Source of the DNA: Streptacidiphilus sp. 4-A2
Lineage (GTDB): Bacteria; Actinomycetota; Actinomycetes; Streptomycetales; Streptomycetaceae
Length of the DNA stretch: 64,000 nt
Assembly (NCBI GenBank): GCA_014284505.1
Contig: JAAFYY010000001.1
Span: 5,257,845 to 5,321,844 of the forward strand
Direction of reading: 5' to 3'
Numbering within the stretch: position 1 is the first letter of the stretch; each line of letters starts with the position of its first letter. Made by a program: the position numbers and the translations under genes. A model generated the notes under the pieces. That model was not told where the DNA came from. It saw only the letters and a program-made list of their open reading frames with translations, and did no database searches. Shown one piece after another: positions 1-64,000 of this stretch.

Positions 1-6
1 TTTCCC

Positions 7-24
7 GGGCGCCGGACGGCGCCC
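7..24 (-). terminator. Possible malQ 3' hairpin
   Basis: GGGCGCC and GGCGCCC (7-13 and 18-24) form a 7-bp stem with a 4-base loop just beyond the malQ stop codon. Read in the gene's direction the hairpin is followed by GGGAAA rather than a U-run, so it would be a weak or U-less terminator of the kind common in actinobacteria. Confidence 0.3.
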
Positions 25-33
25 CGCCGGGGC

Positions 34-2364
34 CTACCGGTGCTCGCCCCGGCCCGGTTCGGGGCGCTCGGCGGGCGGCGTGCGCCGGAGCTCGTCCATC
101 ACCGCAACCAGTTCCGCCGTTCGGGGTGATTCGGTCAGGAATTCGAATCCGGCCGGGTGGCCCTCGGCGTCCGCCAGCGGCAACCGCCAGTTCGGGTACT
201 CGCTGGAGGTTCCGGGCAGGTTCTGCGGACGCGGGTCGCCCAGTGCGTCCGGCAGCCACACCCCGACCAGCCTGGCCGGGGTCCGCAGCAGAAAGCGGTG
301 CAGGGCCGCGACCGCCTCCGGCAGGCTGCCGGGGCCCTCCGGCTCGGCCGCCTCCTCCGGGCCGGACAGGTCCGCGGCCGGGCCCTCCCCCCACGGGGGC
401 AGCGCCAGCAGGCCCTCGCGGGACAGCTCCCCCAGCCACTCCTCGCGGTCGGCGTCCGCCTCCGCCTGCTCCTCCGCGAGCGGGCGGGTGAGCAGCCCCA
501 GCCGGTGCCGCAGATCGACGTGCGAGCCGCTCAGCCGGGCGGCGGTGCTGGGCAGGTCATGGGTGGTCAGCGTGGCCAGGCAGTCCTCCCGCCACCGCTC
601 CGCGGGCAGCGGCTCGCCCTCTCCGCCCTCCCGTCGCCCACCCCCGGCCTCGTCCGCGTCCGCGTCGCTTCGCGCCGCATCCCCGGCCTCGTTCCCGCTC
701 CCGTTCCCGTAGTCACGTTCGAACCAGAGCACCGAGGTGCCCAGGATGCCGCGCCGGGCCAGCTCCTCGCGGACGCCGGGCTCGACCGTGCCCAGGTCCT
801 CGCCGATCACGGCGGCACCGGCGCGGTGCGCCTCCAGCGCGAGCACGCCCAGCATTGCCTCGTGGTCGTAGCGCACATATGCGCCCTCGGTCGGCGGCCG
901 GCCCTCCGGCACCCACCAGAGCCGGAACAGGCCCATCACATGGTCGATCCGCAGCGCCCCGGTGTGCCGCAGCGCGCCGCGCAGCAGTTCCGCGTAGGGG
1001 TCGTAGCCGGCGGCGGCCAGCGCGTCCGGGCGCCACGGCGGCAGGCCCCAGTCCTGCCCACGGGAGTTGAAGGCGTCCGGCGGGGCGCCCACCGAGATCC
1101 CGGCCGCCAGGAAGCCCTGCCAGGCCCAGGCGTCCGCGCCCTCCGGGTGCACGCCGACGGCGAGGTCGTGGATCAGGCCGACGCCCATTCCCGCGCCACG
1201 GGCCGCGTCCTCGGCGGCGGCGAGCTGGTCGTCCACCACCCACGCCAGCCAGCGGTGGAACTCCACCCGGTCGCGCAGCTCCGCGCTCGCGGCGGCCTGC
1301 CGGACGGCGGCGCTGCCGGGGTCGCGCAGCCCCTGCGGCCAGCCGCGCCAGGCCGGGCCGTGCACCTCGGCCAGCGCGCACCAGGTGGCGTAGTCGTCCA
1401 GGACCCGCCCCTCCCGGCGCAGGAACGCCCGGTAGGCGGCCTCCCGCCCGGGGCTGCGCGGGACGGCGTGCAGCAGGGTAAGCGCCTCGCACTTGAGCGC
1501 CCACACCGCGTCCCGGTCGATCAGGTCGTCATGCAGCAGCACCGCGTCCCGCAGCGCGGCGCCCCGCCGGGCCAGCCCCAGCACCTGCTCGCGGGCGGCC
1601 GGGTGCAGGTAGGGGAACTCGGGCACGGCTTCGATCCGCAGGTGCACCGGGTCGGCGAAGCGGCGCGAGGAAGGCCGGTACGGGGAGGGGTCGGCCGGGT
1701 GGCCGCCCTCGCCGGGCCGCCCCGCGTGCAGCGGGTTGACCTGCACGAAGTCCGCACCGAGGGCATGTCCGGCCCACTGCGCCAGATCGGTCAGGTCACC
1801 CAGGTCGCCCATGCCCCAGGAGCGCCGGGACAGCACCGAGTACAGCTGGGCCAGGAAGCCCCAGCCGCGCCCCGCCGGGACCGGCACCCGGAGCGGGGCG
1901 ACGACCAGCGGTACGGCCGAGGCCTGGTCCCGCAGCTGGGCGCAGAGGGCGTGCCGGCCCACCGGCAGGTCGCCCGGCAGCACCCCGTCCTGGACCGCGC
2001 GGACCCGGCGCCCGGCGCCCGGCGCCTCCTCCTCCAGCTCGACCCAGACCTCGGCGCCGGACGGGAACCGGCGCCCGGGCCCGGCGCCCAGCTCGAACGC
2101 CTCGCCGGCGCGGGTGACCAGGCAGTGCGGAAGCAGCCGGGCGGCCTCGGCGTGCCGGTGCCGGTCCAGCGCGTCCCGGGCGGCCTGCGGGGTGGAGGCG
2201 TCGGCGCCCAGCGCCGCCAGCACCGCCACCAGCGTCCCCTCCGGCACCGGCACCGGCCCGTCCGGGGAGTCCCGCACGGTGTCCACCCCGTGGGCCCTGG
2301 CCAGCTCCGCCCGGGCGTCGGCGGAGTCGTACGGCGTGGCGGACGGGTGGGCGGCAGTTGCCAC
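34..2364 (-). CDS. malQ: 4-alpha-glucanotransferase (amylomaltase, GH77)
   Basis: Cytoplasmic GH77 enzyme that transfers alpha-1,4-glucan segments between maltooligosaccharides in maltose and glycogen metabolism. The 776-residue frame is intact. Family signatures are visible: VNPLHAG near residue 210, RIDHVMGLFRLWW (nucleophile Asp region, about residue 475), VIGEDLGTV (acid/base Glu) and TTHDLPSTAARLSG. A Gly/Glu/Asp-rich low-complexity insert of about 45 residues follows the LWFERDYG motif (around residues 555-595) and lies between the catalytic blocks. The start is GTG at 2364, chosen because GAGGAG lies about 7 bases upstream (complement of 2371-2378). It is divergent from the GH84 gene. 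No operator was recognised. Confidence 0.93.
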   Translation of the reverse strand: MATAAHPSATPYDSADARAELARAHGVDTVRDSPDGPVPVPEGTLVAVLAALGADASTPQAARDALDRHRHAEAARLLPHCLVTRAGEAFELGAGPGRRFPSGAEVWVELEEEAPGAGRRVRAVQDGVLPGDLPVGRHALCAQLRDQASAVPLVVAPLRVPVPAGRGWGFLAQLYSVLSRRSWGMGDLGDLTDLAQWAGHALGADFVQVNPLHAGRPGEGGHPADPSPYRPSSRRFADPVHLRIEAVPEFPYLHPAAREQVLGLARRGAALRDAVLLHDDLIDRDAVWALKCEALTLLHAVPRSPGREAAYRAFLRREGRVLDDYATWCALAEVHGPAWRGWPQGLRDPGSAAVRQAAASAELRDRVEFHRWLAWVVDDQLAAAEDAARGAGMGVGLIHDLAVGVHPEGADAWAWQGFLAAGISVGAPPDAFNSRGQDWGLPPWRPDALAAAGYDPYAELLRGALRHTGALRIDHVMGLFRLWWVPEGRPPTEGAYVRYDHEAMLGVLALEAHRAGAAVIGEDLGTVEPGVREELARRGILGTSVLWFERDYGNGSGNEAGDAARSDADADEAGGGRREGGEGEPLPAERWREDCLATLTTHDLPSTAARLSGSHVDLRHRLGLLTRPLAEEQAEADADREEWLGELSREGLLALPPWGEGPAADLSGPEEAAEPEGPGSLPEAVAALHRFLLRTPARLVGVWLPDALGDPRPQNLPGTSSEYPNWRLPLADAEGHPAGFEFLTESPRTAELVAVMDELRRTPPAERPEPGRGEHR

Positions 2365-2675
2365 GGGACAGCTCCTCGGCGCTACGGCACGACTGGACGC
2401 GGACGGGCGGTAGTCCTGCCCGATAAGGCTCGTTGCCTCCTACCCGCCCACAGGGGGGTACGACACCGGCCGTTGGGGTGATGGTCACTCAAAAACGCGG
2501 GAGATTCATCATGCAAACGGACATAACGCTCGGAGCGACCAGGCTCGTTGACAGTGGACAGTCCTCTCTGGTGGGCTGACCCTGCGACAGCCCTCCGGGC
2601 CGGTCGGCGCGGGGGCCAGGTGTGCGGTCCGGCAGAGGTTCGACCGACGCGGAGCGACAGCACGGAGGAGAGCTA
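2365..2675. other. Divergent intergenic region malQ / GH84
   Basis: This 311-base region separates two divergent starts. It holds TTGACA at 2548-2553, a good -35 candidate for the rightward gene, but the best -10 at an 18-base spacing (TGGGCT, 2572-2577) is poor. The sequence GGAGGAG at 2664-2670 is the ribosome binding site for the GTG at 2676. I see no ORF or RNA gene here. Confidence 0.4.
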
Positions 2676-5600
2676 GTGGAGCAGCGGCCCTCCCTTCCCG
2701 CGGCGGTCGGTGACGGTCTGCGGCGCCAGCTGGAGCACAGCGCCACGCTCCAGGGCCTGCTGCGGTCCGCGCCCGCGGTGACCGCGCGGCGGACCACCGC
2801 CCGGACCGCGCGGCGGCTGGCGCCGCTCACCGCCGACCGGCTGATCGCCGAACTCAAGGGCACCGAACCGCTGTTGAGCGGACTTCCGCTGACGCGCCCC
2901 CGGCGTACCGGGGCGGCGCTGCGGGCCGGGGCCGCGCTGACGGTGGCGGCGGTGGGCGGGCTGGTCCTGGGGGCCACTCCGGCCTCGGCCGCCGACCGCC
3001 GTCCGGCCACCGCTCCGCTCAAGACGGACGCGCTCAAGACCGACACGGTCAAGGCCGACGCGCCCGCGCCCGGCTCGGCGTCGGGGCTGACCACCGCTGC
3101 CTCGGCGGCCGCCGCCGACGGCGTGGCCATGCCTGCGCTCTATCCGCATGCCCAGTCGCAGAGCGGCTACGGGCAGTCGTTCACCGTCCCGGCCACGGTG
3201 ACCCTGGTGCTCGCCGCCAGGGCCGACCCGGCGGCCGTCGCGTCCGGTGCGGCAGCTGCTGCTGGACGCCGGGGTACGCCGGCTGCTCCAGTCCGGCGAC
3301 AGCAGTGCCACCCCGGCGCCCGGCACCCTCACCGTCTATGTCGGCGGCATCGCCGAGGGCGCGGGCGGCGGGGCCGACCGGGCGCTGCGCGGGCTGGCCA
3401 CGGCCGGGGCGGGGAGTCCGCGCTGACCCCGGCCGGGCTGCCGGCCGGGGCTATGTGCTGAGCTCGGGCCTGCTGGCGGTGCCCGGCGGCCGGGCCGCCG
3501 CGGTCGTGCTGGCCGGGGTGGACGCCGACGGCACCTACAACGCCGTGCAGTCGCTGCGGGAGCTGGTCGGCAGCACCGCCGACGGGGTGGCGGCGGTGCC
3601 CGGGGCCCGGGTCACCGACTGGCCCTCGACGCCGGTGCGCGGCCTGGAGGAGGGCTTCTACGGGACTCCGTGGACGACCGCGCAGACCCTGGACGAGCTG
3701 GACTTCCTCCCGCGGCAAGGAGAACTTCTTCCTCTACGCGCCGGGCCAGGACCCCTACCGCAGCACCCAGTGGCGCGAGCCCTACCCGGCGGCCCAGCAG
3801 GCGGCGCTGCGGACGATGGCGCAGCGGGCCGCGGACAACCACATCACCTTCGGCTACGCGCTCTCGCTGGGCGAGTCCGTCTGCTACACCTCGCGCCGGA
3901 CCAGGACGCGCTGGTGGCCAAGCTGGAGTCGCTGTGGGGCTGGGGGTGCGGGCCTTCCAGTTGCAGTTCACCGATATCAGCTACACCCACTGGAACTGCC
4001 GTCAGGATCTGGAGACCTACGGCAGGGGCCGTCCTCGGCCGCCCGGGCGCAGGCGGACCTGGTGGCGGTGGTGCTCAAGCGCTTCCTGTCGGCGCATCCG
4101 GGCGCGGCCCCGCTGTCGGTGCTGCCCAGCGAGTACTACCAGGACGGCGCCACCCCCTACCGGACCGCGCTGGCCAAGGATCTGGACCCGTCGGTGCAGG
4201 TGGCCTGGACCGGGGTGGGTGTGCAGCCGCCGATCATCACCGGCGCCGATGTCACCACCGCCCAGCAGGCGTTCCAGCACCCGCTGGTGACCGAGGACGA
4301 GTACCCGGTCAACGACTCGGAGCCGGACCGGCTCTACCTCGGCCCCTATGTCGGCCGGGATCCGGCGGTGGCCACCGGCTCGGCCGCGCTGCTGCTGAGC
4401 GCGATGCAGCAGCCGCTCGCCTCCCGGATCCCGGTGGCCACCGCGGCGGACTTCGCCTGGGACCCCTCCGGCTACGACCCGCAGCGCTCCTGGCAGCAGG
4501 CGGTCGCCGCGCTGGCCTCGCCCACCGGCGAGGCGGCCCGGGGCCGCAGCGGGCGGCCGCGGCGCGGACCGTGGCGGCGCTGGAGGCGCTGGCCGGGAAC
4601 AGCGCCTCCTCGGTGCTGGGGCAGCCGGAGTCCGCCTATCTGCAACCGCTGCTGGCCGCGTTCTGGGCGCGGCAGGGCGCGGACGGCGGCGGCGGCGCTG
4701 CGGGCCGCGTTCAGCACCATGGCGCAGGCTCCGGCGACCCTGGCCGGGCTCGACGGCGGCGCGCTGAGCAGCGAGGACGGCGCCTGGCTGGCCCAGCTGG
4801 CGCTCTACGGGCAGGCCGGGGAGGCGGCGGTGGACCTGCTCACGGCCGAGCACTCCGGGCAGGGCGCCGCGGCCTGGACGCTCCAGTCGCGGCTCCAGCA
4901 GCTGGAGCAGCAGCTGGCCGCCGCCCCGGTGACCGTCGGCGCGGGGGTGCTCGACCCGTTCCTGAAGCAGGCGCTGGCGTCCTGGGACAGCTGGGCGGGC
5001 CTGGGCGGCGCCCCGGTGACCGCGACCACCACCATGGGCAGCATGGTCGGTGACGACCCCTCGCAGATGGTGGACGGCGACCCGGACAGCTACTACTGGA
5101 GCGACAACCCGCCGCAGGTCGGCGACTCGGTCGGGGTGGACCTGGGCAGTGTGCAGCCGGTCGGCGAGGTCCGGATCACCATGGGCGGGCCCACCGGCAG
5201 CGACGCGGCCGGGGACTACCTGCAGGACGCGGTGCTGGAGTACTCCACCGGGGACGGCAGCTGGCACACCATCGGCAGCTACCACGACCGGACCGACCGT
5301 GGACGCGACGCTGCCGGCCGGGGTGGTGGCGCGCTATGTGCGGCTGCGGGCCACCGCGACCCAGGACAGCGCGGTGGCCGTACGGGAGTTCAGCGTCACC
5401 GCGCCGGTGCCGCCCGGGCAGCCGGAGTCGGTGACCGCGGACGGCCCCCGGCGCTGCCCGGCTATCCGGCCGCCAATGTGATCGACGGCTCGCCGCGGAC
5501 CGCCTACCGCGCGGCCGCCGCACCCCGGGCGGGCGACGCGCTGACGGTGTCGCTGGGCCGGGCCCGTCCGCTGGACCAGGTGGTGGTGCTCACCGACCAG

Positions 5601-6740
5601 TCGGTGCGGGCGGCCGGCTCGGTGCAGGTGCACGAGGCCGGCCGTGGCTGGGTCTCGCTGGGGGCGCTGGGGTCGGGCTACACCCAGCTGGCAGCGGACT
5701 CCCGGGTGGCGGTCGACCGGATCCGCCTGGTGTGGGCGGCCGGGGACCAGGCCCGGTGGTCTACCAGGTGGTCCCCTGGTACGCGGACACCCCGGTGGCG
5801 GCGCTGCAACTGCCGCAGCCGGGCCTGGACCTGGAGGCGGGCGGGACGGCGGAGCTGCCGGTCACCGTCCAGGCGCTGGGCACCGGCAGCCTGAGCGGGA
5901 CGCTGCGGGCGCGGCCCCGGCGGCGGCCAGGGGGCTGACGGTGCGGCCGGGCGGGCAGCTCTCGCTGACCCGCGGCGGCCAGACCTCGGCGGAGCTGGAG
6001 TTCACCGCCGGGGCGGCGACCGCGGCCGGCAGCTACAGCGTGCCGGTGGAGTTCACCGCCGACGGACGCACGGTCAGCGAACTGGTGCGGGTGCGGGTGC
6101 ATCCGCGGACCGCCGGGACCGACCTGGCGCTGACGGCCACCGCCTCGGCCTCGGGCGACCTGAGCGCCGACTTCATGTCCGCGAACGTCAACGACGGCGA
6201 CCCGGGCACCCGCTGGGCCTCGCCCGCGATCGACAACTCCTGGGTGCAGCTCCAGCTGGCCAGGCCGGCCACGCTGGGCAAGGTGGTGCTGCACTGGGCC
6301 GCGGCCTACGGGGCGCAGTACCTGGTGCAGACCTCGGCCGACGGGGTGCACTGGACCACCGCGGCCTCGGTGCTGGACGGGCAGGGCGGCGACGAGACGG
6401 TGTACCTGGACACGCCGGACGTCTCCTATGTGCGGATGCAGGGGTCGAGTCGGCGGCCGCCGACGGGTACTCGCTGACCGGGATCGAGGTCTACCCGATC
6501 GCCGTCACCGGCGGCACGGGGGGCGGTACCGGAACGCCGGGGACCGGAACCGCGACGCCGGGGAGCGGCGCCTCGGGCGCTCCCGGCGCCCGGGCACGGG
6601 CGCCACGCCGCTGCCGACCCGGTCGGGCCGCCGGTGCCGCCGACGGGCAGTCCCAGCGCCCCGCCTCGACCCCGGCCCCGGGCCCGTCGGCCACGCCGGG
6701 CGGCTCGCTCACCCCGCCCGCCTTCACCGGGGAGCAGTAG
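2676..6740 (+). CDS. Secreted beta-N-acetylglucosaminidase (GH84) with F5/8C domains, frameshifted
   Basis: Exported glycosidase predicted to cleave terminal N-acetylglucosaminides, roughly 1,350 residues once frames are rejoined. GTG 2676 follows GGAGGAG by 5 bases. An unusually long N-terminal stretch of about 80 residues precedes the hydrophobic export segment ending near ATPASAAD. The GH84 core includes GLEEGFYGTPW (about 3645), NFFLYAPGQDPY (about 3725) and FTDISYTHWNC (about 3967). Two carbohydrate-binding F5/8C-like modules (about 5035-5400 and 6170-6450) and a Pro/Ser/Thr/Gly-rich tail ending PPAFTGEQ follow. Frames change near 3240, 3440, 3717, 3895, 3942, 4540, 4690, 5295, 5455, 5755, 5920 and 6590. 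The usual Asp-Asp pair reads Thr-Asp here. The family call is firm; activity is not. Confidence 0.8.
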
Positions 6741-6836
6741 CGGCGGCCGGGCAGCGCGGCGCCCCCGGTCCCCGCTGGGGCGGGGCGGAGGGCGTCGTAG
6801 GCGGATCCGCTGGTCCGGACGCGCGGAGCGCGGGCG

Positions 6837-7409
6837 CTAGGCGCTCAGCTCGGCCGGGGCCTCCCACGGCGGAGGCGGGCCCTCGGGGGCCACATGGGCC
6901 ACCTCCTCCCGGGAGCCGTAGGGCTCCAGGTAGGGACGCCACCGGGGATCGCGGTGCCCGGTCCCGATGATCCGCCAGGCGAGCCCGGACGGCGGGGCGG
7001 GCGGTCGCTTCATCCGCCAGCCGAGGTCCGCCAGATGACGGTCGGCCTTGACATGGTTGCAGCGGCGGCAGGCCGCCACCACGTTGTCCCAGCGGTGCTG
7101 GCCGCCGCGGCTGCGCGGGACCACGTGGTCGACGCTGGTTGCGACACCACCGCAGTACACGCACCGGCCCCCGTCGCGGGCGAACAGCGCGCGCCGGGTC
7201 AGTGGGACGGGACCACGAAAAGGGACCCGCACGAAGCGGGTCAGGCGGACGACGGACGGCGCCGAAACGGCGCTGGTGGCGCTATGCATCAGTACCCCGG
7301 AGTCCTCAAGGCTGACCGCCTTCTTGTCGAGGACCAGAACGAGGGCGCGGCGCATCGAGACGACGCCGAGTGGCTCGTACGACGCGTTGAGGACCAGGAC
7401 ATGCGGCAC
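6837..7409 (-). CDS. HNH endonuclease family protein
   Basis: A 190-residue intact protein. The C-terminal half carries a treble-clef HNH nuclease fold: RCVYCGG (about residue 87), DHVVPRSRGG, WDNVVAACRRCN and HVKADR, so both zinc CxxC pairs and the His motif are present. The start is GTG at 7409, supported by an AGGGAGG-type site just upstream on the minus strand. This stand-alone architecture (N-terminal LNASYEPLG, then HNH) is widespread in actinobacteria and its cellular role is unknown. It converges with the GH84 gene with no partner, so nothing suggests a restriction system. Confidence 0.85.
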   Translation of the reverse strand: MPHVLVLNASYEPLGVVSMRRALVLVLDKKAVSLEDSGVLMHSATSAVSAPSVVRLTRFVRVPFRGPVPLTRRALFARDGGRCVYCGGVATSVDHVVPRSRGGQHRWDNVVAACRRCNHVKADRHLADLGWRMKRPPAPPSGLAWRIIGTGHRDPRWRPYLEPYGSREEVAHVAPEGPPPPWEAPAELSA

Positions 7410-7751
7410 TATGGCCTCCCTTTCCGCCGACGGCGCGTGGCTCGCGCCGGGACGAGCACGCCGTCCGGGTGGACGGTGTACCGGTCACGCATGATTCTTG
7501 GACTGCTCCCCGCCGGGTGTGCCCACGGTCTGCGGGCACCCCTGGCGATCTCCCCCTCAGTGTCGCCTCAGCCTTCCCCGCCGCGCCACCAATCCAGGAG
7601 AACCGGGCCAGCGGTGTGTGCTGCCCCACACCGTTCATGCCCAGGATCACAGCGAAATGCACGTCCACGCCCGGCGAGCGGCCATCCGGTGGACCTCCGT
7701 ACGCCGACCGGGTGCGCGGTCGGACCTGCGCACCCTCGGTAGGATGCGCTG
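7410..7751. other. Divergent intergenic region HNH / MscS
   Basis: This 342-base region has no convincing gene. It contains two inverted repeats, GTGCCC...GGGCAC (about 7517-7537) and GGTGCGC...GCGCACC (7711-7717 and 7728-7734, 10-base spacer), the second lying directly upstream of the channel gene. Confidence 0.4.
7740..7745 (+). promoter_or_regulatory. -10 element, possible leaderless start of MscS gene
   Basis: TAGGAT matches the actinobacterial -10 consensus and ends six bases before ATG 7752. No Shine-Dalgarno sequence sits between them, so transcription would start at or next to the start codon, giving a leaderless mRNA. No -35 is obvious. Confidence 0.4.
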
Positions 7752-8812
7752 ATGGCAACGGAGAGCCCGAGCGCGCACCCCACCCTGAACGAGGCCACCC
7801 AGAGTGCCGGTCAGGCCGTCAGCTACCTGGACGCCCACTGGCAGGGCTGGGTCACCGGCGGGGTCAGAATCGTCTTCATCACCGTGGTCGCCCTGGTGAT
7901 CCGGGCCACGGTCCGGCAGCTGATCAGCCGAATGGTCAGCCGGATGGCGCACGGCGGCCACCGGGAGCAGGGCAGCGCCCTGATCAACAACCTGCTGGAG
8001 AACGCCGAGCGGCGCAAGCAGCGCTCGCAGGCCATGGGCTCGGTGCTGCGCAGCGTCGCCTCCTTCGGCATCATGAGCACCGCCGCGCTGACCGTGCTCT
8101 CGGTGCTGGGCATCAACCTGGCGCCGCTGCTGGCCAGCGCCGGGTGGCCGGGGTGGCCATCGGCTTCGGCGCGCGCAACCTGGTCACCGACTTCCTCTCC
8201 GGGGTGTTCATGATCCTGGAGGACCAGTACGGCGTGGGCGACCAGATCGACACCGGCGTGGCCATCGGGACGGTGCTGGAGGTCGGCCTGCGGGTGACCA
8301 AGCTGCGCGGCCCCGGGGGTGAGATCTGGTACATCCGCAACGGCGAGGTCAAGCGGATCGCCAACCTGAGCCAGGGCTGGGCGACCGCCGCGGTGGAGGT
8401 CCCGATCGGCTACGACGAGGATCTCGCCCTGGTCGAGAAGGTGATCCTGGCGGCCGCCGAGGAGATGGCCGAGGAGGAGCCCTGGAGCGAGCAGCTGTGG
8501 GAGCCGGTGCAGGTGCTCGGGGTGGACACGCTCGCCGCGGACTCGGTGGTGGTGCAGCTCTCCGCCAAGACCATGCCAGGCAAGTCCGCCCCGGTCGCCC
8601 GTGAGCTGCGGCGCCGGGTGAAGCTGGCGCTGGACTCGGCCGGGATCCAGCTCGGCCCGGTGGCGCTGCCCTCGCCGCGCTCCAAGTCCGCGGATCCGAT
8701 CGCCGACATCAACGCCCCGTCGGTGCTCGCGGATCCGCTGTCGGCGCAGTCCCGGGCCACCGCGGCGATACCGGTCCCGGAGGACGCGGTGCCCGGCAGC
8801 GGCAGGAAGTAG
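7752..8812 (+). CDS. Mechanosensitive ion channel, MscS family (one frameshift)
   Basis: Small-conductance mechanosensitive channel expected in the cytoplasmic membrane, releasing solutes under hypo-osmotic stress. The N-terminal part has two or three membrane segments (about residues 35-55 and 95-125). The pore-lining and beta-domain signature GVAIGFGARNLVTDFLSG continues in a different frame. The break is at the GGG run 8142-8144, where one extra G restores ASAGVAGVAIGFGARN. A long polar C-terminal tail ends GSGRK. Restored length is about 353 residues, normal for actinobacterial MscS proteins. ATG 7752 is probably a leaderless start. Confidence 0.85.
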
Positions 8813-8920
8813 CCCGACCGCGGGCAGCGGCCGCCCCGCCGCCTGCGACCCGCACTCGCCCGGCCCGGCCTCGCCCGACCCGACCCGGCCCAGCGCCCGG
8901 CCCGGCCTCGCGCGCCCTCG

Positions 8921-8953
8921 CCCGGCCCGGCCCGGCCCGGCCCGGCCCGGCCC
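8921..8953. repeat. CCCGG pentanucleotide tandem repeat
   Basis: About six and a half uninterrupted copies of CCCGG, with degenerate copies upstream from about 8862. It lies in the 336-base gap (8813-9148) after the channel gene. It is a GC microsatellite with no visible coding or hairpin function. Confidence 0.8.
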
Positions 8954-9032
8954 GTGCGCCGCGCCGGGCTTGTCGGCGTGCCCCGGACGGCGGCACAATC
9001 CGGGCGTCGCCTGATCCTTTGCGTCTGTTCCA

Positions 9033-9061
9033 TTGACACTGCCCCGGCAGGCCCGTACGTT
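9033..9061 (+). promoter_or_regulatory. Promoter of the ROK regulator / sugar cluster
   Basis: A perfect -35 TTGACA (9033-9038) is followed after 17 bases by TACGTT (9056-9061), which fits TANNNT. It resembles a housekeeping sigma (HrdB-type) promoter. The palindrome at 9072-9090 starts ten bases further on, where a bound repressor would cover the transcription start. Confidence 0.65.
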
Positions 9062-9071
9062 CCTCTTAGAA

Positions 9072-9090
9072 GTTAGGAAACCTTCCTAAC
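9072..9090. promoter_or_regulatory. Palindromic operator, probable ROK-regulator site
   Basis: GTTAGGAAACCTTCCTAAC is a perfect 8-bp inverted repeat (GTTAGGAA / TTCCTAAC) around a 3-base centre. It is AT-richer than its surroundings and sits at the presumed start of transcription, 59 bases upstream of the ROK gene. Position and symmetry suggest autoregulation; the assignment to this ROK protein is inference. Confidence 0.65.
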
Positions 9091-9148
9091 AGTATGGTCG
9101 AGGCAGTGCCCGGCAACGGGCCGCGACGCGGAGTGAGGAGCGAGGCAG

Positions 9149-10341
9149 ATGACCAGCGGCCCCGGCGGCACGGCGCAACCAGGGACTCCCAGCCTGCTGC
9201 GCGCCATCAACGACCGGGCCGCCCTGGAACTGCTGCTCGAACGCGGACCGCTGTCGCGCAGCCAGCTCGGCACGCTCACCGGCCTGTCCAAGCCGACCGC
9301 CTCGCAACTGCTGTCCCGGCTGGAGAGCGCCGGGCTGGTCGTCCCGGTCGGTACCACCGCCGGGCGCCCGGGCCCCGGCGCGCAGCTGTACGAGATCAAC
9401 CCCGAGGCCGGCTTTGTCGCCGGGCTCGACGTCAACGCCTCCCGGATCCGGCTGGCCGTCGCCGACATCACCGGCACCACCGTCGCCGAGCACCGGGTGG
9501 CCACCCCGGGGCGGCAGGCGACCGGCAGCATCGAGCGGGTCCGCGAGGCGGTGGACGTCGCCGCCGCGGCCGCGGGCCTGAGCCGGCAGCAGCTGCGGCA
9601 GGTGGTGATCGGCACCCCCGGCGCACTGGACTCCGGCACCGGCAAGCTCCGCTACGCACCCCACCTGCCCGGCTGGCACTCCCCCGGCTGCTGGAGGAGC
9701 TCACCGAGAGCCTCGGCGTCCCGGTGGCCGTGGAGAACGACGTGAACCTGGCGGCGATCGCCGAGCAGCGGCTCGGCGCCGCCCAGGGCGTCCAGGACTT
9801 CGTACTGCTCTGGGTGGAGGACGGCGTCGGCGCCGCGGTGGTGCTGGCCGGCCGGCTGCACCGGGGGCACACCGGCGGCGCGGGCGAGGTCGGCTACATG
9901 CCGCTGCCGGGCGCGCCGCTGCTGCGCAACGTCCGCCGGGAGAACTCCGGCGGCTTCCAGCAGCTCGCCGGCGCCCCGGCGGTGCTGGCCCTCGCCCGGG
10001 AGCACGGGATCAGCGCCCGGACCGCGCCGGAGGCGGTGACCGCCGCGGTGACCGCCGCCGAGGGCGGCGACGCCACCGTGCTCACCGCGCTGGCGCGGCG
10101 GCTGGCCACCGGCCTGGCCGCGATCGTCGCGGTGGTCGACCCGGAGCTGGTGCTGCTCAGCGGCGACATCCCGCTCTCCGGGGGCGAGGCCCTGCGGGCG
10201 CTGGTGCAGGAGGAGCTGACCGGCCTGGCGGTCCCCAGGCCCAGGCTCGCGCTCAGCACGGTACAGGGCTCCCCGGTGGTCGCCGGGGCGCTCCAGATCG
10301 CGCTGACCACGGCCAGGGAGAGCGTCTTCACCACGTACTGA
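9149..10341 (+). CDS. ROK-family transcriptional regulator (one frameshift)
   Basis: Sugar-responsive repressor with an N-terminal winged helix-turn-helix (about residues 15-75, LSRSQLGTLTGLSKPTASQL) joined to a ROK sugar-kinase-like domain (VENDVNLAAIAEQRLGA, about residue 190). The canonical zinc CxCGxxGC motif is absent from the read-through. The frame breaks at the CCCCC run 9681-9685; one more C gives GWHSPRLLEELTESLGV. Restored length is about 398 residues, normal for NagC/XylR-type regulators. ATG 9149 follows a GAGGAG-like site. The adjacent GH4 enzyme and sugar kinase suggest it controls their use of an amino-sugar or beta-glucoside. Confidence 0.85.
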
Positions 10342-10416
10342 GTGTCTCCACCAGGTACCGAGCGGCTTCACCACACACCGAGCAGCTACACCGCGCAGCT
10401 TCACCGCGCACCGAAA

Positions 10417-10448
10417 GCACCGCACACCGAAGGCACCGCACACCGGGG
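10417..10448. repeat. 16-bp tandem repeat
   Basis: Two tandem units, GCACCGCACACCGAAG and GCACCGCACACCGGGG, differ in two bases, and a truncated third copy follows. They lie in a run of related CACCG words (about 10345-10455) between the ROK gene and the GH4 gene. No promoter was recognised in this 271-base gap. Confidence 0.6.
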
Positions 10449-10612
10449 CACCGCGGCCAGGCGGGCCGCGCCCCCGGGCACGATCCGGGCTGTCGACAGC
10501 GCCGTCGACCGGCGACCGGCCGCGCAACCGCGCCCCGGCACACCAGAGCTTCGCACGGAACAGCCTTCCTCGACTTTCCCGAAGGCGTGACACTGACAGG
10601 GGTCCAGGGCAG

Positions 10613-11965
10613 ATGAGCCGCACCAGCACCGACACCGCCGGCAGCACCGCTGCCACCGCCACCACCGCGCCCGCCCGGGCACTGAAGCTGGTCGTGGTCG
10701 GCGGCGGATCCACCTACACGCCGGAACTGATCGACGGGTTCGCCCGCCTCCGCGACACCCTCCCGATCAGCGAGCTCGTCCTGGTCGACCCGGCCGAGGA
10801 CCGGCTCGCCCTGGTCGGCGGGCTGGCCCGGCGGATCTTCGCCAAGCAGGGCCACCCCGGGACCATCACCACCGGCACCGACCTGGAGTCGGCCGTCCAG
10901 GGCGCCGACGCGGTGCTGCTGCAACTGCGGGTCGGCGGGCAGGCCGCCCGCAACCAGGACGAGACCTGGCCGCTGGAGTGCGGCTGCGTCGGCCAGGAGA
11001 CCACCGGCGCGGGCGGGCTCGCCAAGGCGCTGCGCACCGTCCCGGTGGTGCTGGACATCGCCGAGCGGGTCCGCCGGGCCAACCCGGACGCCTGGATCGT
11101 GGACTTCACCAACCCGGTCGGCATCGTCACCCGGGCCCTGCTGACCGCCGGGCACAAGGCCGTCGGCCTGTGCAATGTGGCCATCGGCTTCCAGCGGAAG
11201 TTCGCCGGGCTGCTCGGGGTCTCCCCGGAGCGGATCCGGCTGGACCATGTCGGGCTGAACCACCTGACCTGGGAGCGCGGCGTCCGACTGCTGGACGCCC
11301 CCGGCTCGGCCACCGGCCGGGACGTGCTGCCGGAGCTGCTGGAGAACTTCGGCCCGGCCATCGCCGAGGACCTGGAGCTGCCGCTGTCGCTGGTCCGCGA
11401 GCTGGGCACGGTCCCCTCCTACTACCTGCGCTACTTCTACCAGCACGACCGGGTGGTGCGGGAGCTGCGCGGCAAGGGCTCCCGGGCCGCGGCGGTCGCG
11501 GAGATCGAGAAGCAGTTGCTGGAGATGTACGGGGATCCGAACCTGGACGAGAAGCCCGAACTGCTCGCCAAGCGCGGCGGGGCCTACTACTCCGAGGCCG
11601 CGGTGAACCTGGTGGCCTCGCTGCTGGGCACCGGATCGGCCGCCGGGAACATCCAGGTGGTCAATGTCAGCAACCGGGGCACCCTGCCGTTCCTGCCCGA
11701 CGACGCGGTGATCGAGGTCCCGGCCGTGGTCGGCGCGGACGGCGCGGCCCCGCTGCCGGTACCGGCCGTCGAGCCGCTGTACGCCGGACTGATCGCGCAC
11801 GTCACCGGCTATGAGCAGCTCGCCCTGGAGGCAGCGCTGCACGGCGGCCGGAACCGGGTGTTCCGGGCGCTGCTGGCGCACCCGCTGGTCGGCCAGATCG
11901 ACCTCGCCGAACAGCTGACCGACCGGCTGCTGGACCACAACCGCGAGCACCTGGCATGGGCGTGA
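10613..11965 (+). CDS. 6-phospho-beta-glucosidase, GH4 family
   Basis: Intact 450-residue NAD+- and divalent-metal-dependent glycosidase that works by an oxidation-elimination mechanism. The N-terminal dinucleotide motif is VVVGGGSTYTPEL (about residue 27). GH4 signatures follow: FTNPVGIVTRALL (about 165), GLCNVAIGFQ (metal-binding Cys region) and DHVGLNHLTW (metal-binding His region). ATG 10613 has AGGGG/CAGGG sequence upstream. The next gene starts inside its last codons, so the two are translationally coupled. With the ROK gene and the kinase this suggests import of a disaccharide, phosphorylation and hydrolysis, although no transporter is encoded beside it. Confidence 0.88.
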   Translation: MSRTSTDTAGSTAATATTAPARALKLVVVGGGSTYTPELIDGFARLRDTLPISELVLVDPAEDRLALVGGLARRIFAKQGHPGTITTGTDLESAVQGADAVLLQLRVGGQAARNQDETWPLECGCVGQETTGAGGLAKALRTVPVVLDIAERVRRANPDAWIVDFTNPVGIVTRALLTAGHKAVGLCNVAIGFQRKFAGLLGVSPERIRLDHVGLNHLTWERGVRLLDAPGSATGRDVLPELLENFGPAIAEDLELPLSLVRELGTVPSYYLRYFYQHDRVVRELRGKGSRAAAVAEIEKQLLEMYGDPNLDEKPELLAKRGGAYYSEAAVNLVASLLGTGSAAGNIQVVNVSNRGTLPFLPDDAVIEVPAVVGADGAAPLPVPAVEPLYAGLIAHVTGYEQLALEAALHGGRNRVFRALLAHPLVGQIDLAEQLTDRLLDHNREHLAWA

Positions 11966-13106
11966 CGCAGACTCAGGCCGCGCGCACCGGCAGACCGGAG
12001 CCGGGTGGCGGACCGCTCGGGCCGGGCGGCGCCGGGGGCGGGGCCCGGAACTGGTGCCCGGGGTGCTCGCCATCGACGCCGGGAACAGCAAGACCGATGT
12101 GGCGCTGGTCGCGGCCGACGGCCGGGTGCTCGGCCGCGCCCGCGGCGGCGGCTTCGTCCCCTACCTGGTCGGGGTGGAGAACGCGGTCGCCGGCCTGGCC
12201 CCGCTGGTCGCCGGCGCCGCGGCGGAGGCCGGGATCGCGCTCACCGCCGGGCCCGGGCTCACCCCGGGCACGGGCTCACTGCCGGGCACGGGCCGCTGAC
12301 CAGCCATGTCTCGGCCTGCCTGGCGGGCGCGGACATGCCGGTGGAGGAGCAGCTGCTCCAGGAGCTGATCGCCGGCTACGGCTGGGGCCGGACGGCGGTG
12401 GTCGCCAACGACACCTTCGCGCTGCTGCGCTCCGGCACGGACCCCGCGCGGGGTGGCCGTGGTCTGCGGCGCCGGAATCAACTGCGTCGGTCTGCTCCCG
12501 GACGGACGCACCGCACGCTTCCCGGCCCTCGGTGTGCTCACCGGGGACTGGGGCGGTGGCGGCGGACTGGCCGACGAGGTCATGTTCGCCGCCGCCAGGG
12601 CGGAGGACGGGCGCGGTCCGCACACCGCGCTCGCCTCCGCCGCGGCAGCGCACTTCGGGCTGCCCACCGCCGACGCGGTCGCCCAGGCGGTCCACTTCGG
12701 CACGCTGCCGCCGGAGCGGCTGCACGAGCTGGTGCCGCTGCTGTTCGCCCAGGCCGAGGCGGGCGACCAGGTCGCCCTGGGGCTGGTCGAACGCCAGGCG
12801 GACGAGATCGTCCGGATGGCGGTGGTCGCGCTGCGCCGGCTCGACCTGCTGGACTCCCCGGCGGATGTGGTGCTCGGCGGCGGTGTGCTGGCCTCCCGCC
12901 GGCCGCTGCTGCTGGACCGGGTACGGGAGCGGCTCGCCCAGGACGCCCCCCGGGCACTGCCGCGGGTGGTGGACACCCCGCCGGTGGTGGGCGCGGCGCT
13001 GCTGGGGTTCGACCATCTGGCGGCGACCGGGCGGGGCGCCGCGCCCGGCACCCAGGAGCGCCTGCGCGAGGCCTTCGCGCGCGGGCGGGCGGCGCGGCCC
13101 GCTTGA
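11956..13106 (+). CDS. BadF/BadG/BcrA-type sugar kinase, probable N-acetylglucosamine kinase (frameshifted)
   Basis: ASKHA-fold ATPase likely to phosphorylate an amino sugar. The phosphate-1 loop is VLAIDAGNSKTDVAL, and the phosphate-2 and adenosine regions appear as VVCGAGINCVG and VVLGGGVLASR. ATG 11956 lies within the GH4 stop region (10-base overlap). It needs a base restored at CCC 12044-12046 to join the AIDAG frame. Further breaks lie near 12265-12310 and at the GGGG run 12450-12453. Restored length is about 384 residues. GlcNAc kinases of this family occur in actinobacteria, but substrate specificity cannot be read from sequence. A 15-bp hairpin ends the unit. Confidence 0.8.
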
Positions 13107-13123
13107 GGGGGCGGTCCGCACCT

Positions 13124-13155
13124 CGGCCCGGCCGGATCTGGATCCGGCCGGGCCG
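13124..13155. terminator. Bidirectional hairpin between sugar kinase and cupin
   Basis: A perfect 15-bp inverted repeat with a 2-base spacer (13124-13138 and 13141-13155, core CCGGATC-TG-GATCCGG). It sits between two convergent genes and has no T-run on either side. Confidence 0.6.
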
Positions 13156-13170
13156 CCCCGGTTTCCCGGT

Positions 13171-13194
13171 GGTCACTGTGGTCACTGTGGTCAC
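13171..13194. repeat. 9-bp tandem repeat GGTCACTGT
   Basis: Two perfect copies (13171-13179, 13180-13188) and a partial third, in the short gap between convergent genes. Confidence 0.6.
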
Positions 13195-13211
13195 GGGGGC
13201 GGGAGCCCGGG

Positions 13212-13585
13212 TCAGTTGGCCCAGGGCGGGTGAGCGTGGCGCCGTCGGCCAGGGTGGCGGTCAGTCCGACCCGGGTGGAAACCCAGGCGGATGCCGGTGC
13301 TCCGCCCGGGTTGTCCAGCCGGAACCGGGCCCCGGCCGGGACGATTGCCGTGTCCCCGGCGGCCAGCTCGGCCTCCTCGCCGTCCACGCTGAACCGCAGG
13401 GTGCCGGCGAGCACATGGAGCACCTCCTCCTGGCTCACCGTGTGCGCCACCCCGGCCGTTCCGGCCGGGATCTCCGCGCGCCAGGCGCAGATCTCCGCGC
13501 TGCCGGTCACCGGGGCGGCGTGCGAGACAAAGCGCGCGCCGTGGATCTCATGGACCACCGCGTCGGTACTGCGGACATAGGGCAT
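13212..13585 (-). CDS. Cupin-domain protein (3' frameshift)
   Basis: Small single-domain beta-barrel of about 124 residues. Cupin motif 1 reads as HTVSQEEVLHVLAGTLRF and motif 2 as GDTAIVPAGARFRLDNPG. The frame from ATG 13585 runs on past the expected end. Restoring one base near 13219-13221 gives a C-terminus TRPGAN and a stop at 13212-13214, matching the usual size. It is divergent from the MarR gene, and the shared intergenic region carries three identical palindromes, so it is probably a MarR target. Ligand and reaction are unknown. Confidence 0.75.
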
Positions 13586-13603
13586 GACGGCCTCCGAATC
13601 AGT

Positions 13604-13665
13604 CAAGCTGCTTGTCTTTCCAGAAACAGTCAAGCCGCTTGTCCATTCATTAGTCAAGCTGCTTG
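13604..13665. promoter_or_regulatory. Triple palindromic operator between cupin and MarR genes
   Basis: Three copies of AGTCAAGC(T/C)GCTTG, core palindrome CAAGC-N-GCTTG, occur at 13604-13614, 13631-13641 and 13655-13665, with starts 27 and 24 bases apart. They fill most of the 103-base divergent gap, so the MarR protein probably binds them to repress both promoters. Confidence 0.75.
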
Positions 13666-13688
13666 CCCTTTCGTGGGAGACTTGCCCC

Positions 13689-14138
13689 ATGGACACCTCA
13701 GCCGACGCCCGCGCCCTCCCGGCCCTGCTGCTGGCCCTCTCCGGAGAACTGGTCGCCGGGATCCAGGCCGGGGTCGTGGCCCGCGGCTTCGACGACATCC
13801 GCCCGGCGCACGGCTACGCCTTCGCCCGGCTGGCGCCCGACGGCGCGACCGTCGGCGAACTGGCCGAGCACCTGGGGGTCACCAAGCAGGCCGCCAGCCA
13901 GCTGGTGGAGGAGCTGGTCCGCAAGGGCTATGTCGAACGCCACCCGCACCCCGCCGACGCCCGCGCCCGCCTGGTCGTGCTCACCGAACGCGGCTGGGCG
14001 TGCACCCGCGCCGCCGACACCGCCGCGGCCGACACCGTCGCGCCCTGGATCGCCGCCCTGGGCCCCGGGCGCTTCCACGGCCTCTGCGCCGACCTGGCCC
14101 GGCTCTCCCCGCGCGGCCCGGTCCGCCCCAGCTGGTGA
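13689..14138 (+). CDS. MarR-family transcriptional regulator
   Basis: Intact 149-residue winged-helix protein. The DNA-recognition helix lies in VGELAEHLGVTKQAASQLVEE (about residues 57-77, shown to its core) and the wing in ERHPHPADARARLVVLTERG. ATG 13689 lies 24 bases after the last palindrome and no strong ribosome site is visible. Divergent placement against the cupin gene and the three-site operator imply local autoregulated control. The inducer is unknown. Confidence 0.87.
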   Translation: MDTSADARALPALLLALSGELVAGIQAGVVARGFDDIRPAHGYAFARLAPDGATVGELAEHLGVTKQAASQLVEELVRKGYVERHPHPADARARLVVLTERGWACTRAADTAAADTVAPWIAALGPGRFHGLCADLARLSPRGPVRPSW

Positions 14139-14183
14139 CCGCATTCGCTCTACTTTTCTCCACCACAGGTGTATTTTTTCTGC

Positions 14184-14489
14184 ATGGCCAAGAGCAGCGA
14201 TGCCACCATCAAGGTGCCCGAGGAGACCCGTGACCGCCTCGCGGCGCTGGCCAAGGAGCGCGGGATGACCATAGGGGGCCTGGTCGCCTCACTGGCCAGG
14301 CAGGAGCTGACCAGCGAGCAGCTCGCCGAGCGGGTGCGGGAGGGGCGGCGGATTCTGCGCGAGCAGATGGGCGTGACCATGGCCGACGAGGAGTTCGATG
14401 CCATGCCGAACGTGCTGGAACGGGTCTACGAGCTGGGGGCCCGGAAAGCCGCGGCGTCGGCGGCCGGCTCGCGTGGCAGCGCCGCATGA
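14184..14489 (+). CDS. Ribbon-helix-helix antitoxin (VapB-like)
   Basis: Small protein of 101 residues with an N-terminal ribbon-helix-helix signature (SDATIKVPEETRDRLAALA) and a charged helical C-terminal half that would wrap the toxin. An in-frame GTG at 14169 would add five residues; ATG 14184 fits the family better. Neither has a Shine-Dalgarno site, so the message may be leaderless. The stop overlaps the PIN-domain start (ATGA 14486-14489), the classic coupled antitoxin-toxin order. Confidence 0.75.
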   Translation: MAKSSDATIKVPEETRDRLAALAKERGMTIGGLVASLARQELTSEQLAERVREGRRILREQMGVTMADEEFDAMPNVLERVYELGARKAAASAAGSRGSAA

Positions 14490-14872
14490 TCGTCCTGGAC
14501 ACCAGCGCCGTCACGGCACTGGCCGTCGGGCACCGCGGGCTCGCGCGCTTGGCGGACACCGCCGCCGCGTCACCTTTCAGGCACCTGGTCATCCCGGCAC
14601 TCTGCCTGCTGGCGGCCGAGCGCGAGGTGGGGGCGCCGGACGGCACGCGCTCTCACTGCCCGGCATCGATGTGGAGGATCTGGACCCGGTGGCCGTGCTC
14701 ACCGTCGCGGAACTGCTCCGCGGCGGATTCGCGGAGGACACCGGCCATGCCGTCCATGCGGCCCTGCCGACGATCCACCGCCCCACGGCCAACCTGATCC
14801 TGACCGCCGGAGGACGACTACCCACCCGGCGTGGTCACCGTGGACATCGACGACAAGCGCCTCTACGAGTAG
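14486..14872 (+). CDS. PIN-domain toxin (VapC-like), frameshifted
   Basis: Predicted metal-dependent ribonuclease toxin of about 129 residues. It starts MIVLDTSAVTAL, which supplies the first catalytic Asp of the PIN fold; a later acidic cluster and GHAVHAALPTIHRPTAN lie in another frame. Breaks near 14636 and 14815 separate three pieces, and the last piece ends TVDIDDKRLYE with the stop at 14870-14872. Start/stop overlap with the RHH gene supports a VapBC-type module. As written the toxin would be non-functional, but the same indel pattern occurs across the window. Confidence 0.7.
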
Positions 14873-14891
14873 CCGCGCCGCTTGCGGCGAC

Positions 14892-14905
14892 GGGGGCTCG
14901 CCCCC
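14892..14905 (+). terminator. GC hairpin after PIN toxin
   Basis: GGGGGC-TC-GCCCCC forms a short, tight inverted repeat 20 bases after the toxin stop, without a T-run. The gap to the next gene (14873-15051) holds no ORF that I can support. Confidence 0.35.
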
Positions 14906-15051
14906 GGGCTGTGTCGTCTGGATTGTCCTGGTCGGGTCACAGCTGCACGACGAAAGCTCAAGATCACCACAACTGCGGTGTGGATGTCGGAGGCTGCGGC
15001 CATACTGCTGCGAAAGGGGATCGGGGCGGACACAGGGAAGGGGTGGGCGCC

Positions 15052-16490
15052 ATGTCGACACCGGGGAACAGCGGTGGCGGGGGCTTCGGGCCGGCGCCGC
15101 CCAGCGGGGCGGGACGGCCACCGTACCGCGGCCGCGGCAGGCGCCCGGGCGGGGCGCAACCGGCCGACAGCGCGCGGCCCCTGACCGCGCGCCGGGGCGC
15201 ATCGGAGCGCGACTGCGGCGCATGGGAAGCGTTCCGGTACGGCGGCTGTGGTCGCTGGGTTCGGTGCTGGCCCTGCTCGCGGTGCTGTTCGGGGTGCTCT
15301 CCTATGTCCAGGTGGCCCAGCGGTCCGACGCCGCCGCCAATGTGGTCGAGCACAGCCAGCCGCTGAGCGACGACGCGGCGCAGATCTTCCGTACCCTGGC
15401 CGACGCCGACACCACCGCCGCCACCGGCTTCCTCCAGGCCGGGGACGAGACGGCGGCCGTTCGTGACGAGTACAACGGCGACCTCCAGACCGCCTCCACG
15501 CTGCTCGCCCAGGCCGCCGCCGACGCCGGCCCGGGCGACCCCGGGCAGCGCGAATCCAGCAGCTCAGCTCACAACTGCCGAGCTACGCCGACCTGGTGGG
15601 CGTCGCCGGGCGGACGACCGGGTGGGCTACCCGCTCGGCGGGCCTATCTGAGCTATGCCTCGGCGCAGATGCAGACCACCATGCTGGCCGAGGCACAGAC
15701 CCTCTACACGGTGGAGACCGGGCGGCTCCAGCAGGACTACGGCAGCGCCCGCGCCCTGCCCTGGGCCGCGATCGGGCTGGCGCTGGTGGTGCTGGCGGCG
15801 CTGGTGTGGGCGCAGATACGGCTGTTCCAGGACACCAACCGGGTGTTCAACCCGGGCCTGCTGCTGGCCTCCGCGGCCGTGGTGCTGGCGCTGGTCTGGC
15901 TGACCGCGGCGCAGAGCCTGGCCGGCTCCGACCTGGGCCAGAGCTACGCGCGGGGCTCCGCGCCGCTCCAGGTGCTCAACGAGGCGCAGATCAAGGCGCT
16001 CCAGTGCCGCGGCGCGGAGAACCTCAACCTGGTGGCCAGAGGGTCGACCGACAGCTACGAGACCGACTGGGACACCGTCAGCAAGCAGCTGGCCGGGCCG
16101 CAGGGGTACCTGCCCAGGGCGGCCGCGATGACCTCCGCGGACACCGGGGCACAGCAGGCGGTCACCGCGGCCGAGGCGGACTTCAGCACCTGGCAGCAGC
16201 GCCACGACACGGCGATGACGGCCAACGCGGCAGGGAACTACGACGCGGCCGTCGCCGACACCATCGGCACGCCCGGGACGGCCTCGGCCACCACCACCAA
16301 CGCGGCCTTCGTGCAGCTGGACTCCAGCCTGAACACGGCCATCAGCCACGAGCGGGCCAATGTCGACCAGCTGGCCGCGCGCGGGCGGGGCGACACCGCC
16401 GGCCTCGCGGCCGGAACGCTGGCGCTGGCGGTGCTCGGCGGCCTGGCCGCGCTCTGGGGCATCAACCGCCGTGCGGCGGAGTACCGGTGA
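15052..16490 (+). CDS. glnX: GlnX-like membrane sensor (frameshifted)
   Basis: Integral membrane protein at the head of the pknG cluster. About 60 Gly/Pro/Arg-rich cytoplasmic residues precede the first membrane segment (SLGSVLALLAVLFGVLSYV). Two more segments lie in the middle (AAIGLALVVLAALVWA, LLLASAAVVLALVWL) and one near the C-terminus (TLALAVLGGLAALWGI), with helical extracytoplasmic regions between. ATG 15052 has GGAAGGGG 8-9 bases upstream; the frame breaks at GGGG 15194-15197 and again near 15545-15650. In mycobacteria GlnX with GlnH relays extracellular aspartate or glutamate levels to PknG; same gene order suggests the same job here. Confidence 0.75.
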
Positions 16491-16504
16491 GGGGGCGGCG
16501 GGCG

Positions 16505-17532
16505 ATGTCCGCAGGGAAGGGGCAGGCGACGACGGGGGGCGGGAGCACGATGGCACAGCAGCAGGGAATCTCGAAACTGACCCGGTGGGCGGTGCTGGCG
16601 GCGGGCGCGCTGCTGCTGGGCACGGTCACCTTCCCGGCGAGCTCGGCCGCCGACCCGCGGCCGGACACCGACGCGGTGACGCTCACCGCCGCCGGGTCCG
16701 GCGCCCCGGCGGAGCCCGCCTCCGCGCAGAGCACGGCCGACTGCAACCCCAATGTGAGCCTGACCCCCAGCACCTCCGACTCCGGCAACGACGTGAAGCG
16801 GATCATCGAGCGCGGCAAGCTGATCGCCGGGATCGACACCAACAGCTACCTGTGGGGCTTCCGCAACCCGGCCACCGGGCAGCTCGCGGGCTTCGACATC
16901 GACCTGGTGCACGCCCTGGCGAAGTCGATCCTCGGCAACGCCGACGCGGTGGAGTTCCTCTCGGTACCCACCGCGGACCGGATATCGGCGCTCCAGAGCG
17001 GCGAGGTCGACGTGGTGGTCCGGACGATGACCATCAGCTGCGCCCGGGAGCAGCAAGTGGCCTTCTCCTCCCCCTACTTCGACGCCGGGCAGGAGGTGCT
17101 GGTGCCCGACTCCTCGTCGGTCACCGGCTACAACCGGACGCTCAAGGGCAAGCGGGTCTGCGCGGCGACCGGTTCGAGCGCGCTCCAGATCCTCCAGCAG
17201 CGGGGGACTTCGGCGCGACCGTGGTCCAGGTCGGGAACCAGCTCGACTGCCTGGTGCTGATGCAGCTGGGCAGCGTCGACGCGACCGTCACCGACAATGC
17301 GCTGGGGGCCGGCCAGGTCGCCCAGGACCCGACGATCCACCTGGTCGGCGGGCTGATGGACAGTGAGACCTACGGTGTGGCCATGAAGCTGGGCGAGAAC
17401 GACCTGGTCCGCCGGGTGAACGCGGTGCTGGACCAGTTCCGCGCCGACCAGTGGAGCTCCGAGTACCAGACCTGGCTCTCCGCCGCCATGGGCCCGTCCT
17501 CGGGCCCGCCGAATGTGACCTACGCGGGCTGA
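16505..17532 (+). CDS. glnH: GlnH-like extracellular solute-binding protein (family 3), frameshifted
   Basis: Periplasmic-binding-protein fold for an amino acid, downstream of glnX. A Sec-type signal (TRWAVLAAGALLLGTVTF, cut near ASSA) has no lipobox Cys, unlike mycobacterial GlnH. SBP_bac_3 features include ERGKLIAGIDTNSY, GQLAGFDIDLVHALA and ISALQSGEVDVVV. The frame breaks at the GGGGG run 17202-17206, after which GDFGATVVQVGNQLDC continues to the stop. ATG 16505 has GAGGGGG upstream; ATG 16550 is an alternative giving a shorter leader. With no transporter permease or ATPase alongside, a receptor role is more likely than uptake. Confidence 0.8.
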
Positions 17533-17685
17533 GCGGCCCGTCAAGATCTCAACAGGGCGACCACCCGGCCTGCCCTGCGCGTCAAGGTTCTGACAATCTG
17601 GCTACCAGCAGGCGGGCCGGCCATCAGCGGGCCTGACCGCCGCTGCGGCGGCACGACGGGGGCGGGCGAGCGAAATGGCAGTGGC

Positions 17686-19170
17686 ATGGCGTTGACGGGA
17701 CCGGGGGGCTCGGTGATGACCCGGGAGGAGGTCGACCGCGCCCTGGCACGCCTCGGCGCGGAACGCGAGGCCGTCGAGGCCTCGCTGCTGGCGCTCCAGG
17801 ACCACCCCGGCTGCCGGCTGCTCGACGGCGCGGAGCTGACCGGGCGGACGCTCGAACGCTGGAGCCAGGCCGAGCCGGGCCTGGGCCGGCTGTGGTCGAT
17901 GTTCGACACCTACACCGAGGCGCTGGCCGCCGCGCGGGCCGTGCGCTCCCGCCGCAACCGGCCCAACCAGGCGGAGTTGCAGGAGCTCACCGAGCTGCTG
18001 CGGGGCAGCGGGGTGACCGTCTCGGCCGGACGGGCGGCGAACGGCGGGCTGAGCCTGACCGGCGGCGCCCGGCTGAGCGAGCAGGTCAGCCTGACCGAGC
18101 TGGTCGAGCGGATGAACGGCTGGTACGGCCGGGTGATCGAGGTGGCCTCGGCCGCGGACGCGGTCTGGTCGGCGCTGCCCGCGCGGATAGACCTGCTGCT
18201 GGCCGAGCTGGGCCGGGTCCGGGCGCTGGCCCGCTCGGTCGGCGTCCACCCCGGGGAGCACCCGGCCGGGGACGCGCTGGAGGAGATGGGCCGCGAACTG
18301 GCGTCGCTGCGCGCCGAGGTGGTCTCCGACCCGCTGGCGTTCTGGACGCCCCGGCCGGGCGGCGACCCCAGATCCTCCGGCGACCCGGCCGCCGGCGGGC
18401 GCGAGCCGCTCGCCGGGACCGTCGACACCGGCCGCTACGACCGTTCGGCGCGGGCACTGGACGACCTGCGGCTGGAGTTGCAGGACCTGCTGCGGCTGCG
18501 GGACGACGCCGACGAGCGGCTGGAGGGCGTCAGCGATGTCCTGGCCCGCGCGGACGCCACGCTGGCCGAGGCCCGGCGGGCGCGCGGCGAGGTGCTGGCG
18601 AAGATAGCCGCCACCGAGGTCCCGGCGGTGCCGGGTCCGGCCAGCGCGCTGCGGGAGCGCCTCTCGCAGGCGGACCAGCTGCGGCGGCACGGGCAGTGGC
18701 ACCGGCTCGGCCCACTGCTGGACACCCTGGAGGGCGCGGCGCAGCGGGAGCTGCTGCGGGCCCGGGAGGCGCTGACCGCGGTGACCGCCCCGCTGGCACT
18801 GCGGGCCGAGCTGCGCGGCCGGCTGGACGCCTACAAGGCGATGGGCGCCCGGCTCGGGGTCTCCGAGGATCCGGAGCTGATGGAGCGCTACGACCAGGCC
18901 CGGCGGATGCTCTGGAGCGCGCCCTGCGACCTGCGGGCCGCCGAGCACGCGGTACGCCGCTACCAGCAGGCGCTGCGCCCCGGATCGGACCAGCAGGGCC
19001 AGGCCCAAGGCCAAGGCCAGGGCCAGGAACAGGCCCGGGCCCAGGCGTACCGGCCGCCGGAGCCGGACCGGTACCCGCCGGGCCAGTACCAGCAGCACCG
19101 TTACCAGCAGGACCAGTACGAACAGAACAGCCAGAACGGGCCTTTGGACGGCCGCCCTTACGGGGTTTGA
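17686..19170 (+). CDS. Coiled-coil protein of the pknG cluster
   Basis: Intact 494-residue hydrophilic protein with no membrane segment and no enzyme motif that I recognise. It is mostly helical, with heptad-like Leu/Glu/Arg stretches around residues 10-100, 150-210 and 250-400, and ends in a Gln/Gly/Tyr-rich tail (about 430-494). The start may be ATG 17686 or ATG 17716; the latter has a G-rich site closer upstream. It lies directly before pknG (the stop precedes the kinase start by 14 bases), so a scaffold or substrate role in the pathway is plausible but inferred. Confidence 0.7.
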   Translation: MALTGPGGSVMTREEVDRALARLGAEREAVEASLLALQDHPGCRLLDGAELTGRTLERWSQAEPGLGRLWSMFDTYTEALAAARAVRSRRNRPNQAELQELTELLRGSGVTVSAGRAANGGLSLTGGARLSEQVSLTELVERMNGWYGRVIEVASAADAVWSALPARIDLLLAELGRVRALARSVGVHPGEHPAGDALEEMGRELASLRAEVVSDPLAFWTPRPGGDPRSSGDPAAGGREPLAGTVDTGRYDRSARALDDLRLELQDLLRLRDDADERLEGVSDVLARADATLAEARRARGEVLAKIAATEVPAVPGPASALRERLSQADQLRRHGQWHRLGPLLDTLEGAAQRELLRAREALTAVTAPLALRAELRGRLDAYKAMGARLGVSEDPELMERYDQARRMLWSAPCDLRAAEHAVRRYQQALRPGSDQQGQAQGQGQGQEQARAQAYRPPEPDRYPPGQYQQHRYQQDQYEQNSQNGPLDGRPYGV

Positions 19171-19184
19171 GGGGGATGACTGCG

Positions 19185-21781
19185 ATGACGGGCACACCGT
19201 GCACCCGGCCCGACTGCACCGGCCAGGGGGTGATCGACGCCGACGGCTACTGCACCGAGTGCGGCCTGGCGCCGGCGTCCAACGCGGCTCCGGCCGCCAA
19301 GCCGGCGACGACGGCCGCGACCGGCGGCGGGGCCGGTGGCGGGACCGCCGCCGGCCCCGGTTCGCCCTGCCGACGGCCGGAGTGCACCGGCTCCGGGGTG
19401 ATCGACCCGGACGGCTACTGCACCGAGTGCGGCCTCGCCCCGGCCGTGGCCGCGGTTCCGGCCGCGCGCACCGGCGGCGCGGACCCGGTCAGCTCGCGCA
19501 GCACCTCCCGTCCCTCCTCGCGCAGCATGTCCGGCCGCTCGCGCGGCTCGCGCGGCAGCTCGCGCGGGAGCACCTCGGTCTCGGTGCGCAGCACCCGCAG
19601 CAGCACCAGCCAGTCGACCCGGGGCCGGCTCGGCGCGGGTCTGGTGACCGTGCCCGGGGTGCCCCGCCCCGATCCGCTGAGCATGGTGCTGGCGAACCCG
19701 GAGGTCCCGGAGCGCAAGCGGTACTGCAGCAAGTGCGAGTCCCCGGTGGGGCGTTCGCGGGGCGGCAGCCCGGGGCGCCCGGAGGGCTTCTGCAGCAAGT
19801 GCGGCACCGAGTACTCGTTCACCCCGAAGCTGTTCGCCGGGGACGTCGTCGGCGGCCAGTACGAGGTGGTCGGCTGCCTGGCGCACGGCGGCCTGGGCTG
19901 GATCTACCTGGGCATAGACCGCAGGGTCAACGACAAGTGGGTGGTGCTCAAGGGCCTGCTGGACACCGGTGACGCGGAGGCGCTGGAGGTCGCCATCGCC
20001 GAGCGCCGCTACCTGTCCGAGGTGGACCACCCCAACATCGTCCGCATCATCAACTTCGTCGAGCAGCCGGACCCGCGCAAGGGCACCAGCGACGGCTACA
20101 TCGTGATGGAGTACGTCGGCGGCAAGTCCCTCAAGGACATCGCCGAGGCGCGGCGCACCCCGGAGGGGCGGCGCGACCCGCTGCCGGTCGAGCAGGCCAT
20201 CGCCTACGCGCTGGAGGCGCTGCCCGCGCTGGGCTACCTGCACAGCCGGGGGCTGATCTACTGCGACTTCAAGCTGGACAACGTGATCCAGTCCGAGGAC
20301 CAGCTGAAGATCATCGACATGGGCGCGGTCCGCAAGCAGGACGACGACGGCCCGATCTACGGCACCATCGGCTACCAGGCCCCGGAGATCGCCAGCGACG
20401 GCGTCTCCCCGGCGTCCGACCTCTACACCGTGGCCCGCTCGCTGGCCGTGCTGACCTTCGACTTCCAGGGCTATGCCACCGTCTACCGGGACAGCCTGCC
20501 CGGGCCGGAGGATGTCGAGGTCTTCGACCGGTACGAGTCGTTCTACCGGCTGCTGGTCCGCGCCACCGACCCGGACCCGGACAAGCGCTTCTCCTCCGCG
20601 CAGGAGATGGCGGACCAGCTGACCGGCGTGCTGCGGGAGGTGCTGGCGCTCCAGGACCAGGCGCCGCGCCCGGCCCTCTCCACCCTGTTCGGCCCGGAAC
20701 TGCGGGTGGTGGACACCGAGTTGGTGGGCCCGGCGGCCTTCGACGCCCCCGCCTCCGGCGGCCGCCTGCGGCAGCGCCGGGCCCAGGCCGAGCTCACTGG
20801 TGCCGCCGCCGCCGCGACCGGCGCGCCGTCCGTGCTGCCGCTGGAGACCCGGCAGGCGGCGCTGGCCCTGCCGGTGCCGCGGATCGACCCCGCGGACCCG
20901 AACGCCGGGTTCCTGGCCGCGCTGATGGCGACCGCGCCCGGCGATGTGCTGGCGGCGCTGGCCTCGGCGCCGGTGAACTCGGTGGAGCTGCGGCTGCGCG
21001 GGCTGCGGGCGATGATCGAGCTCGGCGACCTGGCCGCGGTGGACGCCGAACTGGCCGGCCTGTTCGTGGACCACCCGGACGACTGGCGGGTGGTCTGGTA
21101 CCGGGGGCTGGCCGCGCTGGTGGCCTCCGGCACGCCCGGCGGTCCGCTGCCGAGCGCGGCGGCGGGCGCGGCGGCCGACGCCTTCGACGCGGTCTACGAC
21201 GCCTTCCCCGGCGAGGCCGCGCCCAAGCTGGCGCTGGGCATCTGCGCCGAGGCGCTGGGCGAGCGCGAGGACGCCGCCGAGTTCTACCGGCTGTGTGGAC
21301 CACCGACCGCTCCTATGTCAGCGCGGCCTTCGGGCTGGCGCGGGTGCGGCTGGCCTCGGGCGACCGGGCCGGGGCGGTGAGCGCGCTGGAGTCGGTGCCG
21401 GAGACCTCCAACCACTATGTCTCCGCGCGGGTCGCCGCGGTCCGGGCCCGGCTGCGGGACCGCGCGCCGGGCGAGCCGCTCCGGGCCGACCTGGACGCCT
21501 GCTCGACCCAGCTGGCCGGGCTCGGCCTGGACACCCGGCGGCGCGAGGAGCTCTCCGCCGAGCTCCTCGGCAAGGCCCTGGGCTGGGTGGTCGCCGGGCG
21601 TCCGGACGGGGCGGCCGGGGCCGGCCCGGTCCTGCTGCTGGGACATCCGGCCCAGGAGCGGGAACTACGGTTCGCCCTGGAACAGTCGTACCGGGTACTG
21701 GCGCGACTCGCGGAACAGCCCGAGAAGCGGATCGAGTGGGTGGAGCGGGCGAACCGCACCCGGCCCAGGACGTGGGTGTAA
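19185..21781 (+). CDS. pknG: PknG-type serine/threonine protein kinase (one frameshift)
   Basis: Soluble multidomain kinase of about 865 residues. Two near-identical zinc ribbons (CTGQGVIDADGYCTECG and CTGSGVIDPDGYCTECG) and a Ser/Arg-rich linker come first. A rubredoxin-like pair (YCSKCESP, FCSKCGTEY) precedes the kinase domain. Glycine loop LAHGGLGWIYLG, Lys in WVVLKG, catalytic loop YCDFKLDNV and DMGAVRK (DFG becomes DMG) match the PknG subfamily, which lacks the HRD Arg. A TPR-like C-terminus follows. The frame breaks near 21293. ATG 19185 lies nine bases after GAGGGGG; ATG 19176 abuts it and is less likely. In Mycobacterium PknG controls glutamate metabolism through GarA. Confidence 0.88.
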
Positions 21782-21787
21782 GGACGC

Positions 21788-23017
21788 ATGGACCAGTTGA
21801 CACTTTCCTGTCCCCGGTGCGCGCTGCCGGTGGGCGAGGGCGACCGTTTCTGCGAGGGGTGCGGCCTGGAGCTGGCCCCCGCGGCGGTGGCCGACCCGCG
21901 CGCCGGTATCGCCGCGCCCTCCCCGGAGCAGTCCGCCGAGCCGGCCGCGGCGCCGGGCAGCACCGGTGACTTCGTGCTGGCCGCGCCCGCCCGGATGCTG
22001 GTCAGCGACCCCGCCCAGGAGACCGGGGAGGAGGAGCCGGACCACGACCCGACCGAGGTGGTCCCGGTGATCGACCCGGACGCGGGCCGGGTCTGCGTCG
22101 GCTGCGGCGCCCGCGCCATCGACGCCGACGGCTACTGCGAGTCCTGCGGGCTCTCCCAGCCGCGGCCGCGCGACCACCAGGAGCGCGCCCTCGGCGGGGT
22201 GTGCGGGGTCAGCGACCGGGGCCGGCGGCACCACCGCAACGAGGACGCCTTCGCCGTGGCCGCCACCTCACGTCCCGGCGGGGCCCCGGCCGTGGTCGCG
22301 GTGGTCTGCGACGGCGTCTCCTCGGCCACCCGGCCGGACGAGGCGTCACAGGCCGCCGCCGACACCGCCAGCGAGCATCTGCTGGGGTCGCTGGAGTCCG
22401 GGGTGGAGCCGAAGGCCGCGCTGCACGAGGCGATCATGGCCGCGGCGCGGCGGGTGGACCGGCTGGCCGAGGAGGGCCCGCTGGATCCCAGCCGCAACTC
22501 CCCGGCCTGCACCATCGTCGGCGCCGTGGCCTGCGAGGGCGAGGTGACCGTCGGCTGGGTCGGCGACAGCCGCGCCTACTGGTTCCCGGACGACCGCGCC
22601 GGCTCGCTGCGGCTCACCCTGGACGACTCCTGGGCGGCCCGGATGGTCGAGGCCGGGCTGATGCCGGAGGCCGAGGCGTACGCGGACCCGCGGGCGCACG
22701 CGATCACCGGCTGGCTGGGCGCGGACGCGGTCGAGGTGGAGCCGCACACCATGGTGTTCACCCCCGACGCCCCCGGGGTCGTCCTGGTCTGCACCGACGG
22801 CCTGTGGAACTACGAGGAGTCCGCCGCCGCGCTCGGCGCGGTGGTGCCCGCCGATGCCCGTGTCCGGCCGCTGGAGGCCGCACAGGAGCTGGTCAGGTTC
22901 GCCTGCGGGCGGGGCGGGCACGACAACATCACGGTCGCTGTCCTGCCCTGTCTGCCCACCGCACCCAGTGCCCTTCCGTCCCCGAACCAGCTTCCGTCCC
23001 AGAACCAGGAGAGCTGA
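21788..23017 (+). CDS. PP2C-family serine/threonine phosphatase with zinc ribbons
   Basis: Intact 409-residue metal-dependent phosphatase. Two N-terminal zinc ribbons (CPRCALPVG...FCEGCG and CVGCGARAIDADGYCESCG) flank an acidic linker; the second closely resembles those of the neighbouring kinase. PP2C motifs follow in order: SDRGRRHHRNEDAF (about residue 142), VCDGVSSATRP, GWVGDSRAYW, VCTDGLWNY and GGHDNITV. It begins six bases after the pknG stop, so one mRNA probably makes both kinase and opposing phosphatase. It likely dephosphorylates PknG targets. Confidence 0.92.
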   Translation: MDQLTLSCPRCALPVGEGDRFCEGCGLELAPAAVADPRAGIAAPSPEQSAEPAAAPGSTGDFVLAAPARMLVSDPAQETGEEEPDHDPTEVVPVIDPDAGRVCVGCGARAIDADGYCESCGLSQPRPRDHQERALGGVCGVSDRGRRHHRNEDAFAVAATSRPGGAPAVVAVVCDGVSSATRPDEASQAAADTASEHLLGSLESGVEPKAALHEAIMAAARRVDRLAEEGPLDPSRNSPACTIVGAVACEGEVTVGWVGDSRAYWFPDDRAGSLRLTLDDSWAARMVEAGLMPEAEAYADPRAHAITGWLGADAVEVEPHTMVFTPDAPGVVLVCTDGLWNYEESAAALGAVVPADARVRPLEAAQELVRFACGRGGHDNITVAVLPCLPTAPSALPSPNQLPSQNQES

Positions 23018-23020
23018 CAC

Positions 23021-24398
23021 ATGGCCAGGCTCGCCAAGTCCAATCTTCCCCAGTTCGCCGTCGACATCTTCCAGAACGCGTACCTGGCGGAGGGCGCGCG
23101 TGAGGTCAACGCGATCGTCACGGTCACCGCGACCGGCGGCGGCACCGTCAGCGCGCAGGTCGGCAACTACAGCGACGGTCCGGACGCGGCCGTCGTGATC
23201 ATGGTCGACTGCTCCGGTTCGATGGACTACCCCAGCACCAAGATCCGCGCCGCCCGCGAGGCCACCGCCGCCGCGATCGACGCGGTCCGCGACGGGGTGG
23301 CCTTCGCGGTGGTCGCCGGTACGCACGAGGCCAAGGAGGTCTACCCGGGCAGCGGGCAGCTGGCGGTGTCCCACGCCGGCAGCCGGGAGGAGGCCAAGCA
23401 GTCGCTGCGGCGGCTCACCCCGGCGGCGGTACCGCCATCGGCACCTGGCTGAGCAAGGCCGACCAGCTCTTCCGCTCGCGCCCGGACATATCGATCCGGC
23501 ACGGGATCCTGCTCACCGACGGCCGCAACGAGCACGAGAAGCCGAGTGACCTCTCCCGGGTGCTGGACCGGGTGCAGGGCCACTTCACCGCCGACTGCCG
23601 GGGCGTGGGCACCGACTGGGAGGTGGAGGAGTTGCGCCGGATCTCCTCGACGCTGCTGGGCACGGTCGACATCGTGGCCGACCCCTCCGGGCTGGCCGCC
23701 GACTTCCGCTCGATGATGCAGAACGCCATGGGCAAGGAGGTCGCCGACGTCGCCCTGCGGGTGTGGACCCCGGCGAACGCCACCGTCCGCTTCGTCAAGC
23801 AGGTCGCGCCGACGGTGGAGGACCTGACCGGGCGGCGCAAGGAGAGCGGTCCCGTGGAAGGTGCGGCGCGAAGCGCCTCGGACAAGGGCGGCGGCGGGCG
23901 ACGGGTGGGCGACTATCCGACCGGCTCGTGGGGCGACGAGAGCCGTGACTACCACGTGTGCGTGGAGGTCCCGGCGGCCGCGGTGGGCAACGAGATGCTG
24001 GCCGGGCGGATCAGCCTGGTCGTCCCGCAGCCGGACGGCAGCACCGAGGTGCTCTCCCAGGGCCTGGTCAAGGCCGTCTGGACGGACGACATCTCCGCCT
24101 CCACCAAGATGAACCCGCAGGTCGCGCACTACACCGGGCAGGCGGACCTGGCGGTGGCGATCCAGGAGGGCATGGACGCCCACCGGCGTGGGATGTCGAC
24201 AATGCGACCGCCAAGCTGGGCCGGGCCGTGCAGCTGGCGCACGAATCGGGCAATGAGGACACCTTCAAGCTGCTTGCCAAGGTGGTGGACGTGGTCGACG
24301 CGAAGGAAGGTACCGTTCGATTCCGCAAGAACGTGAGCGAAGAGGACTCCAAGACCCTGGAGACCAGGTCGACCAAGACCGTTCGCGTGAAGAAGTAG
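23021..24398 (+). CDS. VWA-domain protein of the kinase cluster (two frameshifts)
   Basis: Cytoplasmic von Willebrand factor A protein of about 460 residues. The MIDAS motif is intact (VIMVDCSGSMDYPS, about residue 64), and GILLTDGRNEH supplies a later metal residue. Frames break near 23425 (one G restores AGGTAIGTWL) and 24189-24191 (one G restores HRRGDVDNATAKL). ATG 23021 is three bases after the PP2C stop, with AGGAG upstream. Kinase-PP2C-VWA combinations occur in TerY-P-type phosphosignalling triads; the VWA protein may act as an adaptor. That role is inferred from context. Confidence 0.82.
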
Positions 24399-24423
24399 CC
24401 ACCGACCGAAGCAGCACACAGCG

Positions 24424-24461
24424 GCGGCCGGACCCGGGCCCAGGAGGCCCGGGCCGGCCGC
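24424..24461 (+). terminator. Long GC hairpin between VWA and FHA genes
   Basis: A 16-bp stem with one bulged A (24424-24440 and 24446-24461) and a 5-base loop CAGGA, without a T-run. It may attenuate, rather than end, transcription into the FHA gene 26 bases downstream. Confidence 0.45.
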
Positions 24462-24486
24462 ACCCACGAGCCAGAGGGGGGTTCCC

Positions 24487-25619
24487 ATGCCGATCTGTCC
24501 GCAGGGCCACGATTCGCCGACCGCCGACTACTGCGACTACTGCGGCTGGCCCATGTCCGCCCCTGGCCAGCAGGCCCAGCCACCGCAGGGCCAGCAGCAG
24601 CCGTCGTACCAGCAGCATCCGCCCAGCACCACCGGGCTGATGATGTGCCCGATCTGTAGCACTCCGCAGACCGAGCGCTACTGCGAGGAGTGCGGCTACG
24701 ACTACGAGCTGGCCTCGCCCTCGCGCCGGACCCCGCAGCCGCAGCCGCCCGCCTACCCCGGCTACAACCAGCCGCCGCAGGGCGGACAGCCCCAGGCCCC
24801 GCAGCAGGGCGGACAACAGCACGGCGGACAGCCCCAGGCCCAGCACCTCCAGCAGCAGCCGCCGCATCTCCAGCAGCAGCCGCCGCAGCAGCACCTCCAG
24901 CAGCCGCCTCTCCAGCCGCAGGGCGGGCAGCAGCAGGGCGGGCAGCCGCAGAGCGGGCAGCCGCAGGCGCCGCAGCAGCCCGGCCCGCAGTCGCGGCCCT
25001 CGCCCGGGCCCGACTACGGCATGTCCCAGCCCTACCAGTCGCCGCCGCAGGGGTACCCGCAGCAGCAGCAGAGCTCGCCGCCGTACGGGGTGCCCGCGGG
25101 CACCTACGGCGGGTCAGCTACTCCACCGGCGACACCAACGGCGGTTTCGGCACCGACTTCGTGCTCCAGCCGCCGGTCGGCGAGCAGCCGCAGCAGCAGC
25201 CGACCGGGCGGGGCACCTGGATGGCGGTGGTCAACGCCGACCGCGAGTACTTCGACGACATGATGGCGCGCAGCGGCCCCGACGCCGCCGGGCTGTACTT
25301 CCCGCCGTACTCCCCGGAGCGGCGGGTGCCGCTGACCGGGCGCGGGCAGCTGCGCATCGGCCGCCGCAGCCACCAGCGCGGGACCGTGCCGGAGATCGAC
25401 CTGTCGATAGCGCCGGAGGACCCGGGCGCCTCGCACCAGCACGCGCTGCTCCAGGAGCAGCCGGACGGCGGCTGGGTGGTGATCGACCAGGACTCCACCA
25501 ACGGCACCACGCTCAACGGCGGGCCCGACCCGATCACGGCGCACCAGCCGATCCCGCTCAAGGACGGCGACCGGATCCACGTCGGCGCCTGGACCACCAT
25601 CACCGTGCACCGCTCCTGA
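24487..25619 (+). CDS. FHA-domain protein with zinc ribbons and Gln/Pro-rich linker (one frameshift)
   Basis: Phosphothreonine-reader protein of about 378 residues. It starts with two ribbon-like units ([34 protein letters not shown]), then about 140 residues rich in Gln, Pro and Gly. After a break near 25115 the FHA domain reads [24 protein letters not shown] and [10 protein letters not shown], the canonical Arg, Ser-x-x-His-like and Asn positions. The architecture resembles GarA/FhaA-type partners of mycobacterial kinases. ATG 24487 has GAGGGGG upstream. As last gene of the cluster it is the obvious candidate substrate or effector of PknG. Confidence 0.83.
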
Positions 25620-25649
25620 GAGCTCCCCGCGCCGGGGCGGCTCCCCGGG

Positions 25650-25667
25650 GCCGGGCGGCCGCCCGGC
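25650..25667. terminator. Palindromic hairpin after FHA gene
   Basis: GCCGGGCGGCCGCCCGGC is a perfect 18-base palindrome 30 bases after the FHA stop. A wider stem with flanking CCCC/GGGG is possible; there is no T-run. Confidence 0.4.
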
Positions 25668-25707
25668 GGGGTGGCTGCCGCGGGTGGCGGTCTGCGACCA
25701 TGGTCAT

Positions 25708-26113
25708 GTGGACCAGACCGAGCAGGGAACCCCGCAGCCGCCGACCTTCTTCGACCAGGTCGGCGGCGAGCCGACGTTCCGGCGGCTGGTGCACGACTTC
25801 TACCGGGGCGTCGCCGCGGACCCGGTGCTCCGGCCGATGTACCCGGAGCAGGATCTCGGCCCGGCCGAGGAGCGGCTGGCGCTGTTCCTGATGCAGTACT
25901 GGGGTGGTCCGCGCACCTACAGCGACCCAGCGCGGGCACCCTCGGCTGCGGATGCGGCACGCACCGTTCGTGGTCGACCAGGCCGCGCACGACGCCTGGC
26001 TGCGGAACATGCGCACGGCGGTCGACGGACTGGGCCTGGAGCCGGAACTGGAACGGCAGTTGTGGGATTACCTGGTCTATGCCGCCATGTCCATGGTGAA
26101 CACACCGGGCTGA
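25708..26113 (+). CDS. glbO: Truncated haemoglobin, group II (GlbO-like), one frameshift
   Basis: Small haem globin of about 134 residues implicated in oxygen or NO handling. Matching features are [31 protein letters not shown] and MRHAPFVVD, whose His is the proximal haem ligand. Here the sequence has an extra rather than a missing base: removing one C from CCC 25926-25928 gives [18 protein letters not shown] 25708 gives the usual trHbO N-terminus; an in-frame GTG at 25684 would add eight residues. The gene stands alone and is followed by a hairpin. Confidence 0.83.
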
Positions 26114-26127
26114 ATCCGACCATAATT

Positions 26128-26147
26128 CGAGGGGAACTGCCCCCTCG
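26128..26147 (+). terminator. Hairpin after globin gene
   Basis: CGAGGGG (26128-26134) and CCCCTCG (26141-26147) form a 7-bp stem around a 6-base loop, 14 bases after the stop codon. Confidence 0.4.
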
Positions 26148-26228
26148 GACCACATAGCCACAAAAGCCTTCCGCCACCACTGGCCGTTGTGTCAGGATCG
26201 CCCGCGAATCAGGGGGGTCGGGTACTCG

Positions 26229-29200
26229 GTGGCTGGATTCATCATGTTGCGCCTGCGGGCGCACCGGCTGCTGATCGCGGCCGCACTGCTCACCGTGCTG
26301 CTCACGACCAGCGTGCTGGCCGCGCTGGCCGGTTTCAGCTCCTCGGTCGGCGACGCCGGGGTGCGGCGGACGCTGGAGAGCACCGACTCCGCGGGCACCC
26401 CGCTGCTGCTCCAGGACAATCTGGACTACCAGCAGCGGGCCCAGGCCGACGCGAGCGTGCGTGCCATCGCCGCCCAGGCGTTCCCCGGGCTGCCGGTCGG
26501 GCTCCGCACGGTCTCCATGTCCGACCCCTACGCGCTGCCCGCGCTGCCCCGGGCCGCCGCCGGCGGCAACCCGGACGTGACCAGCCTGGCCTCGCTGGAC
26601 CGCGGCCGGCTGCGGCTGGTCACCGGAAGCTGGCCCACCGCGGCCACGCCGGGCGCGGCAGTACCGGTCGCGGTCCCGCTGGCGGCCGCGGAACGGCTGG
26701 GCACGCACGGCGCCCCGGTGCGCCCCGGCGCCCTGGTCACCCTGGTCGACCGGCTGAGCCAGCACCCGCTGCTGATCCGGATCACCGGCCTGTACGCGGT
26801 GCGCAGCACCACCGACAGCTACTGGCAGCTCGACCCGCTCGGCGGCAAGGGCGTCTCGCTGACCAGCAGCGGCAACAGCTACGGCCCGCTGCTCGTCGAC
26901 GACGGGAGCTTCGCCGACGGCGTGGTCGCCCAGAACGCCGGGAGCTGGCAGGCCGTCGCCGACTTCAGCCGTCTGCGCAGCGGTTCGCTGGGCACACTGG
27001 CCGCCGCCAACGGCGCCGTGGTGGCCGCGCTGACCGCGCAGAGCAACCCGGCGTACAACGGGATCAGCGCCACCACCGAACTGCCGCCGCTGCTCACCCA
27101 GCTCCAGGCCGGGGTGCAGGTGGCCCGCTCCACGCTGCTGGTGGCGGTGCTGCAACTGGTGCTGCTGGCGGTGATGACGCTGCTGGTCGCGGCCCGGCTG
27201 CTGGCCGAGGAGCGGGAGGCGGAGAACACGCTGCTGCGGGCCCGGGGCGCGAGCCCGCGGCGGCTGACCCTGCTCGCCGCCGGTGAGGCGCTGGTGCTGG
27301 TCGTGCCCGCGGCCGTGCTGTCGCCGCTGCTGGCCGGTCCGCTGATCCGGCTGCTCGCCTCGTACGGCCCGCTGCGGGCCTCCGGGGTCAGCCTGAACGG
27401 CCCCCTGGCCGACGGCGTGTACTGGGCCGCCGCCGCGAGCGCGGTGGGCGGCGCGCTGGTGATCCTCGCCCCCACGCTGACCCGGGCCCGCTCCTGGTCG
27501 GAGCAGAGGCAGCGGCGGCTGCGGGCACCGCGCTGCCGCGGGTGCTGCGCGGCGGGGCGGATGTGGCCCTGGTCGCGCTGGCCGCGGTCGCCTACTGGCA
27601 GCTGCGGGTGTACTCGGCCCAGGGCAGCGCCGGGACGAACGGCTCCGGCGGCGGCTCCACGGGCGTGAACCCGGTGCTGGTGGCCGCCCCGGCGCTGGCG
27701 CTGTGCGCCGGTACGCTGCTGGCGCTGCGGCTGCTGCCGCCGGTCGCCCGGCTGGCCGAGCGGCTCGCCGCGCGCGGCCGCGGGCTGCCGCGGCGCTGGT
27801 CGGCTGGCAGTTCTCGCGCCGTGCCCAGCAGGGCACCGGCCCGGTGCTGCTGCTGGCGCTGGCCGCCGCCGTGGGCACCATGGCGCTGGGCCAGAGCAGC
27901 AGCTGGGAGCAGTCGCAGACGGACCAGGCCGCCTTCAACACCGGTGGCGCGGTGCGGATCGCCGCGAACAGCCCCGCTGCTCGGCCAGGGCGGCGCGTTC
28001 GGCTCGCTGCCCGGGGTGACCGCCGCGGTGCCGGTCGGCCGGGAGAGCCTGAGCCTGAGCGCCAGCCGCACCGGCGAACTGATCGCCCTGGACACCCGGA
28101 CCGAGGCCGGGCAGCAGGACTGGCGCAAGGACCTGTCGGCGCAGCTGGCCGGGCGGCTGCTGGCCTCGCTGGCCGACCCGCCGCAGCCCGCCGCCCAGCT
28201 CGGCATCCAGCTGCCCGGCAGCCCGGCGACGCTGGTGGTGGACACCAGTGCGACACTGACCCGACCCGGCGGCGGCACGGTCGCCCCCGCTTCCATGTCC
28301 GGCACCTCGGACGAGCTGATGGTCACCGTGACCGACCGCTACGGGATCTCCTCCACGCTGCCGCCGGTGGAGGTCCCCATCGACGGCGCGGTGCACACGC
28401 TCTCGTTCGACCTGCGGGCGGCGGCCGGGTCCGGCACCCCCGCCTACCCGCTGACCGTGAGCGGGCTCCAGCTGTCCACCCGGTCTCCTGGGACGGGGAG
28501 GTGGACCAGCGGTTCACCGTCGCCTCGGTGCGGGGACCGGGACGGCCGCCGTCCCGGCCGGGTCGACTGGACCGCCTCCTTCGACAACGGCAGCGGGTCC
28601 TACCAGCCGCAGACCGGCAGCCCCGTCGGCAGTGTGTACGCCCCCGGTTCGGTGATCTCGGCGGTGGCGCAGCCGGGCAAGCCGCTGGTGCTGGACCTGA
28701 ACTCGGGCCAGGTGAACACCGCCGGAGCCGACTCCGTACTGGCCCAGGGCCCGCCGCCACCGGTGATGGTCACCGTCACCCCGGCCCAGGGCGCGGTGCT
28801 CGGCCCTCTGCCCGGCATCGCCGACCAGCGGTTCCTGACCTCCTCCGGCGCCAGGGTCGGCTCGATCGTGCCGGTGCCGACCGGCTCCGGCGCGGTGGAC
28901 GTCAGGATCGTGGCCTCGGTCACCGCGATCCCCGGCACCGGCTCCGCCGCCGAGCAGGGCATCGACGGCTCGACCCTGGTCCAGGGCAGCGGCTACGGCA
29001 GCTCGGACCCGTCCGAGTACGGCGGGGCGCTGCTGGTGGACCTGGGCTCCTACAACCGCCGCGCCGCCGTGGAGCAGAGCCCGGCGCTGGCCCCGTCCGA
29101 GTGGTGGCTGTCGGTGGGCTCCGCCCCCGGCACCGCCGCCCGGGTGCTGGCCGAACTGGGGGCGCGCTCCGACGTGGAGGCGGCCTTCGGCCGCGCGCAG

Positions 29201-29661
29201 ACCGCGGCGACACTGAAGGCCGACCCGCTGGGCACCGGCCCCGAGGCGGCGCTGCTGGCCGCGGTGGCCCTGGCGGTGGTGCTGGCCGCGGTCGGCTTCA
29301 GTGCCGACGCGGCCGGGGCGGTCCGCAGGCGGGCCGGTGAGACCGCGGTGCTGCGGGCCCTGGGCGCCCCCACCGGGACGGTCGCCCGCAGCACCGCCGT
29401 CCAGCTGGGCCTGCCCGCGCTGATCGGCACCGGGATCGGGCTGCTGCTGGGCGAGTTGGTGACCCGGCTGGTGGTGCCGGGTGCCGTGGTGCTGACGCGC
29501 AGGCCCGGCAGCCGGTGCCCCAGGTGCTGGTGCGGATACCCGGCGGGCAGCTGTGTCTGCTGCTCGCCGCCATCGTCGCGGTCCCGCTGCTGGTCGCCGC
29601 AGTCTCCGGGCTGCGCGGCGGGGACCCGGCACGGCAGCTGCGGCAACCGGAGGAGTCATGA
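26229..29661 (+). CDS. FtsX-like ABC transporter permease 1 (multiply frameshifted)
   Basis: Membrane component of a MacB/FtsX-type ABC system, about 1,145 residues when rejoined. An N-terminal membrane helix (LIAAALLTVLLTTSVLAALA) precedes a large extracytoplasmic domain. A cluster of helices around 27120-27500 ends a first FtsX-like unit, and a second extracytoplasmic domain and terminal helices (AALLAAVALAVVLAAVGF, about 29250-29600) follow. Conserved RARGASPRRL and LRALGAPTGTVAR motifs are the intracellular loops contacting the ATPase. Frames change near 27520, 27790, 27970, 28485, 28550 and 29505. GTG 26229 or ATG 26244 starts it. Its stop overlaps the next start (ATGA 29658-29661). Confidence 0.78.
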
Positions 29662-32449
29662 AGCAGTCCCCCGCCCGCCCGGGCGGACCACCCGCGTCCG
29701 CCCCCTGGGTGCTCACCCGGCTGCGCAGTTCCCGGGGCGCGGCACTGGCGCTGACCCTGCTGGTGCTGGTGTGCGCCTTCCTGGCCGCCGCGCTGCCGCT
29801 GGAGCTCGACCGCTACCAGGATTCCGCGCTGCGGCAGTCGATGACCTCCAGCGACCTGGCCGACAGTTCGCTGCTGGCCACCTCGCAGTTCGGCTACGGC
29901 CGGGCGAATCTGGGCGCCCCGGGTCAGGTCGGCGACGCCGGCCTGGCCGCCGTCGGCAGGCAGGTCGAGGCGGCGGTCCCCCCGCCGCTGCGGCTGGACA
30001 GCCGCGGCGTCAGCTACGGCCTGCACACCTCCGGCACCAAGGACACGCTGACCGACCCGGCGCTGGCCGTCCCCGACGGCCTGCCGCCGGTGCTGACCCT
30101 GGACTGGCAGCCCGACGCCGCCGCGCACTCCCGGCTGGTCTCCGGCCGGCTGCCGCTCGGCACCGGCAGCGAGGTCGGCGGGACGCTCGAACTGGAGACC
30201 GCGTTCAGCGCCGACACGGCCCGGAAGCTGGGCGTGCACGTCGGCTCGGTCCTGCACTTCACCCCCGTCGAGGGCGTTCCGGCGCTGCTGGAGGTGGTCG
30301 GCCTGTTCGCCCCCACCGACCCCGCGCAGCCCTACTGGGCCGACGAACCCGACCTGGCCCAGCCCGCGCTGGACCAGACCCCGGGGGAAACCCCAAGCAC
30401 TACTGGCACGCCGAGGCACTGATCTCCGACGACGCCAAACCGGCCCTGGCCGGCTTCGGTGGGATGAACGCCTACTGGTGGCTGCCGCTGGACCCGGGCA
30501 GCCTGCACGCCTACCAGGTCGGCGCGGACCAGGCGGAACTGGCCGACCTCCAGAGCGGGCCGCTGGCAAGCCAGTTGCTCGGGCTGTCGGCCGTGCCCAA
30601 CGGCGTCGTGATCAATACCTCGGTGCCCACCCTGCTCACCGCCTTCACCAGCCAGTCCGGTGCCGTGCTGCCGCTGCTGAGCATCGGCGCGGCCGGCGCG
30701 GCCGGAGTGGCCCTGACCGTGCTGCTGATGGCCGGCGGCCTGGCCGCCGACCGCCGCGACGGGGAGCTGGCGCTGCTGCGGGCCCGCGGCGGCAGCCTGC
30801 CCGCGCTGGCCCGCCGGTTCTTCGGCGAGACCCTGGTGTGCACCACCCTCGGCGCGGTGCCGGGCGCCGTCCTGGCGCTGTGGCTGCTGCCCGGGCCGCG
30901 CTCGGCCTATGCCCTGCTCGCGGCCGCCGCGGTCTGGCTGACGGCCACCGTGACGATCGCACTGCGGGCGCTGGCCCGCTGCCGCCGCGCGCCCGGCGCC
31001 CGGGAGCGGGCGGACCTGACCTCGGCCCGGCCCTCACGCCGACGCACCGTCGCCGAGGCGGGGGTGCTGGTGGCCGCCGCGGCCGCGGCGGTGCTGGTCC
31101 GCAGGCAGGGCGTGACCACCGGCGGCGGGGTGAACCTGCTGCTGAGCTGCGCGCCGCTGCTGCTGGCGCTCTCCGGGGCGCTGGTGCTGCTGCGGATCTA
31201 CCCCTGGCCGCTGCGGGCGCTGGCCCGCCGCCGGGCCCGGGACCGGGGGCCGTCGGCTTCCTCGGCCTGGCCCGCGCCGGACGCGCCTCCGCGGCCGTGG
31301 CGGTACTGCCACTGCTGGCGCTGCTGCTGGCGCTGACCGTCGGGACCTTCGGCGCGGAGGTGCTCACCGGCATCTCCGACGGCCGCGCCCAGGCCGCGGT
31401 GCAGGAGGTCGGCGCGGACGCCGATGTCAGCTCGATCCTGGACTCGCTGCCGCCGGCGCTGGTCACCGCGGTCAGCCACAGCGCCGGGGTGCGCTCGGTG
31501 GTCGCCATCCAGCAGGACGTCGAGGAGCAGTTCGGCAGCACCGGTCTGAGCTACGACGTGAACGTGTCGACCCGGTCCCCTATGCCGCGCTGGCCAGGCG
31601 CATGGGCGGCGACAGCTTCCAGCCGTCGCTGCTGGACTACAGCGGCCACGGCCCGGTCCCGGTGCTGGCCACCCCGGACGTGGCGGCCTACCTGGGCTCG
31701 CGCCCGCAGCAGCTGACCAACTTCTTCGGGACCTTCCAGGTCCGGGTGGTGGGCACGCTGGACCACGCGCTGATCCCGGACGGCGGCGGCTTCCTGATGG
31801 TGTCCCGGGCGGCCCTGGCCGACCTGCCGACACCGCAGGGCGGCCCGGTGCTGGCCCCGACCACGCTGCTGCTCAGCGGCCCGGTGAACGGCAACGCGCT
31901 GCGGGCGGTCACGGCCCGCACCGAGGGGCCGGTCAGCGTCGAGGTGCAGGTGCGGAGCGAGGTGCTGGCGGCGCTCGACAAGTCGTCGCCGCAGCAGACC
32001 GGCGGCACCGACCTGTACGGCTGGACGGTGGCCGCGGCGGCGCTGCTGAGCGTGCTGGCGATCCTGCTGTCCCTGCTCCAGGCCGCGCCCGGGCGGGCGA
32101 CCCTGCTGGCCCGGCTGCGCACCATGGGGCTGACGCCCGGCCAGGGCTACCGGCTGATCATGCTGGAGGCACTGCCGCAGCTGGTGCTCGGGGTGCTCGC
32201 CGGGCGGCGCTGGGGCTGGCGGCGATCCCGCTGTTCGGCCCGGCGCTGGACCTGTCCGCGCTGGTCGGCTCGACCGCGGGCTGAGCCCGGTCGGCTCGAT
32301 CGGCCCGGCCGCACTGAAGGCCGCGCCGCTGCCGACCTGGGCCCGGCGCTGGGGCTGCTGCTGCTCGGGGCCGCCGTGGTGCCGCCGAGGCGGCGGTGGT
32401 CGGCAAACGTCAGATCAGTACCGAGTTGAGGGCAGGGGACCAGCGATGA
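29658..32449 (+). CDS. FtsX-like ABC transporter permease 2 (multiply frameshifted)
   Basis: Second permease of the same transporter, about 930 residues. The N-terminal helix is AALALTLLVLVCAFLAAALPL. A long extracytoplasmic domain is followed by membrane clusters at about 30660-30990, 31050-31200, 31300-31370 and 32020-32270. The LLRARGGSLPALARRFFGE loop is typical of FtsX permeases, whose substrates are often lipids or peptides. Frames break near 30390, 31250, 31575, 32205, 32282 and 32385. The true end is the TGA at 32447-32449 (RAGDQR*), overlapping ATG 32446 of the ATPase gene. Confidence 0.78.
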
Positions 32450-33476
32450 CCACCACCGAGGACGACCACGTCCCCACCCTGGACGAACTGCGCGACCGCG
32501 TCGCCGCCGCACGCCGGCAACCGGCCTACGGGCACGACTCGGTGATCGCCGTCGACCAGCTGGTGCGGATCTTCTCCGCCGACGGGGTGGAGGTGCAGGC
32601 GCTCCAGGGGATGGACCTGACCGTCGCCGCCGGGGACCTGGTGGCCCTGGTCGGCGCGTCCGGCAGCGGCAAGTCCACGCTGCTGCAGATCCTGGCCGGG
32701 CTGGACGTGCCCACCGCCGGGCGGGCCAGCGTCGCCGGATGCGACCTGCTCCAGATGAGCGCCAAGGAACGGCTGCGCTACCGGCAGAGCGTGGTGGGCT
32801 TCGTCTGGCAGCAGACCGCCCGCAACCTGCTGCCTTTTATGACGGCACGTCAGAATGTGGCGTTGCCCATGCAGTTGTGCGGACGGTCGGGCGCGGCTCG
32901 CGCCGCAGCCGGGCCGCCAGATCCGCCGAGCTGCTGGACCTGCTCGGCGTCGGCCACTGCATGGACCGCCGCCCGCAGCAGCTGTCCGGCGGTGAGCAGC
33001 AGCGGGTCGCCATCGCGGTGGCGCTGGCCAACCAGCCCTCGGTGGTGCTCGCCGACGAGCCCACCGGCGAGCTGGACTCGGAGACCTCCAACCAGATCTT
33101 CGAGGCCTTCCGCACCATCAACCGGGAGTTGGGCGCGACCGTGGTGATCGTCACCCACGACCTGATGGTCGCCGGGGAGGTACGCCGCACGGTCGCCATC
33201 CGCGACGGCCGGGCCAGCTCCGAGGTGCTGCGCCGGGTCGCCACCGGCAAGGACGGCGCCGAGTCGCTGGAGTCGCGCGAGTACGCGGTACTCGACCGGG
33301 CCGGACGGGTGCAGCTGCCGCGCCAGTTCGTGGAGGCCCTGGGCCTGGAGCACCGGGTCGGACTGACCCTGGAGCCGGACCACGTCGGGGTCTGGCCCCA
33401 GGCCGGGGAGTCCGAGGACGCCGGGGAGTCGAAGCAGTCCGAGGAGTCCGGGCAGGCCGAGGACGCCGGGGAGTGA
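32446..33476 (+). CDS. ABC transporter ATP-binding protein with C-terminal AbrB-like domain (one frameshift)
   Basis: Cytoplasmic ATPase energising the two FtsX-like permeases. Walker A is GASGSGKST (about residue 69), the Q-loop region WQQTARNLLPF, signature LSGGEQQRVAIA, Walker B VVLADEPTGELD and H-loop VTHD. The frame breaks near 32890-32910. After the nucleotide-binding domain an unusual tail contains EYAVLDRAGRVQLPRQF, VEALGL and EPDHVGVWP, which resembles a SpoVT/AbrB swapped-hairpin domain, then a Glu/Ser-rich end. The three genes overlap by ATGA junctions and form one operon. Confidence 0.87.
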
Positions 33477-33482
33477 GCCGGT

Positions 33483-33507
33483 CGCCGCGCGGCTGGGCCG
33501 CGCGGCG
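33483..33507. terminator. Bidirectional hairpin
   Basis: CGCCGCGCGGC-TGG-GCCGCGCGGCG is an 11-bp perfect stem with a 3-base loop filling the 34-base gap between the convergent ATPase and RibD-like genes. Confidence 0.55.
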
Positions 33508-33510
33508 GCC

Positions 33511-34640
33511 TCAGCGCAGGTGGGCGTTGACCTCGCGGGCCTCGGCCGCCAGCTCGGGGCACTCCAGCACGGTCACCCCGGCCTGCTCCAGCAGCTCCAC
33601 CCCCTGGCAGTCGGCCACGAACCGGGCGGGCTCCCGCCAGGCGAGCACCACCCGGCGGATCCCGGACGCCAGCACCCGCTGGGCGCAGGGCGTCGGGTCG
33701 GAAGCCCGGGCGCTGCACGGCTCCAGGGTGCTGTAGAGGGTGGCGCGCAGCCGCGGGTCGGCCGGGTCGATCCTGGCCAGCGCCACCTGCTCGGCGTGTA
33801 CGGCCGGGCCGGTCTCCCGGGAGTAGCCGCGCGCCAGCTCGGTGCCGTCCTCGGCGACGACCAGCGCGCCGACCGAGTAGGCGGTCTGCGACGGGGGGCA
33901 GGCCCGGGACAGCTCGACGGCCCGCGCCAGCGCCCGCCGGTCCGCCTCGGTCAGCCGCGCCGGATCCGGCGGCCTGGGCACCAGGTAGCGCAGCAGCGCG
34001 ATGTCGCCGACCGTCCTGGTCTCCGCCAGGACCATCCGGTGCAGCGCGTCCTGCGGGAAGCGCCCGGCGTTGACAAAGCGCGGGCGGCGTCGACGCCGAC
34101 GAAGAAGGGGGCCACCGCGAGCTGGATCTCGTCGGCCAGCCCGAGGTCAGGAACAGGGTGTGCACCGCGCTGCCGCCCTCGACCATCAGCCGGCGCACCC
34201 CGCGCCCGCCCAGGTCGTCCAGGACCGCGCCCAGGTCCAGCTCCGGACCCGTGCCGACGACCTCGGCCAGGCCGTCCAGCCGCTTCAGCCGGGGCAGCGC
34301 CCGGTCCGGGGCGTAGACCAGCCGCTCGTCGCCGTGGTGCCAGAAGCGCAGCTCCGGATCCAGCTCACCGCGGCCGGTGAGGACCACCCGCAGCGGATGC
34401 GCGGACAGCCCGAGCGCGACCCGTTCGGCGCGCCGCAGCGGCGAGTTGACCAGCAGCCGCGGATTGTCCCCGCGCAGCGTGCCCGCGCCGACCAGCACCG
34501 CGTCGCTGCCGGCCCGCAGCCGGTCCACCCGGTCCAGATCCTCCGGCCCGGAGAGCACCAGCCGCTCGGGGGGCGTCGTCGATGTGCCCGTCGACCGACA
34601 TGGCGACGCTGAGCAGGACATAGGGACGGCGTACGGTCAT
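33511..34640 (-). CDS. RibD-like fusion, reductase then deaminase (reversed order, frameshifted)
   Basis: About 376 residues combining a dihydrofolate-reductase-like RibD_C domain with a cytidine-deaminase-like domain. The N-terminal half shows VLLSVAMSVDGHIDD, GAGTLRGDNPRLLV and LMVEGGSAVHTLF. The C-terminal half shows VHAEQVALA, giving the zinc His and catalytic Glu, and EPCSARASDPTPC, giving the zinc Cys pair. Classical RibD has the deaminase first, so the order is inverted. Frames break near 34573, 34143 and 34083. ATG 34640 begins MTVRRPYVLL. A pyrimidine step of riboflavin synthesis, or a related pathway, is likely. No other rib gene is nearby. Confidence 0.8.
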
Positions 34641-34688
34641 GGTCCAACGGTGCCACACCGACGGCCGGGGCCGAAGGTGTGGATCACC

Positions 34689-34758
34689 ATCACTGTGGCT
34701 GAATCACTGCGGCCTGATCACTGCCGCTGAATCACTGCGTGTGGATCACTGCGTGTGA
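34689..34758. repeat. Five-copy 14-bp tandem array (ATCACTG units)
   Basis: ATCACTG(C/T) recurs at 34689, 34703, 34717, 34731 and 34745, exactly 14 bases apart, followed by six variable bases (GGCTGA-, CGCTGA- or GTGTGR-like). It fills the gap between the RibD-like start (34640, minus) and the phosphopantetheinyl transferase stop, and its last unit overlaps that stop codon. Confidence 0.85.
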
Positions 34759-35407
34759 ATCAGCAGGCGGTCGGAGCGCAGCGCGACGGCGGCGGCGAAG
34801 CCGGGGGCGCGGCCGTGTCGGCCAGGCTCCAGCCGACCGGGGCGGGCTGCCGGTCACCCACGTAGTCGAGGTCCATCGCCCGCCCGAGGCCGGTACCGAT
34901 GCCCTTGAGGTAGGCCTCCTTGCGGGTCCACAGCCGGGAGAAGGCGCTCAGGTCGTTGCCCACGGCCTTCAGCTCCGCCTGCTCGTCCGGGTGCAGCACG
35001 TCGACCAGGCCGTCGATCGCGTCCGCCGCGGGCCACTGCTCGACGTCCGCGCCCACCGGGTCGCCGGCGACAGCGACCATCGCCAGCGGTCCCGCGTGCG
35101 AGAGCGAGAAGTGCGGCGCCGAGGGGAGGTCCGCGAGCGCCGGACGGCCGTGCGGGCCGCCGCAGCACGGGCACACCTCACGGGTGAAGCGCAGCTGCTC
35201 CGGCGCGGTCTCGGTGTAGCGGGCGAGGATCCGGCGCAGCAGCAGATGCGAGGCGGCATAGCGGTCACGGTCCTGCGGGCGCACGAAGCGCGCCGCCCGG
35301 GCCTGCTCCTCGGCGTCCAGGACATCCGGCTCGCGCGGGATCCGGGCGGTCTCGCGCAGCCACAGGTGTACCTCGCCGGGCCCCGGCACGGTCAGTTGCT
35401 CGGTCAC
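34746..35407 (-). CDS. 4'-phosphopantetheinyl transferase, Sfp/HetI-type (3' frameshift)
   Basis: Transfers phosphopantetheine from CoA to carrier-protein serines. The family motifs GADVEQW (about residue 120) and FSRLWTRKEAYLKGIG (about 160-175) supply the metal-binding Asp and Glu and the Lys. PHFSLSHAG marks the N-terminal half. The read-through frame ends ...RCAPTAC, but one base in the G-run 34803-34807 restores a tail GFAAAVALRSDRLLIHTQ and a stop at 34746-34748, giving about 221 residues. The start is GTG 35407. It could serve the NRPS/PKS carriers beginning at 52 kb, though it is not in that operon. Confidence 0.87.
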
Positions 35408-35501
35408 GCCCCGAGCCTATCGGCTCGGCCGGGCCCAGGTCAGGGCTTTGATCAAGCCAGGACGCCGGGCCGGTTCCGCTGCCTTGGGGGACAATGCCCG
35501 C

Positions 35502-35948
35502 ATGGCGAGAGCGAAGACGAAGGCGACGAACGAGGCGACGACCGAGACGGCGGCCGGAGTGGCGGCGCCGGTGACCGGGCCGTGCCCGTGCGGGCTGGGG
35601 CGGCCGTACCAGGAGTGCTGCGGCGTCTACCATCAGGGCCGGGCCGCCGCGCCCACCGCCGAGGCGCTGATGCGCTCCCGCTACAGCGCCTTCGCCGTCG
35701 GCGACCAGCCCTACCTGCTGCGCAGCTGGCACCCCTCGACCCGGCCGGCCCGGCTGGAGCTCGACCCGGCCCAGCGCTGGGTGCGGCTGGAGGTGCTGTC
35801 GGTCCAGGGCGGCAGCGCTTTCCACAGCGAGGGCAGCGTCGAGTTCCGGGCGTACTGCCGCGAGCACGGGCAGGAGGACGTGCTGCACGAGCACAGCCGC
35901 TTCGTCCGCGACCAGGGCGCCTGGGTCTACCTGGACGGTGAGGGCTGA
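35502..35948 (+). CDS. YchJ family protein (UPF0225, SEC-C zinc motif)
   Basis: Intact 148-residue protein. A disordered Ala/Thr/Lys-rich start is followed by a SEC-C-like zinc motif CPCGLGRPYQECCG and YHQG (about residues 28-46), then a conserved YchJ core (ALMRSRYSAFAVGD, YLLRSWHPSTRP). The function of the family is unknown. ATG 35502 was preferred to the upstream GTG/ATG candidates because the family N-terminus fits. The stop overlaps the next start (TGATG). Confidence 0.85.
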   Translation: MARAKTKATNEATTETAAGVAAPVTGPCPCGLGRPYQECCGVYHQGRAAAPTAEALMRSRYSAFAVGDQPYLLRSWHPSTRPARLELDPAQRWVRLEVLSVQGGSAFHSEGSVEFRAYCREHGQEDVLHEHSRFVRDQGAWVYLDGEG

Positions 35949-36525
35949 TGGCCGCCGACGATCTCGAGACCGTCGCCTTCGAGTCGGCCGAGGAGTTCGA
36001 GGCCTGGCTCGCGGAGCACCACGCCGACTCCCCCGGGATCTGGCTGAAGCTCCGCAAGAAGGCCCCGGGCGTGCGCGCTCGACTATGCCCAGGCCCTGGA
36101 GTGCGCGCTCTGCTTCGGCTGGATCGACGGCCGCAAGGGCGCGCTGGACGACGCGTTCTGGTTGCAGCGGTTCACCCCGCGCACGGCCAGGAGCAAATGG
36201 TCGAAGATCAACCGGGACCGGGCGACCGCCCTGGCCGAGCAGGGCCGGATGCGTCCGGCGGGGCTGGCCGAGGTCGAGCGGGCCAGGGCCGACGGCCGCT
36301 GGGAGGCCGCCTACGACGGTGCCGGCCGCGCGACCGGTGCCGCCGGACCTGGCCGCGGCGCTGGCCGCGAACCCGGCCGCCGCCGCGTTCTTCGAGACCC
36401 TGGACGGCGCGAACCGGTACGCGGTGCTGTACCGGGTCCAGGACGCCAAGAGGCCGCAGACCCGGGCCCGGCGCATCGAGACCTTTGTCGCGATGCTGGC
36501 CGAGGGCCGGAAGCTGCACCCCTGA
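35948..36525 (+). CDS. YdeI/OmpD-associated family protein (frameshifted)
   Basis: About 193 residues of the YdeI-like family. Visible conserved pieces are EEFEAWLAEHH, GIWLKLRKKAPG, then in the next frame ALDYAQALECALCFGWIDGR and FTPRTARSKWSKINRDR. A C-terminal helical part (AANPAAAAFFETLDGANRYA) follows. Breaks lie near 36078 and 36325-36345. Its biochemical role is unsettled. The TGATG overlap with YchJ suggests co-translation. Confidence 0.8.
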
Positions 36526-36556
36526 GCCACTCCCGGACAGGCCCTACGCTCCTGCC

Positions 36557-37030
36557 ATGACGACGACCCACAGCTATGACGTGACGGTGGAGTGGACCGG
36601 CAACCTGGGTTCCGGCACCGGCAGTTACCGCTCGTACAGCCGCGACCACGAGCTGCTGGCGGACGGCCGGCCGCCGATCGCGGCCTCCTCCGACCCGGCC
36701 TTCCGCGGCGATCCGGCCCGCTGGAACCCGGAGCAGCTGCTGCTGGCCTCGGTGGCGCAGTGCCACCTGCTCTGGTACCTGCATCTGTGCGCGGCCGACG
36801 GCGTCGTCGTCACCGACTACGCCGACCGGGCCGAGGGCGTGATGACCATGGACGAGACCGGTGGCGGCGGCCAGTTCAGCTCGGTCACGCTGCACCCCGA
36901 GGTGACCGTGGCCGAGGAGTCGATGGTGGACAAGGCCCGCGCCCTGCACGGCGAGGTGCACGCGGTCTGCTTCATCGCCCGCTCGGTGAACTTCCCGATC
37001 GCGCACCGCCCGGTGATCACCGTCGGCTGA
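36557..37030 (+). CDS. OsmC-family peroxiredoxin-like protein
   Basis: Intact 157-residue thiol-dependent hydroperoxide-reductase-fold protein. The two redox Cys regions are AQCHLLWYLHLC (about residues 75-86) and HAVCFIARSV (about 138). ATG 36557 lies 31 bases after the YdeI-like stop with a weak ribosome site. It is probably the last gene of the YchJ-YdeI-OsmC run, since a strong terminator follows at 37068. Confidence 0.88.
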   Translation: MTTTHSYDVTVEWTGNLGSGTGSYRSYSRDHELLADGRPPIAASSDPAFRGDPARWNPEQLLLASVAQCHLLWYLHLCAADGVVVTDYADRAEGVMTMDETGGGGQFSSVTLHPEVTVAEESMVDKARALHGEVHAVCFIARSVNFPIAHRPVITVG

Positions 37031-37067
37031 CCCCGCGCCCCCTGAACCGCCGTACCTGAACCGCCGC

Positions 37068-37105
37068 CCCTGAACCGCCGCCGATCGCGGCGGTTCAGGG
37101 CTTTT
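37068..37105 (+). terminator. Strong intrinsic terminator after osmC-like gene
   Basis: CCCTGAACCGCCGC (37068-37081) pairs perfectly with 37087-37100 around a 5-base loop, and TTTT follows at 37102-37105. Two further CCTGAACCGCC copies lie just upstream, so the stem arm belongs to a small direct-repeat series. Confidence 0.88.
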
Positions 37106-37297
37106 CACGGCTTCTCACAGCTTTTGCGGGGATAGCGGCAAACGGCCGAGGCATGGGCGGGGGCTGTCTTGCCGATCGAGACCACGGGCGGGCGAAGCGA
37201 TCATGAAGCGGCCCGCCGTACGGCCCATCACACCCCACCCACCTGCGACGACGCCCTGCGCCGTGGGCGGCCCGGCAACGCCCGGGGCCGTTGGGGA

Positions 37298-37326
37298 TTG
37301 CACTGGCCTCCCCGCCCGGATAGCCT
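37298..37326 (+). promoter_or_regulatory. Promoter of the riboswitch / monooxygenase operon
   Basis: TTGCAC (37298-37303), 17 bases, TAGCCT (37321-37326). The predicted start near 37333 coincides with the 5' end of the riboswitch, which supports both calls. Confidence 0.65.
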
Positions 37327-37329
37327 CCG

Positions 37330-37442
37330 GTCAGGTTATGAGTGTCAGCGACAAGCCCTGGCTTGCTGACCGGCAACCCTCCTCACGCGGCGGGGTGCTC
37401 CAGGTGACGACCAGGCGGGCCCGTCCGGGTAGCGCAAGCGCA
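37330..37442 (+). promoter_or_regulatory. SAM-IV-type riboswitch
   Basis: Structured leader resembling the actinobacterial SAM-IV class. Conserved pieces in order are TATGAGTGTCAGCG, a GCC/GGC arm, GCTGACCGGCAACCCTCC (the CGGCAACC core binds SAM), GGCGGGGTGCTCC, AGGTGACGACC and a distal CGCAAGCG pseudoknot-like segment. TCAGC and GCTGA form an internal stem. SAM-binding leaders generally switch off sulfur-assimilation genes when SAM is plentiful. I recognise it from memory of the consensus; exact ends are uncertain. Confidence 0.82.
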
Positions 37443-37484
37443 GGAGCGAGCGGCTCGGGCCGGATCGAGGCGGAGGTGACGGCA

Positions 37485-37604
37485 GTGCAGGCACAGCAGA
37501 CGCAGGCGTTCGCCCGGATCGCACCGCACGGCGGCCTGGTCGGGTCCTACTCCCGCCGCCACATCGACCTCCAGCGCGTCGCCGGCGCCCTGTGTACGGG
37601 CTGA
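37485..37604 (+). CDS. Cys-containing leader peptide (uORF)
   Basis: A 39-residue uORF starting GTG 37485, eight bases after GGAGG (37472-37476). Its C-terminus, SRRHIDLQRVAGALCTG, matches the actinobacterial 'putative leader peptide' type (R-H-I-D-L ... Cys near the end) found before sulfur genes. A Cys codon (TGT) lies three codons before the stop, so ribosome stalling at low charged tRNA-Cys could alter the downstream RNA fold. It sits between the riboswitch and the monooxygenase genes. Confidence 0.75.
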   Translation: MQAQQTQAFARIAPHGGLVGSYSRRHIDLQRVAGALCTG

Positions 37605-37756
37605 CGACGCCCCTTCCGCACAGCCGAGGCATCCGGCGGCAGCGCTCCGCGCCGCAGCCGCGCCACTGACCCCTTCCCGAACCGGTCCGCCCCCGCCGCA
37701 TCGACGCGCGCCCGGCACCACCCCGGTTCGGTCATGTCCAGCGCCACCCACTCCGG

Positions 37757-37787
37757 GGCTGCGGGCGACATCAGCGTGCCCGCAGCC
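37757..37787 (+). promoter_or_regulatory. Leader hairpin before first monooxygenase gene
   Basis: GGCTGCGGGC (37757-37766) and GCCCGCAGCC (37778-37787) form a perfect 10-bp stem with an 11-base loop, ending 20 bases before ATG 37808. It may be an attenuation or translation-control element coupled to the leader peptide. The rest of 37605-37807 shows no gene. Confidence 0.5.
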
Positions 37788-37807
37788 GAGTAGAGAGCGA
37801 ACTCGTC

Positions 37808-39167
37808 ATGCCCTCCTCGTCCAGCTCCCCCGAGACCGGCTCCGCAGCAACCAGTTCCGCAGCGACCGGCTCCGCAGCGACCGGCAACCCAGAGGCCGGC
37901 TTCCCCCCGCCCGGCTCCGCCGACCCCTCCCCCGCCGCGCCGCTGCACCTGGCGGCGGCCCTCGACGGCGCCGGCTGGCACCCCGCCGCCTGGCGCGAAC
38001 CCCAGGCCCGCCCAAGGGAGTTGCTCAGCGCGCGCTACTGGAGCGACCTGGTCGCCGAGGCCGAGCGCGGGCTGCTGGACTTCGTCACCATCGAGGACTC
38101 GCTCAGCGTCCAGTCCTCGCTGCCGTACCAGGGCCCGGACGACCGCACCGACCAGGTGCGCGGGCGGCTGGACGCGGTGCTGACCGCCGCCCGGATCGCC
38201 CCGCTGAGCCGCCGGATCGGGCTGATCCCGACCGCGGTCACCACCCACACCGAGCCGTTCCACCTGTCCAAGGCCATCGCCACCCTCGACTACGTCAGCG
38301 GCGGGCGGGCCGGGATCCGGGTCCAGGTCTCCACCCGCCCGGACGAGACCGCGCACTTCGGCCGCCGCACCCTGCTGCCGCTGCCCTCCGACCAGGCCGG
38401 TTTCACCGCCCCCGAGTTCCAGTCGGCCGTCGCCGAGCGCTTCGACGAGGCCGAGGACTATGTCGAGGTGCTGCGCCGGCTCTGGGACAGCTGGGAGGAC
38501 GACGCGGAGATCCGCGACGCCGCCACCGGGCGCTTCGTGGACCGGCGCAAACTGCACTACATCGACTTCCAGGGACGGTACTTCAGCGTCAAGGGCCCGT
38601 CCATCACGCCCCGCCCGCCGCAGGGCCAGCCGCTGGTCACCGCGCTCGCCCACTCCGCCGTGCCGTACCGGCTGGTCGGCCGTGCCGCCGACGTCGGCTA
38701 CACCACCCCGCGGGACGCCGCCCAGGCCCGCGCGGCCGTGGCGCAGATCCGCGCCGCGCAGGCCGCCGCCGGGCGCTCCGGGGAGACCGTGCACGTCTTC
38801 GGCGACCTGGTGGTCTTCCTGGACGACCAGGCGGCCACCGCCACGGCCCGCAAGGACCGGCTGGACCAGCTGGCGCAGGCCGAGTACACCAGCGACGCAC
38901 TGGTGTTCACCGGCACCGCCGGCAACTCGCTGATCTGCTGCTGGAGTTGCGGCAGGCCGGGCTGAGCGGCTTCCGGCTGCGGCCGGGTGCGCTGCCGCAC
39001 GACCTGGAGCAGATCACCCGGCGGCTGGTGCCGGAGCTCCAGCGCCGCGGCGCCTTCCGGCAGGCCTACGAGGCGGACACGCTGCGCGCCTGCTGGGGCT
39101 GCCGCGGCCGGAGAACCGCTATGCCCCCACCGCTGCCGCCGCCGCTGTTGCCGCCGCCGCCCGCTGA
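37808..39167 (+). CDS. LLM-class flavin-dependent monooxygenase 1 (frameshifted)
   Basis: TIM-barrel flavoprotein of about 453 residues, first gene of the riboswitch operon. A Ser/Ala/Thr/Gly repeat tail of some 45 residues precedes the luciferase-like domain (LLDFVTIEDSLSVQSS, RRIGLIPTAVTTHTEPF, ATLDYVSGGRAGIRVQVS). Breaks near 38930 and 39087 move the frame; the restored end reads GLSGFRLRPGALPHDLEQI and PENRYAPTAAAA, with a stop at 39165-39167. Such enzymes oxidise or desulfurise organic substrates using reduced flavin supplied by a reductase. Substrate unknown. Confidence 0.82.
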
Positions 39168-39190
39168 CGCCCGGAAGGACTGTCCGACCC

Positions 39191-40572
39191 ATGAGCAAGC
39201 CCGTCAAGCAGATCCACCTCGCCGCGCACTTCCCGGCGTCAACAACACCACTGTCTGGAGCGATCCGCGCTCCGGCAGCCATATCGACTTCCAGTCCTTC
39301 GTGCACTTCGCGCAGACCGCGGAGCGTGCCAAGTTCGACTTCCTGTTCCTGGCCGAGGGGCTGCGGCTGCGCGAACAGGGCGGCGAGATCTACGACCTGG
39401 ACGTCGTCGGCCGTCCGGACACCTTCACCGTGCTGGCCGCGCTGGCCGCGGTCACCGACCGGCTGGGGCTGACCGGCACCATCAACTCCACCTTCAACGA
39501 GCCCTATGAGGTCGCCCGGCAGTTCGCCAGCCTCGACCACCTGTCGGCCGGCCGCGCCGCCTGGAACGTGGTCACCTCCTGGGACGCCTTCACCGGCGAG
39601 AACTTCCGCCGGGGCGGCTTCCTGGCCCAGGGCGACCGCTACTCGCGGGCCGCCCAGTTCCTGCGTACCGCATGGGAGTTGTTCGACTCCTGGCGCGGTG
39701 ACGAGATCGTCGCCGACAAGGAGTCGGGGATCTTCCTGGCCGACCCGGGCGCCGGGTCCTTCCGCCACCAGGACGAACACTTCGACATCAGCGGGCAGTT
39801 CAACGTCCCACGGGCCCCGCAGGGGCGGCCGGTGATCTTCCAGGCCGGGGACTCGGACGAGGGCCGGGAGTTCGCCGCCTCCACCGCCGACGCGATCTTC
39901 AGCCGGCACAGCACGCTGGACGCCGGGCAGGCCTTCTACCGCGACGTGAAGGGCCGCCTGGCCCGCTACGGCCGCCGCCCCGACCAGCTGCTGATCCTCC
40001 CGGCGGCCACCTTCGTCCTCGGCGACACCGACGCCGAGGCCGCGGAGACCGCGCACGAGGTGCGGTTGCAGCAGTTCAGCGGGCAGACCTCGATCAAGCT
40101 GCTGGAGCAGGTGTGGAACCGCGACCTGTCCGGCTACGACCCGGACGGCCCGCTGCCCGCGATCGACCCGCTGCCGGGCGAGCACACCCTGGCCCGGGGC
40201 CGGGCCAGCGTCCGCACCGGCCGCGACCCGGTCGAGCTGGCCCGGGAGTGGCGGGCGCGGGCCGAGGCCGAGAAGCTCTCCATCCGGCAGCTGATGGCGA
40301 CCGTCGGCGGACGGCAGTCCTTCATCGGCTCCCCGGCCACCGTCGCCGAGACCATCAACCGCTTTGTGCAGGAGGACGCCAGCGACGGCTTCATCCTGGT
40401 CCCCCACATCACCCCCACCGGCCTGGACGGGTTCGCCGACCAGGTGGTCCCGCTGCTCCAGGAGCGCGGCGTGTTCCGCACCGAGTACCAGGGCGAGACC
40501 CTGCGCGACCACCTCGGCCTGGACCGGCCCTCCGTGCTCGCGCCCGCCGGGGCCGGGGCGGTGGCCCGGTGA
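39191..40572 (+). CDS. LLM flavin-dependent monooxygenase 2, NtaA/SnaA/DszA type (one frameshift)
   Basis: About 461 residues of the NtaA/SnaA/SoxA(DszA) group, which includes dibenzothiophene-sulfone and nitrilotriacetate monooxygenases. It starts MSKPVKQIHLAAHFPG; one G near 39229 joins this to VNNTTVWSDPRSGSHIDF. Group signatures are AERAKFDFLFLAEGL, STFNEPYEVARQFASLDHLS, AAWNVVTSWD, PVIFQAGDSDEGREFAA and GSPATVAETI. The stop overlaps the next gene's GTG (GTGA 40569-40572). The SAM-controlled context favours organosulfur breakdown, but this is inference. Confidence 0.86.
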
Positions 40573-41672
40573 AGTTCCTGGCCATCACCCTGATCACGCA
40601 CACCCCCGACCCGGTCACCGGGGCGCTGACGCCCACCGGCGAGCGGTTCCGCGAAGTGCTGGACAACGCGCTGCTGGCCGAGGAGCTGGGCTTCGACGGT
40701 TTCGGAGTCGGCGAACGGCACGAGCGGCCGTTCATCTCCTCCTCACCGCCGGTGCTGCTCAGCCATATCGCCGCGCTCACCTCCCGGATCCGGCTGTTCA
40801 CCGCGGTGACCACGCTCAGCCTGCTGGACCCGGTGCGGGCCTACGAGGACTACGCCACCCTGGACCACCTCTCCGGCGGCCGGCTGGAGCTGATCATCGG
40901 CAAGGGCAACGGCTCGGCGCAGCGCGACCTGTTCCAGGTCACCCCCGAGGACCAGTGGGACCGCAACGCCGAGAGCTACGAGCTGTTCCGGCAGATCTGG
41001 CGCAACGACAAGGTCACCGCGCAGGCCCGGTTCCGGCCCTCGCTGCACGAGGCCGAGGTGTGGCCGCGGCCGCTGCAACGGCCGGTCCGGGTCTGGCACG
41101 GCAGCGCGACCAGCAAGGAGTCGGCGGACCTGGCCGCGCGCTACGGCGACCCGCTGTTCTCGGCCAATGTGACCAACCCGATCGAGCCCTACGCCGAGCT
41201 GGTCCGCCACTACCGCGAGCGCTGGGCGCACTACGGCCACGACCCGGCGGCGGCCGCGGTCGGCGCGGGCAGCGCCGGCTACTACGCGACCCCCAGGTCG
41301 CAGGACGCGGTGAACGCCTACCGCCCGGTGTTCGAGGCGCAGACGCGGATGTGGAAGCAGCACGGGCAGGAGCCGGTCTTCAGCTCGCTGGAGGACTTCG
41401 TCGAGCGCAGCTCGGCGCTGATCGGCAGCCCGCAGCAGGTGATCGAGAAGGTGCACCGCTACCACCAGCAGTTCGGCCACGCCGTGCAGCATCTGCACGC
41501 CGAGCCAGGTGGATTGACGGTCAGTCAGCACCGGGGTGCGCTGGAGCTGTTCCAGTCGGAGATCGCGCCGGTGCTGCGCCGGGAGATCCCGGACCCGCCG
41601 TGGCCCTGGGCCCCGGTCGACCCCTCCGAGCCCGTCCGCACCGCCGCCGATCCCGCCGCCGTGTCCGTCTGA
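40569..41672 (+). CDS. LLM flavin-dependent monooxygenase 3
   Basis: Intact 367-residue luciferase-like protein with a GTG start at 40569, overlapping the previous stop. Motifs include VKFLAITLITHTPDP at the N-terminus, LGFDGFGVGERHERPF (about residue 42), YATLDHLSGGRLELIIGKGNG and VWHGSATSKESADLAARYGD, the last covering the flavin phosphate region. It is one of the few undamaged genes in this operon, showing that the reading-frame noise is local. Substrate unknown. Confidence 0.88.
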   Translation: MKFLAITLITHTPDPVTGALTPTGERFREVLDNALLAEELGFDGFGVGERHERPFISSSPPVLLSHIAALTSRIRLFTAVTTLSLLDPVRAYEDYATLDHLSGGRLELIIGKGNGSAQRDLFQVTPEDQWDRNAESYELFRQIWRNDKVTAQARFRPSLHEAEVWPRPLQRPVRVWHGSATSKESADLAARYGDPLFSANVTNPIEPYAELVRHYRERWAHYGHDPAAAAVGAGSAGYYATPRSQDAVNAYRPVFEAQTRMWKQHGQEPVFSSLEDFVERSSALIGSPQQVIEKVHRYHQQFGHAVQHLHAEPGGLTVSQHRGALELFQSEIAPVLRREIPDPPWPWAPVDPSEPVRTAADPAAVSV

Positions 41673-41706
41673 GACCGACCCCGCACAACCGAAAGGGGCA
41701 ACGACC

Positions 41707-42835
41707 ATGAGCACCACCCCGCTTGCCGTCCTCGACCTGGTGCCGATCTCCTCCGGGTCGAACGCCACCGAGGCGCTGCGCAACACCATCGACCTGGCCC
41801 GGCAGGCCGAGCGGCTCGGCTATGCCCGCTACTGGTTCGCCGAGCACCACCTCAACCCGGGCGTCGCCGGAACCTCCCGGCGGTGCTGCTGGCGCTGACC
41901 GCGTCGGCGACCTCGACCATCCGGATCGGCTCCGGCGCGGTCCAGCTGGGCCACCGGACCGCACTGTCCACGGTCGAGGAGTTCGGCCTGATCGACGCTC
42001 TCCACCCGGGCCGGCTCGACCTGGGCCTGGGCCGCTCCGGCGGCCCGCCCCGGCCGCGCCGGTCCGCGAGCGGCACTGGTCGGCGCGGTGCCGGTGGTGG
42101 ACGGCCGGACCCCGAACGGGCTGCTGATACCGCCGAAATTCTCCTTCGCCCAGTTGCTGGGCTCGCCCCGCTTCGCGCTGCACAAGGAGCTGCTGGGCAG
42201 CCGGGCGCCCAGCCCCAGCCCTACACCGACCAGATCGGCGACATCCTGGCACTGCTGGCCGGGACCTTCCGCGCCTCGAACGGGGAGCCGGCCCGGATCG
42301 TGCCGGGCGAGGGCGCGGACCTCCAGGTGTGGATCCTCGGCAGCAGCGGCGGCGAGAGCGCCGAGGCGGCCGGTGCCAACGGGCTGCGCTTCGCCGCGAA
42401 CTACCACGTCAGCCCGGGGACCGTGCTGGAGGCGGCCGAGGGCTACCGGGCGGCCTTCCGTCCGTCGGCGGTACTGGACCGGCCGTATGTGACGGTCTCC
42501 GCCGACGTGGTGGTGGCCGGGGACGAGGCCACCGCGCGGGAGCTGGCCACCGGATACGGCCCATGGGTGCGCAGCATCCGCACCGCTGAGGGCGCGATCC
42601 CGTTCCCGACCCCGGACGAGGCCCGGGCCCTGCCCTGGACGGAGGAGGACCGCGCGCTGGTGGCCGACCGGGTGGACACCCAGTTCGTGGGCACCGCCAG
42701 GCAGGTGGCCGACCAGCTGGAGCGGCTGCGGGACGCGACCGGCGCCGACGAGCTGGTGGTCACCACCATCACCCATGGCCACGCCACCGGGTGCGCTCCT
42801 ACGAGCTGCTGGCCGAGGAGGGGCGTCGCCGCTGA
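41707..42835 (+). CDS. LLM flavin-dependent oxidoreductase 4, MsnO8-like (frameshifted)
   Basis: About 378 residues of the luciferase-like group with motif LGYARYWFAEHHLNPG near residue 40. Further pieces are ASATSTIRIGSGAVQLGHRT, HPGRLDLGLGRSGG, VWILGSSGGESAEAA and VDTQFVGTARQVADQLE. ATG 41707 has AAAGGGG about ten bases upstream. Frames break near 41878, 42050, 42210 and 42785; the restored tail reads RSYELLAEE. The stop is 42833-42835. It completes a four-gene monooxygenase set with no flavin reductase or sulfonate importer visible. Confidence 0.8.
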
Positions 42836-42869
42836 AGCGATCCGCGCGAATCTGAGCAATCTGCGCGAT

Positions 42870-42896
42870 CCGCGCACTCCGCGCACTCCGCGCACT
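42870..42896. repeat. 9-bp tandem repeat CCGCGCACT x3
   Basis: Three perfect consecutive copies shortly after the monooxygenase operon, in a 252-base gap that otherwise holds the palindromic operators for the next operon. Confidence 0.75.
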
Positions 42897-43006
42897 CTGC
42901 GCGCGGGGTGCGCCCGCCGCCGGGGAGGGCCAACTGCCGCTCCCGGCGGCTTTCTGCGTTCGGGCCAGAGCACCGGGCGGTCGGCGGCGGTCACCGGAAA
43001 AAGGAT

Positions 43007-43060
43007 GCGGAGTTTAATCTCCGCTTATGTTAGCGTACGCATGCGGAGTCGCATCTCCGC
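43007..43060. promoter_or_regulatory. Twin palindromic operators before MFS-TetR operon
   Basis: GCGGAG-N6-CTCCGC occurs twice, at 43007-43024 and 43043-43060, 36 bases centre to centre. Matching flanks extend each to ATGCGGAGT...ATCTCCGCTTA. Between them TATGTT (43026-43031) could be a -10. The TetR encoded two genes downstream is the likely binder. Confidence 0.8.
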
Positions 43061-43087
43061 TTAACCTCACCAGTGGGAACAATCCAA

Positions 43088-44547
43088 ATGGCCCGAACCG
43101 GCTCCCGCCCGCACTACAACGTCACCTTCGCCGTGCTCCTGCGGAGTGACCGCCTACTCCTGCTCCAGTCATGGTCATCCCGGGTCCTGCCGACCCTGAT
43201 GCAGGGCCCTGCACACCAGCCAGGACACCGGACGACCTGGCTGATGACCGCTATCTGCTCTCGGCGTCGGTCGCCACCCCGATCCTCGGCGCATAGGCGA
43301 CATGGTCGGCAAGGAGCGGATGCTCATCGTCACCCTGCTCGCGCTGACCGCCGGCTCGGTGATGGCGGGCCTGGCGCACTCGATCTCACTGATGATCATC
43401 GCGCGCGTGGTCCAGGGCCTCGGCGGCGGCGTGCTGCCGATCTCCTTCGGCATCATCCGCGACGAGTTCCCCGCCGAGCGGGTGCGCGGAGCGGTCGGCA
43501 TCACCGCCGCGCTCACCGCCTTCGGCGGCGGCATCGGCCTGCTGATGGCCGGCCCGATCGTCGACAACCTGGACTACCACTGGCTGTTCTGGATTCCGGC
43601 GATCATGACCGGCGTCGCCACCGTGGCCACCTTCCTGTTCGTGCCCGAGTCCCCGTGCGCACCCCCGGCCGGATCAGCTGGGGCGCGGCGCTGCTGCTCT
43701 CGGCCTGGCTGGTGGCGCTGCTGCTGGCCGTCAGCGAGGGCCCGACCTGGGGCTGGGGCTCCGGCCGGATCCTGGGGCTGTTCGCCGCCGCCGTGGTCTG
43801 CGCCGCCCTGTGGATCCTGGTCGAACTGCGCTCCGCCAACCCGCTGATCGACATGCGGATGATGCGGATCCCGGCCGTGTGGACCACCAACCTGGTCGCC
43901 CTGCTGTTCGGCGTGGTGATGTACACCACGATGACCTTCCTGCCGCAGCTGGTGCAGACCCCGGAAAAGCTGGCCGGGTACGGCTTCGACGCGAGCATCA
44001 CCCAGTCCGGCCTCTACATGCTGCCGATGACCATCGGCATGTTCATCTTCGGCGTGCTCAGCGGGCCGCTGTCGGTGCGCCTCGGCTCCAAGCTGGTGCT
44101 GGTCGCCGGGAGTCTGCTGACCATCGTCCCGTTCGTGCTGCTCGGCCTGGCCGACGACAAGTCCTGGGAGATCTACGTCGCTTCCAGCGTCATGGGCATC
44201 GGCATGGGCCTGGCCTTCTCCTCGATGTCCTCGATCGTGGTCGAGGCGGTCTCGCCCTCGCAGACCGGTGTCGCCAGCGGGATGAACGCCAACATCCGCA
44301 CCATCGGCGGCGCGATCGGCAGCGGTGTGGCGGCCAGTATCCTTGCCAACGGCGTCACGATCGCGCACCCGCTCCCCAAGGCGTCCGGCTACACCACCAC
44401 CTTCTGGATGATGGCCGGGGCCGCGGTGCTGGCAGCGGTCGCGGCGATGATCATCCCGATCGCCCCGCAAGGCCGCCGGGGCGACCGTTCCGGCCCCCGG
44501 ACCCCGCAGGACGCAGCCCCGAGGGTGAGGAAGCGAACCTCGTATGA
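43088..44547 (+). CDS. MFS drug/H+ antiporter, 14-TM type (frameshifted)
   Basis: Major-facilitator exporter of about 490 residues. Typical blocks are TWLMTAYLLSASVATPILG (scattered over frames at 43235-43290), VGKERMLIVTLLALTAGSVMAG, VVQGLGGGVLPISFGIIRDEF and a C-terminal half with VASGMNANIRTIGGAIG. At least six indels crowd 43130-43305; others lie near 43660 and 44516-44519. Restoring the last gives EGEEANLV and a stop overlapping the TetR start. ATG 43088 begins MARTGSRPHYN. Export substrate unknown; the adjacent TetR and operators suggest drug- or metabolite-induced efflux. Confidence 0.8.
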
Positions 44548-45229
44548 CCGACCGCCCGGCGCAGTCCGCGCCCTCCGGCAGCACCAAGGCCCTGCGCCGC
44601 GATGCCGAGGAGAACCGCAAACGGGTGCTCCAGGCCGCCTGGGAGGTCTTCGCCGAGCAGGGCCCGGACGCCGGGGTCGAGGAGATCGCCCGGCGGGCCG
44701 GGTCGGCATGGGCACCCTGTACCGGCGCTTCCCCACCAAGGAGGCGCTGGTCCAGGCGCTGAACGACGCGCTGCTCGAAGAGCTGCTGGCCAGCGCCCGG
44801 CGGACGGTGGCCGAGGCGTCCGGCGACGGCCTGGAGGAGTACCTCTGGTACACCGGCCGGCTGATGTCCGCGCACCACGGCTGCCTGTCCCGGCTGTGGC
44901 AGCGCAACCTGCCGACCTCCGACCCGCGCCGGGAGGAGCTCTGGACCATGCTCCGCCAGCTCCTTGAGCGGGCGCGGCAGGCCGGCGCGGTGCGGGCGGA
45001 CCTGATGCTGACCGACGTCTATCTGACCGTGCTGTCCCTGCGCGGCCTGATCGAGGAGACAGCCGCGGTGGCGCCGGAGATCTGGCGGCGGTTCCTGGAG
45101 GTCCAGCTCGCCGGGTTCCGCCCGGCCGGTCAGCAGCCGGCGGAGCGGGAACTGCGCTACCGGCCGGAGGACGACTCGCTGGTGGTACGCGGCATCGACC
45201 GGGGCGCGGCCCCGGCCGCGAAGAGCTGA
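44544..45229 (+). CDS. TetR-family transcriptional regulator (one frameshift)
   Basis: About 228 residues. The N-terminal helix-turn-helix is GVEEIARRAGVGMGTLYRRF (about residues 46-65), restored by one G at GGG 44700-44702. A ligand-binding helical domain follows with a polar tail. It overlaps the exporter stop (ATGA 44544-44547). It probably represses the exporter and itself through the twin palindromes at 43007-43060. Confidence 0.88.
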
Positions 45230-45242
45230 GCAGACCGCACCC

Positions 45243-46664
45243 TCACCCGGTGCCGGGGCCGGGTTCGGGTCCGGGGCCGGGTTCGTCGCCGGGTCCGGGT
45301 TCGTCGCCGGGTCCGGGTTCCGGTCCGGGTTCGGATTCGGGTTCGGGTTCGGCCAGGAGGCCGAGCACGGCCAGGGCGAAGAGCAGGGCGAGTGCCAGTC
45401 CGACCACCACCCAGGGCGTCGGATAGGACCACAGCGCCAGCGCCAGCCCCGCGCCGCCGATGCACAGCCAGGTCAGCGCGCTGCGGTAACGCCGTACCCA
45501 GGGGCCGACCGGTCCGGTGCGCAGCCCCGCCCGGTCGGCGGCGGACCGGCTCGCCGCCAGCCCGTCGCTCAGACCCCCGCGCAGCTGCGTGGCCCTCCGC
45601 CCCGGGCCGCCGAGCCAGGCGCCGAGAGCCACCGCCACGCCCAGCACCACCACCGTCCACACGGTGGTCCGCAGGAACCGCACCAGCTTGTCGTAGACGT
45701 CGGCGGCAGCCGCCGGGGAGACCCCGGCGGCCAGGCCGTCCAGGTAGAAGCTGCGGAAGACGACCAGGCCCAGGCCGAGCAGCAGGGTCGCGGCGGCCGC
45801 GCCCAGGGCCGTCGCCACCAGTGCCCGGCGTCGGCGCGCGGCCAGCAGCACCCCGCCCGCGCCCAGCAGCACCGCGATCACCGGCAGCCAGTCGCCGGCC
45901 AGCCGCAGCAGCCGGAACCAGGTCTTCGCCGCGCCGATGTTCTCGGCACTGAGCACGGTGATCCGGGTGTGGATCTCCGGGATCGCCGCGGCGGCCGTCA
46001 CCCCCACCCCCACCAGCCGCTGCTTCACCTGGTCGATCACCGGTGCCAGGTCGATCACCACCGCGTCGTCGACCAGCTGCACCGCGCTGCCGCCCTGGCC
46101 GGTGAGCGCCTTCACCACGGTGCTGTGGATGCTCCGGTTGGCCTGGATCCAGAAGGTCCGGAACCACTGGCTGGAGACCACGTTCTTGGTCTGCGTCCGG
46201 ACCAGGTCGGCGACGGCGCTGTTGATCGGCCCGCTGAGCCCGCTGATCGCGCGGCCGATCAGCGGCCTTTCGCTCGGGGCCAGTTGCTGGAGCAGGTCGT
46301 TGATGTTCAGCCGCTGGGTCACCTGGGTCGCGGCCAGGTCCGCGACGGCGTCCTGGAGCGGCACCGAGGAGGCCAGTGGCGCCACCGTGGCCACATAGCG
46401 GTCGGTGTCCCCGGCGATGTCCGCCACCCACACCGAGACGACGCTGAGCGGCGCCAGCACGCAGCCGAGCACGATCAGCACCGCCGCGGCCAGCGAGCGG
46501 AGCCGGTACCGGGGCTTCCTGGCGGCGGCCTCGGCCCGCAGCCTGGCCAGCTCGGCCCGCTCCTCCGGTCCCAACGGCTCGGCGGGCCGCGGCTCGGCGG
46601 GCCGCGGGTCACCGGGCCGAAGGTCTTCGGGTCGCGGGTCTTCGGGTCGCGGGTCGTCCGTCAT
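45243..46664 (-). CDS. Multi-pass membrane protein with acidic Pro/Gly tail
   Basis: Intact 473-residue protein. A charged cytoplasmic start with repeated D-P-R-P-E/A units is followed by one membrane helix (LAAAVLIVLGCVLAPLSVVS). A large domain of about 190 residues then leads to a group of four or five helices (about 265-430). The tail is a Gly-Pro-Glu/Asp repeat. No enzymatic motif was recognised. Its ATG overlaps the stop of the upstream YihY-like gene (ATGA), so the two are one transcription unit. It converges on the TetR gene with 13 bases between stops. Confidence 0.75.
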   Translation of the reverse strand: MTDDPRPEDPRPEDLRPGDPRPAEPRPAEPLGPEERAELARLRAEAAARKPRYRLRSLAAAVLIVLGCVLAPLSVVSVWVADIAGDTDRYVATVAPLASSVPLQDAVADLAATQVTQRLNINDLLQQLAPSERPLIGRAISGLSGPINSAVADLVRTQTKNVVSSQWFRTFWIQANRSIHSTVVKALTGQGGSAVQLVDDAVVIDLAPVIDQVKQRLVGVGVTAAAAIPEIHTRITVLSAENIGAAKTWFRLLRLAGDWLPVIAVLLGAGGVLLAARRRRALVATALGAAAATLLLGLGLVVFRSFYLDGLAAGVSPAAAADVYDKLVRFLRTTVWTVVVLGVAVALGAWLGGPGRRATQLRGGLSDGLAASRSAADRAGLRTGPVGPWVRRYRSALTWLCIGGAGLALALWSYPTPWVVVGLALALLFALAVLGLLAEPEPESEPGPEPGPGDEPGPGDEPGPGPEPGPGTG

Positions 46665-47599
46665 GGGGTGCTCCCGGGTGGGTCGTCCGGCCGGGCCGGG
46701 TCGTCGGCCCGGGGCACCGCCGGCAGCCAGCGGTTCAGCGGTTGCCCCTCCGCGAGCACCGCGCCGATGGTGATGGCAAAGGTCAGCGAGGCGCACAGGG
46801 CGATCAGCCAGGACAGCAGGGTCAGCACCAGGCCCAGCGACCCGTAGTCGTTCAGGGTCCGGTTCAGCGCCTTCGGGATGTACAGCCGGGCGGTCAGCGA
46901 CAGCGCCGGTCAGCGAGGTCGCCGCCAGCAGCGAGCCGGCAGCAGCGGCAGCCACGGCACCCGCCCGCCGAGCAGCAGATGCTGGGTCCACCACCACACC
47001 AGCAGGCTGGCCAGGAAGCTCAGCGGCACCCCAGCCACAGCCCGACCCCGAAGCCGTCCGCAGCGGCCCCTGGAACAGCAGCACCGCCAGCCAGGCGAAC
47101 ACCCACGCCAGCCACCGCCAGGCCACCACGGTGGCAGGACTCTTGGCAGCTGCCAGGCCCGCGCGCAGACCCGGGCCACGGCCCGGCTGAAACTGGTGGC
47201 CGAGAGCAGCGCCATCAGCAGGCCGATGATTCCGGTGGTCTCCCGGAGTTCCTCGCCGCCCTTGCCCTCGGCGCTGCTCAACGCCTCCCGGATCTGCTCC
47301 TCCGAGCCGCCGCCCAGCCCGAAGACCGCGCGGATGGAGCTCTGCAACTGGTCACGGACATACGGTGGGGCGAACGCCCCGATCGCGAACAGCAGCGGCA
47401 CGAAGGTCAGGAACGCCTGCGCGGCCAGCCGGCTGGCGGCGTCCAGTACATGGGCGGACAGCAGCCGGGTGGTCAGCTCGGTCAGCACCGGGAACTTCAG
47501 CTCGGCCTCCGTCCGGAACCGCGCGAGCCAGGACTTCACCGCCGTCTTCCGGCTCCGGGACCGGTCGGCAGCACGCTGCCAGGCCGCGCGGGCGTCCAT
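46661..47599 (-). CDS. YihY/UPF0761 family membrane protein (frameshifted)
   Basis: Inner-membrane protein of about 313 residues, a family once mislabelled ribonuclease BN. ATG 47599 has GGAGG upstream. Recognisable parts are RLAAQAFLTFVPLLFAIGAF, IIGLLMALLSATSFSRAV and VVAWRWLAWVFAWLAVLLF. The C-terminal helices (YGSLGLVLTLLSWLIALCAS) lie in another frame. Breaks cluster near 47150, 47070, 46975-47030 and 46908-46925. The restored end DDPPGSTP* overlaps the next start. Transport substrate unknown. Confidence 0.78.
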
Positions 47600-47776
47600 G
47601 CGTGCCTCCTGTCCAGGGGGGGCAGCGGTCCGGCTGCTCTCCCAGTCAAAGCGATCACCGCCCGGGGCGCGCACCGACGGCGGCCGTTGGAGGGCATCCG
47701 CTCGCGACCCGGGAGCCCGCGCCCCCGGGTCGGCCTAGTCGACGTAACGGTTCACCAGGATCGGCGTTGGCCCGGT

Positions 47777-47983
47777 GTGACCTCTCCCCGGTGGACCGCC
47801 GTGGCGCTGCTGCCCGCGGACGAAAGTCCGCCCGCCGAGCCGACAACCGGCGCCGACACGCCGGTCTTCACCCGGCTCGCCGAGGACTGGCGCGCCGCCG
47901 GACGCACGGTCCCGGGCGAACCCGACCGGGAATGGACGCAGTTGGTCGCCGGACGGCGGCTCAGTGGCGGACGGCGGCGGTGA
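47777..47983 (+). CDS. Small hypothetical protein
   Basis: A 68-residue frame from GTG 47777. Its composition looks protein-like (VTSPRWTAVALLP, TGADTPVFTRLAEDWRAAG) rather than like an antisense shadow. The C-terminus GRRLSGGRRR may be displaced by an indel. No ribosome site is clear. It overlaps the 3' end of the convergent lipoprotein gene by 23 bases. I do not recognise it. Confidence 0.4.
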   Translation: MTSPRWTAVALLPADESPPAEPTTGADTPVFTRLAEDWRAAGRTVPGEPDREWTQLVAGRRLSGGRRR

Positions 47984-48430
47984 TCTCCACGCTGGTCGCG
48001 CCGGTCAGGTCGCGGTGGCTGCGGGCGGTCGCCTGCGCCGCGCCGTGCGCGGACACGTCCGGGACGGTGACCACCACCACGTCCAGCAGCGAGCCGTCCT
48101 GGTTCTTGAAGGAGACCGAGACGGTGTAGGTGTGCGGGTCCGAGGTGGGATTGGTGACCGTCACCTCGGCGGTGGTGCGTCGTCGTCGGAGGCCTTGGCC
48201 GGGGAGCCGACCTTCACGTCGGCGGTGGCGTTGATGCTGTCCTTGATCGACCCCAGCGCCGACGAGGCGGCGGAGGCCGCGGCCGAGGCGGCGGACGAGC
48301 CCAGCCCGGCGGCGGCCGAGGTCGCCGAGGAGGCGAGGTTGGAGGCGGCACCGCTGGAGCAGCCGGCCATCGGCGCGGCGATCAGGGCGGAGAGCAGGAC
48401 TGCGGACGCGATGCGGCGCTTGGTCGTCAT
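47961..48430 (-). CDS. Lipoprotein with Ala/Ser linker and C-terminal beta domain (one frameshift)
   Basis: About 156 residues. A signal peptide with lipobox PMAGC (Cys about 24) predicts a lipid-anchored surface protein. An Ala/Ser-rich stretch of about 40 residues follows. After a break near 48178-48182 the C-terminal domain reads EVTVTNPTSDPHTYTVSVSF and DVSAHGAAQATA, a pattern seen in small immunoglobulin-like or FxLYD-type lipoproteins. ATG 48430 was chosen because it precedes the signal peptide directly. It is divergent from the L,D-transpeptidase. Confidence 0.72.
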
Positions 48431-48806
48431 AGAGGCTCCGTGGGGTCGGTTCGCGGCACCGCCAGTCTTGACCGGCGGCGGCCGGAGCACCCGCCGGACT
48501 GCGCCGACCGGGTGCCGGGGCGCCCGGCCCGGCACCCCTGGCATCGCACATCCGTTCATGGCCGAAGGCACTCTGGTGCCGGGGCGGGGCGGGCGGCAGG
48601 ATAGGTTGAGGACGCCCTCGGAGCGGCCACGGGAGCAGACGCACCGGGCTGACCAGCACAGCGGCAACACAGGCGGCGCGAAGGATACACGGCTGTGTCC
48701 CAATCTTGGCCTTTGCTTTACTGGTCTGCTGCAACCGTCTGCATAGAGTCCGTTGTCTCTGAGAGTGTCGAAGTATCTGATGAAGTGACGTGAGCGGAGC
48801 AGACGC
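48431..48806. other. Divergent intergenic region lipoprotein / L,D-transpeptidase
   Basis: This 376-base region includes an unusually AT-rich 120 bases (about 48690-48790), presumably the promoter zone. Hexamers such as TAGAGT (48744-48749) and TTGTCT/TATCTG (48753-48758, 48774-48779) are possible elements, but none has a good partner at correct spacing. No gene seen. Confidence 0.35.
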
Positions 48807-49824
48807 GTGGGGCGGATCAAGGGCGGCATCGGCATCGCACTCCTGGTGAGTGCGGTACTGGCAAGCGCTAGCGCGTGCGGGGGCAGTGCTTCTGCCTCTG
48901 CGGCGAAACTGACCGGGGCGAGCAGCACGCCCAGCACGAGCAGCGGCAGCGCGAGTTCCAGCGCCAGCGCCAGCACCAAGCCGAGCGCGTCGCCGACCCC
49001 GTCGCACCCGTCCGGGCCGCCGATGCTGCTGAACACCATAGAGCCGGAGACCGGCGAAACCGTCGGCGTCGCCATGCCGATCTCGGTCGTCTTCAGCAAC
49101 CCGGTCGCCACCTCGGCCCGCGCCGGGGTCGAGAACGCGATGAAGGTCACCACCTCGGTGCCGGTCACCGGTGCCTGGCACTGGTTCAGCAGCACCCGGG
49201 TCGACTGGCGTCCGCAGCAGTACTGGCCGTCGGCACCAAGGTGACCCTGAACGCCGCGCTGACCGGCATAGCCGACGGCAACGGCAGGTACGGCGTGCAC
49301 GGCTACACCCACAGCTTCACCATCGGTGCCGACGTGGAGACCCAGGTCTCCGCGCCCGACCACTCGATGAAGGTCTACCGGAACGGCTCCCTGGTCAGGG
49401 AGATGCCGATCGACGCGGGCAGCCCGCAGTTCCCGTCCTGGGACGGCACCATGGCCGTCATGGACAAGGCGCCCGAGGTGCGGATGACCTCGTGCAGCGT
49501 CGACATCACCTGTGACCCGAGCAACCCCAACTTCTACGACATCACCCTGCCCAACGATGTCCAGCTGACCACCTCGGGCACCTACGTGCACTACTCCACC
49601 GGCGACCCGCAGCCCGGTCACAGCTACGGCTCGCACGGCTGCGTGCACCTGTCGCTGTCCGACTCCAAGTGGTTCTACGACACGTCGAGGTGGGCGACCG
49701 ATTCACACACCGGTTCCCCGGCGGTGACGCGGCCGGTGACAACGGCTACGCCGACTTCAACCTGAGCTGGTCGCAGTGGCTGGCCGGCAGCGCGTCCGGA
49801 CAGCAGACCACCGCCACCTCCTGA
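48807..49824 (+). CDS. L,D-transpeptidase (YkuD) lipoprotein with Ig-like domain (frameshifted)
   Basis: Cell-wall enzyme forming 3-3 peptidoglycan cross-links, about 340 residues. The export signal ends SASAC, a plausible lipobox, followed by a Ser/Thr/Ala linker. An Ig-like domain (IEPETGETVGVAMPISVVFS) precedes the YkuD domain with HSMKVYRNGSLVREM and the catalytic YGSHGCVHLS (Cys nucleophile). Breaks near 49220, 49680 and 49715 shift the frame; the restored end is NLSWSQWLAG...QTTATS. GTG 48807 has GGAG about eight bases upstream. A strong terminator follows. Confidence 0.85.
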
Positions 49825-49907
49825 CCGCAGCCCGCTGACAGCCGGTCGGCGCACTCCCGGGGGAACCGCTCCTCCCCGGGCCCGCCGCCGGCCCACAGCC
49901 CGCACCC

Positions 49908-49947
49908 GCCGTGTGCCCGCAGCCTCCGTCTGCGGCACACGGCTTTT
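49908..49947 (+). terminator. Intrinsic terminator of the L,D-transpeptidase gene
   Basis: GCCGTGTGC and CGCAG (49908-49922, one bulged C) pair with CTGCG and GCACACGGC (49930-49943) around loop CCTCCGT, followed by TTTT (49944-49947). Confidence 0.85.
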
Positions 49948-49997
49948 CCGTCCCGACCCCGGCCTGAACCGCCCGACGCCCGGCCCGCGTTGATCTG

Positions 49998-50020
49998 ATG
50001 AAATTTCATGTCGATGAAAT
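49998..50020. promoter_or_regulatory. AT-rich palindrome and direct repeat upstream of acidic-repeat gene
   Basis: ATGAAATTTCAT (49998-50009) is a perfect 12-bp palindrome. GATGAAAT occurs at 49997-50004 and again at 50013-50020, a 16-base period. It is a striking AT-rich spot inside the 469-base gap 49825-50293, so a regulator site or promoter is plausible. The rest of the gap shows no gene. Confidence 0.45.
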
Positions 50021-50293
50021 CTCAGTCATGTTGGTGAATCGTTCCAGGGCCGTCCGAGGGCGCCTGGAGCCCTCAGGCCCACGCCCACAGGCCGCCCACC
50101 TCGGCGCAGGCGGAGCAACAGCGACGTGGGTGCGTGCACCGCACCTCGCCACACCCGTATCGTGAGCGTTCGCGCCCCACGGAATACCGCGTCGAACGGC
50201 CTCACCCGAATGGAGCCGTCCGGCGGCAGCCCGCCTGCCGCGCTTTCTCCAGCCAGGCGCAGCAGTCCTCCCTGCCACGAATCGGACCACACT

Positions 50294-52127
50294 ATGACCG
50301 CGCTCCAACCGTCCACCGATGAGACGACCACGGCCCAAGCGACCGAACCGGCCGGCGACATTCAGTCAAGCGTCCGCGAGGACCTGCTCAGCTACGCCGA
50401 CCTCGGCGGCTTCACGCTGACCCCCAAGACCCACGCCTGGTACGCGGCGGTCGACACCATCACCAACCCCGAGGAGGCCCGCGCCGCCTCGACCGCCCTC
50501 GCCGAACTGCGCGGGCGGGACCTGCCCGCCACCCGCGAGGCCGCCACCCGGCTGCACGCGGAGACCACGCTGGGCGAGCTGACGACGGTCGCCGCGCTGA
50601 GCGAGGCGGTCGCCCTGCTGCACCGGGTCCGGACGACCCTGGCCGTCCTCACCCCCGCGGTCTTCGCCTCGCACGAGCTGACCGCCTTCACCGCCGCCAC
50701 CGGGGACGGCCGCTGGCGCAAGGAGCACGGCGTGAAGCTGAGCTGGGGCCAGCGGCGCGCACTGCGCCGGGCCGTCCGCGGCTTCGCGGCGACCCCCGGC
50801 GCCCGGCGGCCCGCGCTGCACCAGGCCCTGGTGTCCGCCGCGGCCGACCGCGACGCCTGGGCGGCCCTCTCCCCAGCGGCGCCCGCCCGGCACTGCCCGC
50901 CGACGAGGCCGTCATCGACAGCGCGGTCCAGGCCGTCGAAGCCGCCCAGACCGGGCTGCGCGAACTGGACCGGCTGCTGCCCGAGTACGCCCTGGCCGGC
51001 ATGCCCTTCGCGGAGCTGGCCGAACTGGTCGACCAACTGGCCGCCGACGAGGGCACGCTGTACCGGCTGCCGACCCTCCGCGCGCTGCGCGACAGCATCG
51101 AGCAGCGCGGACACGGCGCGCTGCTGGCGGAACTGACGGAGCAGCGTGCGGACGGCGAGGCCTTGGCAGCGGCCTGCGACCTGCACTTCCCCACCTCCGC
51201 CGACACCAGCACCGAGGCCCTCCAGGCCCTGCTCCCCAACCCCCGCGAGGAGGGCGACCCCACCCCGGCCACTCCCCCGGCCGCCGCCGAGCCGACCGCC
51301 GAGCCCGAGGTCGAGGCCGAGGTTGAGGCCGAGGTCGAGGCCGAGGTTGAGGCCGAGGCAGCAGTCGAGGCCGAGGCAGCGGTCGAGGCGCCGGTTGAGG
51401 CGCCGGTTGAGGCCGAGGCAGCGGTCGAGATCGAGGTCGAAGAGGTCCCGGTCGAGGCGGAGGCAGAGGTCGCCGTGGAGGTGGCGGCCGAGGACACCGC
51501 CCCGAGCCCGAGGTGGCGACCGAGGCCGAGGACGTCGAGGCCTCGGACGAGACAGCAGCCGTCGCCGAGACCGAGGTTGTCGCCGAGACCGAGTCCGAGC
51601 CCGCAGTTGAGGCCGAGGACGTGGCCGTGGCCGACGTCGAGACCGCAGTTGAGGCCGCAATTGAGGCCGAGGCCGAGCCCGAGATCGTCGTGGAGGCCGA
51701 GCCGGAGACGGAGACCGTCGCCGAGGTCGAGGTCGAGGTCGAGGTCATTGCTGAGACCGAGGCTGTTGCCGAGACCGTGGTCGAGGTCGCGGCGGAGCCC
51801 GAGCCTGAGCCCGAGGTCGCGGCGGAGCCCGAGGCTGCCTTTGAGGCCGAGCCCGAGGTCAAGGCCGAGGTCAAGGCCGAGGTCGAGCCCGCGGCTGCCG
51901 TGGCGGTGGAGGTCGGGGGCGAGCGGCCGGATGTGGCGCCCGGGCGGCCGGTGAGCGCGTACTCCGCCGACGAGCTGCTGTCGATCGTGCGCTGGCTCGA
52001 CGCGGACGGTGTCGAGCGGACCGACGACGAGCTGCTGCGCGCGGCGATGAAGGATCTGGGGTTCTCCCGGCTTGGTCCGCGGATCAAGGAGGCCCTGGGC
52101 GCGGCCGTCGCGGCGGCCCGCGGCTGA
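50294..52127 (+). CDS. Protein with long acidic Glu/Val/Ala repeat region (frameshifted)
   Basis: About 612 residues. An N-terminal helical domain (about residues 25-200; YADLGGFTLTPKTHAWYAAV) and a second helical part (to about 320) are followed by some 210 residues of Glu-Val-Glu-Ala repeats. A compact C-terminal domain of about 55 residues contains YSADELLSIVRWLDADGVER and LRAAMKDLGFSRLGPRIKEA, which looks like a winged-helix tail. Breaks occur near 50880 and 51505. Function unknown. The acidic tract is strongly charged and could bind basic proteins or mimic DNA; this is speculation. ATG 50294 lacks a clear ribosome site. Confidence 0.7.
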
Positions 52128-52138
52128 GCACCTGCTGA

Positions 52139-52182
52139 AGTGGGGCCCGGCGACCGGAGGAATCCGGTCACCGGGCCCCACT
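52139..52182. terminator. Bidirectional terminator hairpin
   Basis: AGTGGGGCCCGG (52139-52150), mismatch C/A, then GACCGG pair with CCGGTC and CCGGGCCCCACT around AGGAAT. This 44-base near-perfect hairpin separates the convergent acidic-repeat gene and the NRPS/PKS operon. Confidence 0.85.
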
Positions 52183-52225
52183 GCTTGGCGGAGCGGGAGG
52201 CCCGAGCAGGTCGAACCCGGGCCGC

Positions 52226-54140
52226 TCAGACCTTCTCGGCGACGGATGAACCGTCCCGGAGCCTGCACAGCACAGCCGCCAGCTCGGCGACGGTCGGGTA
52301 GTCGAAGACCGCGTCCAGCGGTACCGAGACACCCATCCGGCGGCGTACCTGGGCGACCACCTTGTTGGCCAGCAACGAGTGCCCGCCCAGGTCGAAGAAG
52401 TTGTCCGCGCGGCCCACCTGCCGCTCCAGCTTCAGCAGTTCCCGCCAGATTCCGGCGAGTTGCTCCTCCTCCGCTCCGACCGGCTGCCCGGCCCGTTCGC
52501 CGTCCGGCCGCTCCGCCTGCCCCTGCCCCGGCCCTGCCCCGGCGGCTGCTGCTCCGGGGCGGCGACCGCCAGGGCCAGCAGCGCCCGCCGGTCCACCTTG
52601 CCGTTGGGGGTGAGCGGGAAGGCGTCCACGGCCGCCCACAGGTCCGGCACCAGGTACTCGGGCAGCGCCGCCCGCAGCCGGACCCGGACCTCGTCGACCA
52701 CCTCCGCGGCGGCCCGGCCTGCCGCCGGCAGCAGCAGCACGGCGACCAGGCGCCGGGTGTCCGCGGTCGCACCGTCGGCGAGCACCAGCGCGTCCCGCAC
52801 CGCCGGATCCGCCCGCAGCGCCGCCTCCACCTCGCCGGGCTCCACCCGGAAGCCGCGCTTCTTGAACTGGTCGTCCATCCGGCCCAGGAACTCCAGTGTG
52901 CCGTCAGGCAGCTCCCGGGCCAGGTCACCGGTGGCGTACAGCCGCGCGCCCGGCTGCCAGGGGTCGGGCAGGAACCGCAGCGCGGTCTGCGCCGGGTCGT
53001 TCAGATAGCCCCGGGCGATCCCGGGACCACCGGCGAACAGCTGCCCAGGGGTGCCCGGGGCGACCGGCCGCAGCTCCTCGTCCAGCAGCCGGACGCTGGT
53101 GCCCGCCATGGCCCGGCCGATCGGCACGCTCTGCTCCTCGCCCTGCCCGGGCGACACCAGGTGCACCGTGGTGGCGGTGGTGACCTCGGTCGGGCCGTAG
53201 GCGTTCACCAGCGCGCAGCCGGGCACCGCCCGGAGGAACCGGCGTGCGTGCGGGGCGGAGAGCACGTCCCCGCCGACCACCAGCCGTCGCAGCCCGGCGA
53301 GGTCCGACAGCCGCTCGTCCACCATCAGGTGGAACAGCCCGGTCGGCAGCAAGACGGTGGTGACCCGGTGCCGCCGCAGCAGCTCGCCCAGCTCGGTCGC
53401 GGACAGCCGTCCGGCGCGGGCGACCACCAGCCGGGCACCGTTGGCCAGCGCGCCCCAGATGTCGAAGGTCGCCGCGTCGAAGGAGGTCGAGGAGGCGTGC
53501 AGCACCACTTCGTCCGGCTCCACCCGGGCCGCGCCCGGCTGCCGCACCAGCCGCGCCACGCCCCGGTGGGTGACCATCACGCCCTTGGGCACGCCGGTCG
53601 AGCCCGAGGTGAACATGGTGTAGGCGAGCGCGTCCGGATGAGTCGGCAGTGCGGGCGGTGCGGGCGGTGCGGTCCGGGCATCGGTGGCACCGGCGGCGTC
53701 CACGGCGTCCAGTGCCACGGCCCGTACCCCGGTGTCCGCCGGGAGCCCGGCCAGCAGCGCCGCGGTGCCGAGGACCACCGGGCAGCGCGCGGCGTCCAGC
53801 ATCATCCGCAGCCGCTCCGGCGGGTAGTCGGCGTCCAGCGGCACATAGCCGCCGCCGGCCTTGAGCACCGCGAGTGCGGCCACCACGAACTCGACCGAGC
53901 GCGGCAGCAGCAGACCGACCGCGGTGCGCCCAGGCCGAACCCGGCCAGGCGGTGCGCCAGCCGGTTCGCGCGGGCGTCGAGCTCGGCATAGCTGAGCGTG
54001 GTGCCGCTGTCGGCGCGGCCGGGCACGGTACCGGCGTGGACCACGGCCACCCGCTCCGGGTACGCCGCGGCGGCCGCCTCCACCAGCCGGTGCAGGCACT
54101 CCTCGGGCGCGCTGTCGGCCGCCGCCGGATCAGTCCGCAT
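52226..54140 (-). CDS. Stand-alone NRPS adenylation-thiolation (A-T) protein (frameshifted)
   Basis: About 640 residues: adenylation domain (about 1-530) and a carrier domain (about 560-640). Motifs are [19 protein letters not shown] (A3), [12 protein letters not shown] (A5), [11 protein letters not shown] (A7), NGKVDRRAL (A10) and [13 protein letters not shown] with the phosphopantetheine Ser. By hand alignment to the GrsA Phe domain the pocket begins D-A-F; I cannot assign the amino acid. No condensation domain. Breaks lie near 53930 and 52515-52545. The start overlaps the acyl-CoA dehydrogenase stop. It is the last gene of the operon, bounded by a terminator. Confidence 0.86.
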
Positions 54141-55923
54141 CACGGCCCTCCTTGCCGTCCGCGGCGTACGGCGGCAGGTCGGTGATCACGCCGTCCAGCA
54201 GGAAGTCCAACTGGTCGGTGTGCAGCACGCGTTCGCTGATCGCCGGGTAGTCGGCGGCGGGCTCCTCGGCCAGCCGGGCCCACAGCCCGGACAGCTGGTG
54301 CCCGGCCTCGGTGCAGGAGATGTCGGCCAGCTCCAGCGCCGCGGAGTTGCCCTGCTCGGCCAGGTGCGCGGCCCGGGCCAGGGTCAGCGCCATCCCCAGC
54401 AGGGTGCTGGCGACCTGCCCGACCAGCATGACCTGGTGCTCGCGCTCGGTGAGCTCCTCCAGGCCGTGCTGGTCCAGCAGCCCACGGCAGTGCGCCGCCA
54501 GCGCGGTGGCCTCCGACTGCACCCGGGCCAGGTGCTTCTGGCAGCGCGGGGACAGAAACCGGTCGGTCGGCGGCTGCCGCAGCTCAGGCTGCTCCCGGCC
54601 CTGCCCGCTCTCGCCGCCGTCCAGTCCGGCCGGACCGTCCAGTCCGGCCAGGCCGTCGAGGGCGGCCAGCGCCGTCCAGTAGTCGAGCAGGAAGTCCACG
54701 CCGCCGGCCACCCGCAGGCCCCGGGCATCGCGGGCGAAGCGCTCGACCGGCAGCGGCGTGGAGCCACGCAGGGCCTTGCTGCGGGCGGTCTCGATGCCCT
54801 CACCGCCCATCAGCGAGATGGTCCGGTCGATCACCTGCCAGCAGGTCATCGAGGTGAGGTTCTTGGCCGCGGTGAGCTCCGGCGTCAGCTCCGCCAGGTC
54901 GCCGCTGAGCATGCCCCACTGCACCACGCTCTCGATCGCGAACACGTCCGCCGCGGTCTGCGCGACCAGCCGCTGGATCTCCTCGTAGTCGCCCAGCGGG
55001 CGGCCGTCCATGGTCCGCCGGTTGACGAACTCCCGGGACCAGGTGAGGCAGAGCTTGGCGATGGCCAGCGAGGGCGAGGCGATGATCAGCATCCGGCCCA
55101 GCACGGCCAGCCGGACCAGCTCCGGCTCGTCCCGCCACTCGTCGGCGGAGGCCGGGAGCAGCTGCTCGGCCGGCACCCGCACCCCGTTGAAGCGCAGCAC
55201 CCCGATCGGCGAGCCGTGCAGACCGATGAACTCGTGCCGGCCGACCGACTCCACCCCGGGGGTGTCGGTGCTGACGAAGAAGACCCGGGTCTGGTCGACG
55301 CCCTCGTGCTCGACGGCGGCGGTGACGTCCACGATCTCGGCCAGCGCCCCGTTGCCGATGTAGATCTTCTCGCCGGTGAGCAGGTAGGCGGCACCGTCCT
55401 CGACCAGTACCGCCCTGGTCTCCCGGCTCCGGTTGGCCGCGCCGCCCGTCTCGGTGTCCGCGCTGCCGGAGACCGCCCGGCCGCGCACCTTCTCCAGGAC
55501 CAGCTCCCGCAGCGGGCCCTCGGCCAGCAGCGGCAGGTAGTTGCCGGAACCGAGCCCGTTGGTGATGGACAGCATCCAGCTGATCGCCGGGCTCCAGCTG
55601 GCGGTGACCTGCACCACCCGCAGCGTGTTCATCGGCGACAGGCCGAGGCCGCCCAGCTCCGGGGCGATCAGCATGGTCAGAAAGCCCTCCTCGCGGAGCA
55701 GGCCGAGCAGGTCGGCGGGCAGCTCCCCGTCGAGGTCGAGCGCGGCCGGGTTCACCCGGGTGCGCAGCAGTTCCCGCATCCGGGCGACCGCGGCGTCGCC
55801 GAGCGCCCGGTCGGCGGCGTCCTGCTCCGGGAAGGGCCGCAGCAGATCCCAGCGGACCCGGCCCAGGAAGAGCTCATCGAGCAGCCCGGTCAAGGTCGGC
55901 GGTGAGGTGGTGGTGGACGTCAT
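54130..55923 (-). CDS. Long acyl-CoA dehydrogenase family protein
   Basis: Intact 597-residue flavoprotein. Visible features are EEGFLTMLIAPELGGLGLSP (about residue 78), the flavin-binding VSGSADTETGG region and LTGEKIYIGNGALAEIVDV, then the helical C-terminal domain (LMGGEGIETARSKALRG). Length is well above the usual 380-400; the extra C-terminal part begins with a LDGLAGLDGPAGLDGG linker. In NRPS clusters such enzymes desaturate carrier-bound acyl groups, as with prolyl carriers in pyrrole synthesis. Placement next to the A-T protein makes that plausible, but the substrate is unknown. Confidence 0.87.
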   Translation of the reverse strand: MTSTTTSPPTLTGLLDELFLGRVRWDLLRPFPEQDAADRALGDAAVARMRELLRTRVNPAALDLDGELPADLLGLLREEGFLTMLIAPELGGLGLSPMNTLRVVQVTASWSPAISWMLSITNGLGSGNYLPLLAEGPLRELVLEKVRGRAVSGSADTETGGAANRSRETRAVLVEDGAAYLLTGEKIYIGNGALAEIVDVTAAVEHEGVDQTRVFFVSTDTPGVESVGRHEFIGLHGSPIGVLRFNGVRVPAEQLLPASADEWRDEPELVRLAVLGRMLIIASPSLAIAKLCLTWSREFVNRRTMDGRPLGDYEEIQRLVAQTAADVFAIESVVQWGMLSGDLAELTPELTAAKNLTSMTCWQVIDRTISLMGGEGIETARSKALRGSTPLPVERFARDARGLRVAGGVDFLLDYWTALAALDGLAGLDGPAGLDGGESGQGREQPELRQPPTDRFLSPRCQKHLARVQSEATALAAHCRGLLDQHGLEELTEREHQVMLVGQVASTLLGMALTLARAAHLAEQGNSAALELADISCTEAGHQLSGLWARLAEEPAADYPAISERVLHTDQLDFLLDGVITDLPPYAADGKEGRDAD

Positions 55924-56622
55924 GCTCCTGCTCCCTGAAGTAGAAGTGCCGGCCGGGATACATCCGCAGCCGCAAGGGTTCGGTGCTGTACGGGGCCCAG
56001 GCGGCCAGGTCGTCGCGGGTCACGTCCGGGTCGTCGGTGCCGCCGAGCACGGTCAGCGGCACCGGCAGCGGGTCGGCCGGGGCGGAGCGGCGGTAGTCGG
56101 CCACGATCCGCAGGTCGGCGCGGAGGCCGGCCAGCAGCAGCGCGAACCACTCCGGGTCCTCGCGCAGCTCCGGCGGTACCGCGTCGTAGCTCTCGCCCAG
56201 CTCCGCCAGCAGCTCCTCGTCGCCGAGGGCGGGCAGGGCCGGGTCGCCGCGGTGCAGATGCGGCGCCTCGTGCCCGGAGAGGTAGAGCCGGCGGGCAGCT
56301 CCCGGCCGCGCGCCCGCAGCTCCGACGCCAGCTCGTAGGCCACGGCCGCGCCCAGGCTGTGCCCGAACAGCGCGTAAGGGCCGGTGAACTCCGCCTCGTC
56401 GGCGAGCGCCCGGACCAGCTCGGGCATCGCGGTGTACGGCTCCTCCTCGATCCGCTCGCCCCGGCCTGGCGGCTGGACGCCCCAGACCTCGTACCCGGGC
56501 AGGCCGTCGGCCCAGAACAGGAACTCCCCGGCCGATCCGCCGCTGTGCGGCAGGCAGTACAGCCGCATCCGGGCCTGCGGTCTGGGCTCCCGGCAGAGCA
56601 GCCAGGGCGACCGGCCGGTCAT
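55874..56622 (-). CDS. Type II thioesterase (one frameshift)
   Basis: About 249-residue alpha/beta-hydrolase that clears stalled acyl groups from NRPS/PKS carriers. Features are MRLYCLPHSGGSAGEFLFW, the nucleophile elbow FGHSLGAAVAY and the C-terminal GRHFYFREQ, with catalytic His. One base near 56297 restores RLYLSGHEAPHL. ATG 56622 overlaps the PKS stop (ATGA). The 3' end overlaps the acyl-CoA dehydrogenase start by about 50 bases. Confidence 0.87.
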
Positions 56623-59600
56623 CGGCCGGCCGCCCGCTGCTGGTCCAGCGCGGCGGCCAGGCCCGCGACCGTGGGCGTCCGGAACACCGTCCGCACCCCG
56701 ACCGGCTGGTCCAGCTCCCGGCGCAGTACCGCGGCGACCCGGGAGGCGAGCATCGAGTCACCGCCCAGTTCGAAGAACGAGCGGTGACCGTCCAGCCGCT
56801 CCACCCCGAGGATCGAGCGGAAGGCGGCGGCGACGACCTGCTCGGTCGTGGTCGCCCACTGCCCGGCGTCCGCCACCGGCCGCGGGACCGGCCGCGGTTC
56901 GGGCTGCGCCATGGGTTGCGGGTCCGGCTGCGGGGCCGGTTGCGTGACCAGCGGCGTGCCCAGCGGCTGCGGCTCCGCTCGGGGGACGGGCCGCGGGGCG
57001 GGGGCGCGGTCGATCCGCAGCGACCGGCGTTCGAACGGATAGGTCGGCAGCGGTACCCGGAGCGGCCGACGGTCGGCGTGCAGCGCACTCCAGTCGATGC
57101 CGACCCCGGCCTGCCACAGCCGTCCGACCGCGTCCAGCAGCACTGCCGAGCCGTCCGTCTCGTCCGCCGGGTGCGGCATGCAGGCCACCACCGGACGGTC
57201 CTCGGCGCATTCCGGGTGCCTGCGGGCGAGGCCGGCCAGGGTGCGTCCGGGGCCGACCTCGATCAGGGCGGCGTCGCCGCTGCCGAGCACCGTTCCCAGT
57301 GCGGCGCTGAAGTTCACCGTGTGGCGCAGGTGACCGCTCCAGAACGACGGGTCGGTCACCTCGTCCGCACTGACCAGGGCTCCGCTGCGGTCGGAGATCC
57401 AGGGCAGCTCCGGCGGCTGCGGCCGGACCTCGGCCACCTGCTTCTCGAAGTCGGCGAGCAGCGGTTCGACCAGGTGGGAGTGCGCGGCAGTGCTGATGTG
57501 CAGCAGCTGCCCCTCCACGCCCTCGGCGGCCAGGGCCTCCTGGAGCCCGCGCACCGCGTCGGGGCGGCCGGCGACCACGCACTGGCCGGGCCCGTTGACG
57601 GCGGCGACCGACAGTTCGGCGCCGAGCCGGGGCCCGAGCTGCTCGACGGACAGCGGCAGCGCCAGCATCGCGCCGGGGCCGACCGAGCCCAGCAGCCGCC
57701 CGCGCGCCAGTACCAGCGCCATCGCGTCCGGCAGCGAGAGCACGCCCGCGATCGCGGCGGCCGGGTAGGCGCCGAGGCTGTGCCCGAGCACCGCGCCGGG
57801 CCGCACGCCCCAGGACTGCCAGAGCCGGGCCAGGGCGTACTCCACCGCGAACACGGCGGGCTGGCCGATCGCCATGGTGGCCAGCCCGCGCCGGGCCGCC
57901 GCCACCGCCTCCGCGCGCTCCGGGTCCGGGAAGAGCACCTGGCGCAGGTCCGTTTCCAGGGCGGGCGCGGCGAGTTCGGCGCAGGCGTCGATGTCGGCCC
58001 GGAATCCCGGGTATCGGCGGTAGAGCTGCTCGGCCATGCCCACGTGCTGGCCGCCCTGCCCGGGGAAGAGGAACACGGTCTCGCGCGGCTCGACCGGCGC
58101 GGGCCGGTCGGCGCGGATCAGCCGTCCGGGCTCCGCCCCGGTCAGCGCCCGCGCCGCGTCCCGGGCGTTCCGGGCCACCACGAACCCGCTGCGGGAAGGG
58201 GTGCCGGCCGACCTGGAGCGTGTACGCGACATCCGCCAACGCCGCTGCGGCGGTGGGCTGTTCGGCGGTGAGCTGTCCGATGGCGGCCTGCTCGGCGGCG
58301 GGCTGCTCGGTGCCGGCGGGGTCTCCGGTGGCCGGATCGGTCGGGCGGTGGCGGCCAGGTCGGCCGCGGCGGCGGAAAGCGCGGCGGGTGCGCGCGGACA
58401 GCGGCAGCAGCTGGTACGCCCGGCCGGTTCGGCCGGCCCGGGCGCGGCGACGGTGCCTCCTCCAGCACCACATGGGCGTTGGTGCCGCCCAGGCCGAGCG
58501 AGTTGACCCCGGCCCGGCGCGGACGGTCGCCACGCGGCCAGGGGTCGGCCGCGCGGTCACCCGGAACGGGCTGCCCGGCAGGTCCGCCTCCGGGTTGGGG
58601 TGCGGAAGTGCAGCGTCGGCGGGATCAGCTGGTGGTGCAGCGAGAGCACCACCTTGATCAGCCCGAGTACGCCCGCGGCCGCGTCGGTGTGCCCGATGTT
58701 GGTCTTGACGGTGCCCAGCAGTACCGAGCCGGTCGGCGTCCCGCCGCCGAACGCCTTGGTCAGCGCCCGCACCTCGATCGGGTCGCCGACCAGAGTTCCG
58801 GTGCCGTGCGCCTCGACGTAGTCGACGGTCCACGGGTCGATGTCGGCGACCAGGTGTGCCGAACGCACGGCTGCGGCCTGCCCGTCCACGCCGGGCGCGG
58901 TGAAACCGACCTTGGCGGAGCCGTCGTTGGTGACCGCCGAGCCGCGGATCACCGCGTGCACGGTGTCCCCCTCCGCCAGCGCCTCCTCCAGCCGCTTGAG
59001 CACCACCATCCCGGCACCGTCGCTGGCGACCGTGCCGGCCGCGTCGGCGTCGAAGGCCCGGCAGTGGCCGTCGCCGGCGACGATGTCCTGCTCCTCGCCG
59101 GCGTCCTCGAAGGGGAACGGGTCGTGCAGGGTGATCCCACCGGCCAGGGCCAGGTCGCACTCGCCCGCGAGCAGTGCCTGAACGGCGGTGTGCACCGCCA
59201 CCAGCGAGGTCGAGCAGGCGGTCTGCACGGTGACCGCGGGCCCGGTCAGCCCCAGCTTGTAGGCGATCCGGCTGGTGAGGAAGTCGGCGCTGCTGGCCAG
59301 CCGCAGCTGGAGCTCGGTCACCTCGGGAAGCGCGCCCGGTGGGCACGCAGGTTGTCCAGGTGACCGGTGTCTCCGCAGCCGGCGTACACCCCGACCGGGC
59401 CGCGGTAGCCGCGCGGGTCGTAACCGGCGTGCTCCAGCGCCTCCCAGGCGCACTCCAGGAACACCCGCTGCTGCGGGTCGAGCAGCAGCGCCTCGCTCGG
59501 CGCGTAGCCGAAGAAGTCGCTGTCGAAGCCGTCCCCCGGGGACGATGCCGTGGGCGGCCACCCGGCCGGTACGCTCGTCGTCGGCCGGTCGGGTCAGTGA

Positions 59601-59749
59601 CTCGCGCCCCTCGGCCAGCCCGGCCCAGAACTCGGCCAGCCCCCGCCTCCCGGGAAGCGGCCGGCCATGCCGACCACCGCCACCATCGGGATGTCCGCAG
59701 TCGGAGTGTCCGCAGTCGGGATGTCCGCAGCGGAATCGTCCGTACTCAT
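56619..59749 (-). CDS. Type I polyketide synthase module KS-AT-ACP (frameshifted)
   Basis: About 1,045 residues. Ketosynthase: [15 protein letters not shown] (Cys), [15 protein letters not shown] (His) and [17 protein letters not shown] (His) at about 58680-59250. Acyltransferase: [28 protein letters not shown] and STAAHSH in place of the usual HAFH or YASH, so extender choice is uncertain. Carrier: [13 protein letters not shown]. No reductive domain and no thioesterase domain. Breaks lie near 59650, 59540, 59335, 58595, 58470 and 58240. ATG 59749 overlaps the exporter stop. It would extend an aminoacyl chain by one ketide unit. Confidence 0.85.
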
Positions 59750-61011
59750 ACCGCCCCCTCGGCTATCTCCATGGCAACCGCCGCGTCCTCTGCTTCCTGA
59801 TCCGGCCCGGCCGTGGCCTGGAGCGAGCGCACCGGCGAGAAGAGCGGGGGAGGATCGCCAGTCCGCAGATCCCGGCCGCCAGCCAGAGCACCCGCGCATC
59901 CCCAGCGGGGCGACCAGCACACCGCCGAGGGCCGAGCCGAGCGGCAGCGTGCCCCACTCGATGAAGCGCAGGGTGGCGTTCATCCGCCCCATCAGCCGCC
60001 CGGGAGTCAGCATCTGACGCATGGTCACGGAGTTCACGTTGTAGACCACCCCGACATAGACCACGAACAGGCCCGCTCCGAAGCCGACCGCGCCGTGCGC
60101 CAGCGGCAGCAGCACCAGGCCGACCGTGCAGACCGCTATCGCGCCCAGCAGTTGGAGTCCCGGTGCCATCCGCTTGGCCAGCGGCCCGCAGGCCAGTGCG
60201 CCGAGCAGTCCTCCGGCGTTGCCGACCGCGAGCACGATGCCGATCGCCCCCGAACCCAGGTGCAGCACCCGGTCGCCGTAGAAGACCTGGAGCGCGAGCA
60301 CCGCGGCGAAGGCGAGGTTGGCGGTGGCATCGCACAGTGCCAGCGGACGCAGCAGCCGGTGGCCGACCACAAAGCGGACGCCTTCGCCGATCTCTCCCCG
60401 CAGGCCCTGGCTCTCCTCGGTCGCGGCCCTGCGCTCGGTCTCCGGAACGAACAGCAGCAGCACGAACGAGCCCAGATAGCTGACCGCGTCGATCAGCACC
60501 GAGGTCGGCGCGCTGACCAGCTGGATCAGGAAACCGCCGACGGTCGGACCACCCAGCTGGGCAAACGACCGCGACCCCTCCAGCTTGGCGTTGCCGTCCG
60601 CCAGTTGCTCCTCGGTGACGGTGACCGGCAGATAGGACATCTGGGCCACGTCGAAGAACAGCGTGCCCAGCCCCACACGAAGGCCACCGCGAACAGCACC
60701 GGCAGGGTCAGCACCCCGGCCGCCCAGGTGATCGGCACCACCGCCAGCGCCAGCGCCCGGGCGCCGTCGGCGACCAGCATCACCAGCCGCAGCGGCAGCC
60801 GCTCCACCCAGGCGCCGGCGGGCAGGCCGAGGATCAGGATCGGCACGAACTCCACCGTCGACAGCAGGCTGACGTCCAGCGCGGTGCCGTGCAGCAGCAG
60901 TGCCACAAAGGGAAAGGCGAGCAGGGTCACCTGGGTGCCCAGCAGGCTCACGGTCTGCGCGAGCCACAGGTTGCGGAACCGCGCCAGCCGCCACAGGCTT
61001 TCCGGGGCCAT
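59746..61011 (-). CDS. MFS exporter of the NRPS/PKS cluster (frameshifted)
   Basis: About 422 residues of the major facilitator family, probably exporting the cluster product. Motifs include MAPESLWRLARFRNLWLAQ, SLLSTVEFVPILILGLPAGA and VYNVNSVTMRQMLTPGRLMG. Breaks near 60675 and 59905 shift the frame, and the restored tail reads [16 protein letters not shown], whose TGA overlaps the PKS ATG. ATG 61011 lies three bases after the MbtH stop. Confidence 0.83.
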
Positions 61012-61014
61012 CGC

Positions 61015-61217
61015 TCACCCGTCCATTCGGTTGCGCAGGCTCAGCGGCCGCAGATCGGTCCACACCTGGCGGATGTGGTCCAGGCACTGGCTGCGGGGCC
61101 CACCGGCCCGGTCGCCTCCCAGCCGGCCGGCGGCTGCCGGTCGGCCGGCCACAGCGAGTACTGCTGCTCCTGGTTGCGCACCACGGCATAGCGCCGGTCG
61201 CCATCGTCGTCGAACAT
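61015..61217 (-). CDS. MbtH-like NRPS accessory protein (one frameshift)
   Basis: About 67 residues; activates adenylation domains by binding them. It starts MFDDDGDRRYAVVRN and carries NQEQQYSLWPADRQPPAGWE. After a missing base near 61098 the C-terminal signature is QCLDHIRQVWTDLRP. ATG 61217 is supported by AAAGGAA about eight bases upstream. Two in-frame upstream ATGs (61268, 61244) would add residues absent from the family. Confidence 0.9.
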
Positions 61218-61272
61218 CGAGCCAATTTCCTTTCTCTCGAACATTTCTGACAGATATTCACCTGTCATGGGC

Positions 61273-64000
61273 TCAGCTTCGGCCCTCGCGGCGCCGAGTG
61301 GCGGCCAGACGGGAACGCCCGGCTCGCAGACGCTCGGCCCGCCGCTCGTCCTGGAGCCCCGACTCCGGCTCTGACGCGGACTGCTGTCGTTCCGTCAGAT
61401 GCCGTGCCAGTGAGGCGATGGTGGGGAACTCGTAGAGCGCCACCAGTGGCACCCGCGGCCCGGGCTCCTCGTTCAGCCGGGCGAGCACCCTGGCCAGGGC
61501 CAGTGAACTCCCGCCGATCTCAAAGAAGTTGTCGTGGACGCCGACCTCCGGGAGGTCCAGCGCCTGCTGCCAGATCCCGGCCAGCGTCCGCTCCAGCCCG
61601 GTGCGGGCGGCCACGCCCGCGACCACAGTCTCGGCCGGCTCCGGCAGCGCCCGTGGGTCCGCCTTGCCGTTGGCGTTCAGCGGGATCGCGTCGATGGCAA
61701 CCACCGCGGACGCAGCAGATACGCGGGCAGCCGCCCGGCCAGATGGACGCGCAGGTCGGCGGGCACCGGGCCGCCGCCGGCGGGCACCACATAGCCGATC
61801 AGCCGTTCCTGCCCGCCCGGTCCGGTACGGACCACCACCGCGGCGTCGACGATCCCGGGTGGCTGCACAGGGCGGCCTCGACATGCCCCGGCTCGATCCG
61901 GTAGCCGCGCACCTTGAGCTGGCTGTCCAGCCGGCCGAGCACCTCCAGCCGCCCGTCCGGCAGCCAGCGGGCCCGGTCCCCGGAGCGGTGCAGCCGGGCG
62001 CCGGGCACCGCGGAGAACGGGTGCGGGACGAACCGGTCGGCGGTCAGGTCCGGGCGGCCCAGATAGCCGCGGGCCAGGCAGTCACCGCCGATGTACAGCT
62101 GCCCGGCGGTGCCCACCGGCACCGGGTTCAGCTCGGCGTCCAGCACATAGGTCTCGACACCGCTGATCGGACGGCCGATGGGCACCCGGTCGCCGGTGAA
62201 CGGGTCCTCCAGCAGCGTCGCCGTGGCGTTGACGGTGGTCTCGGTCAGCCCGTAGACGTTGAACACCGGCCCCGGTGTCCCGTTGCCAGAGCCGCAGCGC
62301 CTGCGCGTCCACCGGCTCGGCGCCGATGGAGGCCAGCCGCAGGCTGGGGGCCGGGTGCAGGCCCCGGGCGTGTGCGTCGGTGATCCACTGCCGCCAGTAG
62401 CTGGAGGTGAGGATGGCGAAGGTGATCCGCTCCCGGGTCATCAGCCCGGTCAGCTCCTCCGGCCCCGGCTGCGGCTCGGGGCGAGCACCACACAGCCCCC
62501 GCCGACCAGGTCGGGTACATCTCCTCCACCGCGATGTCGAAGCCGAGGCTGGCGAACTGGAGCACCCGGTCGGCGGCGGTCAGCCCGTAGATCCGGCGCA
62601 TGGTCGCCACCACGATGGACAGCGAGGCATGGGTGACCGCCACTCCCTTGGGCTCGCCGGTCGAGCCCGAGGTGAACAGCACATAGGCCAGGTTCCCCGG
62701 CTCCGGACGGCGCACCGGGGTCACCGCCGCGCGCGGCCCGGAGGTCAGCTCGTCGACGGTCAGCACGGTGGCGTCCGCCTCGGCCAGCCGGTGCACCGTG
62801 ACCGCGTCGGCGACCGCGTACCGGGCCCCGGCCGCGCCCAGCAGCCGGGCCAGATAGGCCGGGTGTGGGTGGAGCTCAGCGGCAGATAGGCCGCGCCCGC
62901 CTTGAGAATGCCCAGCAGCGTCGCGGCCGTTCCCGCCCCGCGCTCCTGGAGCACCCCGACGATGTCCTCGGGCCCGGCCCCGGCCGCGCGCAGATGCTCG
63001 GCGATCCGCTCGGACAGCTCGTGCAGCTCGGCGTAACTGGTCTCCCCCGCCCCAGCTCACTGCCGGGGCCGCGGGCGTGGCGGCGGCCTGGCGGCGAACA
63101 TCTCGTGCACCCGCTCCTCGGCGCCGCTGACCGGCTCCGGCCGACTCCACTCGTCCAGGATCAGCGCCCGCTCCCGTTCGCCCAGCAGCGGCAGCGCGTG
63201 CAGCGGCAGCTCCGGGCCACACCGGCGGTCAGGAAGCGGACGAACTGCTCCACGAAGCGGTCGACGGTGCCCGGGTCGAACAGCTCGGTGCTGTAGCTGA
63301 GCACCCCGACATAGCCGTCGGCCGTCCGAGGCGGCGTTGATGGACAGGTCCAGATCGAACTTGGCGGTGGTCGGCTCGGGCAGCCGCAGCTCGGCCGACA
63401 GGTCGGCGAAGCGGGGCCGGGCCATCGGCGCCAGATCGGCGCTGAAGGCCACCTGCACCAGCGGCGTGTGGCTGGGCAGCCGGTCCGGGCGCACCCGTTC
63501 GACCAACTGGTCGAAGGAGACCCCCTGGTGGGACAGCACATCCAGGGCCGACCGGCGCACCCCTTCGAGTACCGAGCCGAAGGTCTGGCCGGCCGAGGTC
63601 CTGACCCGAACCGGCAGGGTGTCCACGAACAGCCCGATCAACGGCTCGAACTCCGGCTCCGGGCGGTCGGTCACCGGCATGCCGACCAGCAGGTCGGCCG
63701 CGCCGGTCAGCCGCCCGAGCAGCGCCGAGTACGCCCCCAGCAGCACCATGAACGGGCTCATCCGCATCCGCCCGCCGAGCGCCGCCACGTCCGCCATCAG
63801 CGCGGCCGGGAGCTGGAACACCCGGGTTGCGCCCGCGATGCCGCGCACAGTCGGGCGCGGCCGGTCGCCGGGCACGGTGAGCAGGTCGGGCGCGCCGGAG
63901 AGATAACCGGTCCACCAGTCCAGCAGTTCCCCGCCGTCGAGCAGGGCCCGCTGGTAGCCGACATAGTCGCGGTACTGCGCGGTCAGCTCCGGCAGGGCGG
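61273..64000 (-). CDS. NRPS module C-A-T, 5' end beyond window (frameshifted)
   Basis: At least 905 residues of a condensation-adenylation-thiolation synthetase, truncated by the window edge. Condensation features include PVTDRPEPEFEPLIGLFVDT and LSHQGVSFDQLVERVRPDR; the HHxxxDG motif lies off the edge or in lost frame. Adenylation motifs: YVLFTSGSTGEPKGVAVTH (A3), SLGFDIAVEEMYPTW, MFNVYGLTETTVNAT (A5, Leu for the usual Pro), LHRSGDRARWL (A7) and NANGKADPRAL (A10). Carrier: DNFFEIGGSSLAL. Breaks are numerous (about 63330, 63220, 63055, 62490, 62275, 61862 and 61700). Substrate not assignable. Confidence 0.85.

Follow-up and report, generated by a model that had tools for sequence, protein, structure and literature searches.

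The locus lies in a 64-kb window, by which we mean the whole stretch of DNA analysed, and comprises a promoter box, an SAM-IV riboswitch aptamer, a short leader peptide ORF with its own Shine-Dalgarno sequence (SD), an untranslated C-rich stretch and a hairpin, placed in front of three monooxygenase genes (Table 1). The original prediction had put a TTGCAC-17-TAGCCT promoter box, a 39-residue uORF and a flavin monooxygenase operon here. The box was found 7 nt ahead of the aptamer, the uORF runs from GTG to a TGA ending at 37604 and its product ends in ...RRHIDLQRVAGALCTG, and the TIGR03860 and PF00296 matches identify the genes as luciferase-like flavin monooxygenases, which make up an operon of a type that serves sulfur scavenging.

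The frame of the first gene seems broken near its 3' end and that of the second near its 5' end. Conserved-gene frames break repeatedly within window positions 34000-43000, for example near 38930 and 39240. The genome (9.05 Mb in 4 contigs) is scored as 76.5% complete, and this, together with the repeated breaks, is what numerous small indels in the assembly would be expected to produce. Past 41,700, no family was found in one stretch scanned.

Table 1. Features of the leader region and of the genes that follow it, in window coordinates.
Feature	Position	Strand	Details
Promoter box TTGCAC-17-TAGCCT	37298..37326	+	TTGCAC 37298-37303, 17-nt spacer, TAGCCT 37321-37326; 7 nt upstream of aptamer
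SAM-IV riboswitch aptamer, RF00634	37334..37446	+	96.4 bits vs gathering 38; model 1-116 of 116
Shine-Dalgarno GGAGGTGA of leader ORF	37472..37479	+	sequence
Leader peptide ORF, 39 codons, GTG start, stop included	37485..37604	+	NF042934, 35.6 bits vs cut-off 27
Conserved leader motif RHIDLQRVAGALC	37557..37595	+	final codon 37593-37595 is UGU
C-rich, G-poor untranslated stretch 3' of leader stop	37605..37756	+	possible Rho loading region, suggested by composition
Hairpin, 10 bp, 11-nt loop	37757..37787	+	arms 37757-37766 and 37778-37787, 10/10 pairs; two orthologues examined, without conservation
First gene, NtaA/DmoA-like FMN-dependent LLM monooxygenase	37808..38965	+	TIGR03860 227.8 bits, under cut-off 279.7; Pfam Bac_luciferase PF00296 103.1 bits
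Second gene, NtaA/DmoA family monooxygenase	39191..40572	+	TIGR03860 406.3 bits, above cut-off, over 39253-40569
Third gene, LLM class monooxygenase	40545..41672	+	best match TIGR04036 258.3 bits, under cut-off 479.1

The assignment of the aptamer to the SAM-IV type was borne out by a covariance model search, where the full-length match (E 2.5e-16) is the sole one at gathering level to any Rfam family within the window. A search of the own genome recovered it at the same place (8.3e-18) as one of four SAM-IV matches, and a leader of the pattern RH[VI]DL..V..ALC follows three of these four and is absent after the fourth. SAM riboswitches as a class lower expression upon binding of SAM. Masking of the leader SD by the SAM-free aptamer was considered and rejected, since in free folding the aptamer lowered SD accessibility in 14 and raised it in 12 of 48 cases, an inconsistent direction. 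RNAalifold detected no shared structure between the aptamer and the leader start in 51 sequences. Short hairpins are visible there by eye in some loci and are missing from others (e.g. L013, L022, L023).

A box of the form TTGnnn-16..19-TAnnnT stands just 5' of the aptamer in 39 of 48 elements composed of SAM-IV and leader, compared with 10 of 2400 shuffles. In two loci orthologous to that of the window, L006 and L152, the box is closely similar to the one described here. A generic sigma-70 scan of 37200-37900 found no promoter.

The proposed Cys leader peptide scores above the cut-off of a curated NCBIfam family, NF042934 (cis_reg_atten, “putative leader peptide”), which it matches with residues 22-37. 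Scores for the Cys-rich leader families Ms4527A (NF042936) and Ms5788A (NF042933) are 19.7 and 15.6 bits, each under the cut-off of 45. A run of regulatory codons, as in the classical amino-acid attenuator, is absent, and the leader has one Cys codon among its 39. In the SD region of 52 related leaders, GGTGA occurs in 40 and AGGTGA in 28. The related leaders have 23 to 45 codons from start to Cys and 2 to 26 from Cys to stop, and the motif is ungapped in all 138 profile matches (at least 14 bits and reaching profile position 16).

Several leaders depart from this form. In L078 (2031-2176, + strand), SAM-IV is followed by a leader with the same motif and without any Cys (...HIDLLRVSSAY before the stop), its end being RRLHIDLLRVSSAY and stop. 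Eight leaders (in L077, L090, L106, L118, L121, L123, L129, and L142) carry RVCSA and lack the terminal Cys. The first genes at six of the eight loci fall into one cluster; its representative, from L129, contains a glutathione S-transferase C-terminal domain. In L033 (3001-3109, - strand), an intact SAM-IV precedes an apparently degraded leader (MQTCRSAGSALCPR...) in which RHVDL is lost and ALC is kept.

The association of aptamer and leader recurs well beyond the window. Fourteen genomes of the genus hold 47 SAM-IV matches, and at least 29 of them are accompanied by a same-strand NF042934 match up to about 260 nt downstream (23 above the cut-off and 6 below it; places compared by hand, among the matches listed). 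Chance alone would give about 0.01 pairs in the genus, as calculated from 194 listed NF042934 matches, 47 SAM-IV matches and ~ 125 Mb. Other SAM-IV elements of the genus are the one with the degraded-looking leader in L033, 14 leaderless ones before an aminotransferase-like gene, recognized by eye from its likeness to the class-V aminotransferase of L038 (Aminotran_5), and the unclassified one in L039. In the published Streptomyces case, the gene goes under the name of cysteine desulfurase. In L007 and L014, SAM-IV lies directly 5' of a GNAT-like gene (Acetyltransf_1 in L007), with no leader.

In a wider chosen set, the leader motif was found within 360 nt downstream of at least 53 of 107 distinct aptamers. 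These were collected with R1, a covariance model built for the purpose from 20 aptamers, which gave 134 matches, 27 of them removed as repeats of identical aptamers. The 53 are a lower bound because the regular expression misses the leaders of L081 (+ strand) and L041 and an odd leader after the third SAM-IV of L112. The 107 aptamers are a non-random sample, as L076-L142 were chosen by DNA pattern and R1 was not applied to L046-L075. The latter were the best matches of an earlier search, among which the regular expression found no leader, yet L065 has one. In all 53 pairs the two parts lie on the same strand, with 48 to 127 nt from the aptamer end to the motif.

In the control based on regular expressions, the motif occurred within 500 nt downstream of at least 48 of 128 SAM-IV elements, and it was met in 0/122 cases upstream, 0/128 on the other strand, and 0/2560 in shuffles. 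Because P-H-I-D-L leaders and aptamers with AGCAACCC escape these expressions, 48/128 is a lower bound, as is the count of leaders labelled with SAM-IV (52/111) used below.

Named members of the pair belong to Streptomyces, Streptacidiphilus, Kitasatospora, Actinacidiphila, Peterkaempfera, and Kineococcus. In addition, L199 and L186 (genome G340, family f28) have a leader with the end SRRHVDLVRVASCTCR about 70 nt past a SAM-IV match that is cut by the locus end, and this pair indicates that the association is not confined to the family of the window. In four loci (L005, L013, L015, and L022), two units of SAM-IV and leader lie back to back, one on each strand; the two units of L005, like those of L022, lead into an ABC permease gene on one side and an LLM gene on the other.

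Independence of the two putative sensors, as originally predicted, agrees with the occurrence of each part alone before relatives of the window's first gene in other loci. Both parts precede such relatives, all of one first-gene cluster, in the window, L006, L065, L078 (- strand), and L114, among others. SAM-IV without the leader motif stands before an LLM gene in eight cases (L080 and L109 on the + strand, L115 on the - strand, L125, L126, L132, L138, and L141), from Klenkia, Flexivirga, Kineococcus, and Rhodococcus. The clearest leader-only case is L152, which keeps the leader and a window-like promoter box (GGGGATTGCC...TAGCCT) and shows no SAM-IV at E values up to 0.1. A leader directly upstream, with no same-strand SAM-IV in the locus, was found in six more loci of one genus in the same family (L164, L165, L166, L169, L170, and L171).

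Orthologues of the first gene are present in 38 of 197 genomes, and 30 loci were obtained, including the window. When the 29 orthologue loci were searched for SAM-IV, L171 had it on the opposite strand; in L186 and L187 it lay some 0.9 to 1.4 kb upstream and did not adjoin the gene. The leader is directly upstream in 6 of 18 orthologue upstream regions and absent there in 12; relatives of the gene that carry neither part also exist.

Behind the pairs of SAM-IV and leader (at least 52 of 111 leaders), the first genes belong mainly to two clusters, one with an amino-acid-type ABC permease (25 genes) and that of the LLM genes (15). Judged by their representatives, the smaller clusters include those of a GNAT protein, an SBP_bac_5 protein and an FAD-dependent (DAO) oxidase. 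Representative first genes behind leaders without SAM-IV encode a ThiS-like protein, a rhodanese and a nitrite/sulfite reductase. The representatives suit the uptake of sulfur or of amino acids, and from these families sulfur acquisition and cysteine supply may be the common theme of the downstream genes.

The most regular feature of the leader is its terminal Cys codon. A profile of the leaders gave 111 of them in 81 loci, after exclusion of matches below 14 bits, those not reaching position 16, those with more than 30 residues to the stop and repeated DNA. The terminal Cys of the motif is present in 103 of 111, the remaining 8 being of the RVCSA type, and it is encoded by TGT in 103 of 103. 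In a second set, composed of 32 leaders from 30 loci, 30 genomes and 14 families of the class (2 leaders overlap the first set), the terminal Cys is TGT in 32 of 32. NF042934 itself is present in 91 of 148 genomes of the class.

Elsewhere TGT is the minor codon. Among the 327 Cys codons counted in 113 coding ORFs of leader-bearing loci, 49 are TGT. In the first set, Cys at the 16 motif positions ahead of the terminal one is encoded by 28 TGC and 1 TGT (Fisher 8e-28), and all other Cys in the last 45 residues of the frames by 87 TGC and 31 TGT (Fisher 3e-35); the leaders are kin, which overstates independence and makes both probabilities too small. In the second set, TGC outnumbers TGT by 35 to 7 at the other Cys of the motif and by 16 to 7 at Cys after it. 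RNA structure as a cause of this constancy was rejected, as no shared structure was seen at the codon (103 sites, mean z -0.26). One tRNA-Cys (anticodon GCA) decodes both UGU and UGC, the former by wobble. The constancy of UGU at the terminal position, compared with the prevalence of UGC at the other Cys of the motif, points to sensing at the decoding of UGU, and decoding of this codon is probably under selection, as it would be if the signal were the time that the ribosome waits there.

With regard to the output step, the hairpin, counted as a part of the leader in the original prediction, exists as a 10-bp stem 20 nt before the first-gene ATG at 37808. At the corresponding place L006 has a 7-bp stem, the longest stem in L152 is one of 7 bp situated elsewhere, and the hairpin was rejected as a conserved part. 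When the 203-nt interval was block-shuffled 300 times, a perfect stem of at least 10 pairs appeared twice, and local folding energy at the hairpin is ordinary (z -0.58). Intrinsic termination was likewise rejected, as 37200-37900 has no terminator-like site and the hairpin is without a U-tract.

A compositional change was observed at the leader stop. In 20-nt bins of related leaders, C rises there from 0.37 to 0.51 and G falls from 0.32 to 0.25. Mean (C-G)/(C+G) over 100-nt stretches after the stop is 0.26 (n = 101), versus 0.09 in coding windows (n = 546); the mean after leaderless aptamers is 0.05 (n = 75). A skew of 0.2 is passed by 71% of the post-leader stretches and by 21% of coding windows. 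C exceeds G on into the first gene. Such a stretch, which would be expected of a Rho-dependent leader of the TnaC kind, fits loading of Rho once the ribosome has left, but its composition is not specific to Rho.

Cysteine leaders have been described before. According to the available part of Seliverstov 2005 (PMC1262725), those of Mycobacterium, P. acnes and B. longum are short ORFs located 5' of sulfur genes, with Cys codons close to the end; a conserved terminator is absent and Rho was suggested for Cys leaders, including the mycobacterial ones. As far as that text goes, the leader studied here resembles them in the Cys near the end of a short ORF, in the sulfur genes and in the lack of a conserved terminator, and differs by its single Cys in place of runs of Cys codons, its SD and its riboswitch-bearing 5' leader, about 150 nt long. 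Polycysteine and leaderless ORFs are named in the title of Canestrari 2020, as cited in the available text of PMC13236596. From what the accessible part of PMC8632094 gives, uORFC-8-2 before cysS of Rhodobacterales has tandem Cys codons with UGC dominant and a U-run terminator. It is likewise a Cys-codon attenuator, but differs in these features and belongs to a different phylum (alphaproteobacterial).

The C-rich shift after the leader, taken together with the Rho proposal of 2005, favours a reading in which a ribosome waiting at UGU shields the RNA from Rho and SAM-IV gates entry into the leader. We regard a two-input 5' leader of this kind, in which SAM-IV is the gate and Cys-tRNA-dependent waiting protects against Rho, as only slightly short of evenly probable. 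Binding of SAM would lower output, most likely by blocking the ribosome start on the leader ORF or by early end of transcription. When the leader is translated and Cys-tRNA is scarce, the ribosome would wait at the slow UGU codon, perhaps with the aid of the RHxDLxRVxxAL stretch, which would sit at a constant distance within the exit tunnel. The waiting ribosome would cover C-rich RNA past the stop, by which Rho would be blocked and the operon made. With sufficient cysteine, the ribosome would finish and leave, and the message would be ended. The operon would be fully on only if SAM and charged tRNA-Cys were both low, and the AND/OR logic suggested in the original prediction may take this form.

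Points against the two-input view are the single Cys codon, which is few for a codon counter, the Cys-less SAM-IV-linked leader of L078 (+ strand) and the 8 of 111 leaders that lack the terminal Cys, the 12 of 18 orthologue upstream regions with no leader directly upstream, the lack of a consistent effect of the aptamer on the SD, and the C-rich composition, which is weak evidence for Rho. Control could instead be translational, if RNA upstream paired over the ribosome-binding site of the first gene once the leader is finished and a ribosome waiting at the Cys codon prevented this pairing, as proposed for SD-occluding uORFs. The gene start of the window is indeed masked, with an accessibility of 0.26 for the true leader, below all 8 codon-shuffled ones (0.52), and of 0.53 in a proxy for the stalled ribosome. 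Removal of leader RNA in 98 leaders, a comparison made without the codon-shuffle control, raises gene-start accessibility in 45 and lowers it in 11. However, masking as in the window was not seen in the orthologues L006 and L152, and over 91 leaders the true sequence gave no stronger masking than its codon-shuffled versions (accessibility lower in 32 and higher in 29, P 0.11), so that gene-start masking was rejected as a general mechanism and we find translational attenuation rather unlikely.

It is also unlikely, in our estimate, that the nascent RHxDLxRVxxAL chain itself stalls the ribosome, perhaps by sensing a free metabolite such as cysteine, with the Cys codon only setting the place. Cys-less members and the ungapped motif with its loose flanks speak for an arrest peptide, as does conservation of amino acids despite synonymous change, since in 44 distinct motifs Asp is encoded by 27 GAC and 17 GAT and Ala by four codons; the strict terminal UGU, on the other hand, is a constraint at the level of the codon and not of the peptide. 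That SAM-IV is the sole regulator, and the leader a passive ORF or one that helps reinitiation, would suit the leaderless SAM-IV elements that other genera have upstream of such a gene. We hold this to be very improbable given the leader without aptamer in L152 and the six additional loci, and a motif and codon constant across 30 genomes and 14 families. Occurrence of each part alone elsewhere could also mean that the two are adjacent by chance or merely share a promoter, and regulate different outputs. The regular same-strand spacing of the 53 pairs and the excess of observed over expected pairs in the genus make this the explanation to which we give hardly any credence.

Two signals are read by one leader in mgtA, which has the MgtL peptide. 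In the available parts of the respective papers, contiguous riboswitches act as dual-input RNA leaders (PMC12452182) and the SAM-I of Xanthomonas also senses uncharged initiator tRNA (PMC7270179). Two signals are likewise combined in the leader proposed here; in so far as these texts and the mgtA case extend, none of them pairs SAM-IV with a cysteine leader peptide. Published SAM-IV riboswitches share with ours the full-length covariance match, the position 5' of sulfur-related genes and the occurrence in Actinomycetota. Examples given in the accessible portions of two reports are S. lividans SLIV_26975, with SAM-IV before a cysteine desulfurase (PMC8079986), and S. clavuligerus CRV15_21540, with SAM-IV and a premature transcript before an aminotransferase class V-fold PLP enzyme (PMC8269248). 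Those portions mention no leader peptide, whereas in the window a leader ORF is interposed. The likeness to NF042934, compared by family name and scores, consists in a score above the curated cut-off and an end in the conserved Cys.

SAM-IV and NF042934 are each already known families. No report of their pairing or of the UGU rule was recognized in searches of the open-licence PMC literature, which omits most subscription papers, and a tandem of riboswitch and leader peptide with a codon rule is apparently unreported as far as we have seen. In a wider view, which we put forward as possible rather than probable, one obligatory UGU and an arrest-prone nascent chain would constitute a widespread actinobacterial cysteine sensor in which wobble decoding is measured. 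SAM-IV would have been added upstream in some lineages as a two-input gate on sulfur scavenging, and the modules lost or kept independently.

If decoding at the constant UGU is what is measured, a synonymous base change there should weaken sensing, and a leader-peptide family so far named computationally gains through this codon a clear experimental handle. If the two-input reading is true, the logic can be tested directly on natural versions that place one or two sensors ahead of operons of one kind, and SAM and cysteine, the two ends of sulfur metabolism, would be combined in one short RNA.
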